In this document: piece by piece, positions 1-64,000 of the stretch
Layout of the letters: each line of letters opens with the position of its first letter
Numbering within the stretch: the stretch's first letter is position 1
NCBI RefSeq assembly: GCF_000746025.2
Contig: NZ_CP045798.1
Span: 2,897,501-2,961,500, forward strand
Length of the DNA: 64,000 bases
Direction of reading: 5' to 3'
Origin: Thermanaerosceptrum fracticalcis
GTDB taxonomy: Bacteria > Bacillota > Peptococcia > DRI-13
The notes under the pieces: model-generated
Seen by the model: only the letters and a program-made list of their open reading frames with translations
Databases searched by the model: none
Told to the model about the DNA's origin: nothing
Program-made: the position numbers and the translations under genes

Positions 1-2
1 TC

Positions 3-323
3 TTCCGCGGTGAACCTGCCATTATTGTAGTTAATACTGCTGATGAAGCAAGATTTGCAGCCATTGCTAATGTCTTAAAGAAGTTTTATAAAGTAGTCCA
101 GGGCGACAGCTCTTTAGTGGAAACCATTAATTCCCTTGCTTCTTCTGAAGGTATTAAAGCTGCGGTAGCTATTCGTAAAAAATTACAAACCCTTAATGTT
201 GATAATGATTGGATTAATGTGGCTATTCGTACAGTTTGTGCAGGGACAATGAAAGCCTTCACCGAAGACGATTTAGGTCATTTTGCCCGGGAACTGGTAA
301 AAAAGCTGGAACAAGAAGATTAA
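3..323 (+). CDS. C-terminal fragment of an unidentified protein
   Basis: An open frame runs in from the left edge of the window and stops with TAA at 321-323, giving the last 106 residues of a protein whose start lies outside. The visible part has a beta-strand-like segment (PAIIVVNTADEARF) followed by helical, lysine-rich sequence ending in KKLEQED. I see no motif I can assign to a family. The codon pattern matches the neighbours, so it is a real gene end. A GTG at 117 could be read as a start, but the frame stays open upstream of it with protein-like composition, so I treat it as internal. Confidence 0.6.
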   Translation, partial: FRGEPAIIVVNTADEARFAAIANVLKKFYKVVQGDSSLVETINSLASSEGIKAAVAIRKKLQTLNVDNDWINVAIRTVCAGTMKAFTEDDLGHFARELVKKLEQED

Positions 324-350
324 GTGTAGAATTTACCAGGGGTTCTATTC

Positions 351-379
351 TTGACAGGAAAAGTTGCCTGTGCTAATAT
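351..379 (+). promoter_or_regulatory. Promoter of tRNA-Asn
   Basis: TTGACA at 351-356 and TAATAT at 374-379 are separated by 17 bp, with an extended TG at 371-372. It lies 22 bp upstream of the tRNA gene. A housekeeping (sigma-A type) promoter fits. Confidence 0.8.
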
Positions 380-400
380 ATAGCATGTAAAAAATGATAT

Positions 401-475
401 TCCTCGATAGCTCAACGGTAGAGCACTCGGCTGTTAACCGAGTGGTTGTAGGTTCGAATCCTACTCGGGGAGCCA
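401..475 (+). tRNA. tRNA-Asn (anticodon GTT)
   Basis: A complete cloverleaf can be folded: acceptor TCCTCGA at 401-407 pairs with TCGGGGA at 465-471 (one T-G pair), and the anticodon loop CTGTTAA carries GTT. The T-arm contains GGTTCGAATCC. The 3' CCA is encoded at 473-475. The gene stands alone between its own promoter and terminator. Confidence 0.95.
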
Positions 476-488
476 TTTCGTAAGTTAG

Positions 489-519
489 GTCCTTAGTTAG
501 TCTAAGGACTTTTTCTTTT
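489..519 (+). terminator. Terminator after tRNA-Asn
   Basis: GTCCTTAG at 489-496 pairs with CTAAGGAC at 502-509 across a 5-nt loop and is followed by TTTTTCTTTT. Confidence 0.85.
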
Positions 520-592
520 GCAAATTAGCCAGAAAACTGTAAAAAAGTAACAGGCTGTATCTTGCGAAACAGGTAGAAATATGAGTAAAATA

Positions 593-622
593 TTGACAGA
601 AAAGATAAACAAAGATCATACT
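593..622 (+). promoter_or_regulatory. Possible promoter of the sigma-factor gene at 736
   Basis: TTGACA at 593-598 and CATACT at 617-622 are 18 bp apart, about 115 bp upstream of the start codon. The -10 match is moderate. Confidence 0.5.
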
Positions 623-735
623 TTAACGAATTATATCAGAAAAAGGGAAATAAGTCCCGGAAGAATAGGACGATAGCTTGATGTAAAATGTTATATCCTG
701 TGATAATTTGTAATAAAAGGGTGTCGGGGGGTGCA

Positions 736-1371
736 ATGAATTGTATGTTGTCACGTTTAAGTGAGGAAGAATTAGTTCAACTTGCACAACAGGGGAACAC
801 AGACGCCTTGGAAAAGCTCTTATTTTTATATCGGGGTTTCATCCGTTATGTCAGCCAGAAATACTACCTTAAGGATGGGGACCAGCAGGATTTATTACAG
901 GAGGCAACGATTGGGCTCCTAGAAGCTATAAAAGCTTATGATATTACTGCAAAGGTAAAGTTTAGGAATTTTGCTTTTCTCTGTATAAAACGGGAACTGG
1001 ATTCGGCGGTTAGCAGGTCAAACAGGAAAAAACAACAGATTCTTAATGAAGCCATCCCTATTTACGCTTATGTAGACAAAGAAAATGCCAGGTATGGTAC
1101 AGAGTATTACGCGGGTGATAATTTGCTGAAAAACGAAAAGGATACACCGGAAACTAATCTCCTGGAACGTGAGGGACTGGAAGAACTTATTGCCTTTTTA
1201 CAAAAGGAGCTGACCTTATTAGAACAAAAGGTCCTTATGCTGAGGTTAGAAGGCAGGAGTTATCGTGAAATAACGGTAATTCTGGAGATACAGGCTAAAG
1301 CAGTTGATAATGCCATACAACGGATTCGTAGAAAAGTACTGCTTGCTTATAATAAAAGGAAGAGCGCCTAG
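736..1371 (+). CDS. SigH-like sigma-70 family RNA polymerase sigma factor
   Basis: The protein has about 211 residues, the size of the Spo0H/SigH group. Region 2 is visible near residues 35-80 (QQDLLQEATIGLLEAIKAYD), and a region-4 helix-turn-helix lies near the end (LEGRSYREITVILE). I start it at ATG 736, just after a GGGGGGTG ribosome-binding site, rather than at the in-frame ATG 688 which has none. It would direct core polymerase to an alternative promoter set. It is distinct from the better SigH match at 18280 in this window, so the organism carries at least two paralogs. It has its own promoter and terminator, so it is monocistronic. Its regulon cannot be read from the sequence. Confidence 0.85.
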   Translation: MNCMLSRLSEEELVQLAQQGNTDALEKLLFLYRGFIRYVSQKYYLKDGDQQDLLQEATIGLLEAIKAYDITAKVKFRNFAFLCIKRELDSAVSRSNRKKQQILNEAIPIYAYVDKENARYGTEYYAGDNLLKNEKDTPETNLLEREGLEELIAFLQKELTLLEQKVLMLRLEGRSYREITVILEIQAKAVDNAIQRIRRKVLLAYNKRKSA

Positions 1372-1395
1372 TTTAACTGGGTGCTTTTTCTTTTG
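1363..1395 (+). terminator. Terminator of the sigma-factor gene
   Basis: AGCGCCTAG (1363-1371, including the stop codon) pairs with CTGGGTGCT (1377-1385) around TTTAA, and is followed by TTTTCTTTT. Confidence 0.85.
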
Positions 1396-1484
1396 TGTTG
1401 TCATAAAGGTAAGGAAAGGTTAAATAAAACATCAAAAAGATATCATAAAAGGGCCTAACCGGGGAATATTCTCAAAAATAAAGG

Positions 1485-1515
1485 TTGAATAGGGAAGGGA
1501 GCATATTGTTATAAT
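1485..1515 (+). promoter_or_regulatory. Promoter of the ctsR operon
   Basis: TATAAT at 1510-1515 with TTGAAT at 1485-1490 (19-bp spacing). The -10 is perfect and the -35 weaker. The CtsR operator begins 11 bp downstream of the -10. Confidence 0.6.
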
Positions 1516-1525
1516 ATAGTTATAA

Positions 1526-1542
1526 GGTCAATGAAGGTCAGG
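1526..1542 (+). promoter_or_regulatory. CtsR operator (heptad direct repeat)
   Basis: GGTCAAT-GAA-GGTCAGG matches the CtsR recognition pattern of two RGTCAAA-type heptads separated by three bases. It covers the transcription start region and reaches the ribosome-binding site of ctsR itself, so CtsR would repress its own operon at elevated basal protein quality and release it on heat or arginine-phosphorylation stress. The second heptad is degenerate in its last two bases. Confidence 0.85.
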
Positions 1543-1550
1543 TGATGAAG

Positions 1551-2012
1551 ATGAGTCTTGCTAAGAGAATAGAGGAATATATAAAAAGATTACTGCAAGA
1601 GGAAAATGTTATAGAAATTCAGCGCAGCGAGCTGGCGGAAGAATTCCAATGTGTTCCCTCGCAGATCAACTATGTCCTTAGCACCCGTTTTACGCCCGCC
1701 CAGGGTTATTTAGTAGAGAGTCGCCGTGGGGGAGGAGGCTATTTACGTATTATTAAACTCTCGTGGGATAAACTTTCCCAGAAAGAAATACAAGATGTAT
1801 ATTCCAGTTTCGGTGACAGTCTGGACCAGTGGGAAGCAGAGGGCATTCTTCGTCGCCTCAAAGAGGAGGATATTCTAACGGACCGGGAATATTATATGTT
1901 GAAGGCAATAATCAGCCGGGATACGTTACAAATTTCACTGCCGGAACGGGACTTTATTCGACTGAGGATCTTACAGGCTGCTTTAACAGCTATTTCCCGG
2001 GACGATCTATAA
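1551..2012 (+). CDS. ctsR: Transcriptional repressor CtsR
   Basis: This is a 153-residue winged-helix repressor of class III heat-shock genes (clp and mcs genes). The N-terminal domain holds the helix-turn-helix (ELAEEFQCVPSQINYVL) and the glycine-rich wing RGGGGYLRI near residues 57-67, which enters the minor groove. The C-terminal half is the dimerisation and McsB-contact domain. Upstream in-frame starts exist at 1542 and 1545, but AGGTG at 1540-1544 is best spaced for ATG 1551. It is first in a tight four-gene operon and is preceded by its own operator. Confidence 0.96.
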   Translation: MSLAKRIEEYIKRLLQEENVIEIQRSELAEEFQCVPSQINYVLSTRFTPAQGYLVESRRGGGGYLRIIKLSWDKLSQKEIQDVYSSFGDSLDQWEAEGILRRLKEEDILTDREYYMLKAIISRDTLQISLPERDFIRLRILQAALTAISRDDL

Positions 2013-2024
2013 GGGGGTAGGAGG

Positions 2025-2549
2025 ATGTACTGTCAAAAGTGTGAACAAAGACCGGCCACCGTGCATATTACTCATTTTATAAATGGAAAAAAGCAGGAAA
2101 CTCATCTCTGCGAAATATGTGCACAGGAAGAGCAGATTAGCATCGGGATACCGCAAATAGCCTTTAATACCTTTAACGATTTTTTGGGTTCTTTTTTTAC
2201 CCAACCCGCCGTAACCGATAAAAAAATAAATGTGGAGGCATGTCCCGCCTGCAGGACACCCTATCATAAAATTGCTGAAAGGGGCCGTGTAGGCTGCAGT
2301 GAATGCTATCGGCACTTTTCTCTCCAATTGGATCCGCTTATTAAAAAGGTTCATGGGAATAATACTCACACCGGTAAAATTCCTAAACGGATGGGCGAAT
2401 CCTTTAGACTAAAGAGAGAACTTGAAGAGCTTAAGGAAAAATTAAAGTCGGCTGTAGAACGGGAAGAATATGAAAAAGCTGCCGGCATCCGTGATAGGAT
2501 CAAAGAACTTGAGAAGGAGATGGATGGAGGTGAGGTTTCCCATGATTGA
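2025..2549 (+). CDS. mcsA: McsA, activator of the McsB arginine kinase
   Basis: The 174-residue protein has two zinc-binding Cys pairs at the N-terminus (CQKC and CEIC), another two in the middle (CPAC and CSEC), and a C-terminal UVR domain of helix-loop-helix type (REEYEKAAGIRDRIKELE). McsA binds and activates McsB and also modulates CtsR and metal-stress responses. ATG 2025 follows GGGGGTAGGAGG. Its end overlaps the start of mcsB by 8 bases, pointing to translational coupling. Confidence 0.95.
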   Translation: MYCQKCEQRPATVHITHFINGKKQETHLCEICAQEEQISIGIPQIAFNTFNDFLGSFFTQPAVTDKKINVEACPACRTPYHKIAERGRVGCSECYRHFSLQLDPLIKKVHGNNTHTGKIPKRMGESFRLKRELEELKEKLKSAVEREEYEKAAGIRDRIKELEKEMDGGEVSHD

Positions 2550-3612
2550 TAATATTTTTACACGGGCCCGCAGCAGTTGGACTAAAAATGAGGGTCCCCT
2601 TAATCATATTGTTATTAGTTCTCGTGTTCGTCTGGCCAGGAACCTCGAAAAAATCCCCATGCCTCCCTTTCAAAATGAATCGCAGAGTCATACCGTCCTG
2701 GAGAGAACGAAGAAGGCTGTGGAGGCTGTTAAGCTTACCGGGAATACCGAGCTGTTCTTTTTGCGTCTTAGTGAATTGCCGGCATTAGAAAAACAGATAC
2801 TATTGGAAAAACATTTAATCAGTCCGGAACACTTAGAGGAAAAACCTAATAGAGGGCTGGCCATCAGCGCAGATGAGACCATCAGCATTATGGTAAATGA
2901 AGAGGACCACCTGCGTCTCCAGGTCTTACTTCCCGGTTTACAGCTTGATAAGGCCTGGGAGAAGGCTGATAAAATTGATAATCTCCTGGAAGAATACCTG
3001 GAGTTTGCCTTCTGTGAAAAGAAGGGTTATCTTACCGCTTGCCCTACCAACGTGGGAACAGGATTAAGAGCAAGTGTCATGGTCCATATTCCCACCCTGG
3101 TGATGACCAGACAGGCTACGAAAATATTCCACACGCTGGGCCAGTTAGGTTTCGCTGTACGGGGCCTTTATGGTGAGGGAACTGAATCGAAAGGAAGCAT
3201 ATTCCAGGTATCCAATCAGATTACCTTAGGGGAGAAAGAAACCGAAATCATCCAAAATCTTTCCAGTGTAACCCGGCAGATTGTTGATAAAGAAGAAGAG
3301 ATGAGAAAAATACTGTTAAAGGAAATGCCTTTACAACTAACCGACCGTGTAGGAAGAGCCTATGGTATCTTGAGTAATGCAGCTATTTTAAGTTCGGAAG
3401 AAGCCTTAAATCTCCTCTCCGATTTAAGATTGGGCGTCGACCTTGGCTTGGTGAAACTTAATCTAAAGCAGGAGAACCTTACAGAATTGATGGTATTGGC
3501 CCAACCGGGTTTTTTACAGAAGTATGCAGGGAAACCCATGGATGCTTTAGAAAGAGATGCCACGAGAGCAAAATTATTTGTAGAGAAATTAAAACAAGGA
3601 GGATATAATTAA
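2542..3612 (+). CDS. mcsB: Protein arginine kinase McsB
   Basis: McsB phosphorylates arginine residues on damaged proteins and on CtsR, marking them for ClpC-ClpP degradation. The 356-residue chain shows the guanido-kinase catalytic fold: SSRVRLARN near residue 28 contacts ATP phosphates, and [14 protein letters not shown] holds the active-site Cys and the nucleotide loop. The frame is open upstream to 2470, but ATG 2542 is preceded by GGAGGTGAGG and gives the usual length. It lies between mcsA (8-nt overlap) and clpC (1-nt gap), matching the conserved operon order. Confidence 0.96.
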
Positions 3613-3613
3613 A

Positions 3614-6055
3614 ATGTTTGCGCGATTTACACAGCGTGCCCAGCACGTGATATACTTGGCAAAAGAAGAAGCAAAGTCCTTAGGACATCCGGCCGTAGGG
3701 ACGGAACACCTCTTACTCGGGCTTATTCGTGAGAATGAGGGCATCGGGGCAAAGGCGCTGATTAACTTGGGGTTGGATTTAAGTACCGTTAGAAAAACCG
3801 TTACGGACCTGGTGGCACCTGGCTACGAGACACCTGCAGAAATTGGATTAACTCCAAGAGCGAAAAAGGTTTTTGAACTGGCCAATGATGAAGCCCAAAA
3901 ATGGGGTGTAAACTATGTGGGGACAGAACATCTTCTCCTGGGGCTGGTGCGTGAAGGGGAAGGTGTGGCTGCCCAGGTTTTGGCCGATTTAGGAGTCACT
4001 GCCGATGCAGTGCGTAAACAGGTTTTAGCCCTTTTAGGCGGAGCGGGTCCTATGAATAACAACTTAGGCGGCAAGAAGGGAGTAGCCAAAAATACCCAAA
4101 CGCCTAATCTCAATGAATATGGGCGGGATTTAACAGGACTGGCGGAGGATGACAAAATAGATCCTGTTATCGGCCGGGCTAAAGAAATTGAAAGAGTTAT
4201 TCAGGTTTTGAGTAGAAGGACAAAAAGTAACCCGGTACTCATAGGTGAGCCCGGGGTAGGAAAGACGGCCATAGCAGAGGGCTTAGCCCAACGCATTATT
4301 AAAGGGCAGGTCCCCGAAATATTAAAAGGGAAAAGGGTTGTGGCTCTTGACATGGCTTCCCTGGTAGCCGGTTCTAAATACCGGGGTGATTTTGAGGAAC
4401 GGCTCAAAAAAGTATTGGAAGAAATCAGAACCAGTGGCAATGTAATTTTATTTATAGATGAAATGCACACCCTCATTGGAGCGGGAGCGGCGGAGGGGGC
4501 TATTGATGCCGCCAATATCCTGAAACCAGCCCTGGCCCGTGGAGAAATTCAGGTTATAGGCGCCACTACCCTGGATGAATACCGTAAACACGTAGAAAAA
4601 GATCCTGCCCTGGAGAGAAGGTTCCAGCCCGTTATGGTCAATGAACCTACTAAAGAGGAGGCTGAGGCCATCCTGCTGGGATTAAGGGATCGCTATGAGG
4701 CTCATCACAGGGTAAAAATTACCGATGGGGCTTTAAAGGCAGCGGTGGAATTGTCGGACCGTTATATTACCGACCGTTTTCTCCCCGATAAGGCCATTGA
4801 CTTAATTGATGAGGCTGCTTCCAAGGTGAGATTAAAAGTGGTTACTACACCGCCCGATGTTAGGGAAATTGAGGCTAAAATCGAAAACCTTAATAAGGAA
4901 AAAGAAGCAGCCATTATGGCTCAGGAGTATGAAAAAGCTGCCGAGCTTCGTGATGAAGAACAAAAGGCCAGAAAAGAGCTGGAGAGAATTAAGGCCCAGT
5001 GGGAGCAAGAGAAGATTTATAATACACCCTTTGTCACAGAAGAAGACATTGCTCAGGTTGTCTCTAGCTGGACCGGTGTTCCCGTACAGCGGCTGGCAGA
5101 GGAGGAATCTGCCCGTCTCCTGAAAATGGAGGAGATCTTACATCGGAGAGTCGTTGGGCAGGACGAGGCTATTAAAGCTGTTTCCAGGGCTATCAGAAGA
5201 GCAAGAGCCGGTTTGAAAGACCCCAAACGCCCCATAGGTTCATTTATTTTTGCCGGTCCCACAGGGGTAGGAAAAACAGAGCTGGCCAAAGCTCTGGCTG
5301 AAGTTCTTTTTGGTGATGAAGATGCCATTATCAGGCTGGATATGTCTGAATATATGGAGAAGCACACGGTGGCTAGATTGATCGGCGCACCTCCCGGGTA
5401 TATAGGTCATGAAGAGGGAGGACAGTTGACAGAAGCGGTGCGCAGAAAGCCCTATTCCGTAATTCTTTTAGATGAGATTGAAAAAGCTCATCCCGATGTC
5501 TTTAATACACTTCTCCAGGTCCTTGAGGACGGTAGGCTTACTGATTCAAAAGGGCGGACCGTTAACTTTAGAAATACGGTAACCATCATGACCTCCAATG
5601 TGGGAGCAAGTACCATTAAAAGGGAGCCTACAGTAGGTTTTGTTACTGCTATCGGGGAAAAAGATGAGTACGAACGGATGAAAAACAGGATTATGGAGGA
5701 AATGAAGAAAGTTTTTCGTCCGGAATTCTTAAACAGAATTGAGGAGATTATCGTATTCCATCCTCTGAATGAGGAACAGCTCAAGGAAATAGTCTCCCTG
5801 ATGGTAAACAGTTTGGCCAAACGCCTTCTCCAACAAGGGATTACTGTGGAGGTTACAGACAAAGCCAAAGAGGTTATCGCCAAGGAGGGATATAATCCTA
5901 CCTATGGCGCACGACCGCTTCGCCGGGCCATCCAGAATTTAATCGAAGACCGCCTTTCTGAGGAAATGCTGAAAGGAACTTTCAAGAAAGGGCAGAAAGT
6001 CGTCGTAGACGCGGAAGAAGGACAGATAGTGGTTAGGGTAGCAGTTACCCAATAG
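3614..6055 (+). CDS. clpC: ATP-dependent Clp protease ATP-binding subunit ClpC
   Basis: This 813-residue HSP100 unfoldase feeds substrates to ClpP. Domains in order: a double Clp_N repeat (residues 1-145, each with [10 protein letters not shown]), AAA domain 1 with Walker A GEPGVGKT near 211, an inserted UVR/M coiled-coil segment near 420-455 ([12 protein letters not shown]), AAA domain 2 with GPTGVGKT near 548, and a C-terminal D2-small domain ending in a QGQIVVRV-like strand. The N-domain binds phosphoarginine from McsB. It is the last gene of the CtsR-controlled operon and is followed directly by a terminator. Confidence 0.98.
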
Positions 6056-6056
6056 A

Positions 6057-6095
6057 GAATAAAGAGAGAGGCTCGCCTCTCTTTCTTTATTTTAA
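6057..6095 (+). terminator. Terminator of the ctsR-clpC operon
   Basis: AGAGAGG (6065-6071) pairs with CCTCTCT (6076-6082) around a CTCG loop, followed by TTCTTTATTTT. Confidence 0.85.
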
Positions 6096-6176
6096 AAACA
6101 CCTCCAAGTAGAGTTGCAGGAAAAGGGATAAGTGGGAGAGAAAATTAGAAGCTGTAGAGTTTGGGGAGGGGATAAC

Positions 6177-7529
6177 TTGTCTAAACAAAAGTATAAATAT
6201 GTCTGCCAGCAATGCAGCTACGAAGCTTCCCGCTGGCTGGGAAAATGTCCGGAGTGTGGTGCCTGGAACAGTTTAGTAGAGGAGACAATAGAAAAAAAGA
6301 CAGTAGCAGGTATCCAGAAGAATGGAGGAGTACGGCCCGAACCTCTGGCCCAGATCAAGCCCCTGGGAGTTGAGCGGTTGGACCTGGGAATGGCGGAATT
6401 TAACAGGGTTTTAGGAGGTGGTTTAGTACCTGGCACTGTTGTCCTCCTGGCTGGAGATCCCGGTATAGGCAAGTCTACGCTCCTGTTACAATCTGCATCT
6501 TATGCAGCACAGAAATTAAATAAGGTATTTTATATCTCCGGGGAAGAATCAGCCCAACAAATTAAAATGCGGGCAGCCCGGGTGGGTCTGGATAATAGTA
6601 ATCTCTGGCTGTGGTCGGAAACTGACCTGGATGCCATTGAGGCGGAAATAAGAGAGTCTCTGCCTTCACTGGTTATCGTGGATTCTATCCAGACCATTTA
6701 TTCCGCGGAACTGAACTCCGGACCAGGCAGTGTCAGCCAGATTAGAGAAGGTACAACCCGCCTTTTGAACCTTGCCAAGACCCTTAATATCCCTGTAATC
6801 ATTGTAGGACACGTGACAAAGGATGGTATGATTGCTGGACCCCGTGTTTTAGAACATATGGTAGATACGGTTTTATATTTTGAAGGAGAACGCCATTACC
6901 AGTACAGGATTCTCCGGGCCATTAAAAACCGTTTTGGTTCTACTTTTGAACTTGGTGTCTTTGAGATGAAAAATGAGGGTTTAACAGAAGTAACCAACCC
7001 ATCTCAGGCTTTTTTAGCGGAAAGGCCACTCTTTTCCCCCGGTTCAGTGGTAGCTGCTTGTATGGAAGGGTCAAGACCGCTTTTAGTGGAAATACAGGCT
7101 TTAGTGAGCCAGAGTTCCTTTGGCCAGCCCAGGCGGATGACCACAGGGACCGATAACAATCGCGTAAATCTAATCATGGCTGTTTTGGAAAAACGAGTAG
7201 GCCTCAACCTAAACTTTCAAGATGCTTACGTCAACATTGTGGGGGGGATTAAAATTTTAGAGCCTGCCCTGGATTTATCTATAGCCCTGGCCATTGCTTC
7301 CAGTTTAAAAAATACTCCCTGTTTGTCGGGTTTAGCCGTTATGGGAGAAATAGGCTTAACGGGAGAGATAAGAGGGGTTCCTTATGTTTATAAGCGCTTA
7401 CAGGAGGCAAAGAAACTGGGCTTTAAATGCTGCCTTCTTCCGGCGGGTAACGTAGAGGAGAAAGTGTCAGGCTTAGAATTGCTGGAAGTAAAAACAGTGA
7501 GAGAGGCCATTGACGCGGCTTTGGCATAA
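6177..7529 (+). CDS. radA: DNA repair protein RadA
   Basis: RadA is a hexameric RecA-like helicase that drives branch migration in recombination repair. The 450-residue protein has an N-terminal C4 zinc finger (CQQC and CPEC), a RecA core with Walker A GDPGIGKST near residue 95, the RadA signature KNRFG, and a C-terminal Lon-protease-like domain. I chose TTG 6177 because GGGGAGGG lies just upstream and the protein then begins at the zinc finger; an upstream start at 6132 would add residues not seen in the family. disA, a frequent neighbour, is not present downstream. Confidence 0.96.
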   Translation: MSKQKYKYVCQQCSYEASRWLGKCPECGAWNSLVEETIEKKTVAGIQKNGGVRPEPLAQIKPLGVERLDLGMAEFNRVLGGGLVPGTVVLLAGDPGIGKSTLLLQSASYAAQKLNKVFYISGEESAQQIKMRAARVGLDNSNLWLWSETDLDAIEAEIRESLPSLVIVDSIQTIYSAELNSGPGSVSQIREGTTRLLNLAKTLNIPVIIVGHVTKDGMIAGPRVLEHMVDTVLYFEGERHYQYRILRAIKNRFGSTFELGVFEMKNEGLTEVTNPSQAFLAERPLFSPGSVVAACMEGSRPLLVEIQALVSQSSFGQPRRMTTGTDNNRVNLIMAVLEKRVGLNLNFQDAYVNIVGGIKILEPALDLSIALAIASSLKNTPCLSGLAVMGEIGLTGEIRGVPYVYKRLQEAKKLGFKCCLLPAGNVEEKVSGLELLEVKTVREAIDAALA

Positions 7530-7530
7530 A

Positions 7531-7572
7531 CAAAAAAAGGGACTGACCATGGTGGTCAGTCCTGTTAGCTTT
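7531..7572 (-). terminator. Bidirectional-looking terminator between radA and the convergent gene
   Basis: GGACTGACCA (7540-7549) and TGGTCAGTCC (7553-7562) form a 10-bp stem with a 3-nt loop. A run of seven A residues on the left gives a U-tract for the minus-strand transcript; on the + side the T-run is poor, so it works best for the minus-strand gene but may also stop radA. Confidence 0.8.
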
Positions 7573-7966
7573 ATGTAAGATTAAAGACTCCGAGAGTTGT
7601 AATCTTTTTGATTTCTTGTTCCATTACTTCGTTAAGGGTGATTCCCAGGGTATTACAGAGGGCAGCCAGATAAAACAAGTTCTTACCCATTTCGTTGATG
7701 ACTATGTCCCGGCAGTTACTGCATAGCTCTCCCTGAAGATGACTGTCTAAAAGGTTTTTTAAGTCTTTTAAAGAGGCCTCTTTGGGAAATGGTTTTTTTT
7801 CCGCGTGTACTCTAAGGCAACCGCAGGAGGTTACGGCTTTGGTAACGGCCCGGTTCATCCTGGCATTTGCTTCCTGGGATTTAGATAATATATCTAAAAC
7901 ACTTTGGTGGCGCATGAGAAATTGAGCAACGGTTTGCTGGAAATCTTCGCCCTGGAGGTCTCTCAC
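7571..7966 (-). CDS. Small conserved Cys-containing protein of unknown function
   Basis: This gene is convergent to radA. The product has 131 residues, is mostly helical, and carries a CGC motif (SCGCLRVHAEKK) and a CSNC motif (GELCSNCRD), which together could hold a metal. It ends with KKITTLGVFNLT, a tail I associate with a conserved clostridial family without a known function. The frame opens at GTG 7975, but the ribosome-binding site AAAGGAG (7975-7981 on the reverse strand) is correctly spaced only for GTG 7966. It has its own promoter and sits where disA often lies; no link to c-di-AMP can be inferred. Confidence 0.75.
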   Translation of the reverse strand: MRDLQGEDFQQTVAQFLMRHQSVLDILSKSQEANARMNRAVTKAVTSCGCLRVHAEKKPFPKEASLKDLKNLLDSHLQGELCSNCRDIVINEMGKNLFYLAALCNTLGITLNEVMEQEIKKITTLGVFNLT

Positions 7967-8006
7967 CCAAAACACTCCTTTGACTCACGGCTTTAATGAT
8001 AGTGTT

Positions 8007-8036
8007 ATTATACTGATAAAACTTTTGTCCTGTCAA
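8007..8036 (-). promoter_or_regulatory. Promoter of the small Cys protein gene
   Basis: On the reverse strand TTGACA (8036-8031) and TATAAT (8012-8007) are both perfect, 18 bp apart. Confidence 0.8.
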
Positions 8037-8059
8037 CGTTATGGTGGGACAAAAAAAGG

Positions 8060-8128
8060 TTGACTATATTTTTTGCCGTATGATATAATATATAAATTTT
8101 TGACATATACATAATAATCTGTTAAAAT
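8060..8128 (+). promoter_or_regulatory. Tandem promoters of carD
   Basis: P1 is TTGACT (8060-8065) with TATAAT (8084-8089), 18 bp apart and with an extended TG. P2 is TTGACA (8100-8105) with TAAAAT (8123-8128), 17 bp apart. Together with the divergent promoter they fill the gap between the two genes. Confidence 0.7.
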
Positions 8129-8160
8129 TTAAATAAGGTAGCTCTCTTGGGGGTGATAAA

Positions 8161-8637
8161 TTGTTTAATATCGGTGACAAGGTTGTATATCCTATGCATG
8201 GTGCTGGGATAATTGAGTCCATCGAAGAAAGGGAAATCCTAGGGGAGAAAAGATCGTACTATGTGATGCGGATGCCCATTGGTAACATGAAAGTCATGGT
8301 TCCTATGACGAATGTAGGTGAAATTGGCCTGAGAAAAGTCATTGAGGAAGAAGAAGTGAATGCGGTATTTCATATACTATCGGATAAAAGCACCCCTATG
8401 TCCACAAACTGGAACCGTAGATACCGGGCCAATTTGGAGAAAATAAAAAGCGGTAATATTTATGAACTGGCTGAGGTGGTAAGGAATTTAAGCCATCGTG
8501 ATAAGCAGAAAGGGCTTTCTACCGGCGAGAGGAAAATGCTGGATAATGCCCGACAAATTCTCATTAGTGAGCTCGTCTTGGCTAAAGAAGGAAAAGAGGA
8601 GCATATCAGAGGCCTCCTGGAAGAATATTTAGCTTAG
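8161..8637 (+). CDS. carD: CarD family transcription regulator
   Basis: The 158-residue protein begins with the CarD/TRCF RNA-polymerase-interaction domain (FNIGDKVVYPMHGAGIIESIEE), a Tudor-like fold binding the beta-subunit, followed by a helical DNA-contacting domain (residues 70-155). CarD proteins stabilise open complexes, often at rRNA and ribosomal promoters. The start is TTG 8161 behind GGGGGTGA. It is transcribed from two promoters and precedes the PIN-TRAM gene, a common Firmicute arrangement. Confidence 0.93.
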   Translation: MFNIGDKVVYPMHGAGIIESIEEREILGEKRSYYVMRMPIGNMKVMVPMTNVGEIGLRKVIEEEEVNAVFHILSDKSTPMSTNWNRRYRANLEKIKSGNIYELAEVVRNLSHRDKQKGLSTGERKMLDNARQILISELVLAKEGKEEHIRGLLEEYLA

Positions 8638-8662
8638 ATCGCCCAAGGAGGCGTTTTTTCTT
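8638..8662 (+). terminator. Weak terminator after carD
   Basis: CGCC (8640-8643) and GGCG (8650-8653) form a short stem followed directly by TTTTTTCTTTT. The 4-bp stem is short, so some read-through is likely. Confidence 0.5.
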
Positions 8663-8711
8663 TTAATTATTTAAATTTACTTGCAATAATTACAAAAACA
8701 GGATATTGAAC

Positions 8712-8740
8712 TTGCTTTCATAAGTACCCTTTCGTATAAT
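8712..8740 (+). promoter_or_regulatory. Promoter of the yacL-ispD-ispF unit
   Basis: TTGCTT (8712-8717) and a perfect TATAAT (8735-8740) with 17-bp spacing, 70 bp ahead of the start codon. Confidence 0.65.
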
Positions 8741-8809
8741 GAATAAGACAGTTTCTTAAAATATTAAGGAATTAGAATCGTGTAGGTAACCCGCTTTGAA
8801 GGAGGTGAG

Positions 8810-9934
8810 ATGATGATAAGGAAAATTATGCGTACAATTATTGCCTTATCATTCCTGGCGGGAGGAATATCCCTTGGTTACGCCCTTACCCATAATGGGT
8901 TACTAAAAGTACCCAATTTGGAGATAAGAATGGCTTTAACGGCCTTTCCCGGGGTGGTAGCCGGTTTAATAGGCTATAGTATTGCTCCCAGGATTGTCAC
9001 TTGGGTTATCCAGATGACGGAATGGGTGGAAAGCAAATTGCAGAGAATGCCTTTCAGTGATCTCATGGGGGCGGCTATAGGCTTAATCATTGGACTTATA
9101 ATTGCTAGTTTATTAGGGTCTTCCTTTGCCAGGATTCCTCTGGTTGGTAATTACGTGCCTATCGTGGGGAGTGTTTTGTTAGGTTATTTGGGTATAAGCA
9201 TTGGCCTGAAGAAAAAGGAAGAACTGCTTGGCCTCTTTTCCCTTTTTCCCAGGTTTGGGCGGGAAAAGGAGAAGTCAGTGCCTGTCAAGCCGGAACCTAA
9301 ACCCCTTTATAAAATACTCGATACCAGTGTCATTATTGACGGACGAATTGCCGATATTTGCAAAAGTGGTTTTGTAGACGGTGTTCTTATTATTCCCAGC
9401 TTTGTACTGGAAGAGTTAAGACATATAGCGGATTCCTCAGACCTTTTAAAAAGGAACAGGGGCCGGAGAGGTCTGGATATTCTTAACAAAATTCGTAAAG
9501 AACTTGATGTCATGGTGCAAATAAATGAACAGGACTTTAATGACCTGGTGGAAGTAGACAGTAAGCTTGTGCGTTTAGCTCAGGTGCTGGGAGGACAGAT
9601 CATTACCAATGACTATAACTTAAACAAAGTTGCCGAATTACAAGGCGTCCGTGTGCTTAATATCAATGAACTGGCTAATGCCGTAAAACCCGTTGTTCTC
9701 CCCGGTGAAGAAATGATTGTCCAGGTTATCAAGGATGGCAAAGAATCAGGTCAAGGCATAGGATATTTAGACGATGGAACCATGATTGTGGTGGATTCCG
9801 GGAAGAAATTTATCAATCAGACAATTTATGTTGTTGTTACCAGTGTGCTGCAGACTGCTGCAGGACGTATGATATTTGCTAAACCTAAGTTTAACGATAA
9901 ACGAACTTTATATGAGGTGGATGCTATTGGCTAA
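8810..9934 (+). CDS. yacL: Membrane-anchored PIN and TRAM domain protein (YacL family)
   Basis: The 374-residue protein has about four N-terminal membrane segments (residues 5-145), a PIN nuclease-like domain (residues 165-285, starting [17 protein letters not shown], with conserved acidic residues), and a C-terminal TRAM domain for RNA binding (residues 295-355). The family is expected to be a membrane-tethered RNase, but substrates are unknown. ATG 8810 and ATG 8813 are both usable after GGAGGTGAG. Its 3' end overlaps ispD by 14 bases. Confidence 0.92.
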
Positions 9935-10619
9935 GGTTACTGCTCTTATACCCTGTGCCGGTCAAGGGAAAAGGATGGGCGGTTCTATTAGCAAACAGTA
10001 TATGGAGATTTTTGGCCGTCCTCTCTTAGCCTATACCCTGGATAAGTTCCAGGGTCATTCTATGATTGATGAGATCATCCTTATTCCCCGTAGAGAGGAA
10101 ATTGCTTACTGCGACAAAGAGGTCGTTAAAAAATATGGTTTTACTAAAGTGGCAGCCCTTGTTCCGGGCGGTGAGGAACGCCAGGATTCCGTATGGCGGG
10201 GGCTTTATGCTTTGGGAGAGGATACTGGTTGGGTTGTTATTCATGATGGGGTAAGGCCCCTGGTCACCGGATCCGTTATTTCCGCAGCCCTGGAAACTGC
10301 TTTTTTAAAAGGAGCGGCTGTTGTTGGTGTTCCCGTAAAGGATACTGTGAAAAGAGTCAATTCCGACCTGACTGTGAGCGAGACCCCTCCCAGGGAAAGT
10401 CTTTGGTTAGTCCAGACTCCCCAGGTTTTTCGCAAAGATATCGTACTAAATGCCTATCAAAAGGCCTCCCGGTTGGGATGGCGCGGTACCGATGACGCTT
10501 CCCTGGTGGAGAGAATGGGTGTTAAAGTGCAGATGGTTAGAGGGGAGTATGACAATATCAAAGTTACTACCCCCGAGGATTTGATTCTAGTGAGAGAAAC
10601 AGTAAGGGGGGTCAGATAG
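9921..10619 (+). CDS. ispD: 2-C-methyl-D-erythritol 4-phosphate cytidylyltransferase
   Basis: IspD transfers CMP from CTP to MEP in the non-mevalonate isoprenoid pathway. The 232-residue chain has the nucleotide-binding signature [11 protein letters not shown] at the N-terminus and IHDGVRPLV near residue 107. The frame is open upstream to 9876, but ATG 9921 has a GAGG sequence in place and starts at the normal position. It overlaps the end of yacL and abuts ispF, so the two MEP-pathway genes are cotranscribed. Confidence 0.96.
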
Positions 10620-11096
10620 ATGCGGATTGGTTTTGGTTATGATGTACATGCTTTGGTAGAGGGAAGAAAACTCATTATTGGTGGGATCCAGATACCCCAT
10701 GAAAAAGGATTGCAAGGCCATTCGGATGCAGATGTCCTCCTCCATGCCGTCATGGATGCCTTGTTGGGGGCAGCGGCGCTGGGTGATATAGGACAGCATT
10801 TTCCCGATAGGGATGAACGATTTAAAGACATAGACAGCGGCCTCCTGTTAACAGAAGTAGCCCGGTTGTTACATAGTAAAGGATATACATGTCATAACTT
10901 GGATTGTACAGTGGTGGCCCAGTCTCCCCAAATTGCGCCCTACCGGGAGGAAATGAGAAAAAGGATAGCCCAGTTATTGGGTATTCCCTTAGAACAGGTA
11001 AGTATAAAGGCTACCACGACTGAAGGGTTGGGTTTTACCGGTAGAAAAGAGGGTATTGCAGCCTATGCCGTGTGCACCATAACTAGTATCGGGTAA
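10620..11096 (+). CDS. ispF: 2-C-methyl-D-erythritol 2,4-cyclodiphosphate synthase
   Basis: IspF forms the cyclodiphosphate two steps after IspD in the MEP pathway. The 158-residue protein shows the zinc ligands in GYDVHAL (Asp8, His10) and [19 protein letters not shown] (His42), plus the C-terminal [20 protein letters not shown] signature. Its ATG directly follows the ispD stop codon with no gap, indicating coupling. Downstream lies a repeat element rather than a clear terminator. Confidence 0.97.
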
Positions 11097-11097
11097 A

Positions 11098-11340
11098 CGG
11101 CAGTTTCAGATAGTTACTAGTTATTAGTTACTAGTGATATTTTTAAAGCGAACCGTTAACAGTTAACTGTGAACCGAATTCCGACTACCGATTGCCGACT
11201 ACCGACTACCGATAATGCTGTGCTAGAACATGGGCTAGGAAGCAATTAAATTCGGAAATCGGAAATCGGATATCGGGAGGCGAAGCCGTATTCGCCAAAA
11301 AAGGACGTCGAATATCGGAAAACGGATATCGATATTAGTC
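11098..11340 (+). repeat. Intergenic heptad-repeat element, ispF-gltX
   Basis: The gap is filled by short degenerate tandem units of exactly 7 bp. First come AGTTACT-type units (from 11115), then GTTAACA/GTGAACC types (about 11150-11176), then CGACTAC/CGATTGC types (11180-11215). After a unique middle come CGGAAAT/CGGATAT types (11252-11278 and 11310-11335), roughly the reverse complement of the CGACTAC array. The whole reads as an imperfect inverted repeat. I see no gene here; the gltX ribosome-binding site follows directly. Confidence 0.7.
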
Positions 11341-11356
11341 AAGGAGGTTATCAATT

Positions 11357-12829
11357 TTGGAAGAGATTCGTGTAAGATTTGCACCAAGTCCAACAGGCCC
11401 TTTACATATAGGCGGTGCCCGTTCCGCCTTGTTTAATTTCCTTTATGCCAAAGGAGCCGGAGGAAAATTTATTATCAGAATAGAGGATACGGATTTGGAG
11501 AGATCCAGCAGGGAGTCGGAAGAAAATATCCTTGATTCCTTACGTTGGTTGGGGATAACCTGGGACGAAGGCCCCGACAATGGGGGACCTTACGGTCCGT
11601 ATCGCCAAACGGAAAGATTAGGGTTATATCAGGAATATACCCAAAAACTTCTTGAGCAGGGTAAAGCTTACTACTGTTATTGTTCGGAAGAGGAATTAGA
11701 AGCAGAACGCCAGGAACAGATGGCCAGAGGAGAAACGCCCCGCTATAGCGGTAAGTGCTGCAAGTTATCGCCTGCCGAGAGAACTAAGTTAGAGGAAGAA
11801 GGGCGAAAACCCGTTATTCGTTTTCGTGTACCGGAAAACCGGGATATCATTATTAATGACCTGGTCAGAGGTCAAGTGGTTTTTGAGAGTAACGGCATTG
11901 GTGATTTTGTTATTGTTAAGTCTGATGGTATACCCACCTATAATTACGCTGTGGTTATCGATGATACAACCATGAAAATCAGCCATGTGATTAGGGCTGA
12001 AGAACATTTATCCAATACGCCCAGGCAGGTCCTGCTTTACGAAGCGCTGGGTTTCAAGGTGCCCTTTTTCGCCCATATCTCACTCATTCTCGGTAAAGAC
12101 CGCAGTAAAATGAGTAAAAGACACGGGGCCACCTCTGTTGTGCAGTATAAGGAACTAGGTTATTTGCCTGAAGCTGTTGTTAATTTCCTCGCCCTTTTAG
12201 GCTGGTCGCCCGTGGGGGAAGAAGAAATATTCAGCATGGAGGAGTTAAAAGAGCAGTTCGCCCTGGAGCGGGTTGCTAAGAATCCTGCTGTTTTTGACAT
12301 GGATAAACTCCGCTGGATTAATGGCATTTATATCAGGAAAACCCCTGTGGAACGCCTGGCTACCTTGGCGCTGCCCTTTTTACAGAAGGCAGGCTACGTC
12401 TCGGCGTCCCCTACTCCTGCTGAACTGAACTGGACCCAATTGGTAGTGGCTGCTCTCCAGGAAAAATTATCCACACTTTCTGAAATTGTAGATCATATGG
12501 ATATTTTAGCCGGGGAAACCGTGCAAATTGAAAATGAGGAAGCTGCTCAAATTCTTAAGGAGGAGACCTTTCCCCTTGTGATAAAAACTTTCCGGGAAAA
12601 AATCATGAGCCTTCCTGAATTAACACCTGACGTGGTTAAACCCTTGCTCAAGGCCATTACTAAAGAGTTAAAATTGGGTGGAAAACAGGTATACATGCCT
12701 ATAAGAATAGCTCTCACCGGGCAGATGCATGGTCCTGAGTTATTTTATCTGATCCCTATTCTCGGAAAAGAATTATCCCTTAAACGTATCCATAGTGTCA
12801 CATCCCAGGCCGGGATAAGCATAGATTAA
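11357..12829 (+). CDS. gltX: Glutamyl-tRNA synthetase
   Basis: This 490-residue class I aminoacyl-tRNA synthetase charges tRNA-Glu, and in many Firmicutes also tRNA-Gln ahead of GatCAB amidation. The HIGH-type motif is [13 protein letters not shown] near residue 9, and KMSKRHG lies near residue 251. The anticodon-binding helical domain occupies the C-terminal third. The start is TTG 11357 behind AAGGAGG. No T-box precedes it; the upstream gap is a repeat element, so its promoter is unclear. Confidence 0.97.
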
Positions 12830-12870
12830 GTTAAGATTGTATTGTGATAATTGGAAAATCATCCCTGTTC

Positions 12871-12900
12871 TTGACAAGTGCAATCACCTCGCATTATAAT
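12871..12900 (+). promoter_or_regulatory. Promoter of the cys T-box operon
   Basis: TTGACA (12871-12876) and TATAAT (12895-12900), both perfect, 18 bp apart. Confidence 0.85.
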
Positions 12901-12906
12901 ATGAGC

Positions 12907-13166
12907 CAATATAATATTTCTTTGGCTATGAGTGGGAGAAGTAATCCTGTTACTCGCCTTAAGAGAGGATGGGTCGGCGGCTGAAAGCCCGTCCAGGGGA
13001 GAGGGATGAAGATGCGCCCAGGAGCTGTGACCCTGAAATAATGTAGGGGTTGCCGTTTGACCGCGTTAAGGTAGGAGAGTTGGTATGATTTTCTTTTCTA
13101 ATAATCATCACCAAACAGAGTGGAACCGCGGAACCTCCGCCTCTGTATTGAGGCGGGGGCTTTTTT
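12907..13166 (+). promoter_or_regulatory. T-box leader, predicted cysteine-specific
   Basis: The leader contains the conserved T-box sequence GTGGAACCGCGG around 13120-13131. A strong terminator follows (CCTCCGCCTC 13134-13143 with GAGGCGGGGG 13150-13159, then T6). Upstream, the Stem I apical region (AGAGAGGATGGG... GAAAGCCC) is followed by a candidate specifier TGC at 13013-13015, the cysteine codon. Uncharged tRNA-Cys would stabilise the antiterminator and permit transcription of cysE-cysS. The specifier assignment is my alignment by eye; the downstream genes support it. Confidence 0.88.
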
Positions 13167-13470
13167 AGTTGTTAGTTGTTAGTTGGTGGTAATTTTTAAC
13201 GTGAACCGTTAACAGTTAACCGTGAACCCAATTCCGACTACCGATTTCCGAATACCGTTAACTGTAAATTAATAAGCATAAATTAAAAATACGGATATGG
13301 TACGTCGGATAGCGGATAGCGGATATCGGAACTCAAGAAGCTGTAAAAAACGGTTCGCTGTTCACGGTTTTCGGTTAACGATTGAAGGTTACGGACACCG
13401 GTTACCTTCCCATGTACCCTGTAACCAGTACCCTTAATATCAGAATTCGGAAGTCTCGCTATTTTTAGGT
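13167..13470 (+). repeat. Intergenic heptad-repeat element, T-box to cysE
   Basis: Units of 7 bp recur: AGTTGTT (13167-13185), GTGAACC/GTTAACA (13201-13228), CGACTAC/CGATTTC (13236-13256), CGGATAG/CGGATAT (13304-13327), and CCATGTA/CCCTGTA-like units near 13410-13435. Left GTGAACC units are mirrored by GGTTCGC/GTTCACG units at 13350-13378, making a large imperfect hairpin. It separates the T-box terminator from the first gene by about 330 bases. I see no gene in it. Confidence 0.7.
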
Positions 13471-13498
13471 AAACTGAGCTATGATGGAGGAGGAGAGC

Positions 13499-14176
13499 AT
13501 GTTTCAACGTATTAAAAAAGATATTCAGGCAGTATTTGAACGGGACCCTGCGGTCAAAAGTGTTTGGGAGGTTATTTTGTGTTATCCTGGATTTCACGCT
13601 GTTTTATTGCACCGTCTTGCACACAGTCTGTATAAGAAAAAGTTCTTTGTTCTGGCCCGCTTCCTCTCGCAAATCAATCGCTTCTTGACGCAGATTGAGA
13701 TCCATCCCGGAGCCAAGATCGGGGAAGGGTTATTTATTGATCATGGTGCAGGAGTTGTTATCGGTGAAACTGCCGAAATTGGCGATAATGTGACGATTTA
13801 CCAGGGAGTGACGCTGGGGGGTACTGGTAAAGAAAAGGGCAAACGTCATCCCACCGTCGGCAACAATGTGGTGATTAGTGCCGGGGCCAAGGTTATGGGG
13901 TCCTTTAAAGTAGGGGATAATGTCAAAATAGGGGCTGGTTCCGTGGTTCTGAAAGAGGTCCCACCCAACTGCACCGTGGTAGGGGTACCTGGCAGAATTG
14001 TAGTGAAAGATGGCGTCAGTGTCTCCCAGAAAAGAGGAGACAATATTGACCTGGAACATAACAAACTGCCGGACCCCGTTCTCGAAATGCTGCTATGTTT
14101 ACAAAAACAGGTGCAGGACCTGGAAGCCAGAATTGAGGAAATGGAGCTGAAGGCACATGGAAATGGAAAGTCTTAA
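13499..14176 (+). CDS. cysE: Serine O-acetyltransferase
   Basis: CysE acetylates L-serine with acetyl-CoA, the first step of cysteine synthesis. The 225-residue protein has a helical N-terminal domain and a left-handed parallel beta-helix of hexapeptide repeats (residues 65-170) with the active-site segment [10 protein letters not shown] near residue 81. ATG 13499 follows GGAGGAGGAG; the two upstream in-frame starts fall inside that site. It overlaps cysS by 20 bases, so supply of cysteine and its charging to tRNA are controlled together by the T-box. Confidence 0.96.
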
Positions 14177-15614
14177 AGTATATAATACCCTGTCCGGCAC
14201 AAAGGAACCTTTTGTCCCGGCCAAGCCCGGTCAAGTACGTATGTATGTCTGTGGACCCACCACGTACAATTTTATTCATCTGGGCAATGCCCGGCCTTTG
14301 GTGGTCTTTGATACGGTGCGGCGGTACCTGGAATATCTGGGATTTGAGGTTATTTATATTCAAAACTTTACTGATGTGGATGACAAAATCATTAAACGGG
14401 CTCAAGAAGAAAAAGTCTCTCCTGAAGAACTGGCTAACAAATATATAAACGAGTACTTTAAGGATGCTGATGCCCTCAATGTGAAGCGCGCCACCGTCCA
14501 TCCCAGGGTAAGTGAACACATGAGCAACATTATTGAGTTTATCGGCAAACTGGTAGACAAAGGGGTTGCCTATGCGGTAGACGGGGACGTTTATTTTGCC
14601 GTTTCCCGTTTCGGTGAGTATGGTAAGCTGTCCAAGCGCAACCTGGAGGATTTGCAGGCGGGGGCCAGGGTCGAAGTGGATGAAAGAAAACTAAACCCGG
14701 CGGATTTTGCCCTTTGGAAGAAAGCCAAACCCGGTGAACCCCGGTGGGATAGCCCCTGGGGCCCTGGCCGTCCGGGCTGGCATATTGAATGTTCGGCCAT
14801 GTCTCATAAATATTTGGGGGAAAGTTTTGATATTCACGGTGGAGGCTTTGACCTGATCTTTCCCCATCATGAAAATGAAATAGCCCAATCTGAGGCTTTG
14901 TTCGGCGCCCCTATGGCCCGCTACTGGATGCATAACGGCTTTATTACGGTTAATGAAGAGAAGATGTCCAAGTCCCTGGGCAACTTTTTCCTGCTAAGGG
15001 ATATTACCGCCAAGTTTTCTCCTCAGGTAGTACGGTTTTATTTGCTGTCTACCCATTACAGGAGTCCTTTGGATTTTGACGACGGCAAATTAGAGATTGC
15101 TAAAAAGGGCTTGGAGCGCCTGCAGACAGCCTACCGGTTGTTCAAGGAAAATAAGAGCACGGCAGCAGCCGGTACTATAGAAAGAAAGACAGAAGCGGAA
15201 GTTTATCTCCAGGAAGTGGGAAGCTTGCATAAACGTTTCCTGGAGGCCATGAACGATGACTTTAATACGGCCCTGGCCATTGCTGTTTTATTTGACCTGG
15301 CCAGAGCCATGAATGGCTTTATGTCTAAAGGAATAGAAGGCAACGAGGCCTATAAAGCCCTGATGGAAAGTGCCCAGATTTATGAGAAAATGGCTAAAGT
15401 CCTGGGTATTGAATTAGAAACTGCGGCCGAACAAAAAGATAGCGGGCTTGTAGACGGATTAATGGATTTAATTATCAAAGTACGTCAAGAGGCCCGGGCT
15501 AAAAAGGATTTTGCCACCGCTGACGATATCCGGCAAGGACTTAAAGAAATAGGAATCATCCTGGAGGATACACCCCAGGGTGTACGGTGGAGATATAAGT
15601 CAAAGGGGGATTAA
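14157..15614 (+). CDS. cysS: Cysteinyl-tRNA synthetase
   Basis: This class I synthetase of 485 residues charges tRNA-Cys. The zinc-site Cys is in [10 protein letters not shown], the HIGH-type motif is HLGNARP, and the catalytic loop is KMSKSLGN near residue 269. ATG 14157 and ATG 14163 are both possible. It overlaps cysE, so translation is probably coupled. It belongs to the T-box-controlled transcript, the expected target of a cysteine-responsive leader. Confidence 0.97.
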
Positions 15615-15616
15615 AC

Positions 15617-16012
15617 TTGTGGATTTATCCCACGGGGAACCCCCGTGAAATGCCGCCCCTGGTTTTAGCCTATCTTGGGGACGCTGTTTTTGAACTATAT
15701 GTACGGCTTTACCTGGTGAATAAAGGAATTACCAAAACCAATTCCTTGCATAGAGAGGCAGCTTCCCTGGTAAAAGCAGCCTCCCAGGCTCATTTTTTAC
15801 AAAAACTGGACGGTCTCTTAAGTGATGAGGAGAAAGATGTGGCCAGGAGAGGGCGTAATGCTAAATCAGGGCATGTGCCGAAAAACGCCCAGGTCACTGA
15901 ATATCGTTTAAGTACAGGATTTGAAACCCTGTTGGGATACCTGTTCCTTCTGGAAAGGGAGGAAAGAATTACCGAACTGCTGGGGCACCTTTTGAATGAA
16001 GGGAATTCTTAA
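15617..16012 (+). CDS. mrnC: Mini-ribonuclease III
   Basis: MrnC is a stand-alone RNase III catalytic domain without the dsRNA-binding domain; in Bacillus it matures 23S rRNA. The 131-residue protein shows the RNase III signature LAYLGDAVFELYVR near residue 15 and the second conserved acidic region near the C-terminus. TTG 15617 follows AAAGGGGG two bases after cysS ends. Position between cysS and rlmB is the standard Firmicute order apart from the inserted thyX. Confidence 0.93.
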   Translation: MWIYPTGNPREMPPLVLAYLGDAVFELYVRLYLVNKGITKTNSLHREAASLVKAASQAHFLQKLDGLLSDEEKDVARRGRNAKSGHVPKNAQVTEYRLSTGFETLLGYLFLLEREERITELLGHLLNEGNS

Positions 16013-16031
16013 TGTATAAGTGGAGGAGATT

Positions 16032-16772
16032 ATGGGCAGGAAGAATATGCAGGTGCGTTTGGTGCGCCATACACCGGCACCGGAAGAGATTATAGCCATG
16101 GGGGCAAAGTTATGTTATTCTGCTGTGGATGTGGACAAACTAGAGTCGGGTATCCAGGAGAAAGATCAAGGCCCTTTTATTGAAAAACTTATGAAGCTAG
16201 GGCATCTTTCGCCTGTGGAACATGCCAGTTTTACCTTTGCTATTGAAGGAGTCTCCCGCAGTCTTTTGGCACAAATCACTCGCCACAGGATTGCCAGCTT
16301 TAGTGTCCAGTCCCAGCGTTATGTGGGTGAACACTCAGCCGGTAATGAAGATGGTGTTTTTGATTATATCGTTCCTCCTCGTATAGAGGCTTTAGGTGAG
16401 GAATATCTGCGGATTTTTCATGAACAGATGGCTACGATTCAAAAATGGTATGATTTTTGGAATAAAGCCCTGGGTGAGCAGGGGGAACAGAGTCAGGAAG
16501 ATGCCAGGTTTGTGTTGCCGAATGCAGCGGAAACCAAGATGCTGGTAACCATGAATGCCAGGGAGCTTCTGCATTTTTTTTCCCTGCGCTGCTGTAACCG
16601 GGCTCAGTGGGAAATACGGGAACTGTCCACACGCATGTTAAAACTGGCTAAAGCGGCGGCGCCCAATATTTTTAAAAATGCCGGTCCGGGGTGTCTGGAA
16701 GGACCTTGTCCTGAAGGCAAAATGACTTGTGGTAAACAAAAAGAAGTAAAATATAAATTCGCTCATCTATAA
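16032..16772 (+). CDS. thyX: Flavin-dependent thymidylate synthase
   Basis: ThyX makes dTMP from dUMP with FAD and methylene-tetrahydrofolate and is unrelated to ThyA. The signature RHRIASFSVQSQRY is seen near residue 80, followed by the C-terminal region RELLHFFSLRCCNRAQWEIR that completes the active site. I start at ATG 16032 because GGAGG (16022-16026) serves it; GTG 16020 would place that sequence inside the gene. It sits in the mrnC-rlmB interval. The 246-residue length is typical. Confidence 0.96.
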   Translation: MGRKNMQVRLVRHTPAPEEIIAMGAKLCYSAVDVDKLESGIQEKDQGPFIEKLMKLGHLSPVEHASFTFAIEGVSRSLLAQITRHRIASFSVQSQRYVGEHSAGNEDGVFDYIVPPRIEALGEEYLRIFHEQMATIQKWYDFWNKALGEQGEQSQEDARFVLPNAAETKMLVTMNARELLHFFSLRCCNRAQWEIRELSTRMLKLAKAAAPNIFKNAGPGCLEGPCPEGKMTCGKQKEVKYKFAHL

Positions 16773-16796
16773 GTGACTAGAGAAAGGTGTGGGGGC

Positions 16797-17540
16797 ATGG
16801 AATTGTTATTCGGCAGGAACCCGGTGTTAGAAGCCTTAAGAGCACGGAGAAGCGTTAACAAGATTCTCATTGCCGAAGGTTCTAATGTAGGGTCAATTAA
16901 AGAAATCATGGCTTTAGCCAGGGAGCAAAAGGTACTCATACAATTTGTCGATAAAAAACAGCTGGATAACATGTCCCAGGGCGAAAACCACCAGGGGATT
17001 ATTGCGTATGCTGCCCCTAAAGATTATGTGGAATTGGATGAGATACTTCTGGAAGCCCGTCGTAAAGAGGAAGTTCCCCTCCTTTTGATGTTAGATGGGA
17101 TAGAAGATCCCCATAACTTTGGTGCTATTTTACGCACTGCTGATGCAGCCGGGGTCCACGGTGTGGTTATCCCCAAACATCGCGCAGTACCCCTTACGGC
17201 AGGAGTGGCTAAGGCTTCGGCGGGAGCTATAGAATATGTACCTGTTGCTCGTGTCACCAATCTTGCTCAGACCATGGAGAAGCTTAAAGAACAGGGATGC
17301 TGGATTGTGGGAACTGATTCGGGAGCAAAAACACTTCATTTTGAGGCCGATTTGTCAGGGCCCTTGGTGGTAGTGATGGGCAGTGAGGGTAAGGGGTTAG
17401 GTAAACTGGTAAAAGAAAAGTGTGACTTCCTTGTGAGTATTCCCATGCTGGGACGCATCAATTCCCTCAATGTCTCTGTGGCTACCTCAGTTATTCTTTA
17501 TGAAATTATACGACAGAGAAGAGCGGCACGAGGTAAGTAA
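16797..17540 (+). CDS. rlmB: 23S rRNA 2'-O-ribose methyltransferase, TrmH/SpoU family
   Basis: The 247-residue protein has the N-terminal substrate-binding domain (residues 1-75, beginning LLFGRNPVLEALRA) and the SPOUT knot domain with motifs LDGIEDPHNFGAILRTAD, GSEGKGLG and NSLNVSVATSV that bind S-adenosylmethionine. RlmB-type enzymes methylate G2251 of 23S rRNA (E. coli numbering); the exact target here is inferred. ATG 16797 follows GGTGTGGGGG; the GTG at 16773 is less likely. Confidence 0.93.
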   Translation: MELLFGRNPVLEALRARRSVNKILIAEGSNVGSIKEIMALAREQKVLIQFVDKKQLDNMSQGENHQGIIAYAAPKDYVELDEILLEARRKEEVPLLLMLDGIEDPHNFGAILRTADAAGVHGVVIPKHRAVPLTAGVAKASAGAIEYVPVARVTNLAQTMEKLKEQGCWIVGTDSGAKTLHFEADLSGPLVVVMGSEGKGLGKLVKEKCDFLVSIPMLGRINSLNVSVATSVILYEIIRQRRAARGK

Positions 17541-17543
17541 ACG

Positions 17544-18056
17544 GTGGTAGAATATTTGGTTGTGGACGGTTATAATATTATAAATTCCTGGCCCGAATTA
17601 CACAGGTTAAAAGAGGAAAGTTTTGAACATGCCCGCATAAAACTAATAGAGACATTAATTAACTATCATGGCTGTACAAATATCATGATCGTTGTTGTTT
17701 TCGATGCTCACCAGGTGAAAGGGGGTATAGAAAGACGGGAGAGCTACCACGGGGTAGAGGTTGTTTATACCCGGGAAGGTGAGACGGCCGATATGTTCAT
17801 TGAAAAAATTGTGGGGAGCTTGAGCCGTAATGCGAAAGTCTTTGTAGCAACTTCCGACTGGATAGAGCAAAGCCTCATCCTGCAGCGGGGAGCCTTCCGG
17901 CTTACCTCCAGGGAATTGCTGCAGGAAATAAAAAACACTTTAAGTCAAACCATGAACCAGCTAGAATATACTAAAAAGGATATAACCAGGCTTAATCATC
18001 ATCTGCCGGAAAATATTAGGAAAACACTGGAGAAATGGCGCCGCGGTCAGTACTGA
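17544..18056 (+). CDS. rae1: NYN-domain ribosome-associated mRNA endonuclease Rae1 (YacP)
   Basis: The 170-residue protein begins with the NYN/PIN-like motif YLVVDGYNIINSWPEL and keeps acidic residues near 60 (FDAHQVKGG) and 100 (VATSDWIEQ). In Bacillus the homolog cleaves certain mRNAs in the ribosomal A site. GTG 17544 is used with AGGTAAG inside the end of rlmB as ribosome-binding site. The gap of three bases from rlmB indicates a single transcript. Confidence 0.9.
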   Translation: MVEYLVVDGYNIINSWPELHRLKEESFEHARIKLIETLINYHGCTNIMIVVVFDAHQVKGGIERRESYHGVEVVYTREGETADMFIEKIVGSLSRNAKVFVATSDWIEQSLILQRGAFRLTSRELLQEIKNTLSQTMNQLEYTKKDITRLNHHLPENIRKTLEKWRRGQY

Positions 18057-18069
18057 GGGGAACAATGCC

Positions 18070-18099
18070 TTGACGTTATGATGAGGTGTCAGTTATAAT
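18070..18099 (+). promoter_or_regulatory. Promoter upstream of sigH
   Basis: TTGACG (18070-18075) and TATAAT (18094-18099), 18 bp apart, giving a long leader of roughly 170 bases before sigH. Confidence 0.75.
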
Positions 18100-18162
18100 T
18101 ATCCTGTAAAATAGACAAGTTTGCGTCCCTTTGCAACATTAAAAATATTGGCTATATTTTAG

Positions 18163-18242
18163 CTTGCTTAAATATAAGCAAGTTTATAAATATTATTTAT
18201 ATAAGCCTTCTTCCGGACAGGGTCCGGAAAAATTGTTTTTTT
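18163..18242 (+). terminator. Two hairpins in the sigH leader, the second terminator-like
   Basis: CTTGCTTA (18163-18170) and TAAGCAAG (18175-18182) form a perfect 8-bp stem. Then TTCCGGAC (18211-18218) and GTCCGGAA (18222-18229) form another 8-bp GC-rich stem with a 3-nt loop, followed six bases later by eight T residues. Placed after the promoter and before sigH, the second could act as an attenuator. Confidence 0.6.
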
Positions 18243-18279
18243 CCAGAACCTTTACATTCATAGATGGAGGCGATAGTGG

Positions 18280-18924
18280 ATGAGCTTGGGCGCACGGCGC
18301 GAACTGGTCGACTCGTTGGATGTTTTAGAAGATGAGCATGTGGTTGAGTTAGCAAAAGACGGTGATAATGAGGCTCTGGAATTTCTTATTCATAAATACA
18401 AAAATTTTGTTAGAGCCAAGGCTCGTTCCTATTTTCTTATCGGTGCCGACCGCGAGGACATTATCCAGGAAGGCATGATTGGTTTGTATAAAGCTATTCG
18501 CGATTTTCGCTATGACAAACTTTCTTCTTTTCGTGCTTTTGCTGAATTATGTATCACGCGCCAGATAATTACGGCCATTAAAACAGCCACGCGTCAGAAG
18601 CATATTCCTCTAAACTCTTATGTTTCTTTAAATAAACCTATCTATGATGAAGATTCTGACCGCACTTTGCTGGATGTTATATCGGGGTCTAAAATAACTG
18701 ACCCTGAGGAATTAATAATCAGCAGGGAAGAATTTGACGATATTGAGGAAAAGATGGGAGAAATCCTGAGTTCCTTGGAGTGGCAGGTTCTCATGTCATA
18801 TTTGGACGGAAAGTCCTATCAGGAGATAGCCGTAGAACTTGAACGTCACGTAAAATCCATTGATAATGCCCTGCAGCGTGTTAAAAGAAAGCTGGAAAGA
18901 TATTTGGAGAAAAGAGATCAATAA
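18280..18924 (+). CDS. sigH: RNA polymerase sigma factor SigH (Spo0H)
   Basis: SigH directs transcription at the transition to stationary phase and sporulation onset. The 214-residue protein starts MSLGARRELVDSLDVLEDE and has region 2 with the core-binding segment REDIIQEGMIGLYKAIRDF (near residue 65) and a region-4 helix-turn-helix (GKSYQEIAVELERH near residue 175). ATG 18280 lies after TGGAGG. Its place between rae1 and the tRNA-tuf-secE region agrees with the common Firmicute order. The leader hairpins suggest control after initiation. Confidence 0.95.
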   Translation: MSLGARRELVDSLDVLEDEHVVELAKDGDNEALEFLIHKYKNFVRAKARSYFLIGADREDIIQEGMIGLYKAIRDFRYDKLSSFRAFAELCITRQIITAIKTATRQKHIPLNSYVSLNKPIYDEDSDRTLLDVISGSKITDPEELIISREEFDDIEEKMGEILSSLEWQVLMSYLDGKSYQEIAVELERHVKSIDNALQRVKRKLERYLEKRDQ

Positions 18925-18947
18925 CAAAAAATACCAGCAAAAACACC

Positions 18948-18977
18948 TTGACCTGGCACGCCTGAATATTATATAAT
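18948..18977 (+). promoter_or_regulatory. Promoter of the five-tRNA cluster
   Basis: TTGACC (18948-18953) and TATAAT (18972-18977), 18-bp spacing, 17 bp ahead of the first tRNA. Confidence 0.8.
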
Positions 18978-18993
18978 GAGTTTTGTCAGTCAC

Positions 18994-19069
18994 GCCGACG
19001 TAGCTCAATTGGCAGAGCAGCTGACTTGTAATCAGCAGGTTGCGGGTTCGAGTCCCATCGTCGGCTCCA
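18994..19069 (+). tRNA. tRNA-Thr (anticodon TGT)
   Basis: Acceptor GCCGACG (18994-19000) pairs with CGTCGGC (19059-19065). The anticodon loop CTTGTAA carries TGT. CCA is encoded. First of five tRNAs in one transcript. Confidence 0.95.
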
Positions 19070-19081
19070 TTTTAATCACGT

Positions 19082-19167
19082 GGAGAGATTCCCGAGCTGG
19101 CCAAAGGGGGCAGACTGTAAATCTGCTGGCACTGCCTTCGAAGGTTCGAATCCTTCTCTCTCCACCA
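19082..19167 (+). tRNA. tRNA-Tyr (anticodon GTA)
   Basis: Acceptor GGAGAGA (19082-19088) pairs with TCTCTCC (19157-19163). The loop CTGTAAA carries GTA, and a long variable arm (TGGCACTGCCTTCGA region) marks a class II tRNA. CCA is encoded. Confidence 0.95.
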
Positions 19168-19193
19168 CTCTAAAAATCAATTAACATAAATAT

Positions 19194-19269
<76 letters not shown>

Positions 19270-19279
19270 TGTGAATTAA

Positions 19280-19355
19280 GCTGGCGTAGCTCAGTAGGTA
19301 GAGCGTATCCTTGGTAAGGATAAGGTCACCGGTTCAATCCCGGTCGTCAGCTCCA
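19280..19355 (+). tRNA. tRNA-Thr (anticodon GGT)
   Basis: GCTGGCG (19280-19286) pairs with CGTCAGC (19345-19351) with one G-T pair. The loop TTGGTAA carries GGT. CCA is encoded. Confidence 0.95.
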
Positions 19356-19367
19356 TTATAAATATCG

Positions 19368-19444
19368 GGCGGCGTAGCTCAGTTGGCTAGAGCATGCGGT
19401 TCATACCCGCAGTGTCCGGGGTTCGAATCCCTGCGCCGCCACCA
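19368..19444 (+). tRNA. tRNA-Met, elongator (anticodon CAT)
   Basis: GGCGGCG (19368-19374) pairs with CGCCGCC (19434-19440). The loop TTCATAC carries CAT. The acceptor is fully paired, unlike the initiator, and the body resembles elongator Met tRNAs. A lysidine-modified Ile tRNA also has CAT in DNA and cannot be fully excluded. Confidence 0.88.
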
Positions 19445-19455
19445 ATTACAAACAA

Positions 19456-19482
19456 AAACCCTCATGTGTGAGGGTTTTATTG
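19456..19482 (+). terminator. Terminator of the tRNA cluster
   Basis: AAACCCTCA (19456-19464) and TGAGGGTTT (19469-19477) form a 9-bp stem with TGTG loop and run into TTTATTG. Confidence 0.8.
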
Positions 19483-19485
19483 TTT

Positions 19486-19761
19486 GCAGTTACTAGTTAC
19501 TAGTTCTTAGTTATTAGACACTCTTGCTGTTAACAGCACCGGTAGAAGAAGGAAATTATTTATTCAGGCTTGCCACCACGTATCCCGATCTTCGCATAGA
19601 ACAAACTAAAGTTCCTTTCGGGAATGTTTCGCTATGCTCCGATAGGGAACGTTTGTGGCAAAACCTTCATTCTGATTAATAATTCCAGGATGGTAGATTT
19701 TATCAAAATCGCACGATAGTTCAGGCCTACTAGTAACTAGTAACTGATAACTAGCAACTGC
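19486..19761 (+). repeat. 276-bp palindromic MITE-like element with heptad-repeat ends, tRNA-tuf interval
   Basis: The left end GCAGTT followed by AGTTACT-type 7-bp units (19488-19517) is mirrored at the right end by CTAGTAA-type units ending AACTGC (19728-19761). Inside, TTGCCACCACG (19570-19580) is mirrored by CGTTTGTGGCAA (19650-19661), and CGCATAG (19593-19599) by CTATGC (19632-19637). The complete unit folds as one long imperfect hairpin. No coding frame is evident. It ends just before the tuf promoter. Confidence 0.75.
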
Positions 19762-19795
19762 AGACTGCAATCGCAGTCTGCCAAAATGTATATAT

Positions 19796-19824
19796 TTGAC
19801 AGATGCCTGTAAATATTGTAGAAT
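19796..19824 (+). promoter_or_regulatory. Promoter of tuf (copy 1)
   Basis: TTGACA (19796-19801) and TAGAAT (19819-19824), 17 bp apart; leader of about 68 bases before ATG. Confidence 0.8.
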
Positions 19825-19898
19825 ATGATGAGCAGAAGGGGCGATAATGCTTAAGATTACATAAAAGAGAAATTAGGCATTTAAGGAGGAAAGTACAT

Positions 19899-21089
19899 AT
19901 GGCAAAGGCAAAATTTGAAAGAACCAAACCCCACGTTAACATTGGTACCATCGGCCACGTGGACCACGGTAAAACCACTACCACTGCCGCTATCACCTAC
20001 GTTTTAGCCAAGCAAGGTTTGTCCCAGGCCGTAGCCTTCGACCAAATCGACAAAGCTCCTGAAGAAAAAGCCCGTGGTATCACCATTTCCACAGCCCACG
20101 TTGAATATGAAACAGCGAACCGGCACTACGCCCACGTAGACTGCCCCGGCCATGCTGACTATGTAAAGAACATGATCACCGGTGCTGCCCAGATGGACGG
20201 TGCCATCCTGGTTGTATCCGCCGCTGACGGTCCTATGCCCCAGACCCGGGAGCACATTCTCTTAGCCCGTCAGGTAGGTGTGCCCTACATCGTTGTATGG
20301 CTTAACAAAGTTGACATGGTAGATGACGAAGAACTCTTAGAGCTGGTAGAAATGGAAATTCGTGACCTTTTGAACCAGTACGAATTCCCCGGTGATGAAA
20401 TTCCCATCATCCGTGGTTCCGGCTTAAAAGCTCTGGAAGATCCTACTGGACCCTGGGCGCAAAACATTCTGGATCTCATGAAGGCCGTAGACGAATACAT
20501 TCCTACTCCCCAGCGGGACGTTGACAAGCCCTTCTTGATGCCCGTAGAAGACGTATTCTCCATCACCGGACGTGGTACAGTTGCTACCGGCCGTGTAGAA
20601 CGTGGAACCATCAAAGTTGGTGAAGAAGTACAAATCGTAGGTCTGACAGAAGAACCCAAGAAGACCGTAGTAACTGGTGTAGAGATGTTCCGTAAGCTCC
20701 TGGATCAAGCCCAGGCCGGTGACAACATTGGTTGTCTCTTGCGTGGTGTGGACAAGAAAGAAATCGAGCGTGGTCAGGTACTGGCGAAGCCTGGTTCCAT
20801 CAAACCTCATACCAAGTTTACCGCTGAAGTATACGTACTGACCAAGGAAGAAGGTGGTCGTCATACTCCCTTCTTCAACGGTTACAGACCCCAGTTCTAC
20901 TTCAGAACCACTGACGTAACCGGTGTAGCAACCCTTCCTGAAGGTGTAGAAATGTGTATGCCTGGCGACAACATCAAGATGACCATCGAGCTCATCACGC
21001 CTATTGCTATTGAAGAAGGATTGCGTTTCGCTATTCGTGAAGGCGGTCGTACAGTAGGCGCCGGTGTTGTAGCTAGCATTATAGAGTAA
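19899..21089 (+). CDS. tuf: Elongation factor Tu, copy 1
   Basis: EF-Tu delivers aminoacyl-tRNA to the ribosome as a GTP complex. The 396-residue protein has the G1 loop GHVDHGKTT, the G3 motif [12 protein letters not shown] and the usual three domains. ATG 19899 follows AAGGAGG. The protein is identical to the copy at 35828, and by eye the DNA differs at only one base near the 5' end (codon for Thr8, ACC against ACT). It has its own promoter and terminator and follows the tRNA cluster. Confidence 0.98.
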
Positions 21090-21102
21090 CTAGGAAGCTA
21101 TA

Positions 21103-21132
21103 AAAGCAGGACTAGTCTCCTGCTTTTTTTGT
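21103..21132 (+). terminator. Terminator of tuf copy 1
   Basis: AAAGCAGGA (21103-21111) pairs with TCCTGCTTT (21118-21126) around CTAGTC and continues into a T-run. Confidence 0.9.
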
Positions 21133-21167
21133 TCTAATGTTCCACTAGCCTTGCCAGAGTCTTTCTA

Positions 21168-21196
21168 TTGACACCAAATACCTGTTGTGATAAATT
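21168..21196 (+). promoter_or_regulatory. Promoter of rpmG-secE-nusG
   Basis: TTGACA (21168-21173) and TAAATT (21191-21196), 17 bp apart. Confidence 0.65.
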
Positions 21197-21255
21197 AAGT
21201 AATGTTATGGACAAAATACCCGTAATATGGGTTTTTTCAGTGGGAGGTGGCGAGC

Positions 21256-21405
21256 ATGCGGGTAGCAATTACTTTAGCTTGTACTGAGTGCAAACAACGC
21301 AATTATACATCCACAAAGAATAAGAAAAATCACCCTGATCGCATGGAGTTAAAGAAATACTGCAAATTTTGCAAGACTCATACAACTCATAAAGAGACCA
21401 AGTAA
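21256..21405 (+). CDS. rpmG: Ribosomal protein L33
   Basis: A 49-residue frame, [17 protein letters not shown] at the start, with two Cys pairs (CTEC, CKFC) that form a zinc ribbon, so this is the zinc-binding form of L33. ATG 21256 follows GGGAGGTGG. It is part of the 50S subunit near the E site. Order rpmG-secE-nusG is standard in Firmicutes. Confidence 0.96.
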
Positions 21406-21488
21406 ATATTTGTGTCAACAGAGTGAAGGTTCTATAACAACCTTGATTAGGTTATTATATAACTGTTAATAGTTAGGATGTGTAAAAT

Positions 21489-21704
21489 ATGAGTGTTGCT
21501 AAAGGAGAAAAAGTAAGCTTTTTTGATAGGGTAAAAAAGCATTACAGAGGAGTAACCGGAGAATTAAAGAAAGTACACTGGCCAAACAGGAAAGAACTTG
21601 TTTCCTATACTACAGTTGTACTTGTTTCCTGTGTGCTGGTGGGCGTAGCCATCTGGATTGTTGACTCGGGTGTCAGCTTTTTGATGGGTTTGATTCTCAA
21701 ATAA
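21489..21704 (+). CDS. secE: Preprotein translocase subunit SecE
   Basis: The 71-residue protein has a cytosolic amphipathic helix (KHYRGVTGELKKVHWPNRKEL) and one membrane segment near residues 38-66 (VVLVSCVLVGVAIWIV). This is the short single-span form of Gram-positive bacteria. SecE clamps the two halves of SecY. It is cotranscribed with nusG. Confidence 0.96.
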   Translation: MSVAKGEKVSFFDRVKKHYRGVTGELKKVHWPNRKELVSYTTVVLVSCVLVGVAIWIVDSGVSFLMGLILK

Positions 21705-21712
21705 TTGGTTAC

Positions 21713-21761
21713 GAGGAGGGAAGGGCCTTATTTCTTCAAGAAATAGGGGCCCTTGTTTATG
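21713..21761 (+). promoter_or_regulatory. Structured translation start of nusG (hairpin between ribosome-binding site and start codon)
   Basis: GAGGAGGG (21713-21720) is a strong ribosome-binding site but lies 38 bases before ATG 21759. The interval holds AAGGGCC (21721-21727) pairing with GGCCCTT (21748-21754), extended by TATTTCT (21729-21735) with AGAAATA (21739-21745), a stem of about 15 bp with a small bulge. When folded it places the binding site 4 bases from ATG. Confidence 0.65.
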
Positions 21762-22286
21762 GAAAAGAACTGGTTTGTTGTCCACACATACTCCGGATAT
21801 GAGAACAAGGTCAAGGCAAACCTGGAAAAACGCGTTGAGTCCATGAACATGGGAGATAAGATTTTCCGCATCTTGGTCCCCGTGGAGGACGAAATAGAAT
21901 TTAAGAACGGCAAGAAAAAAATTGCCAAGCGTAAGGTTTTTCCAGGGTATGTTCTTGTTGAAATGACTATGACTGATGATTCGTGGTATGTAGTAAGAAA
22001 TACTCCTGGTGTTACGGGTTTTGTAGGCACCGGTGCTAAACCTATACCGCTCCATGAAACGGAAATTAAGCAAATTCTCAAACAAATGGGCATAGAGGAA
22101 GCTAAACCGAAGGTTACGTTCAAGGTAGGCGAAAGTGTTAAAGTAACTTCAGGACCGTTCCAGAATTTTATAGGTGAGATAGAAGAGGTCTATCCCGACA
22201 AAGGCAAGGTTAAGGTTCTCGTGGCCATGTTTGGCCGGGAAACACCTGTTGAACTGGATTATGGCCAGGTGCAAAAGGTGTTTTAA
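21759..22286 (+). CDS. nusG: Transcription termination/antitermination factor NusG
   Basis: NusG binds the RNA polymerase clamp and links transcription with translation or pausing. The 175-residue protein has the NGN domain (WFVVHTYSGYENKVKANLE at the start, PGYVLVEM near residue 68) and a C-terminal KOW domain (FKVGESVKVTSGPFQNFIGEI). The frame opens at TTG 21753, but this codon would be inside the hairpin described at 21713-21761, so ATG 21759 is preferred. Confidence 0.95.
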   Translation: MEKNWFVVHTYSGYENKVKANLEKRVESMNMGDKIFRILVPVEDEIEFKNGKKKIAKRKVFPGYVLVEMTMTDDSWYVVRNTPGVTGFVGTGAKPIPLHETEIKQILKQMGIEEAKPKVTFKVGESVKVTSGPFQNFIGEIEEVYPDKGKVKVLVAMFGRETPVELDYGQVQKVF

Positions 22287-22348
22287 TTGGAGTGGGAGGG
22301 CTTTATGCCCGTTTTATACCACATTACAGCTAAGGAGGTGTACCTAAA

Positions 22349-22777
22349 ATGGCCAAGAAGGTTGTTGGCTTTATTAAATTGCAGTGCAATGCTGGCAAAG
22401 CAACTCCGGCACCCCCTGTTGGACCTGCTCTGGGTCAACATGGTGTAAACATTATGCAGTTTTGCAAGGAGTTTAACGAAAGGACTGCCAAACAGGCAGG
22501 TTTAGTTATTCCTGTTGAGATTACTGTATATGCAGACCGTTCTTTCACTTTTGTCTGCAAAACTCCGCCGGCATCAATCTTGTTAAAGAAAGCCGCAGGT
22601 ATTGAAACTGCTTCTAGTGAACCTAACAAGAAAAAGGTTGCCAAAGTTCCCAGATCTAAAGTCCGGGAAATTGCGGAAACTAAGATGCAGGATCTCAATG
22701 CCGCTTCGTTGGAAGCAGCCATGAGGATGGTTGAAGGCACTGCCCGCAGTATGGGTATCGAAATAGTAGAAGGCTAA
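22349..22777 (+). CDS. rplK: Ribosomal protein L11
   Basis: The 142-residue protein starts [17 protein letters not shown] and carries the proline-rich [17 protein letters not shown] segment of the thiostrepton-binding region. It forms the GTPase-associated centre with 23S rRNA helices 43-44. ATG follows AAGGAGG. It precedes rplA as usual. Confidence 0.98.
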
Positions 22778-22829
22778 TCAGCCTGGTGGGAGGAGAAATC
22801 CGATTACCACAAAGGAGGTAAGGACATTT

Positions 22830-23522
22830 ATGCCAAAAAGAGGTAAAAGATATGCGGATGCGTTGAAGCAGATTGACCGCACAGTTTTATATGATTCCAA
22901 TACCGCCTTGGAATTAGTAAAAAACAATGCCAAGGCCAAATTTAATGAGACTATTGAGGTAGCGTTTAAACTTGGGGTTGACCCCCGTCACGCTGACCAA
23001 CAGGTACGGGGTGCTGTTGTTCTGCCCCATGGTACAGGAAAAACCCGTACAGTGCTTGTCTTTGCTAAAGGTGAAAAAGCCAAGGAAGCTGAAGCAGCGG
23101 GAGCTGACTTTGTGGGGGCCGATGACCTGGTAGCCAAGATTCAGGAAGGCTGGTTCGGTTTCGATGTGGCTGTAGCTACACCTGACATGATGGGTACTGT
23201 CGGTAAGCTGGGTAAATTGTTAGGCCCCAAAGGCTTAATGCCCAACCCCAAAGTAGGAACTGTTACCTTTGATGTAGAAAGGGCTATCAAAGAGATTAAA
23301 GCTGGTAAAGTAGAGTATCGTGTTGATAAAACAGGTATTGTACATGTACCTATCGGTAAAGCTTCCTTCCCTCAGGAAAAGCTGGCCGAAAACTTCCAGA
23401 CAATGGTGGAAGCTATTATTAAGGCTAAGCCCCCTGGTGCCAAAGGCCAGTATATCAAATCCGTTACTGTATCCTCAACGATGGGCCCTGGTGTGAAAAT
23501 CAACCCCTTAAAATTAGCTTAA
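22830..23522 (+). CDS. rplA: Ribosomal protein L1
   Basis: The 230-residue protein has the L1 signature region [12 protein letters not shown] and the N-terminal [12 protein letters not shown]. It binds the mobile L1 stalk of 23S rRNA and in many bacteria represses its own operon through the rplK leader. AAGGAGG precedes ATG 22830. Confidence 0.98.
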
Positions 23523-23570
23523 GCTTGCATTAACTTAAAGAATAGGATATACTATAAAGCGTTAATTAAA

Positions 23571-23710
23571 TAGAGACCCATTCTGACTGTAGACAGTAGG
23601 TGCTTTGCTTAAACTCGTAAGAGGCCTGCCGAGGTTGGAACAAGAGGCATGTTGCTATTTTTAGAACAGGCTTATTGGACCTCCGTATGTCTACGGGGGT
23701 CTTTCTATTT
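23571..23710 (+). promoter_or_regulatory. Ribosomal protein L10 leader
   Basis: The rplA-rplJ gap contains the conserved L10-leader sequence pattern (CTGTAGACAGTAGGTGC, then GCCTGCCGAGGTTGGAAC), which folds into the kink-turn structure bound by L10(L12)4. It ends in GACCTCCGTA (23678-23687) with TACGGGGGTC (23692-23701) and TTTCT, a terminator-like stem. Excess L10 complex would turn expression of rplJL down. Confidence 0.9.
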
Positions 23711-23741
23711 ATAATTACCTGGCAAGAAAGGAGGCGTGACG

Positions 23742-24266
23742 TTGGGTAATCTCGACATTAAAAAGCAGGTCGTTCAGGAAATTGCGGAACGTTTTGAGAG
23801 AGCACAATCCGTTGTTATCGCCGAGTACAGGGGTTTAACCGTAGCCGAAGTCACAGAATTACGGGCCAAACTAAGAGCCGCCGGGGTAGATTTTAAAGTA
23901 TTAAAGAACACTCTGGTAAAAATCGCCGCGGAAAATACGGGAGTTCAAGGCTTGGATCCCTATCTGGAAGGACCTACAGCCTGGGCTTTCAGTATGCAGG
24001 ATCCCGTTTCTGCTGCAAAAGTCCTGATTGACTTTGCTAAGACCCATAACAAACTGGTGATCAAAGGTGGCATTATCGAAAACAAGGCATTCCCTGCCGA
24101 TGGCGTTAAAGCCTTGGCCGATTTGCCGCCGCGCGAAGTGCTGCTGGCTCAGGTTCTGGGTGCAATGCAGGGCCCTTTGGTGGGAATGGCCAATGTGCTG
24201 CAAGGACCTATCCGCAAATTCGGATATGCTTTGGAAGCCCTCAGAAAAGCCAAAGCTGGGGAATAA
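23742..24266 (+). CDS. rplJ: Ribosomal protein L10
   Basis: L10 anchors the L7/L12 dimers in the ribosomal stalk. The 174-residue protein begins LGNLDIKKQVVQEIAERF and has the rRNA-binding segment SVVIAEYRGLTVAEVTELRAK-type pattern near residue 25; the C-terminal helix binds L12 dimers. I use TTG 23742, correctly spaced from AAGGAGG (23728-23734); GTG 23736 would be too close. It is controlled by the leader upstream. Confidence 0.95.
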   Translation: MGNLDIKKQVVQEIAERFERAQSVVIAEYRGLTVAEVTELRAKLRAAGVDFKVLKNTLVKIAAENTGVQGLDPYLEGPTAWAFSMQDPVSAAKVLIDFAKTHNKLVIKGGIIENKAFPADGVKALADLPPREVLLAQVLGAMQGPLVGMANVLQGPIRKFGYALEALRKAKAGE

Positions 24267-24273
24267 GTGAAAA

Positions 24274-24436
24274 GCAGTTACTAGTTGCTAGTTCCTAGTT
24301 ACTAGTAACGGTAAGTGGAAAGCCAGATAAGCTATTCCTTAGTGGGGTTCACCAATGTTTTCTTGTTCACACATTACTCAATAAAAATACTCTAGTCATT
24401 GATAAAAACTAGGAACTAATAACTAGTAACTAATTA
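24274..24436 (+). repeat. MITE-like heptad-repeat element between rplJ and rplL
   Basis: The left end GCAGTT followed by AGTTACT, AGTTGCT, AGTTCCT and AGTTACT units (24275-24306) is mirrored on the right by ACTAGGA, ACTAATA and ACTAGTA units (24408-24432), so the 163-bp unit has inverted heptad ends like the element at 19486. It holds no gene. It separates two genes that are normally only tens of bases apart. Confidence 0.75.
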
Positions 24437-24452
24437 AAGGAGGATTATTTAA

Positions 24453-24839
24453 ATGTCTAAAATTAATGAAATTATTGAAGCCGTGAAAGGTTTAACTGTT
24501 CTGGAACTTGCTGAATTAGTAAAAGCTTTTGAAGAGGAGTTCGGTGTTTCCGCCGCCGCTCCCGTAGCCGTTGCCGCTGCTCCTGTAGCCGGTGCCGCTG
24601 CCGCTGCTGCTCCTGCTGTTGAAGAGCAAACTGAGTTTGATGTTATCTTAGCCAATGCCGGCGACAAGAAGATCAACGTTATCAAGGTAGTTCGTGAAGC
24701 AACCGGCTTGGGTCTGAAGGAAGCTAAGGATCTGGTTGACGGTGCTCCCAAACCTGTAAAAGAGAAAGTCAGCAAAGAAGAGGCTGAAGCCCTTAAGGCT
24801 AAGCTTGTTGAAGCTGGTGCCACTGTCGAAATTAAGTAA
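24453..24839 (+). CDS. rplL: Ribosomal protein L7/L12
   Basis: The 128-residue stalk protein has the N-terminal dimerisation domain, an Ala/Pro/Val-rich hinge (residues 35-57) and the C-terminal factor-binding domain with [18 protein letters not shown] 24453 follows AAAGGAGG. It recruits EF-Tu and EF-G. Several copies per ribosome are needed, and the repeat element upstream could affect its expression relative to rplJ. Confidence 0.98.
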
Positions 24840-24840
24840 C

Positions 24841-24872
24841 TTAAAGCGCCCTGTATGGGGCGCTTTAAATTT
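24841..24872 (+). terminator. Terminator after rplL
   Basis: TTAAAGCGCCC (24841-24851) pairs with GGGCGCTTTAA (24858-24868), an 11-bp stem followed only by ATTTG, so the T-tract is weak. Confidence 0.7.
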
Positions 24873-24875
24873 GTC

Positions 24876-25029
24876 AGCCACTCTTTCACGACATCCGACT
24901 TCCGACATCCGACGATTTCTAACTAACTTAATCGTACCCGCTACCAGCTACCCGAAAATATAATGCTAAGTCGGGTAACGGGAATCGGGAATCAGGGAGC
25001 GTCCGTCACTACCAACTACCAACTAAATT
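24876..25029 (+). repeat. Intergenic heptad-repeat element, rplL-rpoB
   Basis: 7-bp units include CATCCGA/CTTCCGA (24891-24913), CTACCAG/CTACCCG (24935-24955), GGGTAAC/GGGAATC (24972-24995) and CTACCAA (25009-25023). The CTACCCG and GGGTAAC groups face each other as an inverted repeat. No gene is visible. Confidence 0.7.
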
Positions 25030-25030
25030 A

Positions 25031-25059
25031 TTGACATGTCTTTGGGGATGTGCTAAAAT
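25031..25059 (+). promoter_or_regulatory. Promoter of rpoB-rpoC
   Basis: TTGACA (25031-25036) and TAAAAT (25054-25059), 17 bp apart, with an extended TG at 25051-25052. Confidence 0.8.
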
Positions 25060-25065
25060 TAAAAT

Positions 25066-25325
25066 CTGCGATTAATTTTATTGCTATTTGTTGGTGACTC
25101 AAACTAAATTTTGACTTTTGTCTGCTAGTGACGCCTAGCTGATTCGGTGGCTTAATACATAACATGAGCGGTGTTCCTGGCTCTGACAGAAAAGGTGAAT
25201 AATACCACGTATAAAGGGAAAGACTACATGGGTGGATTAAAAATAGCAAGGTTTTTACCTTGCTTTTAGGCGTTTATATTTCAAGGTTTTCTAAACGCTT
25301 TTTACATGACAAGAACATCTGAGGG
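25066..25325 (+). promoter_or_regulatory. Long rpoB leader with two terminator-like hairpins
   Basis: The leader of about 270 bases ends in two stems. AGCAAGGT (25245-25252) with ACCTTGCT (25257-25264) is followed by TTTAGG. GCGTTTA (25270-25276) with TAAACGC (25292-25298) is followed by TTTTT. Both lie after the promoter and before the rpoB ribosome-binding site, an attenuator arrangement. The ligand or factor is unknown; no small leader peptide stands out. Confidence 0.6.
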
Positions 25326-25337
25326 GTGAGAGTTTTA

Positions 25338-28300
25338 ATGCGTCATCCGATGGAAGTGGGTAAAAGAACGCGAGAAAGTTTTGCAAGAATCAAAGAAGTC
25401 CTGGAAATGCCTAATCTCATTGAAATTCAGCAAAATTCCTATCGGTGGTTTCTTAATGAGGGTATTAGGGAGATGTTTCGTGACATTTCGCCTATCCAGG
25501 ATTTTACCGGTAATTTAGTTCTGGAATTCGTAGATTACAGCCTTGGCGAACCCAAATATTCCGTTGAGGAATGTAAAGAGCGTGACGTAACCTTTGCGGC
25601 TCCTTTAAGAGTTAAGGTAAGGCTCATTAATAAAGAAACCGGCGAGGTAAAAGAGCAGGAAGTATTTATGGGGGATTTCCCCTTAATGACAGATAAAGGC
25701 ACCTTTATTATCAATGGTGCGGAGAGGGTTATTGTCAGCCAGCTGGTGAGGTCTCCGGGTGTATACTATACGGAACAGATAGACCCCAGCGGCAAGAAAG
25801 TATACGGAGCTACGATTATTCCTAACCGGGGTGCCTGGCTGGAGTTTGAAACCGATGTTAACGACAACATCTTTGTTCGGGTAGATAGAACCAGAAAACT
25901 GCCGGCCACCGTCCTGTTGCGAGCCCTGGGCTATAGCAGCAATGGACAAATTGCCGGACTATTCCAAGATGACGAACGGATTCGTCTGACCCTGGAGAGG
26001 GACCATACGGAATCTGAAGATGAAGCTTTAGTAGAAATTTATAAACGTCTAAGACCTGGTGAACCTCCTACGGTAGACAGCGCCCGTTCTTTATTAAATA
26101 CTTTATTCTTTGACCCTAAGCGATATGACCTGGCCCATGTAGGGCGTTATAAGCTGAATAAGAAGCTTAAGGTCAATGTGCCCCCCCATATTCGCCATGT
26201 CACCAAGGAAGATATTGTTGCCTCTATTCACTATCTTCTCAAGTTAATGAAGGGTGAGGGCAAACCCGACGATATTGACCACCTGGGTAACCGGCGCCTG
26301 CGTTCTGTGGGGGAACTCTTACAGAACCAGTTCCGGATTGGTTTATCCCGTATGGAACGTGTGGTTCGCGAGCGCATGACTATTCAGGATGTGGATGTAA
26401 TCACACCTCAGGTGCTCATTAATATTCGCCCGGTAGTGGCTGCTATTAAAGAATTCTTTGGTTCCAGCCAGCTCTCCCAGTTTATGGACCAAACCAACCC
26501 CCTGGCTGAATTAACCCATAAACGTCGTTTGAGTGCTTTAGGACCTGGCGGTCTTTCCCGGGAACGAGCAGGTTTCGAGGTCCGGGACGTTCACCACTCC
26601 CACTACGGCCGGATGTGTCCCATAGAGACTCCCGAAGGTCCCAACATCGGTTTAATTGGTTCTTTGAGTACTTATGCCCGTATTAATGAATTTGGTTTTA
26701 TTGAAACCCCTTATCGTAAGGTAGACAAAGAAACGGGTAAGGTTACCGATGAAATTGTATACCTTACTGCCGATGAAGAGGATAATTATGTGATTGCTCA
26801 GGCCAACGCACCTCTGGATGAGGAAGGACGCTTTATCAATGCCAAGGTAAATGCCCGTCACGGCAGCGAAATTATTGTGGTACCCGTGGAAAAAGTTGAC
26901 TACATGGATGTTTCGCCTAAACAGGTTGTTTCTATCGCTACTGCTATGATTCCCTTTTTGGAGCATGATGATGCTAACCGGGCCTTAATGGGCGCTAACA
27001 TGCAGCGCCAGGCTGTTCCTTTATTGCGCACAGATGCCCCCTACGTGGGAACGGGCGAGGAATATAAAGCGGCCCGGGATTCCGGCGTGGTTTTACTGGC
27101 CAAGGAAGGCGGTGTCGTGGAACGGGTTACCGCCAACGAGATCATCATCCGTACTGATGAGGGGAAACTGGAAAAACACAAGCTGATCAAATTTTCCCGT
27201 TCTAACCAGGGGACTTGTATCAACCAAAAACCCATTGTGAGACGTGGGGAGCGAGTTTTCGCCGGTCAGGTTATTGCAGACGGTCCTTCCACGGATCAGG
27301 GAGAATTAGCCTTGGGTAGAAACGTTTTGGTAGCTTTTATGACCTGGGAAGGTTATAACTATGAAGACGCTATCCTGATCAGCAAAAAGCTGGTCAAGGA
27401 AGATTATTTTACCTCGATTCATATAGAAGAATACGAATGTGATGCCCGGGATACCAAATTAGGACCAGAGGAAATTACCAGGGATATCCCCAATGTGGGT
27501 GAAGATGTGCTCAAGGATCTGGATGAACGGGGTATTATTCGTATCGGAGCAGAGGTAAGACCCGGAGATATTTTGGTAGGTAAAGTTACGCCCAAGGGTG
27601 AAACCGAACTCACTGCCGAGGAAAGGCTCTTAAGGGCCATTTTTGGTGAGAAAGCCCGGGAAGTAAGAGACACATCCTTACGTGTACCCCATGGCGAAGC
27701 CGGTAAGGTTGTGGACGTAAAAGTTTTCACCAGGGAAAACGGCGATGAACTGGCGCCGGGAGTAAACCAGATTGTTCGCGTTTATATTGCCCAGAAGAGA
27801 AAGATCTCCGAAGGTGATAAAATGGCTGGGCGTCACGGGAATAAGGGGGTTATCTCCCGCATCATGCCTGAGGAGGATATGCCTTTCCTGCCTGACGGCA
27901 CACCCATTGAAATCGTCTTGAACCCTCTGGGGGTACCCTCCCGGATGAACATCGGGCAGGTTTTAGAGACCCACCTGGGCTGGGCGGCTAAGGCTCTGGG
28001 AATCAGGGTCGCCACACCTGTCTTTGATGGCGCTACAGAAACTGATATCGAAGAGATTTTACGTGAAGCAGGCCTGCCGGAAACGGGTAAAACCATCCTT
28101 TATGACGGCAGGACCGGTGAACCCTTTGATAACCCCATCACTGTAGGTTATATGTATATGCTTAAACTGGCCCACCTGGTAGACGATAAGATTCATGCCC
28201 GTTCCACAGGTCCTTACTCTCTCGTTACCCAGCAGCCATTGGGTGGTAAAGCCCAGTTCGGTGGGCAGCGCTTTGGGGAGATGGAAGTATGGGCTTTAGA

Positions 28301-28682
28301 GGCATACGGTGCAGCATATACCCTTCAGGAGATCCTAACAGTAAAATCTGACGATGTGGTAGGCCGGGTTAAAACTTATGAAGCCATCGTCAAGGGAGAA
28401 AATGTTCCCGAACCCGGGGTGCCTGAGTCCTTCAAAGTGTTGATCAAAGAACTGCAAAGTCTGGGTCTTGATGTCAAGGTACTGTCGGAGAACGATGAAG
28501 AAATTGAAATCCGGGAAATTGATGATGATATTAGCGAAGCGGCTAAGGAATTGGGGCTCGATATCCATGCACCTGAAAGACCGGGTCCTCTCGAAGATGA
28601 AGGTGAAGGAGACGACCAGGATGATGGCTTTATCGAATTTGATCCGGAAGATATGGAAGAGGAAGATTTTAACCTTGATTAA
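25338..28682 (+). CDS. rpoB: RNA polymerase beta subunit
   Basis: The 1114-residue protein starts [18 protein letters not shown]. It has the rifampicin-pocket region ([19 protein letters not shown]), the [12 protein letters not shown] stretch, the catalytic-cleft segment [13 protein letters not shown] and an acidic C-terminal tail. The rifampicin region shows the wild-type-like residues Q, D and H. ATG 25338 is preferred over GTG 25326 since GAGGGG (25321-25326) overlaps the latter. It leads the rpoBC transcript behind an attenuator-like leader. Confidence 0.97.
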
Positions 28683-28737
28683 CCATCAATAGGTTCGTTT
28701 TTAACCAGGAATCTATAACAAGGAAGGAGAGAGGCCC

Positions 28738-31700
28738 TTGTTAGATGTAAATAATTTTGACAGGATGAGAATAGGTTTGGCTTCTCCTGAGCAAATCCGG
28801 GCCTGGTCCAGCGGTGAAGTTAAAAAACCTGAGACCATCAACTACAGGACCTTAAAACCTGAACGTGAAGGATTGTTTTGTGAAAAGATTTTCGGACCTA
28901 CCCGTGACTGGGAATGTCACTGTGGTAAATATAAGAGGGTTAGATATAAAGGAATTGTCTGTGATCGTTGTGGTGTGGAAGTTACCAAGTCCAAGGTAAG
29001 GCGGGAGAGACTTGGTCATATCGAATTGGCCGCTCCCTGCTCCCACATCTGGTACTTTAAAGGGATTCCCAGCAGGATGGGTCTCATTCTCGATATGTCT
29101 CCCCGCTCCCTGGAGAAAGTCCTGTATTTTGTTTCCTATATCGTAACGGATCCCGGAGACACTCCTCTCATGAAAAAACAGCTTTTAACAGAAGTTGAAT
29201 ACCGGGAATATAAAGACAAATATGGGAACAGATTCCAGGCCTCTATGGGTGCTGAGGCCATCAAGACCCTCCTTGAAGAAATGGACCTTGATGAAATGGC
29301 CAAAGAGCTGCGGGCAGAGCTGCGTGAAGCTACTGGGCAGCGGAAGGTAAGAGCCATCAGAAGGCTGGAAGTGGTGGAAGCCTTTAAAAACTCGGGCAAC
29401 CGTCCCGAGTGGATGATTCTTGATGTTATTCCCGTCATTCCTCCCGAACTCCGTCCTATGGTTCAGTTGGACGGTGGACGCTTTGCCACTTCAGACTTAA
29501 ATGATTTATATAGAAGAGTAATCAACAGGAATAACCGGTTGAAGAGGCTCCTTGACTTAGGTGCACCGGATATCATCGTGCGTAACGAAAAACGGATGCT
29601 CCAGGAGGCAGTGGACGCCCTGATTGATAACGGGCGCCGTGGTCGCCCCGTTACGGGGCCTGGTAACCGGCCCCTTAAATCCCTCAGTGATATGCTAAAG
29701 GGGAAACAGGGTCGTTTTAGACAAAACCTACTGGGTAAACGTGTAGACTACTCAGGCCGTTCCGTAATCGTAGTTGGCCCGGACTTAAAATTGCATCAAT
29801 GTGGGCTCCCCAGAGAAATGGCTTTGGAATTGTTCAAACCTTTCGTCATGAAGAAACTTGTTAATGATAACTATGCCCACAATATTAAGAGTGCCAAAAG
29901 AATGGTGGAACGGGTGCGCAGCGAGGTCTGGGATGTCCTGGAGGAGGTCATTAAGGACCATCCCGTACTCCTAAACCGTGCTCCTACTTTGCACCGCCTT
30001 GGTATTCAGGCTTTTGAACCTGTACTGGTAGAAGGCCGGGCGTTACAGATCCATCCTCTGGTTTGTACCGCTTACAATGCCGACTTTGACGGTGACCAAA
30101 TGGCCGTTCACGTACCTCTTTCGGCAGAGGCCCAGGTTGAAGCACGTCTCCTGATGTTATCAGCCCACAATATTCTTAACCCTAAAGACGGCCGACCTGT
30201 AGTAACCCCTACCCAGGACATGGTTTTAGGTTCTTATTATCTTACGGTGGAGCAACCTACCGACAAACCCGATACTGAGCTCAGAAAGTTTAGCGGTGTA
30301 GAGGAAGCAGTCTATGCGTATCATGCTGGCGAGGTAACTCTTCATGAGCCTGTTATCATCAGGCTAAACGGTCAGAGAATCAGAACTACAACGGGGCGGT
30401 TGATTTTTAACCAGGCCCTTCCTCCCGAGCTTGGCTTTTATAACGAAGTAATCGGTAAGAAACAGCTGGGGCAAATTGTGGCCAAATGTTTCCGCCTTTT
30501 AGGCAACTCCGCTACCGCAACCATGCTGGACAATATTAAAAAGCAAGGGTTTACCTATTCCACCAGAGCAGGGATTACCGTGGGTGTAACAGATATTGTG
30601 GTGCCTAAAGAAAAAATCCAGCTCTTAGAAGAAGCCGATAAACAGGTAGAAAGAATAGAAAACCAGTTTAGACGGGGGCTTATTACCGAAGAAGAACGTT
30701 ACCAGCTGGTTATCGGTGTCTGGAATAAAACAACGGAAGATGTGACCAAAGCCTTATTAAATACATTGGATCGTTTTAATCCTGTCTATATGATGGCGAC
30801 CTCCGGGGCCCGCGGTAATATCCAACAGATCCGCCAGCTGGCGGGGATGCGGGGACTTATGGCCGACCCTTCGGGTCGCACCATTGAGTTGCCCATTAAA
30901 TCCAACTTCCGTGAAGGATTGGCTGTCTTGGAATACTTCATTTCTACCCACGGTGCCCGTAAAGGTCTGGCTGATACGGCGTTGAGGACTGCCGACTCCG
31001 GATACCTTACCCGCCGATTGGTGGACGTGGCCCAGGACGTTATCGTGCGTGATGACGACTGCGGAACGACCACAGGTATCTATGTTGATGAAATAAAAGA
31101 CGGTCCGGAAGCCATCGAGTCATTGTTGGAGAGAATTGTGGGTCGCTATGCCATGGAGGATGTACTTCATCCGGAAACCGGTGAAATTCTCGTGCAGGCT
31201 GGACAGGAAATTACGGAAAACGATGCCTCCCGCATTGTGGAAGCCGGTATTAAAGAGGTATATATCCGCTCAGTTTTAACCTGTAAATCCCGTTACGGTG
31301 TGTGCCGTAAGTGTTACGGCCGCAACCTGGCTACCGGGCGCATGGTAGAGATTGGTGAGGCGGTAGGTATTATCGCTGCCCAGTCTATCGGCGAACCGGG
31401 TACGCAGTTGACCATGAGAACCTTCCACACCGGTGGTGTAGCCGGTGACGATATTACCCAGGGTTTGCCCCGGGTAGAGGAACTTTTCGAGGCCAGGAAA
31501 CCCCGCGGTCAAGGAATTATTGCAGAAATTGACGGTAAGGTTCACATCACGGAGATAAAAGGCCGCAAGGAAATCGAAATCGTTCATCCCGGTGAAGAAA
31601 AAATAATTTATCAAATTCCTTTTGGTTCTCGTATTAAAGTTAAGGAAGGACAGATGGTGGAAGCGGGCGATGAACTGACCGAAGGCTCCATCAACCCCCA

Positions 31701-32205
31701 TGATCTCCTGAAGGTCAAAGGATTAAGGGGTGTCCAGACCTACCTCTTACGTGAAGTTCAGCGGGTATACCGGCTCCAGGGTGTGGATATCAATGATAAA
31801 CATATTGAAGTCATGATCAGGCAGATGCTGAGAAAGGTTAAAGTTGAAGAACCGGGTGATACTTCACTCTTGCCGGGCGGCCTAATTGATATCTTTGAGT
31901 TTGAGGAAGAAAACGCTAAGGTATTTGCTACTGGAGGAGAACCGGCTACGGCCAAGCCTGTGCTCCTGGGGATTACCAAAGCCTCTCTGGCTACAGATTC
32001 TTTCCTGTCTGCCGCGTCTTTCCAGGAAACCACACGTGTCCTTACTGAAGCAGCCATTAAAGGAAAGGTTGATCCCTTGTTGGGTCTGAAGGAAAACGTG
32101 ATCATAGGCAAACTCATACCTGCGGGCACCGGCATGTCCAGGTATCGTAACATCAAGGTAAATCCCGCCGGCAGCGAAGAGCCAAATCCTACCACGACGG
32201 AATAA
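28738..32205 (+). CDS. rpoC: RNA polymerase beta' subunit
   Basis: The 1155-residue catalytic subunit contains the absolutely conserved [12 protein letters not shown] loop that holds the active-site magnesium, an N-terminal zinc finger ([19 protein letters not shown]), the second zinc site ([10 protein letters not shown] region) and the bridge/trigger helix segment [19 protein letters not shown]. Start is TTG 28738 after AAGGAGAGAGG. It follows rpoB by 55 bases. Confidence 0.98.
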
Positions 32206-32207
32206 TA

Positions 32208-32236
32208 TTGACATCATAAAATCACAGTGATAAAAT
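32208..32236 (+). promoter_or_regulatory. Promoter of the L7Ae-like/str unit
   Basis: TTGACA (32208-32213) and TAAAAT (32231-32236), 17 bp apart, directly behind rpoC. Confidence 0.75.
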
Positions 32237-32274
32237 GACTAAGTGTGCGTTATCCCATAAGGAGGTATAGCCGC

Positions 32275-32517
32275 ATGCAGAGGCTTGTCAATGCTAAACG
32301 GAAGACAGTGGGAATGAAACAAACAACGAAAGCCCTGGAGAGAGGGCAGGCCCGCATAGTCTTTTTGGCTAAGGATGCCGACGAGAAAGTGCGGCGCCCC
32401 GTTATGGAGATGTGCCGTGTGCATGGTGTTCCCCTGGAAGAAGTAGAAACCATGCGTGAGCTGGGAAAAGCCGGGGGAATTCAGGTCCCGGCAGCAGTTG
32501 CCGCCATTATTGAATGA
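32275..32517 (+). CDS. ybxF: L7Ae-family kink-turn RNA-binding protein
   Basis: The 80-residue protein is a bacterial L7Ae relative (ARIVFLAKDADEKVRRPVM and the conserved VPLEEVETMRELGKAGGI pattern). Homologs in Bacillus bind kink-turns and the 50S subunit. ATG 32275 follows AAGGAGG; the GTG at 32245 lies before that site. It sits between rpoC and rpsL as in most Firmicutes. Its in vivo RNA target is not known from the sequence. Confidence 0.92.
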   Translation: MQRLVNAKRKTVGMKQTTKALERGQARIVFLAKDADEKVRRPVMEMCRVHGVPLEEVETMRELGKAGGIQVPAAVAAIIE

Positions 32518-32558
32518 TTTACTTTGGTTCGTTTTACTGGTGATAAGACTAACCAGTA

Positions 32559-32617
32559 GAATATAGCAAGTCGAAGCACCCTGAGGAGGGGTGATTTCGA
32601 CTTGCCGTCTATATTTT
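32559..32617 (+). promoter_or_regulatory. Long hairpin upstream of rpsL
   Basis: GCAAGTCGAA (32566-32575) pairs with TTCGACTTGC (32596-32605), extended inwards by CACCC with GGGTG and outwards by ATATAG with CTATAT. No T-tract follows at once, so it looks like a leader structure or protein-binding site rather than a terminator. Confidence 0.6.
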
Positions 32618-32655
32618 AAAAGTTTTTACGACAGCCTGGGAAGGAGGTGTGTTAT

Positions 32656-33045
32656 ATGCCGACCATTAACCAATTGGTAAAGCAAGGTAGAGAGGTTATT
32701 CAGGAAAAATCAACAGCCCCTGCTTTAAAAGAGTGTCCTCAAAAGCGGGGTGTTTGCACTAGAGTATATACAACTACGCCAAAGAAGCCGAATTCTGCAT
32801 TACGTAAAGTAGCCAGGGTTAGACTGACCAATGGTATCGAAGTTACTGCCTACATTCCGGGGATTGGCCACAACTTACAGGAACACTCCGTGGTTTTAGT
32901 AAGAGGCGGTAGGGTTAAAGATTTACCTGGTGTAAGATACCATATTGTACGCGGTGCTCTGGATACAGCCGGTGTACAGAAACGTAACCAGGGTCGTTCC
33001 AAGTATGGGACCAAGAGACCCAAAGCTGGTGCTGCCAAAAAGTAA
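32656..33045 (+). CDS. rpsL: Ribosomal protein S12
   Basis: The 129-residue decoding-centre protein starts [12 protein letters not shown] and carries [17 protein letters not shown] with the streptomycin-determining Lys, and [15 protein letters not shown] 32656 follows AAGGAGG; the frame also opens at 32647. First gene of the str cluster rpsL-rpsG-fusA-tuf. Confidence 0.98.
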
Positions 33046-33098
33046 GGCAAGCTAATTTTAAGCTGTCAACTTAAGCTCTTATTAGGATAAACTTATAA

Positions 33099-33593
<495 letters not shown>

Positions 33594-33637
33594 GAAATTA
33601 TTTGCCAAATCATTCACTTTTAACCCCGCAAACTGGG

Positions 33638-33672
33638 TGCCGAAAAACCCCCGGGATAGGGGGTCTTTGGCA
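33638..33672 (+). promoter_or_regulatory. Strong hairpin between rpsG and fusA
   Basis: TGCC...AACCCCC and AGGGGGT...GGCA form a long stem with GGGAT loop (33638-33672), with a short TCTTT inside the right arm. It could attenuate or process the str mRNA; it is not a clear terminator. Confidence 0.5.
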
Positions 33673-33713
33673 TACAACTGGCCATTCATGGTCTAAGAAA
33701 GGGGGAAATAATC

Positions 33714-35792
33714 GTGGCTAGACAAATTCCATTAGATAAAACCAGAAACATAGGAATCATGGCGCATATCGATGCTGGTAAGACGACAACTACCGAAAGA
33801 ATTCTTTTTTATACAGGTCGTGTCCACAAAATCGGTGAAGTTCATGATGGTGCTGCTACCATGGACTGGATGGTGCAGGAACAGGAAAGGGGTATTACCA
33901 TCACCTCTGCTGCTACTACCTGTCAATGGAGAGGCCATCGCATTAACATTATTGATACGCCAGGGCACGTTGATTTTACTGTTGAGGTGGAACGGTCCTT
34001 ACGTGTCTTAGACGGCGCTGTAGCTGTGTTCTGTTCGGTAGGTGGGGTCGAGCCCCAGTCCGAGACTGTTTGGCGGCAAGCTGATAAATATGGGGTTCCT
34101 CGTATCGCCTATATTAATAAGATGGATAGAGTTGGAGCAGATTTTTTCAGAGGAGTCAACATGATCAGGGAGAGACTGGGTGCAAATCCTGTGCCCATTC
34201 AACTGCCGGTAGGATCAGAGGACAGTTTCCGGGGAATAGTGGATTTGGTAAAAATGAAGGCCTACTATTATATTGATGACCTTGGTACAAGAAGCGAGGA
34301 AACCGAGATTCCCGAAGATATGAAGGATTTAGTTCTGGAATATCGTGAAAAGCTGGTGGAAGCTGTTGCTGAAAGCGACGAGGAATTAATGATGAAATAC
34401 CTGGAAGGTGAAGAGCTGACGGAAGAAGAGCTGGTGCAAGGAATCCGCAAAGCCACTATTGCTGTAAAGATGATTCCTGTAGTTTGCGGTTCGTCTTTCA
34501 AAAATAAGGGCGTTCAGCTCCTTCTGGATGCGGTGGTAGATTACCTGCCTGCACCCACGGATATACCTTCGATTAAAGGGGTACACCCGGACACAGGTTC
34601 TGACGATGAGAGACATGCCAGTGATAATGAACCTTTTTCTGCATTGGCCTTTAAGATTATGGCCGATCCCTATGTAGGAAAATTGGCTTTCTTCCGTGTC
34701 TATTCAGGTGTCCTCAAGTCGGGTTCTTATGTATTCAACTCCACAAAGGGTAAAAGGGAACGGATAGGTCGTCTCTTACAGATGCATGCCAACCACCGTG
34801 AAGAAATCACTGAAGTCTATGCCGGTGATATTGCTGCTGCTGTAGGATTAAAGGATACGACTACGGGGGATACCTTGTGTGATGAAAACAAACCCATCAT
34901 CCTGGAATCCATGCAGTTCCCTGAACCTGTTATTGATGTGGCCATTGAGCCTAAGACTAAAGCCGACCAGGAAAAAATGGGCGGAGCCCTGTCCCGTTTG
35001 GCTGAAGAAGATCCCACTTTTAGAATGCATACGGATCCTGAAACAGGGCAAACCATCATTTCGGGTATGGGTGAACTACACCTGGAGATTATCGTTGACC
35101 GTTTGCTGCGCGAGTTCAAGGTAGATGCCAATGTAGGACGGCCCCAGGTTGCCTATAAGGAGACCATCCGCTCTAAGGTTAAGGCCGAAGGCAAATTTGT
35201 CCGTCAATCCGGCGGCCGCGGTCAATACGGTCACTGCTGGATTGAACTGGAGCCTCTCGAGCCAGGTTCTGGTTATGAGTTTGTCAACAAAATCGTCGGC
35301 GGTGTTATCCCAAAAGAATATATCCCTGCTATTGACGCCGGTATCCGTGAAGCTATGGAGAATGGAGTTTTAGCAGGTTATCCCATGCTGGATATGCGGG
35401 CCACCTTATATGACGGTTCTTTCCACGAGGTGGACTCATCTGAAATGGCCTTTAAGATTGCGGGGTCCATGGCCTTTAAAAATGCCGCTACCAAAGCCAA
35501 CCCGGTACTTCTCGAACCCATTATGAAAGTAGAAGTGGTTGTACCTGAGGAGTACATGGGTGAAGTTATTGGTGATATCAACTCCCGCCGTGGGCGGATC
35601 GAGGGAATGGAAGCCAGAGCTGGGGCCCAGGTTATACGCGGATATGTGCCCTTAGCTGAGATGTTCGGTTATGCCACAGATTTGCGTTCCAAGACCCAAG
35701 GTCGCGGCACTTATGTCATGCAGTTTTCCCATTATGAAGAAGCACCCAAGAACATCACTGAGGAAATTATTGCAAAGCGTCAAGGGAAATAA
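33714..35792 (+). CDS. fusA: Elongation factor G
   Basis: EF-G drives translocation. The 692-residue protein has the P-loop AHIDAGKTT, the switch segment [19 protein letters not shown] and NKMD, followed by domains II-V. GTG 33714 is the start after AAGGGGG. The full-length form with intact domain IV is present. It is cotranscribed with rpsG and tuf copy 2. Confidence 0.98.
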
Positions 35793-35827
35793 AAAGTATA
35801 TAGGATTTAAAGGAGGATTATTTCAAA

Positions 35828-37018
35828 ATGGCAAAGGCAAAATTTGAAAGAACTAAACCCCACGTTAACATTGGTACCATCGGCCACGTGGACCACGGTA
35901 AAACCACTACCACTGCCGCTATCACCTACGTTTTAGCCAAGCAAGGTTTGTCCCAGGCCGTAGCCTTCGACCAAATCGACAAAGCTCCTGAAGAAAAAGC
36001 CCGTGGTATCACCATTTCCACAGCCCACGTTGAATATGAAACAGCGAACCGGCACTACGCCCACGTAGACTGCCCCGGCCATGCTGACTATGTAAAGAAC
36101 ATGATCACCGGTGCTGCCCAGATGGACGGTGCCATCCTGGTTGTATCCGCCGCTGACGGTCCTATGCCCCAGACCCGGGAGCACATTCTCTTAGCCCGTC
36201 AGGTAGGTGTGCCCTACATCGTTGTATGGCTTAACAAAGTTGACATGGTAGATGACGAAGAACTCTTAGAGCTGGTAGAAATGGAAATTCGTGACCTTTT
36301 GAACCAGTACGAATTCCCCGGTGATGAAATTCCCATCATCCGTGGTTCCGGCTTAAAAGCTCTGGAAGATCCTACTGGACCCTGGGCGCAAAACATTCTG
36401 GATCTCATGAAGGCCGTAGACGAATACATTCCTACTCCCCAGCGGGACGTTGACAAGCCCTTCTTGATGCCCGTAGAAGACGTATTCTCCATCACCGGAC
36501 GTGGTACAGTTGCTACCGGCCGTGTAGAACGTGGAACCATCAAAGTTGGTGAAGAAGTACAAATCGTAGGTCTGACAGAAGAACCCAAGAAGACCGTAGT
36601 AACTGGTGTAGAGATGTTCCGTAAGCTCCTGGATCAAGCCCAGGCCGGTGACAACATTGGTTGTCTCTTGCGTGGTGTGGACAAGAAAGAAATCGAGCGT
36701 GGTCAGGTACTGGCGAAGCCTGGTTCCATCAAACCTCATACCAAGTTTACCGCTGAAGTATACGTACTGACCAAGGAAGAAGGTGGTCGTCATACTCCCT
36801 TCTTCAACGGTTACAGACCCCAGTTCTACTTCAGAACCACTGACGTAACCGGTGTAGCAACCCTTCCTGAAGGTGTAGAAATGTGTATGCCTGGCGACAA
36901 CATCAAGATGACCATCGAGCTCATCACGCCTATTGCTATTGAAGAAGGATTGCGTTTCGCTATTCGTGAAGGCGGTCGTACAGTAGGCGCCGGTGTTGTA
37001 GCTAGCATTATAGAGTAA
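35828..37018 (+). CDS. tuf: Elongation factor Tu, copy 2
   Basis: The 396-residue product is identical to copy 1 at 19899. The coding DNA matches base for base except one synonymous change at the eighth codon, while the flanking sequence diverges right at both ends. This tight identity points to ongoing gene conversion. It closes the str cluster 35 bases after fusA, with AAAGGAGG in front. No strong promoter of its own is visible. Confidence 0.98.
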
Positions 37019-37058
37019 CTACCAACTAACAACCAACAACTGATGTAGGATAGGGAAA

Positions 37059-37080
37059 AGAGGGGATTTTCCCCTCTCTC
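37059..37080 (+). terminator. Hairpin after tuf copy 2
   Basis: AGAGGGGA (37059-37066) and TCCCCTCT (37070-37077) form a perfect stem, but no T-run follows, so function as a terminator is doubtful. A short CTACCAA-type heptad stretch (37020-37043) lies before it. Confidence 0.45.
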
Positions 37081-37127
37081 CCTTCATCACTACTTAGTAA
37101 TTTGTGCCATCTGGTAAAAGTTAGATA

Positions 37128-37156
37128 TTGTGGAAAACACCATATTTTAATATAAT
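37128..37156 (+). promoter_or_regulatory. Promoter of the S10 ribosomal protein cluster
   Basis: TTGTGG (37128-37133) and TATAAT (37151-37156), 17 bp apart, giving a leader of about 145 bases before rpsJ. A TTGACA at 37170-37175 lies downstream without a good -10. No recognised leader family is evident. Confidence 0.6.
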
Positions 37157-37307
37157 TATAAAAGTGTGGTTGACATGCGATGAAGTGGAAGGTTGCTGAA
37201 ACGAGCATGACACACCCGAGGGCGTTGTTCTTGGTTCGGAGTAAGGGAATTTCCGCAGAGAATGTCCGTAAAATAATAAATCGGGCGACTAGGAGGGAGG
37301 TTATCCT

Positions 37308-37619
37308 ATGGCAAAACAACAAAAAATCAGAATAAGACTGAAGGCTTTTGATCATAAAATTCTTGATCAGTCAGCCGAAAAAATTGTAGAGACAGCAAAG
37401 CGCACAGGCGCATCTGTGGCTGGACCTATTCCGCTGCCGACAGAGCGGAATATTTATACGATTTTGCGGTCTCCCCACGTTAATAAAGACTCGCGCGAAC
37501 AGTTTGAAATGAGAACTCATAAGCGTCTTATCGATATCGTGGACCCAACTCCCAAAACTGTAGATGCTCTCATGGGTTTGGATTTGCCTGCCGGAGTTGA
37601 TATCGAGATTAAACTTTAG
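37308..37619 (+). CDS. rpsJ: Ribosomal protein S10
   Basis: The 103-residue protein starts [19 protein letters not shown] and contains the [26 protein letters not shown]-type loop that reaches the S3 site. S10 (NusE) also binds NusB/NusG in antitermination. ATG 37308 follows GGGAGG. First gene of the S10 cluster. Confidence 0.98.
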
Positions 37620-37700
37620 AAAATGAACCCGTAAAATAGGGTTTCTTTGTGCTTTTTGGTTTAAAGAGACTACCGAAGGTTTTACTAGGAGGTGGCAATA

Positions 37701-38324
37701 GTGAAAGCCATATTGGGTACCAAGTTAGGTATGACCCAGATTTTTGACGAAACAGGCAAGGCGATCCCCGTCACGGTAATTGAAGCGGGGCCTTGTGTGG
37801 TTGTACAGAAAAAAACTGCTGAGAACGATGGATACAATGCGATTCAGGTCGGCTTTGGTGAAGTTAAAGAACAGGACCTGAACAAGCCCCTTAAAGGACA
37901 CTTTGCCAAGGGACAAATCAAACCCTTGCGCTATCTGAAAGAGTTTAGAGTCGACGATGCCAATGCCTATAATATAGGGCAAGAAATTAAAGCAGATGTT
38001 TTTTCCTCAGGAGAATGGGTGGATGTCACCGGTTTGACTAAGGGTAAAGGCTTTGCCGGCGGTATCAAACGTCACGGTTTTCATCGTGGACCTATGAAGC
38101 ATGGCTCTAAATACCATCGCCGCCCCGGTTCTTTAGGAGCGAAAGGGCCGGCTCGTGTATTCTTAGGCCGTAAACTGCCTGGTCGTTTGGGCAGAGAACA
38201 AGTAACAGTTCAGAAGCTGCTGGTGGTTAAAGTAGATCCAGAGCGCAATTTGCTCTTAGTGAGAGGGGCCATCCCCGGACCTAAGAAAAGCCTGGTAACC
38301 ATCAAGAGTTCGGTTAAAGCTTAG
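37701..38324 (+). CDS. rplC: Ribosomal protein L3
   Basis: The 207-residue protein starts [16 protein letters not shown] and has the [14 protein letters not shown] and [15 protein letters not shown] segments near the peptidyl-transferase centre. GTG 37701 is correctly spaced from AGGAGG (37687-37692); the GTG at 37692 overlaps that site. Assembly initiator of the 50S subunit. Confidence 0.96.
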
Positions 38325-38352
38325 TAACTTGATGGAAAGGAGGAAATATAGG

Positions 38353-38976
38353 ATGCCTAAAGTTGCAATATATAATGTGCAAGGTGCACAAGTTGGTGAA
38401 ATGGAATTAAATGATGAAATTTTTGGTATTGAACCCAATGAGGCAGTTGTGCACGAAGCCGTCGTTATGCAGTTGGCCAGCCTGCGCAGGGGTACCCACG
38501 CTACCAAAACCAGAGCGGAAGTCCGCGGCGGCGGTCGGAAACCCTGGCGTCAAAAGGGTACAGGACGCGCTCGTGCGGGTACAATCCGTTCACCACTGTG
38601 GCGTAAAGGTGGAATTGTGTTTGGACCTAAGCCCCGTGATTATGCCTACTCTATTCCCCGTAAAAAGAGACGTTTGGCTATAAAGTCCGTCCTATCTTCG
38701 AAAGTGAATACAGGGGATCTTATTGTTTTAGATAACCTTACTCTGGCAGCGCCCAAAACAAAAGAAATGGTACAGGTACTGAATAACCTGAAAGTGGATA
38801 AGAAGGCCTTGATTGTCACTGTGGACAATGAAACCAATGTAGAAAGGTCTGCCAGAAACATTGCCGGGGTGAAGCCCTTAGCCGCTGACGGTATCAACGT
38901 ATACGACCTTCTCAATCACGACAAATTGATTATCACGAAAGATGCCATTGCCAAAGTTGAGGAGGTGTGGGCATAA
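38353..38976 (+). CDS. rplD: Ribosomal protein L4
   Basis: The 207-residue protein starts [18 protein letters not shown] and has the tunnel loop with [23 protein letters not shown] 38353 follows AAAGGAGG. In E. coli L4 regulates the S10 operon; no matching leader is seen here. Its stop overlaps the start of rplW by one base (TAATG). Confidence 0.97.
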
Positions 38977-39260
38977 TGCGAAATCCCCATGAAGTGCTCA
39001 TCAAGCCTGTCGTTACAGAAAAGACCACTAACTTAATGGAAGAAAACAAGTACACCTTTGAAGTTGACAGAGATGCTAACAAGATCGAGATTAAGCATGC
39101 TGTAGAGTCCATTTTCAAAGTGAATGTGGTTGATGTGAAAACTTTAACTGTAAAAAGCAAACCGAAAAGAATGGGTAAATATGTGGGCAGAACTTCCAGC
39201 TGGAAGAAAGCCATAGTTACCCTTAAACCTGGTGAAAGACTGCCGATATTTGAAGGCTAG
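38976..39260 (+). CDS. rplW: Ribosomal protein L23
   Basis: The 94-residue protein at the tunnel exit docks trigger factor and SRP. It starts [20 protein letters not shown] 38976 overlaps the rplD stop, with GGAGGTG in the end of rplD as ribosome-binding site. Confidence 0.97.
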
Positions 39261-39289
39261 TCTTAGACTTGTGTAAGGGAGGGAAAAAA

Positions 39290-40120
39290 ATGCCGGTTAA
39301 AAAATTTAAGCCAACATCCCCTGGTAGAAGGCAAATGACCGTTTCTACCTTTGAAGAAATTACTACCAATGAACCGGAAAAGTCGCTGGTCGAACCTTTG
39401 AAAAAGCACTCGGGCCGCAACAATGTAGGTAGACTTACTGTACGGCACCAGGGTGGCGGACATAAACGTTTATATCGTATTATCGATTTTAAACGGGATA
39501 AGGATGGTATTCCCGCCAAAGTTGCTACCATCGAATACGATCCTAACCGTTCCGCTAACATTGCCCTTTTACACTATGTAGATGGTGAGAAGAGATACAT
39601 TCTGGCTCCCCATGGCTTAAAGGTTGGAGACAAAGTTATTTCCGGTCCTGATGCAGATATTAAAGTGGGTAATGCCCTGCCGCTGGCCAACATTCCTGTA
39701 GGTACCGTTATTCATAACATCGAATTAAAGCCTAAAAAAGGTGGCCAGCTGGTAAGATCCGCGGGAGCTTCAGCCCAGCTCATGGCCAAAGAGAATAACT
39801 ATGCATCAATCCGGATGCCATCTGGGGAAGTCAGACTGGTTCATGTAAACTGTAAAGCTACTATCGGTCAGGTAGGGAACCTGGAGCATGAAAACATTAC
39901 CATCGGCAAGGCTGGCCGTGCACGCTGGATGGGCATCAGACCCACTAACCGTGGTGTGGTCATGAACCCGGTAGACCATCCCCATGGCGGTGGTGAAGGC
40001 CGTTCCCCCATTGGCCGGAAGAACCCTGTTACACCCTGGGGTAAACCAGCCATCGGAGGCAAAACACGGAAGAAGAAGAATCCTACAGATAAGTTTATCG
40101 TGAAGCCTCGCAAGAAGTAA
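39290..40120 (+). CDS. rplB: Ribosomal protein L2
   Basis: The 276-residue protein has the signature [17 protein letters not shown] with the conserved His near the peptidyl-transferase centre and starts [19 protein letters not shown] 39290 follows GGGAGGG; the upstream start at 39269 is unsupported. Confidence 0.98.
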
Positions 40121-40153
40121 TTGGCGATAACCGTTTGGAAAGGAGGCAAATAA

Positions 40154-40438
40154 ATGGGCAGATCATTGAAAAAAGGTCCTTTTATTGAAGATAGCCTTTT
40201 AAAGAAGATAGAAAAGATGAACAGCGCTAACGAAAAAAGAGTAATTAAGACATGGTCACGGCGTTCCACAATTTTCCCGCAGATGATCGGTCATACTATC
40301 GCTGTTTATGATGGGCGGAAACATGTTCCCGTCTATATCACAGAAGACATGGTAGGTCATAAGTTGGGTGAGTTTGCCCCGACAAGGACATTTAAGGGCC
40401 ACGGGAATCATACCGAGCGGTCTACTTCCTTAAAATAA
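40154..40438 (+). CDS. rpsS: Ribosomal protein S19
   Basis: The 94-residue head protein starts [18 protein letters not shown] and contains the signature [14 protein letters not shown] and [20 protein letters not shown] precedes ATG 40154. Confidence 0.98.
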
Positions 40439-40462
40439 ATTCCGGGAGAGGGGGTTATTTTC

Positions 40463-40804
40463 ATGCAAGCCAAAGCAATTGCTAAATATATTCGTATATC
40501 TCCCCGGAAAGCCCGCCAGGTCATCGATCTCATCCGGGGTAAGGATGTCAGAGAAGCTTTTGCCATTTTAAGATTTACACCACACAAGGCAACCAAACCC
40601 ATTGCCAAGGTGCTGAAATCTGCAGTGGCCAATGCTGAGCATAATTATGAAATGAATTCGGATCAACTCTATGTTAAGGAAGCTTACGTTGATGTAGGGC
40701 CTTCTTTGAAAAGAGTAATGCCTAGAGCTATGGGCCGTGCTGACTTGATTAGGAGACGCACCAGTCACGTGACAGTAGTGGTCAGCGAAAAGAAGGAGGG
40801 ATAA
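40463..40804 (+). CDS. rplV: Ribosomal protein L22
   Basis: The 113-residue protein starts [19 protein letters not shown] and has the extended loop with [18 protein letters not shown] that lines the exit tunnel, a site of macrolide resistance changes in other bacteria. Start ATG 40463 after GAGAGGGGG. Confidence 0.97.
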
Positions 40805-40807
40805 TTA

Positions 40808-41476
40808 GTGGGTCAAAAGGTACATCCAAAAGGGTTACGTGTCGGCATTATCCGTGACTGGGACAGCAACTGGTATGCTGACAAGAATTATGCGGACCTT
40901 CTTCATGAGGATATTAAAATACGTGATTATGTTAAGGAAAAACTGTTCCAGGCCGGCATTTCCGGTGTTTTAATAGAGCGTGCTGCCAACAGGATCAAAG
41001 TATCCATTAAGACTGCAAAGCCTGGTATTGTAATCGGTCGGGGCGGTGCGGAAGTGGAAGCGCTGAGAAAAACCTTGGAAAAAATGACAGGTAAGAAGGT
41101 TAATGTAAATATTATTGAAGTGAAGAAGCCTGAGTTAGATGCCCAGTTAGTGGCTGAAAGTATTGCCGCTCAGCTGGTAAAAAGGGTTGCTTTCCGCAGA
41201 GCTATGAAGCAAGCGGTTTCCCGTACCATGCGTTTAGGGGCCCTGGGTATTAAAGTGTCTTGTTCCGGTCGTTTAGCTGGTGCCGAAATCGCTCGTACTG
41301 AATGGTACAGTGAAGGAAAGGTTCCTCTTCATACTTTACGGGCAGACATAGACTATGGTTTTGCTGAGGCCAATACCACTTACGGTAAAATTGGTGTTAA
41401 AGTATGGATTTACAAAGGAGAAGTACTTCCTGAACTGAAGAACAGGAAGGAGGAAAACAACAATGCTGGTGCCTAA
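40808..41476 (+). CDS. rpsC: Ribosomal protein S3
   Basis: The 222-residue protein starts [19 protein letters not shown], has a KH domain near residues 60-95 ([18 protein letters not shown]), and a C-terminal domain that shapes the mRNA entry. GTG 40808 follows AAGGAGGG at the end of rplV. It overlaps rplP by 14 bases. Confidence 0.97.
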
Positions 41477-41897
41477 GAGAGTGAAATTCCGCCGTCCTCA
41501 CCGTGGTGTCATGAAAGGCAAAGCTACGCGTGGCAATACTGTTTCTTACGGAGAATACGGTCTCCAGGCGCTGGAACATGCCTGGATCACTAACCGTCAA
41601 ATTGAAGCTGCACGTATAGCCATGACCAGATATATCAAACGTGGTGGTAAGGTATGGATTAAAATTTTCCCCGATAAGCCCATTACCGCTAAACCCGCTG
41701 AAACACGGATGGGTAGTGGTAAAGGTTCTCCTGAGTATTGGGTAGCAGTAGTTAAGCCGGGTCGCGTTATGTTTGAGTTAGCTGGTGTTGACGAAGCTAT
41801 AGCGCGCGAAGCCCTGCGTTTAGCCTCCCATAAGCTGCCCATTAAAACCAAATTTGTAAAACGTGAGGAAATGGGTGGTGAAGCAAGTGAAAGCTAA
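41463..41897 (+). CDS. rplP: Ribosomal protein L16
   Basis: The 144-residue protein starts [20 protein letters not shown] and has the signature [19 protein letters not shown]. It contacts the A-site tRNA in the 50S subunit. ATG 41463 uses AGGAGG inside rpsC. Its end overlaps rpmC by 11 bases. Confidence 0.98.
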
Positions 41898-42084
41898 AAA
41901 TCTCCGTGATTTAACCAAAGATGAATTGACCCGTAAAATCGGTGAACTTAAAGAAGAGCTTTTTAACTTGCGCTTCCAGCTTGCCACCGGTCAATTGGAA
42001 AACCCTATGCGTATTAGGGAGGTCCGTAAAACCATCGCCCGGACCCAAACCGTCCTACGGGAAAGGGAAATCAAAGGACAATAA
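41887..42084 (+). CDS. rpmC: Ribosomal protein L29
   Basis: The 65-residue two-helix protein is [17 protein letters not shown] at the start with [15 protein letters not shown] in the middle. The frame is open upstream, but GTG 41887 behind GGTGGTGAAG gives the family's normal start. It lies near the tunnel exit beside L23. Confidence 0.95.
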
Positions 42085-42125
42085 GTGGTAAGACTTGGCA
42101 GCTTTTTGTAAAGGAGGTATTAGTT

Positions 42126-42386
42126 TTGGAAAGAGGAATGCGCAAAACTATGATTGGCATCGTGGTTAGCGACAAAATGGATAAAACCGTAGTCGTTGCT
42201 ATAGAAAACAACGTCAGACATCCCATGTATAACAAAATAATGAAAAAAACCAAAAAATATAAAGCCCATGATGAGGAAAATACCTGTAAAGTTGGCGATA
42301 AGGTTAAAATCATGGAGACTCGCCCCTTAAGCAAAGATAAGCGCTGGCGGGTTGCAGAAATTCTGGAGAAAGCTCCCATTGTTTAA
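42126..42386 (+). CDS. rpsQ: Ribosomal protein S17
   Basis: The 86-residue OB-fold protein starts [20 protein letters not shown] and has the signature [21 protein letters not shown] 42126 follows AAAGGAGG. Early 30S assembly protein. Confidence 0.97.
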
Positions 42387-42425
42387 GACAGGATTGTAGA
42401 TGCGTCCTGAAAGGAGGTTCGGACA

Positions 42426-42794
42426 GTGATTCAACAACAAACAACTTTAAAAGTTGCTGATAATAGTGGTGCCAAGCTTCTCATGTGTATCCGCGCCTTA
42501 GGCGGTTCCTATCGCCGCTATGCCTCCGTCGGTGATGTGATTATTGCTTCTGTTAAAGAAGCAACACCAGGTGGCGTTGTTAAGAAAGGTGACGTCGTAA
42601 AAGCTGTAGTTGTGCGCACTAAAGATGCTATTAGAAGACCTGATGGTTCATATATCCGTTTTGATGAAAACGCCGCAGTGATTATCAAGGATGACAAAAG
42701 CCCCAGAGGTACCCGTATATTCGGACCTGTTGCCCGTGAACTGCGTGAAAAAGAATATATGAAGATAATATCTCTGGCACCAGAAGTATTATAA
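42426..42794 (+). CDS. rplN: Ribosomal protein L14
   Basis: The 122-residue protein starts [20 protein letters not shown] and contains [17 protein letters not shown] and [15 protein letters not shown]. It forms an intersubunit bridge. GTG 42426 follows AAAGGAGG. Confidence 0.98.
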
Positions 42795-42849
42795 GCCAAA
42801 GTTAAAAACAAGACCTTTGCAAGGTAATCTACCGCTGGAGGTGAACTAA

Positions 42850-43179
42850 ATGACAAAACCCAAGGTTCATGTCAAAAAAGGCGATATGGTACAGGTCATC
42901 ACAGGTAAAGATGCCGGAAAAAGAGGAAAGATCTTGAGCGTAGATCCCGAGAAAAGTAAGGTAATCGTTGAAGGCGTAAATATAGCCAAACGGCACACGA
43001 AACCGACGCAAAAAATGCCTCAGGGGGGAATTGTGGAGAAGGAAGCCCCCATTGCCAGCTCTAATGTGATGATCTACTGCAGTAAATGCAAAGAACCGGT
43101 ACGTATAAATAAAAAGATATTGGCTGATGGTCAGAAAGTAAGAACCTGTAACCAGTGCGGTGAACAGTTCGACAAATAA
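42850..43179 (+). CDS. rplX: Ribosomal protein L24
   Basis: The 109-residue KOW protein ([17 protein letters not shown]) starts 50S assembly. The C-terminus carries CSKC and CNQC, so it is the zinc-ribbon type of L24. ATG 42850 follows GGAGGTG. Confidence 0.97.
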
Positions 43180-43203
43180 TTGGCCGGAAGGGAGGTTCGA
43201 GAC

Positions 43204-43746
43204 ATGGCAAGAATGAAGGAGAAATATATAAAAGAAGTTGCACCTCTGATGATGCAGAAGTTTAACTATAAAAATGTCATGGAAATTCCCAAGTTGGAGA
43301 AAGTTGTTGTAAATATAGGCGTGGGAGAAGCAGTACAGAATCCCAAAGCCCTGGATGGTGCTGTGGCTGATTTAAGGGCGATCACAGGACAAAAACCCAT
43401 CGTTACCCGGGCTAAAAAGTCTATTGCCGCCTTTAAACTCCGGGCCGGGGTTCCTATTGGCACTAAAGTAACGTTAAGAAGCGAAAGAATGTATGAGTTC
43501 GTTGACAGGCTTTTTAACGTGGCACTACCCAGGGTTCGTGATTTCAGAGGTGTTTCGCCAAAAGGTTTTGACGGGCGCGGCAACTACACACTGGGCTTGA
43601 AAGAACAGTTAATCTTTCCGGAAATAGAATACGACAAGGTTGACCAGATTCGCGGGATGGATATTGTCTTTGTTACCACTGCCAAGACTGACGAAGAGGC
43701 AAAAGAACTCCTCAGATTATTGGGTATGCCTTTTGCTGAAAAGTAA
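43204..43746 (+). CDS. rplE: Ribosomal protein L5
   Basis: The 180-residue protein has the signature [18 protein letters not shown] and the segment [18 protein letters not shown]. It binds 5S rRNA and contacts P-site tRNA. ATG 43204 follows GGGAGG; the TTG at 43180 is not supported. Confidence 0.97.
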
Positions 43747-43777
43747 GGCACTAAATCTAAAATAAGGAGGGAATAGT

Positions 43778-43963
43778 GTGGCAAAGAAATCCATGATCAA
43801 TAAGCAGCAAAGGACACCCAAGTTTAGCACGCGGGCTTATCATAGATGTAAAATTTGTGGTCGTCCCCATGCTTACATGCGGAAGTTCGGCATGTGTCGT
43901 ATCTGCTTCCGTGAGCTGGCTTATGAAGGGCAAATACCCGGTGTTACTAAAGCCAGTTGGTAA
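43778..43963 (+). CDS. rpsZ: Ribosomal protein S14, zinc-binding type Z
   Basis: The 61-residue protein has CKIC and CRIC pairs, the short zinc-binding S14 form. GTG 43778 follows AAGGAGGG. Gram-positive bacteria often hold a zinc-free paralog elsewhere under Zur; none is seen here. Confidence 0.97.
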
Positions 43964-43992
43964 GTTTAGACATAGGAAGGGGGTCGTTAAAT

Positions 43993-44391
43993 ATGGTGAT
44001 GACTGATCCAATTGCAGATTTTCTTACAAGGATTAGAAATGCCAACTCCGTTAATCACGAAAAAGTTGAGATTCCCGCTTCAAAGCTGAAGGCAACTTTG
44101 GCGGAAATCCTCAAAGCGGAGGGGCTTATCAAAGATTTTGAGATGATTGAAGATGGCAAACAAGGTGTGTTAAGACTTTATCTTAAATACGGTCCTAACA
44201 AGGAAAAAGTAATCACAGGTTTAAAGCGTATCAGTAAACCTGGCCTGCGCGTTTATGCGAAAAAAGATCAGGTGCCCCGTGTACTAGGCGGCTTAGGGAT
44301 AGCTGTAATTTCTACTTCCCAGGGGATCATGACTGATAAAGAAGCGAGAAAACGGGGCCTTGGTGGGGAAGTACTTTGTTACGTATGGTAA
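43993..44391 (+). CDS. rpsH: Ribosomal protein S8
   Basis: The 132-residue protein starts at [15 protein letters not shown] and ends with the signature [20 protein letters not shown]. It is a primary 16S rRNA binder and the spc-operon repressor in E. coli. ATG 43993 follows GAAGGGGG; the frame is open to 43957 but that overlaps rpsZ without need. Confidence 0.97.
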
Positions 44392-44483
44392 GCTGAGGTA
44401 ACTGCCTCCTAATGCTTTGCCAAAAGAAGTAAAGAACTAAACTCCGTAGGTCAAATGATAAGTTTTGCTCGGGAGGTGTGAAC

Positions 44484-45038
44484 ATGTCGAGAATAGGTAA
44501 ATTACCCATTGCAGTGCCTGCTGGCGTAGATGTGAAAATTGATAACAATCATGTTACGGTAAAAGGACCTAAAGGGATACTCACGAGGACCCTTCATAAG
44601 GATATCAATATAGAACTTACTGATGGAAAAATTATTGTCGCTCGTCCCAGTGATGAGAAAAATCATAAAGCCCTGCACGGTTTAACCAGAACCTTAGTTG
44701 CCAATATGGTGGAAGGTGTGACCAAGGGTTATCAAAAGGGTTTGGAACTGGTGGGAGTCGGTTACCGGGCAGCCAAACAAGGCAATAAACTTGTGCTGAC
44801 TGTAGGTTATTCTCACCCCGTGGAAATCGAACCGGAAGCAGGATTGGAGATAGAAGTGCCGGCACCTAACAAGATCATTGTTAAAGGCGCTGATAAAGAA
44901 AAAGTAGGGATGTTAGCTGCAAATATCCGTGCAGTGCGTGAACCAGAACCCTATAAAGGCAAAGGGATTAAGTACGATAACGAAGTTATTCGCCGTAAAG
45001 TTGGTAAGACAGGCGGTAAAGGCGGTAAGAAGAAGTAA
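44484..45038 (+). CDS. rplF: Ribosomal protein L6
   Basis: The 184-residue protein starts [18 protein letters not shown] and ends with the signature [19 protein letters not shown]. It is next to the sarcin-ricin loop. ATG 44484 follows GGGAGGTG. Confidence 0.97.
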
Positions 45039-45080
45039 ATAAGCCTCTGAGTAAGTCGTATCGGAAGGGAGTGAAACTCG

Positions 45081-45449
45081 TTGATTACAAAACCCGATCG
45101 TAAAAAAGTCCGCCAAAAGAAACACTTAAGAATTCGTAAGCGTATTCAAGGAACCCTTGAACGCCCAAGATTGGCTGTATATAGAAGTCTCAAGCATATG
45201 TATGCCCAACTGATTGACGATGTTAAGGGAGTAACCCTGGTTTCAGCATCTACTCTTGAGACTGGTATCAAAGAGCAAATTGAAAATGGTGGGAATATGG
45301 ATGCCGCCAAAAAAGTAGGGGAACTCCTGGCTAAAAAGGCTATAGAAAAAGGCATCACAAACGTAGTATTCGATCGTGGCGGTAACCTGTATCACGGCCG
45401 TGTGAAGGCTGTAGCCGAGGGAGCCCGCGAGGGCGGTCTGCAATTCTAA
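45081..45449 (+). CDS. rplR: Ribosomal protein L18
   Basis: The 122-residue 5S rRNA binder starts [20 protein letters not shown] and ends [22 protein letters not shown] 45081 follows AAGGGAGTG. Confidence 0.97.
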
Positions 45450-45475
45450 ATTACCGGCCAAAGGAGGGAAAAAGA

Positions 45476-45976
45476 ATGGCAAAAATTGACACAAACAACA
45501 TGGAATTCAGTGAAAAAGTTGTCTATATAAACCGTGTTGCGAAAGTTGTTAAAGGTGGTCGTCGTTTCAGCTTTAGTGCCCTAGTTGTAGTGGGCGATGG
45601 CAAAGGCCATGTTGGGGCCGGTTTGGGTAAAGCTACAGAAGTGCCTGAAGCTATCCGTAAAGGCATAGAAGATGCAAAAAAGAACTTAATTAACGTACCA
45701 CTGGTGGGAACAACCATCCCCCATGAAGTTTTAGGACGCTTTGGCGCAGGCAGTGTCATTATGAAACCTGCTTCTGAAGGTACTGGTGTTATCGCAGGCG
45801 GACCTGTACGCGCAGTGCTGGAACTGGCGGGAGTAAGGGACATCCTGACAAAATCTTTGGGCTCTAATAATGCCAACAATATGGTGAGAGCCACTTTAGA
45901 AGGATTAAAGAGTCTGAAGCGGGTCGAGGAAGTAGCCAGAATGCGCGGTAAATCCGTAGAAGAACTCTTAGGTTAG
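45476..45976 (+). CDS. rpsE: Ribosomal protein S5
   Basis: The 166-residue protein has the dsRNA-binding-like N-terminal domain ([24 protein letters not shown]) and contributes to accuracy and mRNA entry. ATG 45476 follows AAGGAGGG. Confidence 0.98.
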
Positions 45977-45988
45977 GGGGACAGACAC

Positions 45989-46174
45989 ATGGCTAAGTTG
46001 AAAATAACCCTGAAAAAGAGTGTTATCGGTTCCGATGATACTGTGCGTGATACTGTAAAATCCTTGGGCCTCAAAAAAACATATCAGAGTGTTATCCACG
46101 AAGATACTCCTGCTCTCCGTGGTAAAATTCGGAAAGTGGAACACTTGTTAGCTGTAGAAGAAGTGGCTCAGTGA
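45989..46174 (+). CDS. rpmD: Ribosomal protein L30
   Basis: The 61-residue protein starts [13 protein letters not shown] and has [20 protein letters not shown]. It lies 12 bases after rpsE with GGGGG as ribosome-binding site. Confidence 0.96.
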
Positions 46175-46193
46175 CAAGAAGGAGGTGTAGCAG

Positions 46194-46637
46194 ATGAAAC
46201 TCCATGAATTACAACCGGCTCCAGGCTCCAGGCATACTGCTGTAAGAAAAGGGCGCGGTACCGGTTCCGGTCTTGGTAAAACAGGCGGCCGTGGCCATAA
46301 AGGCCAAAAAGCTCGTGCCGGCGGCGGAAAAGGACCGTACTTTGAGGGCGGTCAAACACCCTTACAGCGCCGTATGCCCAAGCGCGGGTTTACCAATATA
46401 TTTAAGAAGGAATTTGTGGTCATCAACCTGAAGGAGCTGGAAGACCGCTTTGAAAACGGTGCAGTGGTAACTCCTGAAGTTTTAGTCGAATCGGGGCTCG
46501 TGAAAAACGTACGCGATGGTATTAAGGTTCTCGGCAATGGGGAAATTACCAAAGCCTTAACGGTAAAAGCCCAAAGTTTTTCTAAAACTGCAGCTGATAA
46601 AATTACCGCTGCCGGCGGTCAAGTAGAGGTGATTTAG
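46194..46637 (+). CDS. rplO: Ribosomal protein L15
   Basis: The 147-residue protein starts [19 protein letters not shown] and has the glycine-rich region [26 protein letters not shown] precedes ATG 46194. Its stop codon abuts the GTG of secY. Confidence 0.98.
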
Positions 46638-49305
<2,668 letters not shown>

Positions 49306-49428
49306 ACCAGGGATGGCAAATACAGGGTGAGACAACGAGTGAAGTTCCCTGTTGGATCGCGATAAGGACAATTGCCCAGTAGTTTACTTGTTAAAGACGC
49401 TGTGCTCAGGATAAGGAGGTAGTATCCC

Positions 49429-49647
49429 ATGTCCAAACAGGATGTCATAGAAGTTGAAGGTACTGTACTGGAACCCCTACCCAATGCAATGTTTCGGGTT
49501 GAATTGGCAAATGGACACAAAGTTCTAGCGCATGTTTCCGGTAAAATCAGGATGAATTTTATCCGTATCCTGCCAGGGGACCGGGTCACTGTGGAGCTTT
49601 CACCATATGATTTGACCCGGGGGCGGATTACTTACCGCTTTAAGTAA
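49429..49647 (+). CDS. infA: Translation initiation factor IF-1
   Basis: The 72-residue S1/OB-fold protein contains [21 protein letters not shown] and ends [11 protein letters not shown]. It blocks the A site in initiation. ATG 49429 follows AAGGAGG. The 123-base gap from map contains no gene. Confidence 0.98.
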
Positions 49648-49736
49648 CTCCCTGGATTTAAGGAAAGGCGACACACCTGCTGAAGAACAGGTTATGCTTT
49701 AGGGGCAGGAATGTCCCCAATTAGGAGGTTATTACA

Positions 49737-49850
49737 GTGAAAGTCAGACCATCAGTTAAACCTATCTGTGAAAAATGTAAAATTATAAAACGTAAAGGCA
49801 GAGTTATGGTCATCTGCGAGAACCCGAAACACAAACAAAAACAAGGCTAA
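49737..49850 (+). CDS. rpmJ: Ribosomal protein L36
   Basis: A 37-residue frame starts [19 protein letters not shown] and ends with [13 protein letters not shown]. The C-x2-C, C and H residues form the zinc ribbon of the C+ type. GTG 49737 follows AGGAGG. It bridges infA and rpsM as in most bacteria. Confidence 0.97.
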
Positions 49851-49854
49851 ATCA

Positions 49855-49928
49855 CCTCTCCACGGGCGGCTGATTAAGGGAAACCTTAAGTGTGGAGTAG
49901 AGTAGTTTTTCTACATTTTTTTTCATTT
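49855..49928 (+). promoter_or_regulatory. Structured leader in front of rpsM
   Basis: CTCCAC (49858-49863) pairs with GTGGAG (49892-49897), enclosing TTAAGG-GAAA-CCTTAA (49874-49889), a stem with a GNRA tetraloop. Then GTAG (49902-49905) with CTAC (49911-49914) and ATTTTTTTT look like a short-stem terminator. It may control the alpha cluster (rpsM-rpsK-rpsD-rpoA-rplQ). Confidence 0.5.
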
Positions 49929-49947
49929 CATCCTAGGAGGTGTAAAA

Positions 49948-50319
49948 ATGGCAAGGATTGCAGGTGTTGACTTGCCTCGTGAAAAAAGGGTTGAGATCGG
50001 CTTAACCTATATTTACGGCATAGGCAGGGCTACGGCCCAAAAAATACTGGAAAAGACAGGGGTAAACCCAGATACCAGGGTGAGAGATTTAACTGAAGAT
50101 GAAGTCAATAAGCTTCGGGAAGTTATTGATAAAGAGCATAAAGTAGAAGGCGACCTGAGACGGGAAGTTTCCTTAAACATTAAGCGTCTCATGGAGATTG
50201 GCTGCTATCGCGGCTTAAGACACCGTCGCGGTTTGCCAGTCCGTGGTCAAAGAACCAAGACTAATGCTCGTACCCGTAAAGGTCCCAGCAAGACCGTAGG
50301 TGTAAAACGCAAAAAGTAA
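49948..50319 (+). CDS. rpsM: Ribosomal protein S13
   Basis: The 123-residue protein starts [20 protein letters not shown] and ends with [20 protein letters not shown] and a basic tail reaching P-site tRNA. ATG 49948 follows TAGGAGG. Confidence 0.98.
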
Positions 50320-50340
50320 TAAAGGGGTGAAGACGGAAAA

Positions 50341-50736
50341 ATGGCAAAAAGAACTGCTAATGCCCGCGTGAAACGTCGCGAGCGTAAGAATATTGAACAA
50401 GGTGTTGCCCATATTAAATCAACTTTTAACAATACAATCGTTACCATCACAGATATGGCCGGTAATACTATCTCCTGGGCTAGTGCCGGTGGACTTGGTT
50501 TTAAAGGTTCCAGAAAAAGTACTCCTTTTGCTGCTCAGATGGCAGCGGAGCAAGCGGCTAAAGCTGCTATGGAACACGGTCTTCGTGAAGTTGAATGTTT
50601 CGTTAAAGGTCCCGGGGCCGGACGCGAGGCCGCTATTCGTTCTCTACAGGCAACCGGTCTGGAGGTAAACATGATTAAAGATGTTACCCCCATTCCCCAC
50701 AATGGATGCCGTCCGCCCAAGCGTAGAAGAGTCTAA
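50341..50736 (+). CDS. rpsK: Ribosomal protein S11
   Basis: The 131-residue platform protein has [18 protein letters not shown] and the C-terminal signature [17 protein letters not shown]. Start ATG 50341 after AAAGGGGTG. Confidence 0.98.
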
Positions 50737-50750
50737 GGAGGTGTTAATTC

Positions 50751-51377
50751 ATGGCAAGATATACAGGTCCTGTCTGCAGACTTTGTCGTCGTGAGGGTTT
50801 AAAACTGTACCTGAAAGGTGACCGTTGTTATACAGACAAATGTGCCATCGATAGAAGAGCTTATGCACCCGGCCAGCACGGTCAAAGCCGTAAGAAGACC
50901 TCGGAATACGGTCTGCAGTTAAGGGAAAAACAAAAGGCTCGTCGTATTTACGGCGTACTGGAAAAACAGTTCAGAAACTATTTTGAAAAGGCTGACCGTC
51001 AAGGAGGAGTTACTGGCGAAAACCTCCTTAGACTGTTAGAAAGACGTTTAGACAATGTTGTTTTCCGTTTAGGTTTTGCCAGTTCCCGTCCGGAAGCACG
51101 CCAGCTTGTGAAGCACAATCACTTTACGCTAAACGGACATAAAGCCAATATCCCATCAATGCTCGTTAGTGTAGGCGATGTTATCAGGGTAAAAGAAAAG
51201 AGTCTTGATTCTCTTAAGTTCCAGGAAATGAAAGAACTCATTGCCCATAAAAACCCGCCCGCATGGTTAGAACTCGACCGTGACCAGATGGCTGGTAAGG
51301 TAGTAGCTCTGCCAACGAGAGAACAAATTGATGTACCTGTACAGGAACATCTCATTGTCGAATTGTACTCCAGATAG
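50751..51377 (+). CDS. rpsD: Ribosomal protein S4
   Basis: The 208-residue protein has an S4 RNA-binding domain near residue 95 ([25 protein letters not shown]). The N-terminus keeps CRLCRREG and CYTDKC, a zinc-binding type. Here it lies in the alpha cluster between rpsK and rpoA, unlike Bacillus where it is separate. ATG 50751 follows AAGGAGG. Confidence 0.98.
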
Positions 51378-51439
51378 GTGTGAGTTATTATTTTACTTGT
51401 TTCTGGGAGAATGATTGGATCGAGTAGGAGGGTTAGCCT

Positions 51440-52387
51440 ATGATTGAGATTGAAAAACCCAAAATCGAGTGCGTGGAGATAAATGATAGTAAATCTTATG
51501 CAAAGTTTGTGGTGGAACCTCTCGAGAGGGGTTATGGTATCACCTTAGGCAACTCTTTGCGGCGTATATTATTGTCGTCCCTTCCTGGAGCGGCTGTTAC
51601 ATCTATCAAGATTGAGGGAGTTCTGCATGAGTTTTCCACTGTACCGGGTGTTGTGGAAGATGTGACAGATATTATCCTGAATCTCAAGTCCTTATCACTT
51701 AAGGTTCATGGTGATGAACTGCAGGTAATACGTATTGACGCTAAAGGACCGGGGGAAGTCTTAGCATCAGATATTATTAGGAGTAGCCAGGTCGAAGTTC
51801 TTAATCCGGATCTTCACATAGCCACTTTGGATAATGGCGCCCATTTAGTCATGGAAATGACGGTGGAAAAAGGACGGGGCTATAGGTCCGCTGAGAAAAA
51901 CAAAAAAGAGGACCACGTGATCGGTGTGATTCCCATAGACTCCATTTTCTCTCCTGTGCGGAAAGTTAATTACAGTGTTTCAGATACCAGGGTTGGACAG
52001 ATCACAGATTACGATAAACTCACCCTGGAAATTTGGACCAATGGTACTATTGCCCCTGATGAGGCTGTTAGTCTCTCCGCTAAAATCCTTAATGACCATC
52101 TTAAACTCTTTATTGGTCTTACGGAAAAGATCGGCGATGTGGAGATCATGGTGGAAAAAGAAGAGGAAGAGCGGGATAAGATTCTAGACATGAGTATTGA
52201 GGAATTAGACCTCTCCGTTCGTTCCTATAACTGCCTCAAACGTGCCGGCATCAATACCGTCGGCGAACTGATCATGAAAACAGAAGAAGACATGATGAAA
52301 GTCAGAAACCTGGGTAAGAAATCTTTAGAAGAAGTTGATGAAAAACTTGCCTCTTTAGGTCTTAGCTTGAGGAAGTCTGACGAGTAG
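51440..52387 (+). CDS. rpoA: RNA polymerase alpha subunit
   Basis: The 315-residue subunit has the N-terminal assembly domain ([23 protein letters not shown]-type segment near residue 30) and the C-terminal domain binding UP elements and activators ([22 protein letters not shown] near residue 253). ATG 51440 follows AGGAGGG. Embedded in the alpha cluster. Confidence 0.98.
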
Positions 52388-52417
52388 GTTCAGTCTTGCT
52401 GTAAAGGAGGTTTGAAT

Positions 52418-52756
52418 ATGGCCTACAGAAAACTTGGACGCAATACGGGACAACGTCGTGCTCTTTTAAGAAGCATCGTAACCTCTCTTCTTAAAAACGG
52501 ACGTATCCAGACTACAGAGTCGAAAGCCAAAGAGCTGACCAGTATTGCCGAGAAGATGGTTACGCTAGCCAAACAAGGTGATCTTCACGCCCGTCGTCAA
52601 GCGGCTGCCTACCTTTTGGACGAGAGCGTTGTAAAAGATTTATTTGATAACATTGGCAAGAAATATGCTGACCGCCAAGGGGGATATACCCGGATTATCA
52701 AAGTAGGGAACCGTCGCGGTGATGCAGCACCTGTGGTGATAGTAGAGTTAGTTTAG
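52418..52756 (+). CDS. rplQ: Ribosomal protein L17
   Basis: The 112-residue protein starts [20 protein letters not shown] and is the usual last gene of the alpha cluster. ATG 52418 follows AAAGGAGG; the in-frame TTG at 52412 is too close to it. Confidence 0.97.
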
Positions 52757-52781
52757 ACGAGGTTAGTGACTTAAACCAGAG

Positions 52782-52850
52782 GTCAGGGAAACCGAAATGC
52801 TTAGCCCTTTTTGTGGTTAAGCTTTGGCTTTCCTGGCTTTTGTTTGCTTT
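52782..52850 (+). terminator. Terminator after rplQ
   Basis: A long imperfect stem joins CAGGGAAACCGAAATGCTTA (52783-52802) with the sequence ending TTTCCTGG (52828-52835), followed by CTTTTGTTTGCTTTG. It ends the ribosomal protein super-cluster. Confidence 0.65.
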
Positions 52851-52900
52851 GTCATAAAGACGGGGCAGGCAAAAGTCTAAGTGGAGGAGAGTTAGGCAGA

Positions 52901-53737
52901 GTGGTGAAAGAAATGATCGTCATTGAGAATTTAGTTCATAAATACCGGACACCCCAAAGTGGGGAGTTTGCCGCCTTAAAAGGGGTAAGCTTGCAAATTG
53001 CCAAAGGTGAATTCGTGGTGATTATTGGCCACAATGGTTCAGGCAAATCCACTTTGGCCAAACATTTAAACGCCCTGCTTTTACCCCATAGCGGGAGGGT
53101 CCTGGTGAATGGCATTGATACCCGGGAAAAAGAAAAGCTGTGGGAGATCAGACAGCAGGTGGGCATGGTTTTTCAGAATCCCGATAACCAGTTGATCGCC
53201 ACCACGGTGGAAGAAGATGTGGCCTTTGGCCCGGAGAACTTAGGGATCCCTCCTGCCGAAATTCGCAGGCGTGTGGATGAAGCCATGAATAGTGTGGGAA
53301 TGAGTCAATATAAGACCAAAGCACCTCATCTGCTCTCAGGTGGACAGAAACAGCGGGTAGCTATAGCCGGTATCGTGGCCATGCGTCCCCAGGTCCTCGT
53401 ACTGGATGAACCTACGGCCATGCTGGATCCTGTTGGCCGGGCGGAGGTAATGGAAACTGTTTTTCGTCTCAACCGGGAAGAGGGTCTTACCGTAGTACAC
53501 ATTACCCATTTTATGGAGGAAGCCGCCCACGCTCACCGGGTTGTCGTTATGGAAGAGGGCCAGATCGTCATGGAAGGGAGTCCAAGGGAAATCTTCGCCC
53601 AGGTGGACAGACTAAAAGAACTGCGCCTGGATGTTCCCCCTATGACTGAACTCAGCGCAACATTAAGGAAAGAAGGGGTTAAAATATCTCCGGATATTTT
53701 AACTGTTGAGGAAATGGTGGTGGCCTTATGTCCATAA
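52901..53737 (+). CDS. ecfA1: Energy-coupling factor transporter ATPase, EcfA1/CbiO type
   Basis: This ABC ATPase powers group II ECF vitamin/metal importers. The 278-residue protein has Walker [11 protein letters not shown]-loop [11 protein letters not shown], signature [13 protein letters not shown] and Walker [15 protein letters not shown] take GTG 52901, placed after GGAGGAGAG; ATG 52913 is the alternative. The frame is open to 52811 without a ribosome-binding site. It overlaps ecfA2 by 10 bases. The vitamin is set by S components outside this window. Confidence 0.94.
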
Positions 53738-54594
53738 CCCTCCATGAGGTATACCATACCTACCAGCCTAACACTCCTTTTGAATACCATGCCCTGAGAA
53801 ATATTTCTTTAGAAATAAAAGAAGGGGAATTTGTCGGGATTATCGGACATACGGGTTCGGGTAAATCCACCCTTGTCCAGCACTTTAACGGTCTACTAAA
53901 GGCTACCCAGGGTCGAGTTTTAATAGATGGTGTGGATATTAGCGGCAAAGAGGTAAAACTCAAAGAAATTCGTCAAAAAGTAGGCCTGGTTTTTCAATAT
54001 CCGGAACATCAACTTTTCGAAGAAACTGTAGCGGCTGACATTGCTTTTGGTCCCAAGAATTTAGGTTTATCACCTGATAAGATTGTCAAAAGAGTAAAGA
54101 AGGCCATGGCCATGGTCAAACTTGATTATGAACGCTACAAGGACAGTTCACCCTTTGTTTTAAGCGGCGGGGAAAAAAGAAGGGTAGCCATCGCCGGTGT
54201 ACTGGCCATGGAACCCAAATACCTGGTTTTGGATGAGCCCACGGCAGGCCTGGATCCCAAAGGAAGGGACGAAATTCTGGCCCAGATTGCGGATTTGCAC
54301 CGGGAAGCCGGGCTAACCGTTGTGCTGGTTTCCCATAGTATGGATGATGTAGCCCGCCTGGCCAGCCGGCTTATTGTCATGCACCAGGGGGAAGTTGTCT
54401 ATAATAATCACCCGCGCCAGGTTTTCAGCGAAAATAACCGGCTTAAAAAGATTGGCTTAGATATACCGACGGTAACAAAACTGATGATAGCCTTAAAGGA
54501 AAAGGGCTGGCCGGTACGAACAGACATACTGACGATTGAGGAAGCCAAAGGGGAAATTCTTAAAGCGGTTAAGGGGGGGAAGCCTCATGCTTAA
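53728..54594 (+). CDS. ecfA2: Energy-coupling factor transporter ATPase, EcfA2/CbiO type
   Basis: The 288-residue partner ATPase has Walker [21 protein letters not shown] at the Q-loop, signature [13 protein letters not shown] and Walker [13 protein letters not shown]. It forms a heterodimer with EcfA1. Start ATG 53728 lies within the end of ecfA1, and its end overlaps ecfT by 8 bases, so the three are translated together. Confidence 0.95.
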
Positions 54595-55381
54595 AGACAT
54601 TACCATCGGTCAATATATACCGGGTAATTCCGCAATTCATCAATTAGACCCCCGGACTAAGATTATTACCCTTGTTCTCTATATGGTCGGTCTTTTTCTC
54701 GTTAACAATGTTACGGGATATGCTGTAGTTACAGGTTTTACCGCCCTTGTGATTTTACTTTCCGGCATCTCCCTGAAAATTATTTTGAAAGGATTAAAAC
54801 CCCTTCTCTTTATTATAGTCTTAACCCTGGGCTTACACCTTTTTATGACTTCCGGAGAGATAATCTGGCAGTGGGGATTTTTGAAGATTACTTCCCAGGG
54901 GCTGCGCCAGGGTATTTTTATGGCACTGCGTCTTATTTTCCTTGTTACCATCACCTCTCTTTTAACCTTGACTACAACGCCCATTGCCCTTACGGACGGG
55001 ATAGAGAAGGTATTAAAAGCATTGTTTATTCCGGCGGCCCACGAATTGGCCATGATGATGACTATTGCGCTCCGTTTTATTCCTACACTCATTGAGGAGA
55101 CGGAAAAAATTATGAAAGCCCAGATGGCCAGGGGGGCGGATTTTGATACCGGGGGGTTATTAGCGAGGGCAAAGAGTTTAATTCCTCTTCTTGTTCCCCT
55201 GTTCTTAAGCTCTTTCCGGAGAGCCGATGAACTGGCCATGGCTATGGAAGCCAGGTGTTACCGGGGCGGCGAAAACCGGACACGTCTTAAACAACTATTG
55301 ATGGGAACCAGGGATTATTTTGCTTTCGGGATAACCGGGCTCTTTTTAGCTATCACTATTGTAACCAGGTATATGGTGTAG
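54587..55381 (+). CDS. ecfT: Energy-coupling factor transporter transmembrane protein EcfT
   Basis: The 264-residue scaffold has five to six membrane spans and the cytosolic coupling helices with the ARxYRG-type motif ([10 protein letters not shown] near residue 226) that seat on the ATPases. It joins the ATPases to interchangeable S components. ATG 54587 follows GGGGGG; the frame opens earlier at 54536 without support. Confidence 0.94.
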
Positions 55382-55385
55382 ACTT

Positions 55386-56138
55386 ATGCGGAATATCAAG
55401 CTGGTTTTGGCTTATGACGGTACCAACTATCATGGTTTTCAGAAGCAAAACAATACCAGGCTCAAGACCATCCAGGGAACTTTGGAGGATGCTCTCCGGG
55501 TGCTGACCAAAGAAGAGGTAAAGGTTATAGGCTCAGGGAGGACCGATGCCGGTGTCCATGCCCAGGGCCAGGTTGTGAATTTCCTGAGTCATACTACCAT
55601 TCCTCCGGAAAGGTTTCCCCTGGCGCTGAACTCCGTTCTCCCCTCCGATATTGTGGTTTGGGAAGCGGAAGACGTACCCCAAGAGTTTCACGCCCGCTTT
55701 GATGCCGTGAAAAAAACCTATCGCTATACAATTTATAACGACAGGCATCTTTCCCCCTTTTGGCGCTATTTCGCCTATCATGTGCCGGTACCCCTGGATA
55801 TAGAGCGAATGTCCGTTGCTGCCCGGGAATTTCAAGGAACCCATGATTTTAGAGGTTTTTGTGCCAAAGACACGGCTGTAAAGGATTTTGTCAGGACCAT
55901 CTATACCTGCCAGGTGGAAAAAGAGGGGCCTCTGGTCACTATTACTGTCACAGGTGATGGTTTCCTATATAATATGGTAAGAATCATGACAGGAACACTC
56001 ATTGAGGTTGGGCTCGGCAAACGCCGGCCGGAAGAAATACCCGGTCTCCTTGCCGCCAAAGAGCGTAAGCTGGCCGGTGCAACGGTACCACCCCAGGGCT
56101 TATGTCTCTGGTCAGTGGAGTATAAAAATGGGAACTGA
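55386..56138 (+). CDS. truA: tRNA pseudouridine synthase A
   Basis: TruA modifies uridines 38-40 of tRNA anticodon stems. The 250-residue protein has the catalytic Asp in GSGRTDAGVHAQGQ near residue 52 and the C-terminal GFLYNMVRIMTGTLIEVG. ATG 55386 is four bases after ecfT. Position between ecfT and rplM is conserved in Firmicutes. Confidence 0.97.
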   Translation: MRNIKLVLAYDGTNYHGFQKQNNTRLKTIQGTLEDALRVLTKEEVKVIGSGRTDAGVHAQGQVVNFLSHTTIPPERFPLALNSVLPSDIVVWEAEDVPQEFHARFDAVKKTYRYTIYNDRHLSPFWRYFAYHVPVPLDIERMSVAAREFQGTHDFRGFCAKDTAVKDFVRTIYTCQVEKEGPLVTITVTGDGFLYNMVRIMTGTLIEVGLGKRRPEEIPGLLAAKERKLAGATVPPQGLCLWSVEYKNGN

Positions 56139-56183
56139 TATATTTAAGGAAGAATATAGCTGCCTGCATGTATGAAAGAAAAC

Positions 56184-56213
56184 TTGACACGGCAGGGCCC
56201 GTTGTATTAGAAT
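56184..56213 (+). promoter_or_regulatory. Promoter of rplM-rpsI
   Basis: TTGACA (56184-56189) and TAGAAT (56208-56213), 18 bp apart, leaving a leader of about 80 bases. Confidence 0.75.
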
Positions 56214-56302
56214 GATTTCATGAGCATTTTTGCGTATTTTTGATTCCACTAGCCCCGGGATCAATGATATATAGCCAATTAGATTTTTAGGAGGGAACAG
56301 AA

Positions 56303-56737
56303 TTGCGTACCTTCATGGCGAAGGCCCAGGATATTAAAAGAAAATGGTACATCATCGATGCTGCCGATAAGACCCTTGGTCGCCTGGCATCAGAAGCTGC
56401 CGCTATTTTACGTGGTAAACATAAACCCACCTTTACACCCCATGTGGATACCGGTGACCATGTGATTATTATTAATGCCGAAAAAGTACAGCTTACCGGT
56501 AAAAAACTGCACCAAAAACAATTAATCAGGCATTCCCGTTTCCCCGGTGGTCTGAAAACCATCGACTATGCTACACTTTTACAGACAAGACCTGAACTGG
56601 CCGTAGAGGCAGCCATTAAGGGAATGCTGCCCCATAACCGTTTAGGCGCTGCCATGTACCGGAAACTTAAAGTATACAGAGGACCACAACATCCCCATGA
56701 AGCTCAAAAACCCGAAGTTTGGGAATTACGGGGTTAA
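56303..56737 (+). CDS. rplM: Ribosomal protein L13
   Basis: The 144-residue protein starts [19 protein letters not shown], matching the usual N-terminus. TTG 56303 is well spaced from AGGAGGG (56289-56295). It is an early 50S assembly protein and is paired with rpsI. Confidence 0.97.
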
Positions 56738-56756
56738 GGGAAGGGAGGAATAAATA

Positions 56757-57149
56757 GTGGCACAAGTACAATATGCCGGAACTGGACGACGTAAAACTTC
56801 TGTAGCTCGTGTACGTATTGTACCTGGTGAAGGTAAAGTCGTTATCAATAACAGACCTTTAACCGAATATTTCGGTAAGAAGACTTTAGAGATGATCGTT
56901 AAGCAGCCTTTAGTACTTACGAATACTGAAGGACGTTTTGATGTGCTGGCTAAAGTCATGGGCGGCGGTATCACTGGTCAAGCCGGTGCTGTACGTTTAG
57001 GTATTGCCCGTGCCCTTTTAAAGGCAGATGCAGGCTTAAGACCATTATTAAAGCGTGCTGGTTTCTTAACCCGTGACCCGCGCATGAAGGAGCGTAAGAA
57101 GTACGGCTTAAAAGGCGCTCGTCGTGCACCTCAATTCTCCAAGCGTTAA
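56757..57149 (+). CDS. rpsI: Ribosomal protein S9
   Basis: The 130-residue protein starts [19 protein letters not shown] and ends with a basic [16 protein letters not shown] tail that touches P-site tRNA. GTG 56757 follows GGGAGG. It closes the two-gene unit, followed by a strong terminator. Confidence 0.98.
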
Positions 57150-57154
57150 TTATA

Positions 57155-57186
57155 AAAAAACACTCCCGTACGGGAGTGTTTTTTTT
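57155..57186 (+). terminator. Terminator of rplM-rpsI
   Basis: AAAACACTCCCG pairs with CGGGAGTGTTTT around TA and is followed by more T residues; the A-run upstream makes it bidirectional. Confidence 0.95.
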
Positions 57187-57405
57187 ACGACCTCCGCTAT
57201 CTGACATCTAACGCTAGTAACCAGTGACCAGTGAACCCCAGATCGTTAACCGTGATGACGTGAACCGTGAACCGTATTATAGTCGCACCCTGTGGCCTTA
57301 ATCACGGTTAACTGTTAACGGTTAAAGTGGTACGAATAAAGTACTGCAAACTACCAACTATCAACTATCAACTATCAACTATCAACTAACAACTAACTGT
57401 CATAC
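57187..57405 (+). repeat. Intergenic heptad-repeat element, rpsI-cwlD
   Basis: Clear 7-bp periodicity: AGTAACC/AGTGACC (57213-57232), GTGAACC (57257-57275), and the cleanest array at 57351-57399, made of CTACCAA, four CTATCAA, CTAACAA and CTAACTG. GTTAACCGTGA near 57245 is mirrored by TCACGGTTAAC near 57302. No gene is present between here and cwlD. Confidence 0.75.
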
Positions 57406-57460
57406 CCCGACCACTCCCTTAATATCATGGTAAAAGAACCTGGATAAAGGGGAGTAGGGA

Positions 57461-58222
57461 ATGAGAATTATAGAGATCAAGAAACGCTATATTGTATGGG
57501 CTTTGTTAGTTGTTTTTGTTGCGGGCAGCCTTTTTAGGTTTGAACACTGGAGAAAGAGCCAGGAGGCTCAGGCTATCAGAGCCATGTCTTGGGTTGTGGC
57601 CAGCCGGGTAATCATTGTTGATCCCGGTCATGGAGGAGAAGACCCGGGTAAAGTGAGTCCCTCCGGGGTCTACGAAAAAGATATTAACTTAGCGGTAGCC
57701 AAAAAGCTTTTTACCATCCTCTCTCAAGGGGGCGCCACAGTGATTATGACCCGGGATAAAGATGCGGCTTTAAGCAACGGTCAGGATACTGTGCGCCAGA
57801 GAAAGAGAGCTGATCTTATCTCAAGGGTGGAATTAGCGGAAAAAGCCAATGCCGATATGTATATAGCCCTTCACTGTAATTCCTTTCCCTCGGGGCGCTG
57901 GTACGGGGCCCAGACTTTTTACAGTCCTTCTGTACCGGGCAGCAAGGAACTGGCTACCTTTATCCAGGAGGAACTGGTAGCTTTCCTAGGGAATACCACG
58001 CGTAAGCCTAAAGCCGACTCCTCTTCCCTCATCTTTAAAACAGCCAGGTTACCCATTGTCAATGTGGAGATGGGTTTCCTCTCCAATAAAGAGGAGGAGA
58101 AACTCTTACAGGACCCTGCATACCAGGATAAAATCGCCTGGTCCATATACGCCGGAGTAGTACGGTATTTGATGGAATACGGGGAACAATATAAACCGAC
58201 GATGGAGTACATAGAGAAATGA
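57461..58222 (+). CDS. cwlD: N-acetylmuramoyl-L-alanine amidase CwlD
   Basis: CwlD removes the stem peptide from muramic acid, allowing muramic-delta-lactam formation in the spore cortex. The 253-residue protein has an N-terminal membrane anchor (residues 11-26) and an Amidase_3 fold with zinc ligands in VDPGHGGEDPG and ALHCNSF and the catalytic Glu in VEMGFLSN. ATG 57461 follows AAGGGGAG. Presence supports an endospore-forming host. It has its own terminator. Confidence 0.93.
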   Translation: MRIIEIKKRYIVWALLVVFVAGSLFRFEHWRKSQEAQAIRAMSWVVASRVIIVDPGHGGEDPGKVSPSGVYEKDINLAVAKKLFTILSQGGATVIMTRDKDAALSNGQDTVRQRKRADLISRVELAEKANADMYIALHCNSFPSGRWYGAQTFYSPSVPGSKELATFIQEELVAFLGNTTRKPKADSSSLIFKTARLPIVNVEMGFLSNKEEEKLLQDPAYQDKIAWSIYAGVVRYLMEYGEQYKPTMEYIEK

Positions 58223-58256
58223 AATAACAGCCAAAAGGCTGTTTATTTCATTTTTA
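58221..58256 (+). terminator. Terminator of cwlD
   Basis: GAAATAACAGCC pairs with GGCTGTTTATTTC around AAAA and is followed by ATTTTT. Confidence 0.85.
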
Positions 58257-58303
58257 AAAAAATTTTATTATGGTTAATAAATATAACATGAGGGGAATGA
58301 GGA

Positions 58304-59560
58304 TTGGTGATAACAGCAAATAGCTACCCAATTGTCAACGGGACCTTTATTCAAGCAGACATGACTTTAAGCTGGGACAGGAAAACGTGGGAGAGTGAAT
58401 TTCATTATCTCCATGAAGTAGGAATGCGATACCTTGTCCTGATGGGCATAACAAGTACCGCGGGGAATGTGACGAAAACCATTTATCCTTCTAAAATAAC
58501 GGGTTTTCAGAAAACAGGACAAGTGGATGCTCTGGATTTATGTCTAAGTAGTGCCGAAGCGGCAGGTTTTAAAGTTTTTCTGGGGATTAACTTTAATCAA
58601 GAATGGTGGAAGAAAGGAGCCAGGGACCCCCAATGGCTTTATCGGCAAATGGACAGGGGTAATTTAATTGCGGATGAACTGTATGAATTGTATCATCATA
58701 AATATTCTGGGGCTTTTCATGGTTGGTACTGGGAGTATGAGGTAGACAATCTTAATTTCAAAACTGAAAAAGAATTAGCGGTTTTAGCCAAGGCCCTTAA
58801 TATAACCCTCTTACACTTAAAAGAAGATAAAGAAAAGCTGCCCCTGTTGTTATCTCCTTTTATGAACAAGCGTTACTCCACTCCCGAAGAATATGGGGAG
58901 AACTGGGCCTTCGTTTTTAGCAATACTGAATTGGGACAAGGAGATATCTTTTGCCCTCAGGATTGTGTGGGCGGCGGGGGGTTGGAATTAGGAGACGTAA
59001 CACGCTGGTTTACAGCCCTAAAAAAGGCTGTAGATACGAAACCTGGATTGCTATTCTGGGCTAATGTGGAATCTTTTGACCATAAAAACTGGGTGAGTGC
59101 ACCTTTAAAACGTTTTATAAAGCAACTGGAGACTGTAAGCCCCCTGGTAGATAACTGTCTGACCTTTTCTTACAGTCATTACTACAGCCCTAATAATATC
59201 GATAAGGGTTTTCATGAGACTTATTTGGATTATGTAGAAAAGGGCAGCCTTGAAGGGGGGAAACCTGCTCCTCCCGGGGAGGTGAAAGCAAGAAAAGTTG
59301 GCAAGACGCAGTTTTTAATTAGCTGGGGGCCAGCCAGTGACGATTTTGGCATATGTGGTTATTTATTGTACCGTGATAAAAAATTAATCTTTTCTACCCA
59401 GGCACAGAGAAAATATGGAGGGGATCCCCAAGGGATAGTCATGAGCTATACCGATACAGCGTTTCCCTATTTAACATGGAAAAATCCCATCTATGAGGTA
59501 AGAGCTTTTGATTTCGCCGGAAATGTGTCTGACTCCGTAAAAGCTGTAAACGTTGTATAA
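58304..59560 (+). CDS. DUF4434-like glycoside-hydrolase-fold protein with C-terminal fibronectin-type domain
   Basis: The 418-residue protein begins NGTFIQADMTLSWDRKTWESE, a pattern I associate with DUF4434, a TIM-barrel family near glycoside hydrolases. The body (residues 10-315) has acidic and aromatic residues in barrel-like positions (GWYWEYEVDN, FWANVESFDH). Residues 320-415 (PGEVKARKVGKTQFLISWG, YEVRAFDFAGNVS) look like a fibronectin III domain. No signal peptide is visible, so it may be cytosolic or released on lysis. TTG 58304 is used after AGGGG. Substrate unknown. Confidence 0.7.
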   Translation: MVITANSYPIVNGTFIQADMTLSWDRKTWESEFHYLHEVGMRYLVLMGITSTAGNVTKTIYPSKITGFQKTGQVDALDLCLSSAEAAGFKVFLGINFNQEWWKKGARDPQWLYRQMDRGNLIADELYELYHHKYSGAFHGWYWEYEVDNLNFKTEKELAVLAKALNITLLHLKEDKEKLPLLLSPFMNKRYSTPEEYGENWAFVFSNTELGQGDIFCPQDCVGGGGLELGDVTRWFTALKKAVDTKPGLLFWANVESFDHKNWVSAPLKRFIKQLETVSPLVDNCLTFSYSHYYSPNNIDKGFHETYLDYVEKGSLEGGKPAPPGEVKARKVGKTQFLISWGPASDDFGICGYLLYRDKKLIFSTQAQRKYGGDPQGIVMSYTDTAFPYLTWKNPIYEVRAFDFAGNVSDSVKAVNVV

Positions 59561-59656
59561 CGGCAAATAGAAGACAATCCAGGCAGTAATTACCAGAAAT
59601 CAATGCTTCTGAGGAAAAGTAGTAAAAACTCCGGCAGGGAATACTGTAGATAAAAA

Positions 59657-60223
59657 ATGGAGCAGGCAAATATGATAAAAAAAACGCTATTCATTAATAC
59701 AGTGTTTTTGGCCGTCCAAACCCTAATCATAACAGGATTAGTATTAAGGAAGCAAACCCATTATGCTGTGGATACCGCAGTTGTCTTAGCTGCCTATTTG
59801 GCTTTTATCTATTTTGAAAAGAAAAAACAAATTCACATTGAAAATCATCTAAGAGTATTAGTGCTCTTGAGTCTTATTGGCCATAACTTAATCGGTGAAT
59901 ACTTCGGCGCTTACAAGGGGCAGTATTTTGATAAGGCTCTACACATGTTTGGTGCTTTCTCTTTTGCCCTCTTTGCTTATTCCTTCTTAAACAAGACCAT
60001 ATATCTTCCTGTTACCTCATCATTACAGGTAGTTATTTTTATTACCCTGTTAGGCATTGGTTTAGGTACTCTTTTCGAGATTCTTGAATTTGCTTTGGAT
60101 AAAATGTTCCAAGTGCAAAAGCAAAATGGTTTAACAGATACCAACTTCGACCTTATTTCTGATACCCTTGGTGCGTTATTGGCCGGTTTTTATGGTGCAC
60201 ACAGGCAAATAAAAATCAAATGA
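59657..60223 (+). CDS. Multi-pass membrane protein, possibly DUF2238-like
   Basis: The 188-residue protein has about five hydrophobic spans. Conserved-looking polar residues lie within or near membranes: HNLIGEYFGAY, FDKALHMFGAFSFA, FEILEFALDKMF and DTNFDLISDTLGALLAG. This combination resembles the DUF2238 membrane family, whose function is unknown. ATG 59657 or ATG 59672 could be the start; GGAG before the latter supports the shorter form. A hairpin (60218-60241) follows it. Confidence 0.65.
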   Translation: MEQANMIKKTLFINTVFLAVQTLIITGLVLRKQTHYAVDTAVVLAAYLAFIYFEKKKQIHIENHLRVLVLLSLIGHNLIGEYFGAYKGQYFDKALHMFGAFSFALFAYSFLNKTIYLPVTSSLQVVIFITLLGIGLGTLFEILEFALDKMFQVQKQNGLTDTNFDLISDTLGALLAGFYGAHRQIKIK

Positions 60224-60245
60224 CCCCGGGAGGGGTCATTTGTAT
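60218..60245 (+). terminator. Terminator after the DUF2238-like gene
   Basis: AAATGACCCC (60218-60227) and GGGGTCATTT (60232-60241), 10-bp stem with GGGA loop, followed by GTATT. Confidence 0.65.
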
Positions 60246-60334
60246 TATGGGGAGGAGAAAACACTGATGGATATTGGTATTAATGGTTTTACAAAGAAAA
60301 TGAGACAAAATTTGAGAATATAGCAGGAAAATCG

Positions 60335-60358
60335 ACTTTTTTGTCGAAAAATTATAAA
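60335..60358 (+). promoter_or_regulatory. Spo0A-box-like site and -10 element ahead of the agr-type locus
   Basis: TTTTGTCGAAAA contains TGTCGAA (60342-60348), the core of the Spo0A recognition sequence. TATAAA (60353-60358) lies just downstream and would be a -10. The site is therefore placed at the -35 region. Control by Spo0A is an inference from motif and host type. Confidence 0.5.
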
Positions 60359-60389
60359 TGGTAAATCTTACTATGGGAGGATACATTAC

Positions 60390-60830
60390 ATGCAGATTCC
60401 ATTTCTGTCATGGCTGTTACAGGGAGTGCCCGAATCAATTGCTATGGTTGCCTTTGTATTTGCCTTGGCAAGCCAGCCATTTACTCGTAAGATTATATTG
60501 ATTGGTCTTCTATATGGAATAAGTGCCTATATTATCCGGTTTTTGCCTTTCACACCCGGGGTACATATGGTAATATTGGTATTTATTTTAGCCTTTTTGA
60601 CAGCTAAATATGCCGATATAGAGTTTCGCAAAACTATATTATACAGTTTCCTCGCTTTTGTTTTACTTATGATTTATGAGATGTTTTTCTTCTGGTTACA
60701 CAGTAGCTTAAATATAGTATCACCGGAAAAATTAAAGAACGATGTCATGCTAAGAACAATTACTGGGCTACCACAGGTAATTATGATGTTTATCACCGCT
60801 TGGGGTATAGGAAAAATACGTGCGAAATAG
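60390..60830 (+). CDS. Small multi-pass membrane protein, sensor-domain-like
   Basis: The 146-residue protein has about five membrane spans (IPFLSWLLQGVPESIAMVAF at the start, GLPQVIMMFITAWGIG at the end) and no catalytic domain. Its sequence pattern reminds me of the membrane part of GHKL-type sensor kinases found with Agr systems, but standing alone. ATG 60390 follows GGGAGG. It lies between a Spo0A-box-like site and agrB and may be a receptor or accessory of the peptide signal; unproven. Confidence 0.6.
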   Translation: MQIPFLSWLLQGVPESIAMVAFVFALASQPFTRKIILIGLLYGISAYIIRFLPFTPGVHMVILVFILAFLTAKYADIEFRKTILYSFLAFVLLMIYEMFFFWLHSSLNIVSPEKLKNDVMLRTITGLPQVIMMFITAWGIGKIRAK

Positions 60831-60870
60831 GATTAAGTTTAATGAAAAGGCTCCGATAATATTATTTAAG

Positions 60871-60905
60871 AAAAGTATGGTATTTTACTATACTTTTTCT
60901 TTATT
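60871..60905 (+). terminator. Terminator-like hairpin between the membrane gene and agrB
   Basis: AAAAGTATGGTA (60871-60882) pairs with TACTATACTTTT (60886-60897) with one G-T pair, running into TTCTTTATTTT. Since no separate promoter is clear for agrB, it may limit rather than block read-through. Confidence 0.7.
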
Positions 60906-60967
60906 TTGGAAGGAAAATGGAAAAATATATAGAATTAAGTAACCTAAAAGAGGGAATGGAGGAAAAT

Positions 60968-61555
60968 ATGTCTTACTCAGGGTTAAGTACACGCATCAGT
61001 TCATATTTAGCTCGAGAATTAAAATACTGCGAGGAAAAAAAGAAAATTTTGGCATATGCTGTGGAAAGTATATTAATAACAGTACTGGGTTTTGCCATTA
61101 TTATGTTTATCGGTCTGTTACTAAGAGCGCCATATGAAACCTTTTTTGCAGCTGTGGCCGCTGGTACATTAAGAAAATTCAGCGGGGGAGCACACTTTTC
61201 TACACCTGCAAAATGCTTGCTTACCGGCGGTTTGGTCTACCCACTATTCGGATTGACAGTAAAAAATGTCTTACTGGATTATGTGAAAGAACCCATGTTT
61301 TTAACAGTTGTTTTAGCTGCAGCAGCTGTAAGCTTTTACATGGTTTTCAAATATGCTCCGGTGGATTCGGTGAACAAACCCATAGTCTCGCCAGAATTTC
61401 GAAAAAAATTATTTAGGGCCTCAATAATCACAGTGTTAGTGTTTTATGCAGTGGCATTTTTAAATTATCGTACAAGTTTAGGATTATCCATATTAGGGGG
61501 AATTTTTCTTCAGGCAGTTACCTTGCTGCCCCCCCTCAATGGGCAAAGGAGGTGA
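60968..61555 (+). CDS. agrB: Accessory gene regulator protein AgrB-like, peptide-processing membrane protease
   Basis: AgrB cleaves the C-terminal tail of AgrD and forms the cyclic thiolactone. The 195-residue protein has the catalytic pair in GGAHFSTPAKC, giving His76 and Cys83, nearly the positions in Staphylococcus AgrB (77 and 84), and several membrane spans. ATG 60968 follows GGAATGGAGG; the earlier ATG 60917 adds a stretch not usual for the family. agrD follows after five bases. No agrC or agrA is in the window. Confidence 0.9.
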   Translation: MSYSGLSTRISSYLARELKYCEEKKKILAYAVESILITVLGFAIIMFIGLLLRAPYETFFAAVAAGTLRKFSGGAHFSTPAKCLLTGGLVYPLFGLTVKNVLLDYVKEPMFLTVVLAAAAVSFYMVFKYAPVDSVNKPIVSPEFRKKLFRASIITVLVFYAVAFLNYRTSLGLSILGGIFLQAVTLLPPLNGQRR

Positions 61556-61560
61556 ATATC

Positions 61561-61692
61561 ATGGGTAAGATCAAAATGTTGTTGCTAACCCTTACATCCA
61601 CACTGTTATTCTTAATTGCTACTGTTAGTAGCGCTTTTGCGTGTAGCGCATGGTACCATCAGCCCGAAACTCCCAAGAGCCTCATCAAGTAG
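61561..61692 (+). CDS. agrD: Cyclic lactone autoinducer peptide precursor, AgrD-like
   Basis: A 43-residue frame: an amphipathic, hydrophobic leader (GKIKMLLLTLTSTLLFLIAT), then ACSAWYHQPETPKSLIK. Cys28 with W31 and Y32 fits a five-residue ring CSAWY, and the QPExPxSL tail is the AgrB cleavage signal typical of clostridial AgrD peptides. ATG 61561 follows AAAGGAGGTG at the end of agrB. Ring size and N-terminal trimming are inferred. Followed by a GC-rich hairpin. Confidence 0.88.
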   Translation: MGKIKMLLLTLTSTLLFLIATVSSAFACSAWYHQPETPKSLIK

Positions 61693-61697
61693 TCTAA

Positions 61698-61726
61698 GAG
61701 GTGGGTTTACTCCACCTCCTTTCATT
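61698..61726 (+). terminator. Hairpin after agrD
   Basis: GAGGTGG (61698-61704) and CCACCTC (61712-61718) with loop GTTTACT, followed by CTTTCATT; a weak T-tract. Confidence 0.6.
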
Positions 61727-61740
61727 AGGAGAGGGTTTTG

Positions 61741-62054
61741 TTGAAGAGATTTGAAATTAACAGAAACGAAAAAATCGAGGAATACGTTTTTATTACCCAG
61801 GTGCTCTTTTATTTTTTAATGGGAATCTTAGTTATACGGGTGTTTCATATACCTTATGATACCCCTTTGCTTTGGAACGGAAACGGGTTGCTACTGCTTT
61901 TTGCCTTCTTAGGCGTGATTTTTATAAAGGCTATGCAAAGGGAAAAAAATATTGCCAGTAAAAAAATCGATTATCTTGTTAATGCCATATACCTCATTAT
62001 GGGCTGTTATCTTTTAATCCATGAACGGGAAACATTTTTTAAAATACTTTTAGT
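61741..62054 (+). pseudogene. 5' part of a membrane diguanylate cyclase gene split by an insertion sequence
   Basis: The first 105 codons encode a cytosolic start (KRFEINRNEKIEEYVF) and three membrane spans, ending FFKILLV exactly at the IS target site. TTG 61741 follows AGGAGAGG (TTG 61738 is too close). The present frame reads on into the IS and stops at 62079-62081. The 3' part resumes at 63691. Removing the IS and one copy of the 7-bp duplication joins the halves in frame (LLV-MPVIVRSI). Confidence 0.85.
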
Positions 62055-63683
62055 CAGTAGTTATGCAGTTTCAGGATAATTTTTCCAATTCCATAACCTA
62101 AGTTCCAAAGAATGTGGCCAGAATTTATCAATAAGCCTTGAAAAACGCTGGGTTGCCGTGTCAAAATAGACTTGGATCAACTGCTCGCAACAGCGGATCC
62201 GACAACCGGCGTTGAAGAAGTACCTTATCACTTCGCAGAGGGAGGGGGCTTGTTCGGCGCCTTCTTTATTGCACTCCCAAGAGGCATAACAAAGAAGGGT
62301 CTTCGCTGTAAACAAGAGCTCCACATGTGCGAAATGAGCTGTTTCAGACTGAGCATAGCAAGATGTTAAACCAAGATTCTGTTTAGCGGTGCGGTAAAAA
62401 ACTTCTATTCTCCATCGTTTAGCATAGGCAGTTGCAGCTTCTTCCGGCGTATCTACGCGATTGCTTATCAGGAGATACGCATCCTTGAAGGTTGCCGGGC
62501 ATTCTTCCTCCGGAAGAACTATGCTGCCCTCGACAGCCTGCTTCTCATAAGTGGCTGCAATGGCAGCTATGGGTAAAAAACGTTGTCTAGTAATGGGTTT
62601 TCCCTTGCGTGTTAAGGTCTCATAGGGCATTTTGATGTAAATGTCCGGAATACTGAGAACCGATTCTTTGCCAAGGACCCGAAGCTGGGAATAAACTTCT
62701 CGCAGCAGTTGCTTCGGATTAAGTTTAATGTAGCGTTCCTTTCCTAGTACCGGGTCGTAGATTTTCCTGAATAGCGCCGTGTTACGTTTGGCTTTGGTAA
62801 CCCAGTCAAAATTTTGACCCATCAGCCAGTTCAGGAACTTTTTACACAAAAACCAGCGATCCATGGCTACCCAGAGTCTGGCCTTGTTCAACTGACGCAC
62901 CTCTGCGAGCATCTGTTTAGCAAGATCAAGCTTGGTTTGTTTTTCATTCTCCTGGCCATTTTTAACCCAGAAGCGCCACAGCATAGGATATTCGAGCCCA
63001 TTCTTTAAGACAGCCAGGGTCGACACAAGATTAATGCACCATACATGGCACTTATCCGAACTGTCAAAGAGCCAACAGAGAAAGGGGATTTTTTTACCGT
63101 GAGGATGCTCAATTTTAGTATCGTCTAAGGCAATGATATCGCCGTCGGTCAGCCTGCTATCCGTGTTTTCTTGTAACCTGGCAAATCTGCCCAAAGAGAA
63201 CCGGAGCCACTGAAAGGGCTTGGAGAGAAACCGGCTGAAGGCACTTTGAGAGATGATTTGCCCGGAAAGCAGTTGTTGTAAAAATGGAGCTTCCGTTGAA
63301 AACTTAGCATTTTGATTTGCAGAACTTGAATGATTAGCAAGGCCGCAGATGTAGGCAAAAGCCAGGAGCCACGCTGGAATTCCGGAGTGTTTGCGTATTC
63401 CGGACTGGGAAAACAGCAGAGACAGGTCAAACAAATCCCAAATTGTCTTGAGTACCGGGATTCCGGCACCTTGACCGTGATCCTTTTTTTCGAAAGTTGG
63501 TTTACACAGTTTCTTCATCAACATCACCCATATCGCTAGAGTGATGGTAAAAAATACCATCCAAAGCGATTATGGGGGCTTTTCGAAAAAGTCAAGACCT
63601 TTTTTGTCGAAAATTAGGATCTTTTTTAAAATATTTTTTGAGTTATTATTTTCTATTTATTTCCACCAACTGCATAACTCCTG
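62055..63683 (-). mobile_element. IS4-type insertion sequence, 1629 bp, complete
   Basis: The ends are CAGTAGTTATGCAGTT (62055-62070) and, read inward from the right, CAGGAGTTATGCAGTT (63683-63668): 16-bp inverted repeats with one mismatch. They are flanked by identical 7-bp target duplications TTTTAGT (62048-62054 and 63684-63690). One transposase gene fills the element on the reverse strand; its stop codon lies inside the left inverted repeat. The intact structure and perfect duplication suggest a recent insertion. Confidence 0.9.
62061..63560 (-). CDS. IS4-family DDE transposase
   Basis: The 499-residue protein has the DDE triad: Asp in IALDDTKIEHPHGKK, Asp in LWVAMDRWF, and Glu in KRWRIEVFYRTAKQNLGL, the YREK signature of the IS4 group. 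The first codon may be ATG 63560, or ATG 63524/63518 behind GGGTGAT. A promoter-like TTGACT with CATAAT (15-bp spacing) lies near 63570-63597 on the reverse strand. The frame is intact, so the element is probably able to move. Confidence 0.9.
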   Translation of the reverse strand: MVFFTITLAIWVMLMKKLCKPTFEKKDHGQGAGIPVLKTIWDLFDLSLLFSQSGIRKHSGIPAWLLAFAYICGLANHSSSANQNAKFSTEAPFLQQLLSGQIISQSAFSRFLSKPFQWLRFSLGRFARLQENTDSRLTDGDIIALDDTKIEHPHGKKIPFLCWLFDSSDKCHVWCINLVSTLAVLKNGLEYPMLWRFWVKNGQENEKQTKLDLAKQMLAEVRQLNKARLWVAMDRWFLCKKFLNWLMGQNFDWVTKAKRNTALFRKIYDPVLGKERYIKLNPKQLLREVYSQLRVLGKESVLSIPDIYIKMPYETLTRKGKPITRQRFLPIAAIAATYEKQAVEGSIVLPEEECPATFKDAYLLISNRVDTPEEAATAYAKRWRIEVFYRTAKQNLGLTSCYAQSETAHFAHVELLFTAKTLLCYASWECNKEGAEQAPSLCEVIRYFFNAGCRIRCCEQLIQVYFDTATQRFSRLIDKFWPHSLELRLWNWKNYPETA

Positions 63684-63690
63684 TTTTAGT

Positions 63691-64000
63691 AATGCCTGTT
63701 ATTGTCAGATCTATTCAAGCAGGGTTAAAGGAAGGTTTTCTATGGGCTTCAATTTCTACCCTTGGTTTATTAATAACTACCATTATTGATAGCTCCTATC
63801 TAGAAATTGATATTATGGTAACTGGTATCATCTGGCTCCTGGCCTGGCTTTTGGGGAAAATGTCCGATACTGAGACCCAGATCAGAGAGGAGTTGCAGAA
63901 TCTGGCTTATCTGGATGGGCTTACAGGTATTTATAACCACCGCAGTTTTCATAGTATTTTAGATGAACAGCTTTTGCGCGCAAAAATCGAAAATAAGAGT
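63691..64000 (+). pseudogene. 3' part of the split diguanylate cyclase gene (continues past the window)
   Basis: Open frame to the window edge: MPVIVRSIQAGLKEGFLWAS, two membrane spans (ISTLGLLITTIID and GIIWLLAWLLG), a linker helix, then LAYLDGLTGIYNHRSFHSIL, the start of a GGDEF domain. The GGDEF motif itself lies outside. With the 5' part it encodes a membrane protein of about five spans, a 5TM-type sensor, that would make c-di-GMP. As it stands it lacks its start and first spans. Confidence 0.85.

Follow-up and report, generated by a model that had tools for sequence, protein, structure and literature searches.

What does an Agr-type peptide signal act on when the operon that encodes it holds neither of the usual receiving components? 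Known Agr systems act via a kinase and a transcription factor, and both are missing from the locus considered here, in which an agrB-agrD pair stands between a small membrane protein (SMP) and a gene for a c-di-GMP enzyme. The window, meaning the whole stretch of 64,000 nucleotides that was analysed, corresponds to G000:C1:2897501-2961500 of a single-contig genome of 3.8 Mb.

The agrB-agrD pair and its surroundings

In positions of the window, the operon begins with the following features and continues with the enzyme gene from 61738:

60390..60830, + strand: SMP, a 146-aa membrane protein of five helices (homologues fused to GHKL kinases; AlphaFold2)
60968..61555, + strand: agrB, predicted peptide-processing membrane protease (PF04647, E 1.1e-39, 136 bits against a cut-off of 23)
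61561..61692, + strand: agrD, predicted 43-aa precursor of a cyclic autoinducer (TIGR04223, E 1.7e-10, 40.8 bits against a cut-off of 19)
61642..61656, + strand: codons of the predicted five-residue ring CSAWY, then H-QPETP (sequence and C-x4-[YH]-QPxxP alignment)

An agrB-agrD pair had been proposed in a sequence-only reading of this DNA, and the profile matches bear it out, together with a motif check that places the catalytic-type residues His76 and Cys83 of AgrB within GGAHFSTPAKC. The AgrD features named in that reading, a candidate five-residue ring CSAWY and a QPExP tail, were recovered as well, with CSAWY followed by HQPETP; an alternative in-frame start of agrD is possible at the GTG at 61552. 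Across eight close orthologues of AgrD the columns S24, F26, A27, C28, Q34, P35, P38, K39, S40 and L41 are invariant and most of the ring residues are variable, as would be expected if the signal varies from species to species.

That no kinase or response regulator follows the pair was confirmed for ~12 kb downstream, where neither a kinase nor an AgrA-type LytTR regulator is encoded. An AgrC histidine kinase was found neither in the operon nor in the GGDEF/HD-GYP orthologues of the window's order, and no LytTR regulator adjoins agrBD in the orthologous GGDEF/HD-GYP loci, so that the agrC-agrA pair envisaged earlier as possible counter-evidence is absent there too. The statement that agrC and agrA are missing holds for the locus but not for the genome, which carries an agrC/agrA-type set elsewhere (C1:42201-45076), in the order SMP2, GHKL kinase, agrB, agrD and LytTR regulator. 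An Rfam scan of the window returned tRNAs, a T-box and an L10 leader, and no c-di-GMP riboswitch near the locus. Just upstream of the operon, 59657-60223 encodes a 188-aa membrane protein with weak similarity to DUF2238, which lies outside the conserved module in the loci examined.

A putative sensor half encoded as a separate protein

The AlphaFold2 model of SMP (pLDDT 94.9) shows five membrane-length helices. Among 22 homologues, residues P14, E15 and H59 are invariant, while R50, P53, G57, E97 and P128 are kept in at least 90%. The protein had been likened to the sensor region of a kinase, a comparison that fused homologues substantiate: in 25 of the best 150 matches SMP makes up the N-terminal end of a long frame (440-496 aa), and all nine long-frame loci that were fetched encode SMP-GHKL kinases, accompanied within the fetched stretch by agrB and agrD in eight cases and by a LytTR regulator in eight. 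One fused kinase aligns to positions 16-398 of the 414 positions of staphylococcal AgrC (NF046015), with 69.8 bits against a cut-off of 500; in its kinase part it also matches the solved AgrC module from S. aureus. The relation to the AgrC profile runs via these fused clostridial kinases, but SMP alone gives no match to NF046015. The split kinase of the second agr locus in this genome aligns to AgrC only from position 140 on, and SMP2, whose stop codon overlaps the start of that kinase, is the missing front part. Since the split kinase lacks the front of AgrC and the fused kinase covers its full length, SMP takes the place of the first half of AgrC; it is the putative sensor half of an AgrC-type receptor in the form of an independent protein.

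Comparison of SMP with Pfam, NCBIfam and PDB sequences gave nothing credible, and matches to MreD, Orbi_NS3, rhodopsin and TrkH were too weak and were taken as noise. Foldseek returned no match at E < 1 for SMP or for the membrane anchor described below, VIA structure comparison with SMP gave nothing convincing, and no relative was found in the viral contigs searched. In several genomes SMP is repeated two or three times before a single agrBD. Three tandem SMP genes precede one agrBD in L036:9074-10635 and in L040:8883-10491, and the divergence of the copies suggests receptors for different peptides.

An interrupted GGDEF/HD-GYP gene

The gene downstream of agrD had been described as a c-di-GMP synthase. 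A c-di-GMP gene is indeed present, but it is bifunctional (GGDEF and HD-GYP), starts at 61738 and is split by an insertion sequence; the earlier description covered only the part beyond the element. The features are:

61738..62054, + strand: 5' part of the anchor-GGDEF-HD-GYP gene, encoding helices 1-3 and part of the 4th of a six-helix anchor (homology to intact genes)
62048..62054: left target-site duplication, TTTTAGT (7 bp)
62055..63683, - strand: insertion sequence of 1629 bp, with ends CAG[T/G]AGTTATGCAGTT (ends and duplication, compared with a second copy at L005:7429-9061)
62061-63560: DDE transposase within the insertion sequence (DDE_Tnp_1)
63684..63690: right target-site duplication, TTTTAGT (7 bp)
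63691..64000, + strand: 3' part of the same gene, encoding the rest of the anchor and the start of GGDEF (homology to intact genes)

The 3' part extends to G000:C1:2962526, ~1 kb past the window. Reading across the empty insertion site restores one frame that matches intact homologues of 540-560 aa, and beyond the element an open frame of 484 aa retains RYGGEEF, HDIGK and HHENFDGSGYP intact. The second copy of the insertion sequence (L005:7429-9061) shares these ends and is flanked by a 7-bp repeat of different sequence, TACCATA. It interrupts another gene (L005:6845-9250), and the element has thus moved more than once in this genome.

Because the insertion disrupts the anchor-coding region, signal and output are probably uncoupled in this genome, or the circuit no longer works at all, so that the circuit in the window may be a dead one. 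The cell could nevertheless still produce a truncated protein of 484 aa that retains the two catalytic domains. We put at a little under even the chance that the locus is a decaying remnant, its output destroyed by the insertion and agrBD persisting by chance or as a signal for neighbours: in favour is the insertion into the anchor-coding part, with its perfect 7-bp target duplication, whereas the frames of SMP, agrB and agrD are intact and the 484-aa frame keeps both catalytic domains. Decay at this locus is compatible with the explanation preferred below, which concerns the module in general.

Conservation of the layout in Bacillota

SMP was searched for in the order and class of the window, and larger regions were then fetched. 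Ten fetched loci outside this genome carry, in this order, SMP in one to three copies, agrB, agrD and an anchored GGDEF protein; the GGDEF-HD-GYP gene is complete in nine of them and runs off the contig in the tenth, and agrB is frameshifted in one (L043). The question raised earlier, whether the same neighbours recur in other genomes, is hereby answered, since the arrangement SMP-agrB-agrD-anchor-GGDEF-HD-GYP is kept in orthologous loci.

With a profile of 22 SMPs, the family was detected in at least 150 of 398 genomes that sample the phylum evenly. Annotation of two 20-region sets and two further sets with profiles built in this work yielded 50 intact anchor-GGDEF-HD-GYP genes from 47 genomes. 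Within 3 kb of these genes lie agrB in 49 of 50 cases and SMP in 45 of 50; the set was gathered via SMP or anchor matches, and the agrB adjacency of 49/50 is in part a product of that selection. Seven of the 47 genomes fall outside the even phylum sample, leaving agrB beside an intact anchored enzyme gene in at least 40 of the 398 evenly sampled Bacillota genomes, with SMP-agrB-agrD-enzyme as the usual order. In a search for anchors that took no account of agr genes, at least 51 of the 67 strong matches have a strong SMP match within 4 kb, and several of the anchors classed as far from SMP are accompanied by agrB, agrD and an SMP that is broken or weaker. Such a layout goes far beyond chance, given that dozens of genera share the gene order, and its conservation led us to reject the reading as an orphan agrBD pair lying beside an unrelated c-di-GMP gene. 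The earlier suggestion, that of an Agr-type circuit whose receptor or output is unusual, gains support from this conserved neighbourhood, its function being read from sequence.

In the 50 relatives with an intact gene, HHExxxGxGYP is present in all and HD[IV]GK in 47, GG(D/E)EF is intact in 38 and degenerate in 12 (13 loci in a wider list), and an RxxD inhibitory site occurs in two. Because the HD-GYP motifs are kept while GG(D/E)EF is often degenerate, c-di-GMP breakdown by HD-GYP is the safer guess for the main output. The GGDEF domain is possibly active in many members, and its motif is intact in this genome.

The membrane anchor and a proposed two-part receptor

The N-terminal ~170 aa of the enzyme form a predicted six-helix domain (pLDDT 89.6), referred to here as the anchor. 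No Pfam family matches it above cut-off; MASE6 appeared in one anchor out of several scanned, at E 1.7e-4 and below its cut-off. In predicted fold, the anchor resembles the six-helix domains of ImcA (VIA Z 9.6 over 165 residues, with an rmsd of 4.8) and, at Z 6.0-6.9, those of membrane adenylyl cyclases, both weak likenesses given that Z < 13 is weak for helical bundles. In sister operons such as L082, L085 and L089, PAS/GAF histidine kinases carry the same anchor at the front. In the SMP tree, outputs switch between GGDEF enzymes and PAS/GAF kinases at least 8-9 times among the anchor-linked SMPs, and repeated changes of this kind are needed in the AgrB tree as well.

Three loci (L048, L160 and L161) have SMP beside an anchored histidine kinase with agrB and agrD out of reach. 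Such pairs place SMP on the receiving side and argue that SMP and the anchor together form the receiving unit. The same three loci are possible eavesdropping receivers. Against such a unit, some anchor proteins sit away from any SMP or agr gene. This genome also has a lone histidine kinase with the same anchor and no agr genes nearby (G000:C1:482980-484200, L179), a possible second listener.

We therefore consider it fairly likely, from the gene content and motifs described above, that the module is a variant of Agr quorum sensing in which the peptide would act via a split receptor on a c-di-GMP enzyme, chiefly on its HD-GYP phosphodiesterase. AgrB would cut and cyclise AgrD into a thiolactone peptide with the ring CSAWY, which outside the cell would be recognised by SMP and the membrane anchor of the enzyme, acting as a two-part receptor. 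Binding would shift the enzyme between making and breaking c-di-GMP, with no phosphorelay involved, most likely through the always-conserved HD-GYP phosphodiesterase. With less assurance, though still leaning in favour, we propose a widespread class of Agr systems in which a thiolactone would directly control a membrane c-di-GMP phosphodiesterase/cyclase via a receptor composed of a stand-alone AgrC sensor half and the enzyme's anchor, again without phosphorelay, and in which c-di-GMP enzymes and PAS/GAF kinases would be exchanged as outputs behind the same receptor.

Two other assignments of SMP were weighed. It could assist AgrB in the making or export of the peptide, for example as an N-terminal peptidase such as MroQ, which has this role in peptide making in Staphylococcus, rather than form part of a receptor. 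The position of SMP directly upstream of agrB would fit such an accessory, as would its polar residues in or beside membrane helices (Glu15 and His59 invariant, Arg50 nearly so). We regard this as very improbable, given that SMP is the N-terminal domain of sensor kinases, accompanies anchored kinases in loci with no agrB or agrD nearby and is present in 2-3 copies before a single agrBD in several genomes. Alternatively, peptide recognition might fall to the anchor alone, with SMP in a purely modulating role. In its broader form, with the anchor as sole peptide receptor and SMP serving in immunity, damping or the recognition of foreign peptides, this alternative appears unlikely: the anchor is common to the GGDEF/HD-GYP enzymes and the kinases of these operons, its predicted fold is weakly like the ImcA and adenylyl cyclase domains, and tandem SMP copies could recognise different peptides, but very few of these loci lack SMP, and AgrC-type kinases have an SMP homologue as their sensor half. 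The split receptor of SMP and anchor is thus preferred.

Relation to known systems

The locus shares with S. aureus agr the AgrB and AgrD proteins with the His/Cys protease motif, a Cys-led ring and a conserved tail, as well as a sensor half akin to the one in AgrC-type kinases. It differs in that its operon has no GHKL kinase or LytTR regulator, the sensor half is a separate small protein and the output is a GGDEF/HD-GYP enzyme. MASE-type anchored diguanylate cyclases, such as ImcA of P. aeruginosa, likewise have a six-helix domain before GGDEF, with weak similarity in predicted fold, but the anchor described here reaches no Pfam cut-off, and we know of no agr genes associated with MASE-type cyclases. 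The agr1 locus of C. difficile consists of agrB1-agrD1 without agrC and agrA, and resembles the present locus in having agrBD without a linked receptor pair. In an agrA mutant of C. difficile R20291 three c-di-GMP genes were underexpressed (PMC3754575). There, too, agr influences c-di-GMP, but the link is transcriptional and indirect, whereas here the enzyme gene is part of the signalling operon.

The open papers searched gave no description of agrBD and a GGDEF or HD-GYP gene in one operon; subscription papers and preprints lay outside that scope, and the novelty of an agr-c-di-GMP operon is provisional. If the proposed mechanism is true, an operon-encoded peptide quorum signal would act directly on c-di-GMP turnover and join two major regulatory systems in one step, a link that would span many Bacillota families (at least 40 of the 398 sampled genomes). 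The small, separable receptor pieces would moreover give access to the way in which AgrC-type sensors recognise cyclic peptides, a question hard to address in an intact kinase.

Two kinds of agr locus

The complete agr set at C1:42201-45076 belongs to the clostridial SMP-GHKL loci, in which the kinase is either split or fused. These share the SMP family, AgrB and AgrD with the locus in the window, but have a GHKL kinase and LytTR regulator as output, a Ser-led ring and SMPs of a separate clade. Ser is the first ring residue of AgrD in all 15 GHKL/AgrC-type loci, and Cys takes that position in 57 of 63 loci of the SMP-anchor kind, PAS/GAF-kinase sisters included (Fisher p ~1e-11; the loci are related and the value is uncorrected for relatedness, so that it is not strictly a probability). 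In the SMP tree all GHKL-linked SMPs fall into one group of 21 (support 100/98), which includes the SMP of L047, a locus without a kinase, and the anchor-linked SMPs lie apart.

These data bear on the possibility that a conventional two-component system, either that of the second locus (SMP2-GHKL kinase and LytTR regulator) or an unlinked kinase, senses the peptide and that the c-di-GMP gene is a mere neighbour. A complete agr set in the same genome makes this conceivable, as does the PAS/GAF kinase found in or beside the same operon in several relatives. The adjacency of agrB to the GGDEF/HD-GYP gene is nevertheless kept in 47 genomes, and the difference in ring chemistry and the separate SMP clades of the two locus types argue against the second locus sensing the peptide made here, so that we judge such a system improbable and retain the two-part receptor. 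If the Cys/Ser split follows receptor type, it provides a simple rule that can be tested.

Traces of further agr loci were also observed. About 5 kb upstream of the intact second locus, at C1 ~37.4-38.6 kb (L005:5421-6600), lies a truncated copy of that locus's kinase-agrB-regulator part, in which agrB ends after ~140 residues. In another genome of the same genus (G001), L047:9792-11324 encodes an SMP, an AgrD-like tail (SWSAFYQPEIP) and a LytTR regulator, with no kinase or agrB found in this draft genome.
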